A stretch of DNA of 22,658 nucleotides from a virus, in the IMG/VR virus record IMGVR_UViG_3300046449_000373, positions 1 to 22,658 of that record. One strand, 5' to 3'. The stretch's first letter is position 1. The number at the start of each line of letters is the position of its first letter. Under the pieces are notes generated by a model. The model saw only the letters and a program-made list of their open reading frames with translations. It had not been told where the DNA came from and did not search any database. The position numbers and the translations under genes were made by a program. Positions 1 through 22,658 of this stretch are shown in pieces.

Positions 1-1357
1 CATTGGCTGATTCTGGCGCAATGACTAAGCCAACATACACAAGATTAGAGATACCATTCTCAAGCGTGATGATGCCTGTTTGATAGTCCACAATGGCTGC
101 ACGTATTTCTTCTTGAACAACAAGCGAACCAACACTCGAAACAACGGTGATGTATAACGCGCCATCACGCTCGGTAAATTGATATGCCGTACTTTGGCGA
201 GTCACTTTACCCGTTAACGTATTTGGCACTAATTCGCGATCTACAGGAAACACATCAGCATTGTCATAGTTTTGATACGACACACCCGAAATGTACTGCA
301 ACGACACAGGGGTATTGAGGTCAGGTTTACGCGATAACGTCACACTCACCGTGTCACTGCTTACCACTACAATCGCGTCGTCACTGCCGTATTGAATGCC
401 GCCCGATGTGTAACTGGTGATTGGGGTGTAATCAACGGCGATGTTAGTGCCCTGCAATACATCAACCAAGGCAAACTGATAGCTTTGTGCCGTTGTCGCA
501 TTTTGCGATACCGTTTTACGGACTATGTCACCGTCGCTAATGGCTTGGCCTGTTTTAACTTGTTCGCTTAATACCACTGGCAATAGATTTTGCTGCACTG
601 CTTGCACGGCTAGATTCTTGTTGCTACTGGCGGCAGTTAACTTACTCACACCGTGAAACGTTAACGGGCTGGCTTCGTTGGTGAGTCGCAGCTTGGTGCA
701 ATTGCTTGTGGCGTTAACGGTGACGTTATAGTCAGGGGTAGCAAAATCGATGGGTGGATCAAATACAATATTGCCTTCACTGTTACCTGGTGCATTAGTA
801 TCGGTCACCATGGCGTAATGGGTTTTACGCGGCCAGTCGGCATCTTCAATACCAGCATACTCAACGGTAATGGCAATCACTTGGCCAACGCGTAAACTGG
901 TGGTTTTACGATACTCTTTGCCGTCAAACATATACGTAGACTGTAAATACTCGCGGCTAAAGCTGTTTTGATTGGGTAAGAAGCCTGGTGCGCCCGAACG
1001 GATTAATGACCCCGCGGTAACCGACGATTCTAAAATCTCTTTCATTTCGACCATGCGGTCTTCATCGTCTAACGCATCGGCTTCAACTAACAACATCGAC
1101 ACGAGCGGATCACTCGGTGGCTGACTAATAAACACATGCGCATCGAGTAAGGTGCCAGTGTCTATGGTGTCTAATGCTGGATAACACTTAACAATATCGA
1201 GTGACGATTGCGCGTGGTCAATGTCAGAAATCGCAGTAAACAATTCATTTAACTTACCAGACTGCACCGCATTACGAGTACGTTGGCCGCCTGCATCGTC
1301 ACTAGTCCCCAACTGTTCGGGTTTAAATATCTTTAAATCATTACGGGTAATGCTCAT
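1..1357 (-). CDS. large phage tail-region protein, C-terminus beyond window
   Basis: An open frame runs leftward from an ATG at 1357 to the window edge, giving 452 complete codons. It begins MSITRNDLKIFKPEQLG and has an AGGTGG Shine-Dalgarno just upstream. The protein is rich in Thr, Ser, Val and Asp with alternating hydrophobic residues, which suggests beta-structure; there is no signal peptide or membrane segment. I do not recognise the family. It lies downstream of the tape measure gene and a small tail gene, so a distal tail, baseplate or fibre-associated role is likely. That role is inferred from position only. The gene continues the late operon, 34 bp after the 125-residue gene. Confidence 0.75.
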   Translation of the reverse strand, partial: MSITRNDLKIFKPEQLGTSDDAGGQRTRNAVQSGKLNELFTAISDIDHAQSSLDIVKCYPALDTIDTGTLLDAHVFISQPPSDPLVSMLLVEADALDDEDRMVEMKEILESSVTAGSLIRSGAPGFLPNQNSFSREYLQSTYMFDGKEYRKTTSLRVGQVIAITVEYAGIEDADWPRKTHYAMVTDTNAPGNSEGNIVFDPPIDFATPDYNVTVNATSNCTKLRLTNEASPLTFHGVSKLTAASSNKNLAVQAVQQNLLPVVLSEQVKTGQAISDGDIVRKTVSQNATTAQSYQFALVDVLQGTNIAVDYTPITSYTSGGIQYGSDDAIVVVSSDTVSVTLSRKPDLNTPVSLQYISGVSYQNYDNADVFPVDRELVPNTLTGKVTRQSTAYQFTERDGALYITVVSSVGSLVVQEEIRAAIVDYQTGIITLENGISNLVYVGLVIAPESAN

Positions 1358-1391
1358 GGGCCACCTGTGTTTATCAATAAGCGAGAAAGAG

Positions 1392-1769
1392 TTACAGCGT
1401 TAAAAATCGAAATACCACGTTGGTCAGCAACGGATACCCACCCAATTGGTCGTCAACATCATCACCAGTGATCACGCTGTTTTGAGTGCTATCCCACATC
1501 ACGTTAATGTCACTGCCGTCGTGGTTAATCGTAAACTCGGTTAATGTGGTGGCCGCGTGGGCTTGCAGTTGTTCGAACTCACTGCGGGGCATCCAACCGT
1601 TTTTACTGCCAAGCTCCAACGTAATACCTGCAGGGATAATGGTTTGCTGAATATGCGGGGCACCGTTAAGTGCCCGCTTCATATTGGCAGCAACCCGTTG
1701 GGTGTTATTGCGGTTTAGCCAGTGCAGTGGTTCGGTCAACACAATGGTGTCGATAGTGGTATTAAACAT
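1392..1769 (-). CDS. small phage tail protein downstream of tape measure
   Basis: 125 residues starting at an ATG with an AGAGG ribosome site five bases upstream, 36 bp after the tape measure stop. It resembles a small tail-tip protein type found after tape measure genes in many siphophages of Pseudomonas and marine bacteria: an N-terminal EPLHWLNRNN segment, a central ALNGAPHIQQ... stretch, then a beta-rich tail ending in VVFRFLTL. The resemblance is from memory of the general pattern, not from a search. The role is probably structural at the distal tail or baseplate. No transmembrane or catalytic motif is visible. Confidence 0.75.
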   Translation of the reverse strand: MFNTTIDTIVLTEPLHWLNRNNTQRVAANMKRALNGAPHIQQTIIPAGITLELGSKNGWMPRSEFEQLQAHAATTLTEFTINHDGSDINVMWDSTQNSVITGDDVDDQLGGYPLLTNVVFRFLTL

Positions 1770-1805
1770 AGCGCCTCTTTATATAGTGTTACTGCAAACG
1801 AGCGG

Positions 1806-4800
1806 CTAACCACCCACCGACTGCAAACGCTTAATCTCGGCCACAAGTTCATTCACAATGCTGCGCTTGGTTTGCGCATCAAACGTGCGGTTACCCACTT
1901 GCAGCTGCAGCACTACGGTGTCGCTACTATTCGCGGCGGCCGTTGTAATGGTTGGCTGGGTTTGGGTAGTCACATTGGTTTGCACAGCACTGGCGGTAGA
2001 TTGCTGTTTGGTGGTAGCAGCGTCGCTAATGGCTTGCTTTTCGCTGGCGTCTTGCTGGGCTTTTATTTCGGCGGTGCGATAAGCGTAAACCTTGTTTAGC
2101 GTTTTTTCGGCTTCTCTCAGTTGGGTGATTAATGTCTTGTCGCCCGTTGATTCAGCCTGAGCTAATTGGGTTTTAATATCGGCTAGCTCTTGCTGATAAC
2201 GACGTTTTTCGATTTCATCCTGGCGGCCAAGGTAACCGTCTAGTTCGTCTTGCAACGTATCGAGGGTTGATTGAGCACTGTCACGTAATGAGTCCATGCT
2301 CGATTTGGCTGAATCAATGGCCGTGCGCAGCACACCCAAGTCTTGATCGTTCATCAAGTTCATTGAGTTAGCCGCACGTTCGGCACTATTGATTAAGCCA
2401 ATGTTGCCACTTTCGGCAGCATCGAGGGCATCAACCATTTTTAACAGTTCAATGCGTTGACCATAATAGGCCGCCTGCGCTTGCTTACCGGCTATCTCGG
2501 CTTTACGGGCAAAATTACTAATGCCAGTAAAATCGATTGATTTGGCTTGCACATCGAGCAGATCACCAATCTCACCACTTAGATTTTTGTAAATCTTAAT
2601 GGTTTTCTCTAGTTCACTGCTTGAGTCAGTTAATAGCGTTTGGCCATACAGTATCGATTTAAAGTAAGCCACAGCACCCGTGCTGAGTTCAGCGACTTCA
2701 GCAGTAACACTTTTTAAATAGTCGGTGAAAAATTTGGCAACACTGGCTAATGCAGAACCGGCTTGCTGCGAACTTTTAACCACCACCCCCATGGTATTTT
2801 CCATGGTAGTGCCAATGCCTTGGTTCGCATTTTTAACTTGTTTATCTGTCTCTTCGCTGTCATTGCCTAAGCCAACTTGCACATTTCTCAAGCGACTATA
2901 TTGTTCTATTAGTGAATCAATATTATCGCTTAAACCAAGGTTAGCGGCTTTTATCCGAATGCTCGACTCGACTTGTTTATCACCTGCAGCAGCGGCTTTT
3001 ATCGATGCTTCTGCGTATTTTAAAAATGCCTGGTTTAGTTCGTTGGTCGATGCCACACCATCTTTGGCACCTTGTTTAACTTCTTCATAAGTGGATTTAG
3101 CTGCCGCAGCTTGTTCGCGCAATACCGAAACGGTAGTAATACCCGCCTTAGACATAGCCAATTCAAACTCTTTGATTTTGGCGGTCTGTTCGTCGGTAGC
3201 ATCACCTTGAGTTTGCTGGGCGTCAGCCACTTTATTAGCTGCATCTGCCTGCACTTTAGCGCTTTTAGTTGCTGCATCACCCGCAGCCTTGTAAGCGCTT
3301 GATGCTGATTGCTCAACCTCCCCCGTTATCTGTTTCCAAGCAGCATTAATGTCTTTACTGTCTTGCTCAATTTGTTGCTTGTAGCCGTCAGAAATGGCCT
3401 TAACAGCCTCTGACACTTGACGAATAGAAGCGCCAAGTTCATCACCACCAAGCGCCTCAATCATATAGGCATAAGCATCAATAATTTTGGCAAATGATGC
3501 GGTAGCGAAAAGCGCAATAGCAGATAGTCCAGCCGTAATACCGTTCCACACCAAGCGTAACGATCCGCTAATCACATTTAATGCCCGAGCAAATGCGGCA
3601 ATGTTCTCAAGTGTGGCGGTAATGCTGGCGCCACCATCGCGGATCATGGTGGTAAAAAAGTCGCTAATGTCTTGCGCGGCCTGTTTGATTTGGCCGTTTT
3701 TATTCAGTTCATCAAACTTATCATTTAACGATTGGATAAAATCAACCGCTACCTGGTAAGCACCAGAATCAGCAATAATGGTTTTAAACTCGGTCCACTT
3801 GTTGGACATTAAGTTAACTTGACCACTTAAGCGCTCGAGGCTTTTTGATGCTTGCCCATTAGCTTGATTACCCATTTCAGCAAACAGCTGCTGCATAACA
3901 TCGCGGCCAAGCTGCCCCGCTTCACTCATTTTTTGCAGTTGAACTGCATTTTTACCGGTGACTTTTTCAAGCAAGTCCCAAACAGGTATACCCCGTTCAA
4001 CTAACTGCAGTATTTCTTCACCCTGCAGCTTTTGTTTCGCCCATGCTTGGCCAACACCAAGAATAATGCCCTCAAGTTTTTCTTGGCTTCCACCCAACTT
4101 AGCATTGTAATCGACCATGGCTTGCAAGCTGCCATTCATAGGGTCGATACCGAATGTTTTTAACGAGGCAAAGGCTTGTTTAGCCGAATCTAAACGGGTA
4201 CCGGTATTATTGGCAAAGTCTTTAATCCATTGGGTGGCTTGTTCACCACTGGCAATACTGCCCATCATGGCGGTCATTTGGGCGCTAAATGATGCAGCAT
4301 CATCACCTGCAGTCAGTATCGACTTTAGGCTTTCCCATAACTTATCGACACCAATGTAGGCACCGGCCATGGCAACCAATGAGACAGTTGCACTTTTAAT
4401 GCTGCCACCAAAATCACCGGCTTGTTTTTTCGATTCGGTTAATAACTTATTGTGGCGTTCAAGCTTGTTATTAACACCCCTTAACGCTGTCTCAGCGGCG
4501 ACTTGTTGCTGCTTTAAATCTTTACTGGCCTCTGCCAGCTTATCCGTACTGATGCCAGCATTTTTTAAGCTCGCGGTGTTTTTGTCTAACTCGGTTTTAT
4601 TCTTATTAATGCTGCTCGCTAGCTGGTTTACCTCGGTGCGAGCAGTTTTAACCTTTAATGTGTAATCAGCTTTATTTCGACTAGCCGCTTCGGTGGCGGT
4701 GCTAACCTCAAGCAGATCTCGGCGCTGGTTATCTAATGCTGTGGCAAGTTCGGTGGCAGCATTTTTAGCGCTGGTTTGTTCATTGGTTAATTTTTGTAAA

Positions 4801-5279
4801 TCGGTACTGGCTTTGGTTAATGCGGTAGCTTGTTCTTTGCTGGCCGTGGCACCTTGTTGTTGCTCGGTACTGAGCTTTGCGACTTCAACCCGGGCTTGTT
4901 GTAGCTCGGTTTCATATTTAACTAATGCGGCTTGAGCTTGATTGTATTCTTGTTCAAGTTGATTGGTTGAACCTTCTGCCGCTTTTTGCGCTGCCTCAAG
5001 TTGCTTTAATTCTTTAACTGCTGCCTTTTGTTCAGTGACTAACTTGTCGAGTGCAACCGAGTTATCTTTATAGGCACGTTCGCCTTTACTGATTGATGCC
5101 GTTAAACCATCAATTGAATTGGCGGCCGCTTGTAAATCTTCTAACTCTTTTAAACGGGCATTAAGGATTTCGCTTTGTGATGCTAATTCAGCAACCGCTT
5201 TTTCAGACTTCTTGGCTTCGCTGGAAAATAAATCTTTGCCCTGAATGATCAGGTTAATGACTTGGTCTTTAAAACTCAT
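1806..5279 (-). CDS. tail tape measure protein (lambda H-type role)
   Basis: 1,157 residues, the longest gene in the window. Residues about 1-290 are a continuous Ala/Gln/Lys/Glu-rich coiled coil. A short hydrophobic segment (GAYIGVDKLWESL) sits near 300. Residues about 320-500 match the conserved tape-measure N-terminal domain, with FGIDPMNGSLQAM, GVGQAWAKQKLQGEEILQL and ERGIPVWDLL. A hydrophobic region near 560-605 may serve membrane insertion or DNA ejection. The C-terminal part returns to coiled coil (about 1000-1080). The protein sets tail length and is expelled at DNA injection. The gene follows the tail tube gene with no chaperone gene between them and a terminator in the gap. The start is the ATG at 5279. 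Confidence 0.95.
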   Translation of the reverse strand: MSFKDQVINLIIQGKDLFSSEAKKSEKAVAELASQSEILNARLKELEDLQAAANSIDGLTASISKGERAYKDNSVALDKLVTEQKAAVKELKQLEAAQKAAEGSTNQLEQEYNQAQAALVKYETELQQARVEVAKLSTEQQQGATASKEQATALTKASTDLQKLTNEQTSAKNAATELATALDNQRRDLLEVSTATEAASRNKADYTLKVKTARTEVNQLASSINKNKTELDKNTASLKNAGISTDKLAEASKDLKQQQVAAETALRGVNNKLERHNKLLTESKKQAGDFGGSIKSATVSLVAMAGAYIGVDKLWESLKSILTAGDDAASFSAQMTAMMGSIASGEQATQWIKDFANNTGTRLDSAKQAFASLKTFGIDPMNGSLQAMVDYNAKLGGSQEKLEGIILGVGQAWAKQKLQGEEILQLVERGIPVWDLLEKVTGKNAVQLQKMSEAGQLGRDVMQQLFAEMGNQANGQASKSLERLSGQVNLMSNKWTEFKTIIADSGAYQVAVDFIQSLNDKFDELNKNGQIKQAAQDISDFFTTMIRDGGASITATLENIAAFARALNVISGSLRLVWNGITAGLSAIALFATASFAKIIDAYAYMIEALGGDELGASIRQVSEAVKAISDGYKQQIEQDSKDINAAWKQITGEVEQSASSAYKAAGDAATKSAKVQADAANKVADAQQTQGDATDEQTAKIKEFELAMSKAGITTVSVLREQAAAAKSTYEEVKQGAKDGVASTNELNQAFLKYAEASIKAAAAGDKQVESSIRIKAANLGLSDNIDSLIEQYSRLRNVQVGLGNDSEETDKQVKNANQGIGTTMENTMGVVVKSSQQAGSALASVAKFFTDYLKSVTAEVAELSTGAVAYFKSILYGQTLLTDSSSELEKTIKIYKNLSGEIGDLLDVQAKSIDFTGISNFARKAEIAGKQAQAAYYGQRIELLKMVDALDAAESGNIGLINSAERAANSMNLMNDQDLGVLRTAIDSAKSSMDSLRDSAQSTLDTLQDELDGYLGRQDEIEKRRYQQELADIKTQLAQAESTGDKTLITQLREAEKTLNKVYAYRTAEIKAQQDASEKQAISDAATTKQQSTASAVQTNVTTQTQPTITTAAANSSDTVVLQLQVGNRTFDAQTKRSIVNELVAEIKRLQSVGG

Positions 5280-5304
5280 ACATCACCAAATTAGCGTTAA
5301 AAAA

Positions 5305-5340
5305 CAAAATAAAAAACCCACAACATTGCTGTTGTGGGTT
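5305..5340 (-). terminator. Rho-independent terminator between tail tube and tape measure genes
   Basis: An 11-bp perfect stem, AACCCACAACA (5315-5325) against TGTTGTGGGTT (5330-5340), has a 4-nt loop. Read on the minus strand, a T-rich run (complement of 5305-5316) follows it. It lies inside the late operon, so it probably tunes the tube:tape-measure ratio or is passed by antiterminated polymerase. Confidence 0.8.
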
Positions 5341-5356
5341 GTTGAGGTAAAACGTT

Positions 5357-6076
5357 TTACGCTGCGCTACGCACAAAGAACTTAGACTTACCTGCTGCAA
5401 CGATTGCCGTGTTGGCCAATACGCCACCTTCTATATCGAACGAACCATAATCGTCGCCGATCAAGTCTAAACCTGATGTTGGTGTAGGCTTCCACTTATA
5501 AAACTTAAGCATCCACGGCTTGCCGGTGGAATCATTAATACCGTCAATGACAACGCCAACCGTTTTGCCTGATTCCGTTAATGCTTGCAAAGCGTTACCC
5601 GCTTGGCTGGTGTAGCTTACGGTTAATGCCTGCCCAGCAGTAATGGTGCCTGCAGATAACGCGCGAATTCCTGCAGCGCTCACCACATAATCTTCATCCA
5701 ACGTATAGGTAACATCGCCAGCAGTGTTTTTAACAACAGGGGCTATCGTGGTATCGATCATTTGGGCGGTTTGCGCTAACCCGTCTAGCACTGCGATGAT
5801 ATCTTCATCAGCTACTGGCGTGGCGGTTAATATGTCAATTTTACCGCGCATCGCTAAGGCTAAGTTTTCGTTGTTAAAGTCATAAAATGTAGCACTTAAG
5901 CTAACTGATTTTATTAGGGTGACTTCATCGATATAACCGCCACCACCACGGTAATTAGGTAAAGACTTTGTTTCTTGTTCAATAGCAAGCTTTACACCGC
6001 TAACGTTGCCACAATCACGGCCGTCGATATAAAGAATCGCAGATCCGATGTAGCTCTCTACTACTGTTTGGCTCAT
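5357..6076 (-). CDS. major tail tube protein (lambda V-type role)
   Basis: 239 residues, overlapping the preceding U-like gene by 4 bp (ATGA). Gene order (Z-like, U-like, this, tape measure) identifies it as the tail tube subunit, which polymerises into the hollow tail shaft. The N-terminal third (SYIGSAILYIDGRDCGN, then LKSVSLSATFYDFNNEN-like strands) and the end (MLKFYKWKPTPTSG, then DYGSFDIEGGVLAN) fit a two-part tube fold. Residues about 110-175 (YTLDEDYVVSAAGIRALS) look like an inserted beta domain that would decorate the tube exterior. A terminator follows the stop codon. Confidence 0.88.
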   Translation of the reverse strand: MSQTVVESYIGSAILYIDGRDCGNVSGVKLAIEQETKSLPNYRGGGGYIDEVTLIKSVSLSATFYDFNNENLALAMRGKIDILTATPVADEDIIAVLDGLAQTAQMIDTTIAPVVKNTAGDVTYTLDEDYVVSAAGIRALSAGTITAGQALTVSYTSQAGNALQALTESGKTVGVVIDGINDSTGKPWMLKFYKWKPTPTSGLDLIGDDYGSFDIEGGVLANTAIVAAGKSKFFVRSAA

Positions 6077-6498
6077 AGTTTTTCTCCGAATGGTACTGTA
6101 TGAATTAAGGTTAAAGTGATGACCGCTAATCCATGCTTTTCATGGGCTTCGGGCATAATGTATTTACAGGGCTCAGATTCTTTAAACGTAATAGCTTTGG
6201 GTAGCCATGACGGTTTTTCGGTATTACGTTCGTCTTTAAAAAAGGCGCTGCGAATGTCGCGAACTAAATTGATTAGATCTGCTGTGGGGGTGGTCGATTT
6301 GCTTAAGTTGATACCGGCAACAACTTGCAATGCGAGATCGTCGCGGTAAGGGTTGATGCCATTTTTAGCACCGAACAAATCGGTATAAGGCTGCAAAAAG
6401 ATAAACTGTTGTTCTTTTGCCAGCCCTTGGGTGTAAAACCCTTCGCGCACAGTTGCACCGTCAACCAATTTGAGTCGGTCTAAAATTGTTTGGATCAT
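6073..6498 (-). CDS. tail terminator / minor tail protein U-like
   Basis: 141 residues from the chosen ATG at 6498, which has a GAGGT ribosome site five bases upstream. A longer reading from 6564 would overlap the upstream gene and lacks a better site. Position between the Z-like and tube genes, together with the size (lambda U is 131 residues), supports a U-type tail-completion role at the head-proximal end of the tail. Visible text such as MIQTILDRLKLVDGATVREG and a C-terminal beta strand (HGLAVITLTLIHTVPFGEKL) fits the small alpha/beta fold of this family. The assignment leans on synteny. Confidence 0.78.
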   Translation of the reverse strand: MIQTILDRLKLVDGATVREGFYTQGLAKEQQFIFLQPYTDLFGAKNGINPYRDDLALQVVAGINLSKSTTPTADLINLVRDIRSAFFKDERNTEKPSWLPKAITFKESEPCKYIMPEAHEKHGLAVITLTLIHTVPFGEKL

Positions 6499-6523
6499 GG
6501 GTACCTCGATGCCTGGTAAAAGA

Positions 6524-7075
6524 CTACTTAGCGTATTGGCCATATTTTTTACGCAGATGGGCAATAATGGGTGGTTCTAAATCGTCACGCATAAAGCCAA
6601 AGCTGCCCGCCACTGAAGGGCCGTATAACGCTTTTTGTCCGTTAAGTTCACGCCAAGAGTTATCACCCTTTTTGCGACTAAACATTAGTTGATTACCGTT
6701 GCGGCCAATGACAGTAAACGCACCACTAAACCACACAGGCTTATTGCGAATAACGTTTATGCTAAAGCCACCGGCTACCCTTGCCGAACGCTTACCCACC
6801 TTGTAACGTGGGCTGGCAAAACGGGTTAACGTGCTGGGGCGCATCCTTGCGCTAATTGATGCAGTTAGGGTTTTGGGATTAATACCGACACTGAAATATT
6901 GCTCAACATACGACTTCGACTTAAAGCCGTACTTTGTGAATATTTCATCTACAGCTAGCTGGTTACCAAACCTGGCCGCATCGTCTATGGCCTTTTCAAT
7001 GGCTGGCGACTGCACATCACGCATGCGTTTAAGCTCGCGATTTACTGCGTCAAAGCCTGTCATTGTTAACGCCAT
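6524..7075 (-). CDS. minor tail protein Z-like
   Basis: 183 residues. The start at 7075 has an AAGG motif upstream and lies 9 bp after the connector gene. The sequence (GFDAVNRELKRM near the start, then AIDDAARFGNQLAVDEI and RYKVGKRSARVAGGFSINVI) resembles the prophage minor tail protein Z family (lambda Z, 192 residues), which acts in joining tail to head. It is basic (many Arg and Lys) and lacks membrane segments. Length, order and composition all agree with a Z-type role. Confidence 0.82.
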   Translation of the reverse strand: MALTMTGFDAVNRELKRMRDVQSPAIEKAIDDAARFGNQLAVDEIFTKYGFKSKSYVEQYFSVGINPKTLTASISARMRPSTLTRFASPRYKVGKRSARVAGGFSINVIRNKPVWFSGAFTVIGRNGNQLMFSRKKGDNSWRELNGQKALYGPSVAGSFGFMRDDLEPPIIAHLRKKYGQYAK

Positions 7076-7084
7076 GATGTCGCC

Positions 7085-7411
7085 TTAAAGTTGAATATAA
7101 ATATAAGTCACACATACCGAGTCGGTGCTAACCCGTTGTGTTAAGCGGCACTCTGCGCCGTTAATGGTGAATACATCACCTGAGTTAACATCACCCTCGG
7201 TGAGTAAGAACTCAGCACGCATGATTAACTCGGGCACATACTCATTAGACGATGCGGCAATTTCGCTGCCGTTATCATCTAACGAAACCAAACGGTTATA
7301 AGGTGTTGCCCCATGCATTGGGGCAAACTCGCACGGGTCAGCCAAGCGCTGAAACACCCGTGCTATTTTGGCATTTACTCGGTCAGCAAATACCGATGCC
7401 AAGCTAGGCAT
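7085..7411 (-). CDS. head-tail connector FII-like
   Basis: 108 residues, overlapping the upstream DUF2190-type gene by 8 bp. The C-terminal half (LTEGDVNSGDVFTINGAECR followed by a beta strand rich in Val and Tyr) matches the lambda FII (phage_attach) pattern, in which a G-D-x-hydrophobic turn precedes the last strands; lambda FII has 117 residues. The role is to form the surface at the head vertex onto which the tail docks. The start has only a weak ribosome site, so coupling with the upstream gene is likely. Confidence 0.75.
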   Translation of the reverse strand: MPSLASVFADRVNAKIARVFQRLADPCEFAPMHGATPYNRLVSLDDNGSEIAASSNEYVPELIMRAEFLLTEGDVNSGDVFTINGAECRLTQRVSTDSVCVTYIYIQL

Positions 7412-7724
7412 TAACTTTTACCCAAACGCTATCACTCGGGTTAGCCGCATCGGCCCATGCTTTACCGGCTAAGGTATTGCCAGATGCAACACTAGTAATC
7501 ATGCCATCAGCCTTGATATACACCTGTCCACCTTGGGTAATGTCATCAGCGGTCACTTTTGGCAATTCATACACGCCTTCGGTTGCACCGACGCCCGCTT
7601 CACCGATAGCCACATTGCCAAGCGACACGGCAACCACTTTACCTACTAATACTGGGTCACCACTAGCAACTGCTGCCGTGGCGATAAAGTCGATGGTAGT
7701 GCCATCTGCTACACAATTTTTCAT
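7404..7724 (-). CDS. DUF2190-type capsid decoration/cement protein
   Basis: 106 residues from an ATG at 7724 (MKNCVADGTTIDF) with GGGA nine bases upstream. A TTG five codons earlier is possible but less likely. The sequence shows the small beta-barrel pattern of DUF2190-type capsid proteins: ATAAVASGDPVLVGKVVAVS, then AIGEAGVGATEGVYELPK, then GQVYIKADGMITS. Such proteins sit next to major capsid genes and bind the outside of the head. Here the gene follows the capsid fusion gene across a terminator. Confidence 0.85.
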   Translation of the reverse strand: MKNCVADGTTIDFIATAAVASGDPVLVGKVVAVSLGNVAIGEAGVGATEGVYELPKVTADDITQGGQVYIKADGMITSVASGNTLAGKAWADAANPSDSVWVKVNA

Positions 7725-7760
7725 AAGGTTTTTTCCCAATTACGTTAAAAATTTGCCATT

Positions 7761-7796
7761 AAAAAGGCCGCTTACTCATGGCGAGTTAGCGGCCGC
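7761..7796 (-). terminator. Rho-independent terminator after major capsid gene
   Basis: A 12-bp stem with one mismatch, GGCCGCTTACTC (7766-7777) against GAGTTAGCGGCC (7783-7794), has a 5-nt loop. On the minus strand it is followed by TTTTT (complement of 7761-7765). It lies in the 95-bp gap after the capsid gene. A strong partial terminator or RNA processing signal after the capsid gene would raise the capsid:downstream ratio. Confidence 0.8.
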
Positions 7797-7819
7797 TGTT
7801 GTTTCTAAATGCATGCGAG

Positions 7820-9886
7820 TTACACACCCGTTGATTTAACCAATCCACGGTGATCAAGTGGTGCTACACCCGCATCAATACGCACTTTGGTTGCAACACC
7901 GTCAATGGTGAAACCTTGTTGCTGTTCAATGTATGGCGTGTCGATACCGTCAAGGTAAGCCACTTCAATGGTGTCGCGCCCTTTACCAGCGGCAAGGAAC
8001 CATTGTGTTGCACTGCTATCATCTAAACGAGGTTCAGCAATCACTTCAGCAAAGTTTTGGATAGGGTTAGCAATACCCGCATTAACATCAGCGCCTTTAA
8101 CCGAACTAGACTTGATGATCTGGTTCATTGTGGTTTCGAGCCCTACAGGACACAACACAAATTCAGGACGAATATTTAGACTACGATTACCCGATTTTTG
8201 CTTACGCATTAACATGCGGTTAGCATCAATCGCCGCGACACTTGGCGCACCAGAACCTAAGTTGCCGTGGTCGGCATGGAACAAGGTTTTTCCGTCTGCC
8301 ATTTTGGGATTTTGCGTAAGAACCGCATAAACCAAATCACCAATGGTGCCTTTAGCTGCAAAGCCCATTTTCATTGGAATGTCGGTTAGCATGCTCATAT
8401 CATCATTGATGATAGCTTGGCGAGTAATAGAGAACAGTTCGCCATAGGTTGCTAATGCAATTTGTTGTGCATGGTCACCAACTGTCACGTACTTATACTC
8501 AGCACCTTCACGCACTTGACGCAAGCTGTTGAAGTCACCTAGCCCTACACGCTGGGCAATCTTAAAATCACCTAACTGGCCTTTTTTAGTCCAGCGTTCA
8601 AAGGTTTCTTCGGCAGTTTCCCAGCCCATCAATACTGACTTATTAGCAATATCTAACAAGATGTTGCCAAAGTCAGATGATGAATGAGTAAACGCTAACC
8701 CCACCATTTGCAAAGGGTTCATGCCAGACACCCCAATACCACGATCCGTTAATGAGGCACGGGCAAGATCGCGCAAGTTATAACTAGCATAAGCATTTGA
8801 TGCCTCACGCTCTGCGTGACCTGCACGCGTTAATAGCTGGGCACGAATTGAATCACCCACGATGTTACCGTTGCTCGAGTGAATCGTCGTGCGAGGCAGC
8901 ACAGCACACGGCGTAGTGTTTTCACCCAACTTAGCCAAAATCATATCTTTGGCTTTGTCTGCGTCAATATCATCATTTGCAATACAGCTGTTTTTTAGCT
9001 CCGCTAGTAGGGGGAAGAAGGTAAATGCAGCGTTAATACCGTCGATACGCGCCTTGTTCATTGCCTTAGCCGCAGCTTGAATATCAGCTTGCGACGGTGC
9101 CGCGGGTGCTGGTACCGATGCAGCGGGTGTTGGTGTATTAATGGCTGCTGGCGCAGGCGTATTAGTTGCACCTGGTACATTACCCTGTGGTGCAAACAGG
9201 TTTTTTAGAGCTTCAGGCATATTAGTAAAGTCCTTGAGTCTTTTTGAGTTAAGCGAAGCCGCCATTTGTAGCGGTTCAGTGAGGGTGTTGGCGAAACCTT
9301 TTTCAACCGCTTCGCGGCCAGTTAGCCATGTTTCAGCAGCCAAAAGCGTATGTAGCTCGGCTTCTGGCAAACCTGTTTTTTGTTGATACGCGCCAACTAA
9401 ATTACCTTCGACCTTGTCGAGTAACTCAGCATATTTGCGCATGGCATCTGCGTCACCTAATGTGCCGCCCCATGGTTTATGCACCATCATCATGGCGTTT
9501 TCGGGCATGATGACTTCATCAAAGGCCATGGCAATCACACTGGCCATTGATGCGGCTAGTCCGTCGATATGACAAACCTTGTGCGCGGGATGGCCTTTAA
9601 TCATGTTGTAAATCGCCATGCCTTCAAACACATCACCACCAGGTGAATGAATCCGCGCCGTTAAGGTGCCGATTTTGCCTAATGCTTGTAAGTCTTTGGC
9701 GAACTGACGGGCACTAATGCCCCAACCGCCAATTTCGTCATAAATCATTAACTCGGCATTACCGTTTTGCGCCTTTAAGCTATACCAGCTTTTATCGGGC
9801 TTATTGGTCGGTGTCAGGATCAGGCTTGCTTGTGGTGCGAGCACCATTGCGGCGGTTAGCGCCAGATGCAGTTTTGTCTTTTTCAC
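7820..9886 (-). CDS. ClpP-type prohead protease fused to major capsid protein
   Basis: 688 residues in one frame. Residues about 30-210 are a ClpP-like serine protease: SPGGDVFEG at 81-89, nucleophile S113 in GLAAS, histidine H136 in MMMVHKPWGG. The third acid position reads LLAAETWLTGREAVEKGF, with Glu185 where ClpP has Asp; this is common in phage relatives. Residues about 225-275 are an Ala/Pro/Thr-rich linker, followed by a helical scaffold-like segment. From about 350 to the end it is a major capsid protein of HK97-like fold (SITRQAIINDDMSMLTDIPM, LFHADHGNLGSGAPS, FVLCPVGLETTMNQI). The chosen start is a GTG at 9886 with GGAG upstream, inside the portal gene (86-bp overlap). Such fusions are known and presumably self-cleave to release scaffold and capsid. 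Confidence 0.9.
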   Translation of the reverse strand: MKKTKLHLALTAAMVLAPQASLILTPTNKPDKSWYSLKAQNGNAELMIYDEIGGWGISARQFAKDLQALGKIGTLTARIHSPGGDVFEGMAIYNMIKGHPAHKVCHIDGLAASMASVIAMAFDEVIMPENAMMMVHKPWGGTLGDADAMRKYAELLDKVEGNLVGAYQQKTGLPEAELHTLLAAETWLTGREAVEKGFANTLTEPLQMAASLNSKRLKDFTNMPEALKNLFAPQGNVPGATNTPAPAAINTPTPAASVPAPAAPSQADIQAAAKAMNKARIDGINAAFTFFPLLAELKNSCIANDDIDADKAKDMILAKLGENTTPCAVLPRTTIHSSNGNIVGDSIRAQLLTRAGHAEREASNAYASYNLRDLARASLTDRGIGVSGMNPLQMVGLAFTHSSSDFGNILLDIANKSVLMGWETAEETFERWTKKGQLGDFKIAQRVGLGDFNSLRQVREGAEYKYVTVGDHAQQIALATYGELFSITRQAIINDDMSMLTDIPMKMGFAAKGTIGDLVYAVLTQNPKMADGKTLFHADHGNLGSGAPSVAAIDANRMLMRKQKSGNRSLNIRPEFVLCPVGLETTMNQIIKSSSVKGADVNAGIANPIQNFAEVIAEPRLDDSSATQWFLAAGKGRDTIEVAYLDGIDTPYIEQQQGFTIDGVATKVRIDAGVAPLDHRGLVKSTGV

Positions 9887-11366
9887 TTGGGGTTTCTCCG
9901 TTTTGTGGCTCTGGGTCGTTACCCGTAACCATGTCGTTTTCGCGGTTAAACTTCAGCTCACGTTGACGCTGGCGTTTAACTTCGCTTGGGTTACGGCCAC
10001 GAGCTCGCGCCCAGTCAGCCTCGGTGGCGGCATTACCGGCTATCATCATTTCCCAACCTTGGGATTCTTTGCGGGGGTCAATCCATGGCATGGTGGGGCC
10101 GTAATAAACAGCATCAAACAAGGTGCGGGTGTCTAGGTCTGGCGGCAGGGTTATAGGGTCTTGCTTGTTCATTAACTCCATTTCCAACCAGTTACGAAAC
10201 GCAGGCCGCGCCCAACCGGCACAAAACCATTGCTGCATAATGCGGTTCGACTCGTCTTGCTCAACCAGCTCTTGGCGTTGGCTTGAGTAACTGCCTTGAT
10301 AGTCACGCGCAATGCTCGAGTAACTACCACGAGTCCCCGCAGCACAGGCTTTTAACTGGCCATTACGAAAATCGACTAAATGCACGTTGGGACGATTGGA
10401 CTCAATCATGCCGACATCTTCACCAACAGCAAGATCATCAAAGGTCATGCCTGGTGCAATGTTAATTTCACGGTCAGCCTTAGCATCACCATCTAAGCCA
10501 AACATACTCGCGTCACCGCGTTTAATGTAAAACGCTAACGCTGCAGCAATACGAGCGGCTACCCGTTCAGACTCTTCATAGTCTTTAATGTCGCCAAGGC
10601 GGGTTAAAATGCCGTGAAAAATACTGATACCGCGCAGCTGGTGCAAACGCTTAAACATGCCAAGGTGCAGCATGTTACTGGCGGGTACGGCTTTAGTTTT
10701 GTAGCGAAAGCCAATTTGGTCAGACGGGTGATCAAACAACACATGGTAATTCACCACCTGCCCCCAACCATTAACCTCTAACCCTTGTCGAACGCGGGTT
10801 GATACATCGTTAAGTTCAAACGGAATGTAATCAGGCTCTAACGCTTCAATACTGTATTGCGTGCCTTGCGGGTTGGGATGACCAAACTTAGCCACCTTGC
10901 CACGTACTTGATGGCCGAATACTTCACCATCGCGCAATGCGGTACGTAACACTAAGCGCTCAAGCTCTGGCCGAGTGTAGCGCCCTGTTACATCAGGCTT
11001 TAATGACCATGCAGCAAAACGACGCTGAATATCATTGGCTAACTCATCGAGTATTTCACCGCTAATACTGCGGGGCTGTGGCTCAACCACAATACCTTGC
11101 GCACCAATTACCCGTTCTTCCATGCGGTCTAAAATGCCAATACTGAGGTCGTGGTTTTCGTCTAACCATCGCGCCTGTTCACGCAAGCTTTTACCTGCAG
11201 CAAATACTGCTTGGTTAGCACCGCGTCCCTCTTTATTGGCTTTGTGGGTTCGGCTTGGGCTGGCAGCTTCGTAACCTTTAAGGTTGCGATAACTCATTGC
11301 GGCCGCTTGTCGTTTTAGCGCCCAGCCAGGGGATAAATACGATAGTGCATCGTTAATAATGCTCAT
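9801..11366 (-). CDS. portal protein, lambda gpB family
   Basis: 521 residues (lambda gpB has 533). The ATG at 11366 has AGGAA upstream and lies 8 bp after the gpW stop. Typical lambda-portal text is present: SPGWALKRQAAAMSYRNLKG and YEAASPSRTH at the start, LVLRTALRDGEVFGHQ near 135, LHLGMFKRLHQLRGIS near 230, and SNRIMQQWFCAGWARPAFRN near 385. The charged, low-complexity C-terminus (NRRNGARTTSKPDPDTDQ) is overlapped by the start of the next gene. Twelve copies form the ring through which DNA enters and leaves the head. Confidence 0.93.
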   Translation of the reverse strand: MSIINDALSYLSPGWALKRQAAAMSYRNLKGYEAASPSRTHKANKEGRGANQAVFAAGKSLREQARWLDENHDLSIGILDRMEERVIGAQGIVVEPQPRSISGEILDELANDIQRRFAAWSLKPDVTGRYTRPELERLVLRTALRDGEVFGHQVRGKVAKFGHPNPQGTQYSIEALEPDYIPFELNDVSTRVRQGLEVNGWGQVVNYHVLFDHPSDQIGFRYKTKAVPASNMLHLGMFKRLHQLRGISIFHGILTRLGDIKDYEESERVAARIAAALAFYIKRGDASMFGLDGDAKADREINIAPGMTFDDLAVGEDVGMIESNRPNVHLVDFRNGQLKACAAGTRGSYSSIARDYQGSYSSQRQELVEQDESNRIMQQWFCAGWARPAFRNWLEMELMNKQDPITLPPDLDTRTLFDAVYYGPTMPWIDPRKESQGWEMMIAGNAATEADWARARGRNPSEVKRQRQRELKFNRENDMVTGNDPEPQNGETPSEKDKTASGANRRNGARTTSKPDPDTDQ

Positions 11367-11374
11367 ATTGATTC

Positions 11375-11578
11375 CTAGTTAAATCGGGCGAGTGTGGTAC
11401 CCCGTGGGCGGGTGTACATGCTTAAGGTACGCTGCCATTCCATGCGGCCTTTACGAATTTGTTCCAGGTCTTCTGTACTCATCATTTTGCCGTTGATGCT
11501 GACGGACTTACCCGCCAGTACATCTTTTTCGGCTTCGATATACAGCGCGACCATGTCTGTAGCAGTTTGCTTTGACAT
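11375..11578 (-). CDS. head-tail joining protein gpW-like
   Basis: 67 residues, almost the same length as lambda gpW (68). The ATG shares one base with the large terminase stop (TAATG), so translation is probably coupled. Two helices flank a short beta hairpin (AGKSVSINGKMMS). The sequence then runs TEDLEQIRKGRMEWQRTL and ends in an Arg/Gly-rich tail (RPRGTTLARF), like gpW. gpW binds the portal ring after packaging. The position between large terminase and portal is the lambda position. Confidence 0.88.
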   Translation of the reverse strand: MSKQTATDMVALYIEAEKDVLAGKSVSINGKMMSTEDLEQIRKGRMEWQRTLSMYTRPRGTTLARFN

Positions 11579-13560
11579 TACAGCCAGCCTCCTGATTTAG
11601 CCGAACCACCATTTAGCCAGTTATTGGCTTGGCTCTTTTTCGGTTTTTTAGGTTTGGGGGATTCATCGGTTGATGATGGGTTTTCGTCTTTATTTGTTAT
11701 CACTTTACTGAGCGAGTCGAGATTAATGCCAAATCGATCAATGGCGATATACAGCGCAGCCAAGGCATACACAAAACAGTCGAGCGCTTCGTTACGTCTG
11801 CCGCCAGCTTCCCAGCGGTAAACAATGCGACCGTCGCGGCGTGTCGGCAATTTTCGTTCAGACGTTAACTGTTGCAGTTCGGTGTCATCACAAATGCTGT
11901 CGTTCAGTGGCAAATGAATTGCACCAGGTGTACGCGTATCAACACTGGGTTGAGTGCGCATCATGGCCATGATCAACTCTTTGGCGTTGTCGGTACCCAC
12001 CTCGGTTAAATACACACCTTTGTTACTTCGCTTACGCGGGAAATTGGCAATCGGCTTGCCGTACATATTGGCGCCTTTAATCGGTACCACGCGGAACAAA
12101 CCCAGCTTTTTACTCATTGAGTAAACGGTATCGGAGTAATGACCGCCCGAATCCCAACACGTTGTGCCAATGCTCAACACAATGCCGTCGTTACGCGGGT
12201 AACTTTGGTTTAAGCGCAGCGCAACTTTATCGAGTAACACTTGGCTGGCTGGGTCGCCATACAAAATAAACCTATCGATTAAGGCGCACTCTTTACCTGC
12301 ACCCCAACCCCAAACACGGCCTTCGTAGCGGTCGTCTTGGGTATCAACACCCGCCGTGACATACACAACCCAATCGGGCATCTTGCCGTTGGGGTACATT
12401 TCACGCCTGCGGCCTAAGTCTTCCCACTCAATACGTTCGCCGTTGTCGTTGTCCCATGGCTGGCCCAATTTGGTGTTAACAAAGGTTTGTAGCTTTTCTT
12501 TATCGCCTTTGGCTTTGTAAAACTCGGTGACTAACTTGGCCCAACTGTTAAGCGTGTTATAAGCCGACCAGATGTAAATCGAGATATTTTCAGGGGTTAA
12601 AAAGTCGTCGCCGTCTTTGTCGAAAAACGAAATAAAGTCAGAGGTGTAAACACCCGTTTTGTCGCATATCCATAAAGCATTGGGGTGCTCTTCCATGTCG
12701 TGCAGTTGATTGTTTTCAATGCAGCAACCGCAGTGCTCGCACACGTAATAGGCGGTTTTTGGGTCGCTACCTTGCCACTTAATACCAAAGGGTTCAGTTT
12801 TGCCGCCCCACTTTAAATGCTGCAATTCGTCGCAATGTGGGCACGGTAAGTTAAATCTAAATTGGTACTGGCTTTCGCTACAGGCCTTTTCAATTTGGCA
12901 GGTACCTAATGTTTTAGGCGTTGAACCCCGTATCGATTTAGGAAACATAGACAGTTCAACACGGGTGTCACCTAACGATGTGGCGTTACCTTCGTGTTCG
13001 ATTGACTCATCAAAACCGGCTAACTCATCATAGATAACATCATCAACCGAGTGTTCACGATAGTTGGCGGCCGCAGTACCACCACGAACCAATAATGTTT
13101 TTCCGTTGGTGAAAATTTTATCTTCTAAGGTGTTATCTTTATGTTTTTTACCAATCCATGGCGCTAACACTTTCCAAATCGGCATGTCGCGTATTGCCGT
13201 TTCAACGTGCTTTTTCATAAACTTTTTAGCGATGCCATCAGTAGGCTGGTATATCAACACGTTACGTTTTTTGTGTTCTATCTTGTAACCCGCATTGGCC
13301 ATCAGCATTTTGGTGTAACCCACACGCGCTGACTTCATAATGTTCAGCGTGGTGATTTGGTCGTTACCCATGGCATTCAATATGCCGATTTGAAACGGTA
13401 AGCTTTCCCATTTACCTTCGGTGTAAGACGATTCAGACGACATATAAAAATGCGTGTCGGCGTATTCACTACAGGTCAACATAGGTGGACGATAAAACGA
13501 TTTAAGGCCAGCAGCGACAGCAGCTTTCAAATTCTTAATCTGTGCTTCTGATATATTCAT
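11578..13560 (-). CDS. terminase large subunit, lambda gpA family
   Basis: 660 residues (lambda gpA has 641). The start ATG at 13560 has GAGGA upstream and overlaps the small subunit gene by 26 bp. The adenine/Walker A segment KSARVGYTK lies at 76-84, essentially the gpA sequence. The Walker B-like VDDVIYDEL lies at 172-180 with the catalytic Glu at 179. Cysteine pairs C240/C243 and C274/C277 suggest a zinc-stabilised loop. The nuclease motif TAGVDTQDDR lies at about 402-411. The protein cuts cos sites and drives DNA into the prohead. The C-terminus is Lys/Pro/Ser-rich, where it would contact the portal. Confidence 0.95.
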   Translation of the reverse strand: MNISEAQIKNLKAAVAAGLKSFYRPPMLTCSEYADTHFYMSSESSYTEGKWESLPFQIGILNAMGNDQITTLNIMKSARVGYTKMLMANAGYKIEHKKRNVLIYQPTDGIAKKFMKKHVETAIRDMPIWKVLAPWIGKKHKDNTLEDKIFTNGKTLLVRGGTAAANYREHSVDDVIYDELAGFDESIEHEGNATSLGDTRVELSMFPKSIRGSTPKTLGTCQIEKACSESQYQFRFNLPCPHCDELQHLKWGGKTEPFGIKWQGSDPKTAYYVCEHCGCCIENNQLHDMEEHPNALWICDKTGVYTSDFISFFDKDGDDFLTPENISIYIWSAYNTLNSWAKLVTEFYKAKGDKEKLQTFVNTKLGQPWDNDNGERIEWEDLGRRREMYPNGKMPDWVVYVTAGVDTQDDRYEGRVWGWGAGKECALIDRFILYGDPASQVLLDKVALRLNQSYPRNDGIVLSIGTTCWDSGGHYSDTVYSMSKKLGLFRVVPIKGANMYGKPIANFPRKRSNKGVYLTEVGTDNAKELIMAMMRTQPSVDTRTPGAIHLPLNDSICDDTELQQLTSERKLPTRRDGRIVYRWEAGGRRNEALDCFVYALAALYIAIDRFGINLDSLSKVITNKDENPSSTDESPKPKKPKKSQANNWLNGGSAKSGGWL

Positions 13561-14068
13561 CTAATAAATCCTCAATGCCGTTGGCCAGTTCAGCGGCGGT
13601 GTTTTGGCTTTTAATTACTTCAGCGCGAATAGCGTCTATGGTGCGTTCAGGCATATCGGGGAATTTACGTTTTACACGAATGTGTATTTGGTCCAGCACC
13701 GGCGATATTTGCGCAGCGATACGGCTAAGCACAAACGAGCAAAAGGTCACTTCAACCACTTCTTTGCCGTCTTTTTCGTTTTTAAGCTCTTGGCCGTAGG
13801 CTTGCGCTTTGATTAAGCGCCAACGCTCAAACTCGATATTGGGTTTTTCGTTATCTTCGGGCGTTGGATTGCTTACATGTTTTTTGCGCTCATTGGCTAC
13901 TCGGTTACCCACCACGTCGCTCATGGTGTACAAACACTCACGGCCTTTTTTGCTGGTGATCGGCACATCCCATTTATCGAACGCTTGAGTACTAATACCC
14001 AAACTTTTGCACAGGTCGGTTTTGTTCAGTAGCACTGGCTCGGCGTCGGGTGTTTGAATACGTGCCAT
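13535..14068 (-). CDS. terminase small subunit, Nu1 family
   Basis: 177 residues (lambda Nu1 has 181). The ATG at 14068 has AAGGA upstream and lies 3 bp after the holin stop. The N-terminal winged helix reads LNKTDLCKSLGISTQAFDKW (15-34), the DNA-binding part that recognises the cos region. A central basic helix (FERWRLIKAQAYGQELKNEK) follows. The C-terminal part (about 105-175), including VLSRIAAQISPVLDQI, would bind the large subunit. Order, length and motif agree with Nu1, so a cos-type packaging strategy is expected. Confidence 0.9.
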   Translation of the reverse strand: MARIQTPDAEPVLLNKTDLCKSLGISTQAFDKWDVPITSKKGRECLYTMSDVVGNRVANERKKHVSNPTPEDNEKPNIEFERWRLIKAQAYGQELKNEKDGKEVVEVTFCSFVLSRIAAQISPVLDQIHIRVKRKFPDMPERTIDAIRAEVIKSQNTAAELANGIEDLLDEYIRSTD

Positions 14069-14071
14069 TAG

Positions 14072-14377
14072 CTAGTCCTTGTGAATATCGTCTAACACAT
14101 GGCTACATCGTTCTTGTTCAATATGCTGCAATTGTTTAAGCAACACCTGCTCTTGCAGCGCTTGTATTCTGGCTTCACGCTCACTTTTTAATGTCGCACG
14201 CTGGCGCTGGCGGTCTTTATAAAACCAGTTAATAAACGCGGTAAACACAGCACACAACACGCCGACTACAACACCAATATCCATATCGTTCACATAACTG
14301 CCTGCAGCGGTAAAAAACGAGGCGATGTAAGACAATAACGATGTGAGTTTTGCACTTAGGTCAGTCGTTATGCTCAT
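14072..14377 (-). CDS. holin (HP1/Phage_holin_2_3-like)
   Basis: 101 residues from the internal ATG at 14377 (MSITTDLSAK). An in-frame ATG at 14416 would add 13 unlikely residues (MQTCCAYNNGGSN). Two membrane segments are visible: about 10-27 (LTSLLSYIASFFTAAGSYV) and 33-52 (DIGVVVGVLCAVFTAFINWF). A strongly basic tail (YKDRQRQRATLKSEREAR) and a helical end follow. This layout fits small holins that permeabilise the inner membrane and time lysis. The gene overlaps the Rz1 end by 17 bp. Its placement after the spanin genes is unusual compared with lambda. Confidence 0.78.
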   Translation of the reverse strand: MSITTDLSAKLTSLLSYIASFFTAAGSYVNDMDIGVVVGVLCAVFTAFINWFYKDRQRQRATLKSEREARIQALQEQVLLKQLQHIEQERCSHVLDDIHKD

Positions 14378-14636
14378 ATTGCTGCCGCCATTGTTGTAGG
14401 CGCAGCATGTTTGCATTACAAGTTGCTAGCGCATTGGTTTGAGTAAGGGAATGATTCAGTAAATCCAGATTTGAGAACCCAATAAAACGTGGGTTATCAC
14501 AAAGCTCAAGCCAATCAGGGGGCGGTAACACATAAACCGTTTTGGTCTGTGTCACCACTTTCACAATCGGTTTGCTTGAGCAGCTGCACAGCATCACTAG
14601 GCAAATCAGTATTAGCCCATGTTTTAGTTGGCTCAT
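14361..14636 (-). CDS. outer-membrane spanin subunit Rz1-like lipoprotein
   Basis: 91 residues. The start at 14636 lies inside the Rz gene in a different frame, with AAGGA upstream. The N-terminal signal ends in the lipobox LCSC, giving a lipidated Cys19. The mature part has a short proline motif (VLPPPDWLEL). Rz1 is the outer-membrane half of the spanin pair that fuses the two membranes at the end of lysis. It is longer than lambda Rz1 (60 residues), with a C-terminal helix (MLRLQQWRQQY). The partly nested gene pair is diagnostic. Confidence 0.85.
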   Translation of the reverse strand: MSQLKHGLILICLVMLCSCSSKPIVKVVTQTKTVYVLPPPDWLELCDNPRFIGFSNLDLLNHSLTQTNALATCNANMLRLQQWRQQYEHND

Positions 14637-14952
14637 GGTTTGATGTCCTTAGCTGATTAGCACGTACTAGTTTGTGATCTAACGTCGATTGGAGATCGGC
14701 TACTTGCTTGCGGTGCGAGGTGTTTAGCTGGCTGATAATGCGATAATCACGTTCAAGCGTTTTGATGCGTTCATCTTTGTTAGCATTGCTGCTCAGTAAC
14801 GCATCCACGCTAACTTGCGATTGCAGCAAGTCATGGCTTAACGTGCCGTTCTTAGCTTTAAGTGAGGTCATGCCTAACGCCCCAACAGCAATCACCGTCG
14901 CCATAACCAGCACCGCACATAACAGCACTGTGGTTTTAAAGTCGTTAAACAT
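14515..14952 (-). CDS. inner-membrane spanin subunit Rz-like
   Basis: 145 residues from the ATG at 14952, whose first base is the last base of the endolysin stop (TAATG). GAGGGA lies upstream. One N-terminal membrane helix (about 8-28, VLLCAVLVMATVIAVGALGM) is followed by a periplasmic coiled coil rich in Leu, Ser and charged residues (NANKDERIKTLERDYRIISQ). This is the classical Rz layout. The C-terminus contains two cysteines. The overlapping Rz1 frame begins within its last third. Confidence 0.88.
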   Translation of the reverse strand: MFNDFKTTVLLCAVLVMATVIAVGALGMTSLKAKNGTLSHDLLQSQVSVDALLSSNANKDERIKTLERDYRIISQLNTSHRKQVADLQSTLDHKLVRANQLRTSNHEPTKTWANTDLPSDAVQLLKQTDCESGDTDQNGLCVTAP

Positions 14953-15419
14953 TACAAATCCCTCAAACAATAACGCCGCTCATTTGAGCGGCGTTTAATT
15001 AAGCCAGGTAACTTTTTCTTTTTGGCATAAACCCACCTTGGCAACTCATTACATGCGCCAACGCGGTCACCCGCCCACAACTTTTTACGTAGCGTAGAAG
15101 CCCCAAAAGCCTCGGCCCCAACGTTGTAAATAAAACTCAGGTAAGCAATGTGCTCACCCTCGCTTAACGGCGGGGTGAGTTTAAGCAATTCACGGTCAAA
15201 GCTTTTAAGGCTAGTAGCTAGCATGTCTAGGCACTGCTGGTGAGTGAACACCATGCCAAGCTTTATGTTGTGTCCGGTTTGGCCAAAGCAGGCCGTTTCA
15301 ATACCGGCAGGGTCAACATAGGTGCGTAATACTTCATCTTCACTGGTGGCAACCAACACACCACCAGTAAGAATGGCACCAGTAAAACCCAGCGCCAAAA
15401 GCCTAGTTTTAATATTCAT
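14952..15419 (-). CDS. SAR endolysin, glycoside hydrolase 24 (P21 R / P1 Lyz type)
   Basis: 155 residues from the ATG at 15419 (MNIKTRLLAL) with AGGTG upstream; an earlier in-frame ATG at 15443 would overlap the leader terminator's T-run. Residues about 7-25 form a weakly hydrophobic, Gly/Ala/Thr-rich segment (LLALGFTGAILTGGVLVATS) typical of a signal-anchor-release domain. It would hold the enzyme inactive in the membrane until the holin acts. The catalytic triad is complete: E27-x8-D36-x5-T42 (EDEVLRTYVD, then PAGIET). It cleaves peptidoglycan as a muramidase. The last coding part carries a 24-bp perfect palindrome. Confidence 0.92.
   Translation of the reverse strand: MNIKTRLLALGFTGAILTGGVLVATSEDEVLRTYVDPAGIETACFGQTGHNIKLGMVFTHQQCLDMLATSLKSFDRELLKLTPPLSEGEHIAYLSFIYNVGAEAFGASTLRKKLWAGDRVGACNELPRWVYAKKKKLPGLIKRRSNERRYCLRDL
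14972..14995. repeat. 24-bp perfect palindrome in endolysin 3' coding end
   Basis: The 11-base arm AACGCCGCTCA is followed by TT and its exact complement. It encodes part of the RRSNERR region of the endolysin and ends 20 bp before the Rz start. In mRNA it would fold into an 11-bp stem that could hold back or couple Rz translation. No T-run follows on either strand, so it is not an obvious terminator. Confidence 0.6.
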
Positions 15420-15441
15420 GCAGCACCTGGTAAATATGAGC

Positions 15442-15468
15442 AAAAAAAAGGGCTCCTATAAAGGAGCC
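15442..15468 (-). terminator. leader terminator between late promoter and lysis genes
   Basis: The stem GGCTCC (15451-15456) / GGAGCC (15463-15468) has a 6-nt loop and is followed on the minus strand by eight T (complement of 15442-15449). It sits about 25 bp before the endolysin start and about 80 bp after the presumed late promoter. It would block late transcription unless polymerase is modified, as at lambda tR'. Confidence 0.8.
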
Positions 15469-15544
15469 TAATGGCGATGATGTAACGAGAGTATGCAAAA
15501 AGGAACAAGAGAGGAAGCAAAGCCAGTTACGCAGTGGTATCAAG

Positions 15545-15617
15545 CTTATATAAACTATAGCTGTTTTTAGGGGTAAAAATACGCCATATATGGCGTGTTT
15601 TACGCCACATATGGCGT
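15545..15617 (-). promoter_or_regulatory. putative activator-controlled late promoter with tandem palindromes
   Basis: Two 16-bp palindromes, ACGCCATATATGGCGT (15581-15596, perfect) and ACGCCACATATGGCGT (15602-15617, one mismatch pair), have centres exactly 21 bp apart, so both lie on the same DNA face. On the minus strand a candidate -10 TATAGT (15559-15554) follows. With a start near 15547 the palindromes are centred near -42 and -63, the spacing of class II/class I activator sites. The -35 is poor, as expected for an activated promoter. An alternative -10 (TATATA, 15552-15547) would shift these values by about 7. The regulator is unknown. Confidence 0.5.
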
Positions 15618-15646
15618 TGGTAGAATTGGCTTTGTGTGATATGTAA

Positions 15647-15694
15647 AACCGATAACTTCTAGGTTTAAATTAAAAGTTATCGGTTAAGTGAGTT
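15647..15694. promoter_or_regulatory. inverted repeat carrying the operator motif shared with the rha control region
   Basis: AACCGATAACTT (15647-15658) and AAGTTATCGGTT (15674-15685) form a perfect 12-bp inverted repeat with a 15-nt spacer. The right arm extends to 15694. Read on the minus strand, 15694-15675 is AACTCACTTAACCGATAACT, which matches 19683-19702 at 19 of 20 positions. It lies between the last cassette gene and the late promoter. It may be an operator, a cassette terminator, or both. GTTAAGT and GTAAAAC at its edges also faintly resemble attC boxes. Confidence 0.5.
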
Positions 15695-15751
15695 GCTGTA
15701 TATAAGAATAGGAGCAATAGCGATTTAACACGCTGAATCAGATTAAGCCAA

Positions 15752-16477
15752 CTATTTTACGTCCGTTTGAGCAACTTGATATGTTGCATTATAAGCTACT
15801 GATTGAACCCAACCATTCATGCTTTTACTAAAGTGAATAATATAATCTATTTGAGATTTATACTCTTCTTTTTGCTCTGAATCGTAACCTCCAGCTACAT
15901 AGATTTGCTTCGTAGATGGTTTTATTTTTGAACGAACCAACATTAGCGTTGCATGACTAAAGCAGTTATAAAAATCCTTAGCCTTTTTTAGGAATTCAAC
16001 ATAGTTAGTATTTATGCCCATATGTAAATGGTTTTTTATGACTAATGGTAAAACCATATGAGACATAGTTAGTTTTGACTTTTTTTCGTACTCTTCGAAA
16101 AAGTTGAATTCTTTTTTAGTATTTGTATCTTTAATTTTCACTTCTTTTTTAAGCAATGCGGCATAACATAACGCTTCATAGGCGATACGCATAGAATTGC
16201 CTGACGCAGCAATATGACCTATAGAAAGTAGCTGTGTTGCTGTAATAGAAGACTCTATAGCTACATACAAATAGCCAGAAACTAGTCCTGCCCGTTTTGA
16301 TTTATCTTTTGCGCAATCAGAGTTATCTAAAAGTTCAAATGACTCACTGAAGTGACTGCATAATTCATTTAATTCGTGCTCAAAGTCAGTGTTAAATTGA
16401 GTACGAGCCTCTATATCATCTTTACAAATTAAATCTTTGATATCCAAACTACGCAAGAGACTTACTCCATGCAACAT
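15752..16477 (-). CDS. hypothetical helical cassette protein
   Basis: 241 residues, not recognised. It is predicted almost wholly helical and soluble. Segments such as ASGNSMRIAYEALCYAALLK (92-111) and FYNCFSHATLMLVRSKI (169-185) recall uncharacterised helical families found in defence islands. No Rx4-6H motif is clear, so I do not call it HEPN. The first ATG is inside the R' box of the attC (16474-16567), as is common in integron cassettes. A TTG seven codons on has GGAGT eight bases upstream and may be the real start. The gene is AT-rich compared with the phage genes and is the cassette closest to the late operon. Confidence 0.7.
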   Translation of the reverse strand: MLHGVSLLRSLDIKDLICKDDIEARTQFNTDFEHELNELCSHFSESFELLDNSDCAKDKSKRAGLVSGYLYVAIESSITATQLLSIGHIAASGNSMRIAYEALCYAALLKKEVKIKDTNTKKEFNFFEEYEKKSKLTMSHMVLPLVIKNHLHMGINTNYVEFLKKAKDFYNCFSHATLMLVRSKIKPSTKQIYVAGGYDSEQKEEYKSQIDYIIHFSKSMNGWVQSVAYNATYQVAQTDVK

Positions 16478-16567
16478 AACGCCGCGTTAACCGGACTAAA
16501 AAGTGAGTTAAAATGTGTAGCGAAACATAACCCACTGTTTTAGTTCAGTTTAAGCAACTTGTTAGTG
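16474..16567 (-). repeat. attC-like integron recombination site (94 bp)
   Basis: Read on the minus strand, R'' CACTAAC (16567-16561) and R' GTTATGT (16480-16474) bound an imperfect inverted repeat. ACTAAAACAGTGGGTTA on one side faces TAACTCACTTTTTAGT on the other, with a single bulged base, the asymmetry expected of attC. It closes the cassette holding the HEPN gene and tRNA-like RNA and opens the one holding the 241-residue gene. Confidence 0.75.
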
Positions 16568-16595
16568 GTATGCATTGAAGATAATATAAAAGAAG

Positions 16596-16726
16596 TGGTG
16601 ACTGGGTGGGGATTCGAACCCCAATCTTCCCTTCTAGTAAACTCTATCGTTAGTAAAGCTTACTAGAAGGGTTGTCCCCCTGCGAACAGGGAGAGCCAGA
16701 GCGCTTTTGCCTCAAGCTACCCAGTC
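16596..16726 (-). ncRNA. tRNA-like RNA with encoded CCA and three central hairpins, overlapping the HEPN gene
   Basis: 131 nt. Numbered from 16726: the perfect 7-bp acceptor stem GACTGGG/CCCAGTC (1-7, 121-127) is followed by A and CCA. A 5-bp T stem TGGGG/CCCCA has a canonical TTCGAAT loop (104-120). U8 and A9 are present. The middle is not a normal tRNA. It holds a hairpin (10-32) with an AAAA loop or, alternatively, a 4-bp D arm. Next is an 8-bp hairpin with a TTCG loop (33-52), then a 15-bp hairpin (56-98) whose outer 12 bp (CCCTTCTAGTAA/TTACTAGAAGGG) are perfect. If read as class II or tRNA-Sec-like, hairpin 3 would be a giant variable arm, but hairpin 2 has no normal 7-nt anticodon loop. 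The HEPN stop codon is at nt 13-15. The structural call is firm; function is unknown. Confidence 0.8.
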
Positions 16727-17533
16727 ATTTGATTCTAATATATTGATAATATACTCAGGTTGCAAGTAATCTTGTTTTAATTTTTGTCTCAGCGCATTAT
16801 TTCTACGAGTTTCATCATCATTAGTATATTTTGCCTTTATTTTTTCCAGTAGTGCATTGTCTATCGTAATCAGCTTACTGCAGAATTTTTTTGCAACTGA
16901 CTGCCAAGCTTGTGAAAAAAGTATTACATCTCTGATGTTTAGATTATTAAATGAGTTTGGGTAAAAATTGAATTTTTTCTGTATTTCAATTTTTATTGAT
17001 TCATCAAGTGAATTAATGCATTCGTCTTTATTTATACCACCATGGAATTCAACATTTCTTAGAGTTCTATAATAATCAATAACCCACAGTTCTTCCTGTC
17101 CCAGATAATCGATATACACAGAATCGTCAAGCTTAGTCGTACTTTTTTTGAGCTCGTTTTTTCGTGCATGAACTAAAAAAACGGCTTTCCGCAAAAAGTC
17201 TATAGAATCAATGTTATAACTATCGTTATCTTTAGAATTTTTGGCATTATTAGTTTTTTTAGAAAACTTATTAACTTCACTGCAAAAAAGGTCGGCTCTA
17301 CTATTTATATATGCAATATGTGCCAAATTCACATATAGCGACACGCCCTCTAAATTAACATGTGTAACGTTTAACCTTTTATGGTTATAAGTTTTAGTTA
17401 ATTTGGAAACACTTGCGATGTCATTATTTTTTATTAGTTCGTGAGTTGCTATATCCGCAACACACATCAAAGGGCCAATAGCACCCAATGATTGCCTAAA
17501 TTTTGTTTCTAAATCTCTTGGAGTTCGGTACAT
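16712..17533 (-). CDS. HEPN-motif protein, possible RNase toxin
   Basis: 273 residues, not recognised as a named family. It is mostly helical. The segment RTLRNVEFHGG contains R159-N-V-E-F-H164, an exact RNxxxH motif of HEPN ribonucleases, preceded and followed by long helices. HEPN proteins cut RNA, often tRNA, in toxin-antitoxin and abortive-infection systems. The function here is inferred from this one motif. The start ATG at 17533 has GGGAG about 9 bases upstream. The last five codons (GAC TGG GTA GCT TGA) form the acceptor stem start of the tRNA-like RNA. RNase P-type cutting at that RNA's 5' end would remove the stop codon from the mRNA. The gene follows a zinc-binding gene by 42 bp in the same cassette. 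Confidence 0.78.
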   Translation of the reverse strand: MYRTPRDLETKFRQSLGAIGPLMCVADIATHELIKNNDIASVSKLTKTYNHKRLNVTHVNLEGVSLYVNLAHIAYINSRADLFCSEVNKFSKKTNNAKNSKDNDSYNIDSIDFLRKAVFLVHARKNELKKSTTKLDDSVYIDYLGQEELWVIDYYRTLRNVEFHGGINKDECINSLDESIKIEIQKKFNFYPNSFNNLNIRDVILFSQAWQSVAKKFCSKLITIDNALLEKIKAKYTNDDETRRNNALRQKLKQDYLQPEYIINILESNDWVA

Positions 17534-17575
17534 CTATCTATTCTCCCGATTACCACTTAACAGCTTATTAAGTAG

Positions 17576-17794
17576 CTAGCACTGAAGCTCTTGTCGAACT
17601 TTAGCAATATGTGATTCAGCCACATTCAAAATTGCTGGAGCACATTTAATGCAAATATTTATCCTGCCTGGATCATCATAAGCAAAGTGCTTCTCGCCTG
17701 CGCATATCGTGTGCGATGCACTGGCATGACATTTTCTTTCTGCAACTGCAGTCTCAACCCTGAAATCCTTCACTATATTTCTTGTGCTTGGCAT
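17576..17794 (-). CDS. small zinc-binding protein upstream of HEPN gene
   Basis: 72 residues from the ATG at 17794 (MPSTRNIVKD); another ATG two codons earlier is too close to the GAGAG ribosome site. One C-x5-H segment (CHASASH) followed by TICAGEKHF, then a C-x2-C (ICIKC) and a C-terminal helix, gives a probable single zinc site. This resembles a widespread class of small Cys/His proteins with a C...H-x-I-x-x-G-(E/D) pattern and no known function. It lies 42 bp before the HEPN gene with no attC between, so the two are probably co-transcribed. It could be an accessory factor or antitoxin; this is inference from position. Confidence 0.68.
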   Translation of the reverse strand: MPSTRNIVKDFRVETAVAERKCHASASHTICAGEKHFAYDDPGRINICIKCAPAILNVAESHIAKVRQELQC

Positions 17795-17839
17795 GTGCAT
17801 CTACTCTCATTTTCAGTATTACTGCAAATAATGATGGCC

Positions 17840-17897
17840 ACTTAGCGCTAAGCTAAGGGGCGCTTTACTGCGTCCATTCTTAAACGTCTTGTAAGTG
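17840..17897 (-). repeat. short degenerate attC-like site (58 bp)
   Basis: On the minus strand, R''-like CACTTAC (17897-17891) and R'-like GCTAAGT (17846-17840) bound a weakly paired hairpin; TTTAAGAATGG on one side and CCCCTTAGCTTAGC on the other resemble attC arms. The size matches short attC sites such as that of aadA. The boxes deviate from consensus, so confidence is moderate. It follows the AbiC-like gene by 2 bp. Confidence 0.45.
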
Positions 17898-17899
17898 AT

Positions 17900-18604
17900 T
17901 TATACGAGACCTTGGCTCTTAAGATTCTCATAAAAGTTCTCATACATGATTAGTTCTTTGAATTCATCCGAATCCGTTGGTACCTCTTCTTTTATTGAGA
18001 GTCCAAAATAATAACAAAACTTCATCTGCTTACTTCTCTCACGTATAAAAGCGTTTGAAAGGTGAGCCCATTCATTCAAAGGGAATTCATCATTAATAGC
18101 GTCAATTTGTTTCTTATGTATAGATGTATACCATTGCACAGCAAAACTTAAATCGTGAAATAATTTCATCAACTTAATTACATCTAAAACCATAAACTGT
18201 TTATTGGAAAGCTCACTCAACTGTTTGATATCTATTACACTGTCTCCAATTTCCTCAAAGTTGATATCACAGTACGTATAAATAACTTTCCATCTTTTAT
18301 CAATCATACCCCCTAATAAGGATATATATTTCAAGTAATTATCCGCTTGCTGATTAATGCTTTGCGACTTTCGCGTTTCGTTTAATTGAAACTGCAATGA
18401 CATATAAGCAACAATGGCTGCTATCGTTGCTAAAAAAGGTCCAGATATGTTATTAAAATAGCTTGCAAAGCTTTCCCATGCTTTTGGTGAAGCTGTATAA
18501 ACGTAATCGCCTCTCATTGCTATTTCTATAACATATGCAATTACTGGTATTGATAGCAACACCAAAAGGAAGGCTACAAATAATGAAAAATATTTTTTAT
18601 TAAT
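17900..18604 (-). CDS. AbiC-like membrane protein, probable ATT start
   Basis: 234 residues from a proposed ATT at 18604. An AGGAG sequence lies seven bases upstream, and the frame then reads NKKYFSLFVAFLLVLL, completing the first membrane helix (about 6-28). The nearest conventional start, TTG at 18565, lacks a ribosome site and would cut that helix in half. A second helix is at about 53-70 (SGPFLATIAAIVAYMSLQFQ), followed by the basic LNETRKSQ and a long helical cytoplasmic domain. This two-helix-plus-helical-domain layout, with GPFLATIAAI and an LNETRK-like stretch, resembles the putative phage abortive infection (putAbiC) family. A defence role is inferred from resemblance. Confidence 0.72.
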   Translation of the reverse strand: MNKKYFSLFVAFLLVLLSIPVIAYVIEIAMRGDYVYTASPKAWESFASYFNNISGPFLATIAAIVAYMSLQFQLNETRKSQSINQQADNYLKYISLLGGMIDKRWKVIYTYCDINFEEIGDSVIDIKQLSELSNKQFMVLDVIKLMKLFHDLSFAVQWYTSIHKKQIDAINDEFPLNEWAHLSNAFIRERSKQMKFCYYFGLSIKEEVPTDSDEFKELIMYENFYENLKSQGLV

Positions 18605-18632
18605 AGGGTCTCTCCTTTCAATTAACGACTTG

Positions 18633-19322
18633 TTAGGGTTTCCATCCGGGGTATTTCCCTTTTTGCATTACCCAGCGACCATCTTTCGTGATCGGTGGTG
18701 ACTCTTTATCTTCTGGAATAGCATTCATATATTCAAAATGTTTTAACCTAGCAGGTAAAATATAAATATACTCAATAAGAATACCAAAAAAATCATCAAT
18801 ATTTCGTGCATTTATTGGATGTATATCTTCAATATCATGTGCCGCTTGATTTCCAACTATTCTGATACAATCAGCGGCTTCTAAAATTAAACTTGGCAAA
18901 GATAGCTTGATGCATAATTTCTTTAACTTACTAGCTAACCCACCTTTTTCTATACCGTTAAGTTTACAAATAATTTCAACGCATTTTCTTATGCTTAAAG
19001 CGAACGCTTCAGCATTTAAGTGCTGAATTCGTTTAGCATTTTCATATGTAACTCGAACTTCTTCGGGTATAAATTGATTAGCGATGAAGTTCTTAGGATA
19101 AATGAGTTCCGCTTTATCAAATAAGTTTGGTGGTAATTCACCACCATAGTCATCACCTAACATTAACCTTTTGCAATTTAAACACTCAGAAACAAACATG
19201 TGCCCTGTATGCTCATAGATATAAGGATCATTCAAATTCTGTAAAAAGCACTCATCTTCATATTTTGACAAGTATCGAAACTCAATACCTTTATCGCTGC
19301 CACAATATGGACAATATTTCAT
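18633..19322 (-). CDS. DUF4145 (HEPN-related) protein with N-terminal zinc ribbon
   Basis: 229 residues. A zinc ribbon is formed by C4-P-Y-C7 and C47-L-N-C50. The C-terminal helical part (about 95-195) carries IRKCVEIICKLNGI, GGLASKLKKL and the signature RIVGNQAAHD (R154 to H162), matching DUF4145, a HEPN-superfamily domain. DUF4145 proteins occur in restriction and defence loci and in cassettes. Whether this one is an active RNase is unclear because the R-to-H spacing is longer than the usual 4-6. The start ATG at 19322 follows an R' box (GTTAGGG). The stop TAA merges with a CCCTAAC half-site (18638-18632) that lacks a partner, so the next boundary looks degraded. Confidence 0.82.
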   Translation of the reverse strand: MKYCPYCGSDKGIEFRYLSKYEDECFLQNLNDPYIYEHTGHMFVSECLNCKRLMLGDDYGGELPPNLFDKAELIYPKNFIANQFIPEEVRVTYENAKRIQHLNAEAFALSIRKCVEIICKLNGIEKGGLASKLKKLCIKLSLPSLILEAADCIRIVGNQAAHDIEDIHPINARNIDDFFGILIEYIYILPARLKHFEYMNAIPEDKESPPITKDGRWVMQKGKYPGWKP

Positions 19323-19327
19323 AGGAA

Positions 19328-19381
19328 CCCTAACAGCTTATTGAACGGTTCGACTGATAAAGCCGACCGCTTAAGTTATTG
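19328..19381 (-). repeat. short attC-like site (54 bp)
   Basis: On the minus strand, R'' CAATAAC (19381-19375) and R' GTTAGGG (19334-19328) bound paired arms: AAGCGGTCGGC against GTCGAACCGTT with mismatches and a 6-7 nt loop. It separates the DUF4145 cassette from the rha-bearing segment and lies immediately before the DUF4145 start, as expected of a cassette boundary. Confidence 0.6.
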
Positions 19382-19526
19382 ATTAATATCATCCTACATT
19401 TTCTATGTCTTTGAAGTAAAGCAATTTAATGACTCTTACACTTAAATAAAAAACGTAAATTGCGCGTTAAAAGTGCCAACATCAAATGTAAAGAATAAAC
19501 CTAACAATATCAATATATTAGAGCAA
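19376..19526. repeat. rha-module flank, copy A
   Basis: This 151-bp stretch recurs in the same orientation at 20895-21045 with scattered substitutions and small indels. Shared blocks include ATTTTCTATG/GTTTTCTATG followed by TCTTTGAAGTAAAGCAATTT, then CTTAAATAAAAAACGTAAAT. There is no open frame of note. Positions 19527-19670, between this copy and the rha control region, hold no gene or structure I can name apart from CTTTAGGCAGCAAA (19601-19614), which also recurs in copy B. Confidence 0.85.
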
Positions 19527-19673
19527 GGAGTTACAGCTGCCAAACGGTTAGCTTAATATTGCCCCATTTGTTGCTAAGTCTCTAAAACGCATACGCTTTG
19601 CTTTAGGCAGCAAATAGCTGTGTGATCAAAGGTTCTCGATGACACCATGTTAGCTTTATAAAATGGCTGAAGG

Positions 19674-19719
19674 GTTATCGATAACTCACTTAACTGATAA
19701 CTCATAAGTAAAATTGACA
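19674..19719 (+). promoter_or_regulatory. operator cluster and promoter of the C4-like RNA / rha transcript
   Basis: The perfect 12-bp palindrome GTTATCGATAAC (19674-19685) overlaps AACTCACTTAACTGATAACT (19683-19702). A -10-like TAAAAT (19709-19714) would start RNA near 19721, just before the RNA's first stem at 19723. An alternative is TTGACA (19714-19719) with GATACT (19738-19743), but that start would lose the 5' strand of the RNA's outer stem. A repressor bound at these repeats would cover the -35 region. Confidence 0.5.
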
Positions 19720-19722
19720 AAT

Positions 19723-19829
19723 GCGCCTAAGTGGGGCGATACTAATCGGGCATTGGCAAAATCCAATGCCGGGATTCGTACCCCGCAGTATCTAGGCGCA
19801 ATGTCGCCAGCCTTTAGAGCTGGTTTTTT
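19723..19829 (+). ncRNA. C4 / P4-CI-type antisense RNA with terminator
   Basis: A 7-bp outer stem GCGCCTA (19723-19729) / TAGGCGC (19793-19799) is followed by an unpaired A, like a tRNA acceptor end. Inside are the hairpin GGCATTGG/CCAATGCC and a T-arm-like hairpin with loop ATTCGTA. A Rho-independent terminator, CCAGC/GCTGG plus six T, lies at 19807-19829. The core 19775-19796 is complementary over 18 positions in three blocks to 19895-19914 in the rha leader. P1/P7 C4 and P4 CI RNAs have this layout, are processed by RNase P, and control phage antirepressor or immunity operons. The family assignment is by structure and context. Confidence 0.75.
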
Positions 19830-19833
19830 ATTG

Positions 19834-19987
19834 CGTGACTCGGCGCACCACTACTATGGTGAGCTGGGTGAGGCAGCCATTTGGCTGGCCGCTTCCTAGA
19901 TGCGGTAGTACGAACCTTGCTCAGTTCATCACCCAATGTTTCGTACCAGACGGTGATGATTACTCACGATATCTAGGAGTGTCACCC
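19834..19987 (+). promoter_or_regulatory. structured rha mRNA leader with alternative pairings over the ribosome site
   Basis: Segment 2 (CCTAGAT 19895-19901, GTACGAA 19908-19914) can pair with the C4-like RNA. It can also pair locally with TTCGTAC (19940-19946) and with ATCTAGGA (19971-19978), the Shine-Dalgarno of rha. Additional stems are CAGCC/GGCTG (19874-19887) and TCATCACC/GGTGATGA (19926-19933, 19952-19959). The same frame as rha is open upstream from GTG 19835 and reads TTMVSWVRQPFGWPLPRCG, which resembles the phage Ash family. I regard this as conserved RNA structure or a short leader peptide rather than the rha start. Confidence 0.65.
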
Positions 19988-20572
19988 ATGAACTTACAAC
20001 AGTCTAAAAACTACCCTGCGCAACTGGTCTTTATCAACGGCCAACAAACCATTACCAATTCGCTTATCATTGCCGACTATTTTGGTAAACGTCATAGCCA
20101 TGTTTTAGATAAAATCGAAGCGATAAAACGCGATGCACCAGAAGAATTTACGTCAACCAACTTTTCGGCTAACGTGCAAAATCAACAGGTTGGCACCAGT
20201 CAACGTGATTTAAAGTGTTACCACCTGACCAAAGACGGTTTTATGTTTTTAGTCATGGGTTTTACCGGTGCCAAAGCTGCCGAACTCAAGATCAACTTCA
20301 TTAATGCCTTCAACGAAGCCCAAAAGCGACTTAGCCGCACTCAACACCCGTTTGAGCGTCAGCGCATGATGTTTACATGGGAAGGCGGCAAAATAGTGAG
20401 CTCGCAACCAATACATGATGACCAGTTTGTCACCAGCCGCGATAAATTAGTGCAGTACATGCGCGAACCCCGCTTTTTATCTCTTGAGCAATTGCTAGAA
20501 ATCAGTGAAGCCGCAAACCAACAAATTGCGACATTAGCAAGATTGGCAGAGAAACAAGCCCGTTTACGCTAA
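19988..20572 (+). CDS. Rha-family phage regulatory protein
   Basis: 194 residues from the ATG at 19988, with AGGAG ten bases upstream. The pRha domain is clear: TITNSLIIADYFGKRHSHVL (21-40), then NFSANVQNQQ, YHLTKDGFMFLVMGFTGAKA and FINAFNEAQKRL to about residue 120. The rest is helical and basic. Rha proteins are phage regulators often linked to anti-repression or to interference with growth on some hosts; DNA binding by the N-terminal helix-turn-helix-like part is presumed. This is the only convincing plus-strand gene in the window. It is preceded by a C4-like antisense RNA and followed by a strong terminator, so the module is self-contained. Confidence 0.9.
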   Translation: MNLQQSKNYPAQLVFINGQQTITNSLIIADYFGKRHSHVLDKIEAIKRDAPEEFTSTNFSANVQNQQVGTSQRDLKCYHLTKDGFMFLVMGFTGAKAAELKINFINAFNEAQKRLSRTQHPFERQRMMFTWEGGKIVSSQPIHDDQFVTSRDKLVQYMREPRFLSLEQLLEISEAANQQIATLARLAEKQARLR

Positions 20573-20592
20573 AAATACCGCTAAACGCCCAT

Positions 20593-20621
20593 AAAAATGG
20601 CTACATCAAGTAGCCATTTTT
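20593..20621. terminator. bidirectional terminator after rha
   Basis: The 12-bp perfect stem AAAAATGGCTAC (20593-20604) / GTAGCCATTTTT (20610-20621) has a 5-nt loop with T-runs on both strands. It ends rha and also faces the minus-strand cassette gene at 20646-20852. An identical 40-bp block (20582-20621) recurs at 21091-21130. Confidence 0.85.
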
Positions 20622-20645
20622 GTTTGGTGCCGCTTTAAATTCTTG

Positions 20646-20852
20646 CTATATCTTGTTCTCTGGGAGGTCCTTGATAACGACAAAGTAATAGACCAAATAC
20701 CCTATCCAAGAAATAAAGAAGGACATGAGAAACCAAATAAGCTTATGCATGCCTTTTGCTTTTTTAGATGCCAAAGCGAAAACCCAAGGTAACATCCCAA
20801 TAATTAAAACGATGAAAAGAATTAAAAGTTGCCAAATACTTATGCCGCCCAA
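20646..20852 (-). CDS. small two-helix membrane protein
   Basis: 68 residues from a TTG at 20852 with an AAGGAG ribosome site six bases upstream. Membrane helices are at about 7-27 (WQLLILFIVLIIGMLPWVFA) and 39-60 (IWFLMSFFISWIGYLVYYFV), separated by a basic loop (SKKAKGMHK). The layout resembles both T4 Imm-like superinfection-immunity small proteins and the PLDc_N membrane domain (PxxG-Y pattern), and I cannot separate these by eye. It sits between the two copies of the rha-module flank with no recognisable attC on either side, so it may have been captured when the flank was duplicated. Confidence 0.72.
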   Translation of the reverse strand: MGGISIWQLLILFIVLIIGMLPWVFALASKKAKGMHKLIWFLMSFFISWIGYLVYYFVVIKDLPENKI

Positions 20853-20894
20853 AATAGACTCCTTTTTAAATTGATACTACAAAACACATAAAGC

Positions 20895-21130
20895 TTATTG
20901 ATTAATTCATCCTACGTTTTCTATGTCTTTGAAGTAAAGCAATTTAATGACTCTTTACACTTAAATAAAAAACGTAAATTGCACGTTAAAAGTGCCCGCA
21001 TCAAATATGAAAAACAAACCAAACAATATCAATACATTAGAGCAGCCCTATTTTTCTCAACATAGTCCTTTAGGCAGCAAAAACCACAGTTAAACGCCCA
21101 TAAAAATGGCTACATCAAGTAGCCATTTTT
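20895..21130. repeat. rha-module flank, copy B, lacking the antisense RNA and rha
   Basis: Positions 20895-21045 match copy A (19376-19526). Then TTTAGGCAGCAAA (21070-21082) matches 19602-19614, and 21091-21130 is identical to 20582-20621, the terminator block after rha. Everything between, about 970 bp in the intact module (operators, C4-like RNA, leader, rha), is missing. The terminator stem is at 21102-21130. This accounts for nearly all of the 318-bp gap between 20852 and 21171; no gene is visible in it. Confidence 0.8.
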
Positions 21131-21147
21131 ATGTGAAAACTCATAGG

Positions 21148-21176
21148 GTATAACGCCTCTTAATGACTTGTTATGC
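21148..21176 (-). repeat. collapsed attC remnant (29 bp)
   Basis: On the minus strand, R'' GCATAAC (21176-21170) is followed only 15 bases later by R' GTTATAC (21154-21148). The boxes and the adjoining AAGTCATTAAGAGGC are attC-like, but the inverted arms and loop are absent. The stop codon of the secreted-protein gene lies in the R'' box. Confidence 0.5.
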
Positions 21177-21743
21177 CTTGTTTTCTATGTTTATGGACTT
21201 TAAAAGTAATGAACATTCTTCATCACTCGAAACTTTAAATATTTTTCCTTCTTTAGTCATTTGAGCAAGGCCTTTAAGCGAGCAGGTATCTTCTTTAAAA
21301 TGATTTTCTACAACGCTTTTTGGAATATCGCTAGACTTAAAGTATGTGACATTGAACGAGCGTCTGAGAAAACCTGAACCACAATCGCTATGATTCTCGA
21401 CAAAATTAACTTTTGCAGCTTTCATCTCTTTCTCAGCTATAACTTTGTCTTCAAAAGAGATTGTGAACTCACAAGATTTTCCTTCGTAATCTCTCCAAGA
21501 AGAAGAGTGGTGAAGAGAGTCCTCTTTTAACGTTGCAGTCCCATAGAAAGAGCCGCCGGTATAATAAGGGGGACCTCCGTTTATATCCATATAAATAACA
21601 ACAGTGCTATTTGTTGCAGGATAAATTATTAGTTCTTGAGAAGAGTAGCCATAAGTTCCAACGTATGACTTCGTATCATTTTTGCTTTGTGCATAACAAG
21701 ACAGGCTCACAAGCAATAAAGTGAGAAAAATTATCCTTTTCAT
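21171..21743 (-). CDS. secreted cassette protein of unknown function
   Basis: 190 residues from the ATG at 21743 (MKRIIFLTLLLVSLSCYAQ), which has AGGA five bases upstream. The ATG at 21782 lies in the attC R' box and would add 13 residues before the signal. The signal peptide is clear: basic start, LTLLLVSL core, CYA|QS cut. A lipobox reading (LSC) is poor. The mature part is beta-rich with four or more cysteines (CEFTISF, SDCGSGF, CSLKGL, ECSLLL), so periplasmic disulfides are likely. I do not recognise a family. It is one cassette, with attC at 21779-21833 upstream and a collapsed attC at its stop. Confidence 0.75.
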   Translation of the reverse strand: MKRIIFLTLLLVSLSCYAQSKNDTKSYVGTYGYSSQELIIYPATNSTVVIYMDINGGPPYYTGGSFYGTATLKEDSLHHSSSWRDYEGKSCEFTISFEDKVIAEKEMKAAKVNFVENHSDCGSGFLRRSFNVTYFKSSDIPKSVVENHFKEDTCSLKGLAQMTKEGKIFKVSSDEECSLLLKSINIENKA

Positions 21744-21778
21744 CTTAATCCTAATTGAAAGTGCCAACTGTAAACGAG

Positions 21779-21833
21779 GCATAACGTTTTAGTATTTGTG
21801 CGCTGTTTGCATGGCACAAACCGCTTGTTGAGC
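21779..21833 (-). repeat. attC site (55 bp)
   Basis: On the minus strand, R'' GCTCAAC (21833-21827, consensus RYYYAAC) and R' GTTATGC (21785-21779) bound arms GCGGTTTGTGC and GCACAAATACTAAAAC, with CATGCAAACAGC as the loop. It is nearly identical to the site at 22448-22507, so two cassettes share this end. Confidence 0.75.
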
Positions 21834-21985
21834 TTCGCCGATGCCGAGTCTAGGTTAATTGACACGCTTTATGCTATAGGAATTTGCTTTTTTTGAGTCT
21901 AGCTCTGGGCTGTAGAGCAGTTTTGAATTGATTATGAGGCTTGATTTGTTCGTGTTTCATTGAAATTCCCTTATCATTGTAGTGT
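21782..21985. repeat. duplicated cassette end, copy 1
   Basis: About 204 bp match 22451-22658 at most positions. Shared blocks include AACGTTTTAGTATTTGTGCG, GGCACAAACCGCTTGTTG, GCTATAGGAATTTGCTTTTT and TTTCATTGAAATTCCCTT. The copy contains the attC and the small conserved frame. The match continues to the window end, so the full repeat is longer. Confidence 0.85.
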
Positions 21986-21990
21986 TCCAT
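21874..21990 (-). CDS. small conserved cassette reading frame, probably a truncated gene
   Basis: 38 residues from ATG 21990 (MEHYNDKGIS, then MKHEQIKPHNQF...KKSKFL), or 28 from ATG 21960, which has AAGGGA seven bases upstream. The frame stays open further upstream without a good start (ELSRWAEPNADSIECINLVE), back to the R' box of the attC at 22071. It may therefore be the 3' part of a longer cassette gene. The second copy (22547-22658) preserves NDKGISMK before the 28-residue start and FKTALQ and KKSKFL after it, and the paired differences include synonymous ones (GAT/GAC). That favours coding over chance. No family is recognised. Confidence 0.45.
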   Translation of the reverse strand: MEHYNDKGISMKHEQIKPHNQFKTALQPRARLKKSKFL

Positions 21991-22070
21991 CACATCTTTT
22001 TTAAGTCTAACTGATTCAACGAGGTTAATACACTCGATTGAGTCAGCATTTGGCTCCGCCCAGCGGCTTA

Positions 22071-22170
22071 GTTCAACGCCCTGTTAACAGGCAAAATATA
22101 GTTGGATCTAATAAGCGACGAAGGAGCAAAAGCCAACTGTATTTTGTCCTTGTTTAACAGCTTGTTATAC
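22071..22170 (-). repeat. attC site (100 bp)
   Basis: On the minus strand, R'' GTATAAC (22170-22164) and R' GTTGAAC (22077-22071, exact GTTRRRY) bound strong inverted arms. CAAGGACAAAATACAGTTGG (22152-22133) faces CCAACTATATTTTGCCTG (22105-22088) with one extra base and one mismatch. This is the clearest attC in the window, resembling long Vibrio/Shewanella-type sites. Confidence 0.85.
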
Positions 22171-22419
22171 GATTATTAACCCAGACAATTTTAATTTATT
22201 AGTTAACTCAACCATTGAGCAATTGTACTCCCAATACATAATTCGTGAATGAGATGAAGTAACTAAAACATACTCTTCACTGATTGATTGAATTCTATCA
22301 ATTGAAATAAGTTTCTTCATAAATTGATCATCTGATACATTTTCAATTATTTCTTTATTCTTCTCGTCAAATCCATGAACAATAAATGCGGTTTTTACTT
22401 CTAATTCGATAAACTTCAT
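22165..22419 (-). CDS. hypothetical cassette protein
   Basis: 84 residues, not recognised. It begins MKFIELEVKTAFIVHGFDEK and ends NKLKLSGLIIV; predicted alternating strands and helices (SIDRIQSISEEYVLVTSSHS) suggest a small soluble alpha/beta protein. A GGAG lies about 13 bases before the ATG, rather far. It is a single-gene cassette, with attC 22448-22507 upstream and attC 22071-22170 at its stop, where TAA is part of the R'' box. Confidence 0.68.
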   Translation of the reverse strand: MKFIELEVKTAFIVHGFDEKNKEIIENVSDDQFMKKLISIDRIQSISEEYVLVTSSHSRIMYWEYNCSMVELTNKLKLSGLIIV

Positions 22420-22447
22420 ATTCAGGTTACATCTCCGCTAGAAAATC

Positions 22448-22507
22448 GTATAACGTTTTAGTATTTGTGCGTTGCGCTGTTTGCATGGCACAAACCGCTT
22501 GTTGGAC
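22448..22507 (-). repeat. attC site (60 bp)
   Basis: On the minus strand, R'' GTCCAAC (22507-22501, exact RYYYAAC) and R' GTTATAC (22454-22448) bound arms GCGGTTTGTGC and GCACAAATACTAAAAC. The loop is longer than in the sister site at 21779-21833 by a short GCAAC-type insertion. Confidence 0.75.
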
Positions 22508-22546
22508 TTGGCCGTTGCCGAGTCCAGGTTAATTGGTACGCTTATG

Positions 22547-22658
22547 CTATAGGAATTTGCTTTTTTTGATGCTGGCTCTGAGCTGTAGAGCAGTTTTGAA
22601 CGGGTAATATGGCTTGGTTTGTACGTATTTCATTGAAATTCCCTTGTCATTATGGTGT
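22547..22658 (-). CDS. second copy of the small conserved cassette frame, 5' end beyond window
   Basis: The frame reads ...HHNDKGISMKYVQTKPYYPF...KKSKFL and stops at 22547. From the ATG at 22633 (AAGGGA upstream) it has 28 residues. It is open to the window edge, so the true start is unknown. It matches the frame at 21874-21990 at about two-thirds of positions, with a completely conserved end (KKSKFL). It lies in the duplicated cassette end (22451-22658). Confidence 0.45.
   Translation of the reverse strand, partial: HHNDKGISMKYVQTKPYYPFKTALQLRASIKKSKFL

Follow-up and report, generated by a model that had tools for sequence, protein, structure and literature searches.

A putative IsrK-C4 RNA switch upstream of a Rha-family gene in a likely Shewanella prophage

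The leader of a Rha-family phage gene holds two short sequence motifs that also occur further upstream, with their complements lying between the two copies. This raises the question of which of these segments acts on which, and to what effect on the gene. The locus lies in an IMG/VR virus record of 22,658 bases (the window, that is, the whole stretch of DNA analysed), which has terminase, portal, tape measure, lysozyme and spanin genes. All of the closest whole-genome relatives of the window rha are from Shewanella. Taken together with the phage genes, this suggests that the window most likely comes from a tailed Shewanella prophage. An earlier note, made from the sequence alone, had proposed a C4/CI-type system acting on the Rha gene, with TTCGTAC and ATCTAGG in a terminated RNA, their complements downstream and a second sense copy at the rha ribosome site. 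All of these motifs were located (19775-19978), and the elements we identified are as follows.

19714..19743, plus strand: promoter of the isrK-C4-rha transcript, TTGACA-18 nt-GATACT (sequence signal; start predicted near 19750)
19750..19829, plus strand: IsrK RNA (a1b1/seqA type), about 80 nt, with its own terminator (Rfam RF01394; alignment of 17 relatives)
19775..19781, plus strand: a1, TTCGTAC, in the IsrK hairpin loop; complement of a', about 95% unpaired in the predicted fold
19790..19796, plus strand: b1, ATCTAGG; complement of b'
19806..19829, plus strand: intrinsic terminator between IsrK and C4, a hairpin (19806-19824) and then six T
19852..19936, plus strand: C4 antisense RNA with three helices (Rfam RF01695; covariation in 22/27 pairs)
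19894..19901, plus strand: b' of C4, TCCTAGAT, in a hairpin loop of the fold; complement of b1 and b2
19908..19914, plus strand: a' of C4, GTACGAA, single-stranded in the fold; complement of a1 and a2
19940..19946, plus strand: a2, TTCGTAC, target in the rha leader; complement of a', recurring across loci
19952..19959, plus strand: GGTGATGA, a possible anti-C4 hairpin; complements 19926-19933, the 3' strand of the helix that closes C4
19971..19978, plus strand: b2, ATCTAGGA; overlaps the rha Shine-Dalgarno AGGAG (19975-19979)
19988..20572, plus strand: rha, 194 aa, Phage_pRha (Pfam PF09669, E=1.5e-26; PHROG 518)

Identity of the two RNAs and of the gene

The terminated stretch scores 62.8 bits with the Rfam isrK model (RF01394, cut-off 50, model positions 1-77), while the segment that follows the terminator and precedes the rha leader scores 67.7 bits with the C4 model (RF01695, cut-off 45, model positions 1-87, the whole model). 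Because of these placements we take the terminated RNA to be IsrK and the segment downstream of it to be the antisense RNA. The earlier note was therefore correct about the type of system and its target gene but had the roles swapped, since the terminated RNA is of the target type. The search with the C4 model that it proposed does give a match above cut-off, but at 19852-19936 and not on the terminated RNA. Likewise, what it described as a complement in the leader is present at 19894-19914, but as part of the structured C4 RNA and not of a plain leader. With the c4-a1b1 model (RF03163) positions 19737-19789 reach only 29.8 bits against a cut-off of 46.7, and on these scores the terminated stretch is filed as isrK rather than c4-a1b1, though the complement that defines the function of the latter is present. 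No tRNA or tmRNA was called by ARAGORN, and the tRNA-like character earlier attributed to the terminated RNA is limited to a T-arm-like hairpin.

The other properties of the two families are also found here. As in isrK, the RNA has a promoter and an intrinsic terminator of its own, the latter already given in the earlier note, and these sequence signals, which have conserved spacing, would yield a short RNA. As in C4, a' and b' are complementary to targets both 5' of the RNA and at the 3' ribosome site, so that C4, the middle segment, has two alternative pairing partners, the RNA 5' of it and the ribosome site of rha, in agreement with the earlier proposal. The exact pairing is 7+7 nt between C4 and IsrK and 7+8 nt between C4 and the rha leader (a' and b' respectively), and not the 18 base pairs counted before. 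The second copy of ATCTAGG (19971-19977) is within b2, and the Shine-Dalgarno that b2 overlaps is 8 nt from the ATG. In an alignment fitted to the Rfam model, which favours its structure, the three-helix fold of C4 has 98.3% of cells paired and changes on both sides in those 22 pairs, and 0/500 shuffles were as good. A GGU is found at the start of the C4 helix (19858), and an RNase P cut is predicted just before it from the motif only.

The gene product contains the Phage_pRha domain (PF09669) at 93.2 bits, above the cut-off of 29.9, which places it in the Rha family. In a PHROG search the best match was PHROG 518 (Rha-like), and anti-repressor PHROGs were matched too; this family similarity suggests that the Rha product probably acts as an antirepressor. 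No solved structures were found among the Rha relatives. In the relative G033 a CI-like repressor frame (L220:8388-8888) has a helix-turn-helix and an incomplete S24 domain, the remainder appearing in other frames, and so it does not decide whether induction needs Rha.

Recurrence of the module and a proposed mechanism

The order IsrK-C4-gene was found in 18/20 rha relatives. In the 32 genomes reached via rha relatives, 27 of the 28 isrK matches above cut-off, paired by eye, are directly 5' of a C4 on the same strand. Among 82 distinct C4s, 78 have 7 nt or more of a' matched upstream within the same locus and 79 have this downstream, while with partners from other loci such matches occur in 9.7% (upstream) and 7.8% (downstream). 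For b' the own-locus matches number 58/82 upstream and 70/82 downstream, against 9.3% and 10.0% with other-locus partners. In none of 2000 permutations was any of the four observed totals reached; the permutations are uncorrected for relatedness, and related loci share letters, which raises the permuted match rate. The three-way a/b match is not due to chance, because it is present in 82 distinct loci, among which there are 35 different a cores. Matches of the GGTGATGA type to the C4 closing helix are also longer on average in the own locus than in every one of 2000 permutations. The flanking signals recur as well: of 69 related loci, 58 have TTGAC ahead of the point where isrK begins (3 expected from shuffles), the distance being 35-36 nt in almost all of them, and a run of five T lies within 75 nt upstream of C4, after a1b1, in 74/82 (6 expected).

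The elements, their three-way complementarity and covariation, the promoter and terminator signals and the Rha family of the gene are features of the sequences themselves; the processing of C4, repression by C4, release by IsrK and antirepressor action would follow by analogy with P1/P7 and Gifsy-1. We consider it quite probable, on these grounds, that the window holds an isrK-C4-antirepressor system serving as a prophage immunity switch, in which C4 represses translation of rha and IsrK derepresses it. Transcription from a single promoter would probably often end at the terminator and so produce the 80-nt IsrK, and readthrough would give a longer RNA carrying C4 and rha. C4 would then probably be excised by RNase P, and its a' and b' would pair with a2 and b2, the latter pairing covering the rha Shine-Dalgarno. 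As a result rha would stay untranslated in the lysogen, as would the rha of an incoming phage sharing the same a/b code. IsrK, which bears the a and b letters of the target, would bind C4, either free or within the long RNA, and release rha, the product of which is probably an antirepressor. It is well supported that the module is a member of the known P1/P4/Gifsy-1 immunity switches and not a novel type of system.

Known systems and alternative explanations

The closest comparison is with the isrK-orf45(STnc1160)-anrP region of Gifsy-1 in Salmonella, which scores 79.3 bits with the same isrK model and 69.0 bits with the same C4 model. It resembles the window in the order of its elements, the terminator after IsrK, the heptamer logic of a1, a' and a2, and an antirepressor-like gene downstream. 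The a code differs (TTGGCGT in Gifsy-1, TTCGTAC in the window), as do the downstream genes, and orf45 ends at the anrP start whereas the corresponding frame in the window runs into rha. IsrK provided in trans increases anrP translation about 140-fold (PMC4825925). We mapped the mutations that alter regulation in Gifsy-1 to G28 and G31 in a1 (26-32) and to C159 and C162 in a' (158-164), and the published helix b-I therefore contains the a1:a' pairing. The predicted fold of the window readthrough RNA joins a1 to a' in the same way. The trans effect of IsrK, the position of these mutations and the a1:a' pairing in predicted folds together make it likely that the terminated RNA of the window releases rha, by binding free C4 or by opening the long RNA; the polarity given in the earlier note, with the terminated RNA freeing the gene, agrees with the Gifsy-1 IsrK experiments (PMC4825925). 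Two-strand minimum-energy folding, used to rank C4:IsrK against C4:leader, showed no gain when C4 was combined with IsrK, with a tool that cannot represent loop-loop contacts. Constitutive STnc1160, the C4-like RNA of Gifsy-1, failed to block IsrK-driven growth arrest (PMC4825925), which leaves titration between IsrK and C4 an unproven idea even in that phage.

A variant of the proposed switch departs from it in the route alone. Here IsrK would act mainly in cis: pairing of a1 and b1 with C4 in the readthrough RNA would keep C4 unfolded, the switch would consist in the balance between this state and C4 maturation, and IsrK in trans would merely tip that balance. Pairing of a1 with a' is present in the minimum-energy readthrough fold of the window, as it is in 45 of the 75 loci that could be tested, and the two-state model of Gifsy-1 is supported by native gels and compensatory changes. 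However, conservation of the terminator between IsrK and C4 in most loci (the T run noted above) favours a separate IsrK and trans-activation in Gifsy-1 is large, and we regard a mainly cis route as possible but rather doubtful. A different outcome is reported for the satellite phage P4, which has a seqA-CI RNA-seqC arrangement and in which transcription is terminated ahead of the replication genes (PMC4825925). A mechanism of this type, with pairing of C4 to a1b1 and a2b2 causing early termination of transcription instead of a translation block, would be in keeping with the match of P4 CI to C4 (74.9 bits) and of P4 seqA to isrK (60.8 bits), and with the terminator found between a1b1 and C4 in the window. 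That terminator, however, is intrinsic and upstream of C4, the gene directly downstream is rha and not a replication gene, and the overlap of b2 with the Shine-Dalgarno, so near the ATG, fits a translation block, where P4 terminates transcription. We therefore think a P4-like outcome unlikely.

The window also has an AUG within C4 (19856) that begins an open frame in the same phase as rha, as in L004, and the first AUG of Gifsy-1 orf45 (A107) corresponds to the same conserved AUG at C4 position 5. This might suggest that Rha is made as an N-terminally extended protein, with C4 overlapping the coding region. In the close relatives L002 and L183, however, a stop ends this frame after 16 codons, and rha has a Shine-Dalgarno of its own, which makes an extended Rha very improbable. 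Most loci have only a short frame from this AUG; it extends beyond the start of the gene in just a few, the window and L004 among them, and translation coupling via a reading frame in C4 was rejected as a general mechanism on this account. Activation in Gifsy-1 depended largely on orf45 translation (PMC4825925). Since the frame is short in most relatives, the activation route may differ from the orf45 route.

Returning to the proposed repression of rha translation by C4 and its release by IsrK, the immI region of P1 (a1b1-c4-a2b2) scores 68.8 bits with C4 and has the a1/a'/a2 three-way match, with the a core TTGACAG, and b1, b' and b2 as read from the sequence. Its upstream part is weakly isrK-like, at 35.1 bits, and thus falls below the isrK cut-off, unlike the window IsrK. 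The regulated operon of P1 is icd/ant and not a lone rha. As described in the part of one report covered here, C4 of P1 and P7 is processed by RNase P, with b' covering the ribosome site and a' giving specificity (PMC5320573). The Group 1 C4-like sRNAs of Acinetobacter baumannii, in the same part of that report, share the C4 fold, a GGW RNase P motif and a variable a'; they are processed from longer transcripts, and an IsrK or antirepressor is not described there, whereas the window module is complete (PMC5320573).

Rfam keeps isrK and C4 apart, with isrK outside the C4 clan, and yet in almost all the cases encountered, P4 and Gifsy-1 included, the two belong to a single module. In the searchable literature, outside which much subscription literature lies, both names occur together in one paper; we found no text uniting the two Rfam families as one module, and we make no claim of priority. 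The loci collected here are a large natural set of coded variants, and their 35 a cores are suited to swap tests of the roles of a1b1/IsrK.

Code, gene and orphan C4 RNAs

The a/b code appears, from sequence comparison, to be separable from the rha gene. The window and L002 have 569 of 585 rha bases (97%) identical, yet their a1/a'/a2 and b1/b'/b2 differ together. In L004 the a and b letters are those of the window, with only 533/585 rha bases identical. Modules within one genome mostly differ in code, and of the directed pairs in the genomes examined L167 on L193 alone matched by 7 nt or more for a as well as for b.

Five Shewanella relatives have a second C4 about 165 nt upstream of the module, without an IsrK or a target; the window has no such orphan C4. 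Their positions are:

L007:2621-2701, orphan C4
L018:2619-2701, orphan C4
L010:2623-2705, orphan C4
L085:5627-5707, orphan C4
L008:1176-1256, orphan C4

In all five the letters of the orphan C4 do not fit its own module. Those of L007 and L085 match the targets of L008/L011 (a 9 nt, b 7 nt), that of L018 matches the targets of L009/L188 (8 nt for both a and b) and that of L010 matches L008/L011 by a only, while no clear fit among the sibling modules was found for that of L008. Because shuffled orphan letters gave an equal or better fit at a frequency of 0.002 to 0.05, and because the b letters are widely shared in the group, the fit of orphans to siblings is a lead and not a result. We tentatively suggest that the a/b letters may be a recombining immunity code separable from rha, with orphan C4s in sibling phages reading the codes of other siblings, although we do not consider this the probable case. 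If it were true, the RNA layer would be a small, extensible memory against heteroimmune relatives, and a role for orphan C4s in immunity against related phages can now be framed as a sequence prediction.

C4 matches are far more numerous in the Pseudomonas genomes behind L107, L109 and L117 (19, 16 and 32 per genome) than in the others, and many of these are without an adjacent isrK match. The placement of the module varies: it adjoins the tape measure gene in L007, the C4 and Rha gene lie between tail genes in Aeromonas phage LPM4 (L132), and in the window the module is beyond the lysis genes. The module thus seems to move as a unit. In the window a repeat of about 150 nt upstream of the module (19376-19525) has a second copy at 20895-21044, and the terminator 3' of rha (20568-20626) is repeated at 21077-21135. 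Between these downstream copies the isrK, C4 and rha stretch is absent, and the pair looks like a duplicated cassette from which the module has been lost. The repeat of about 150 nt is also found at two or three sites in each of L002, L004 and L082. Elsewhere in the window, a weak isrD-like match on the minus strand (7760-7813; 27.9 bits, cut-off 37) is probably an ordinary terminator hairpin.
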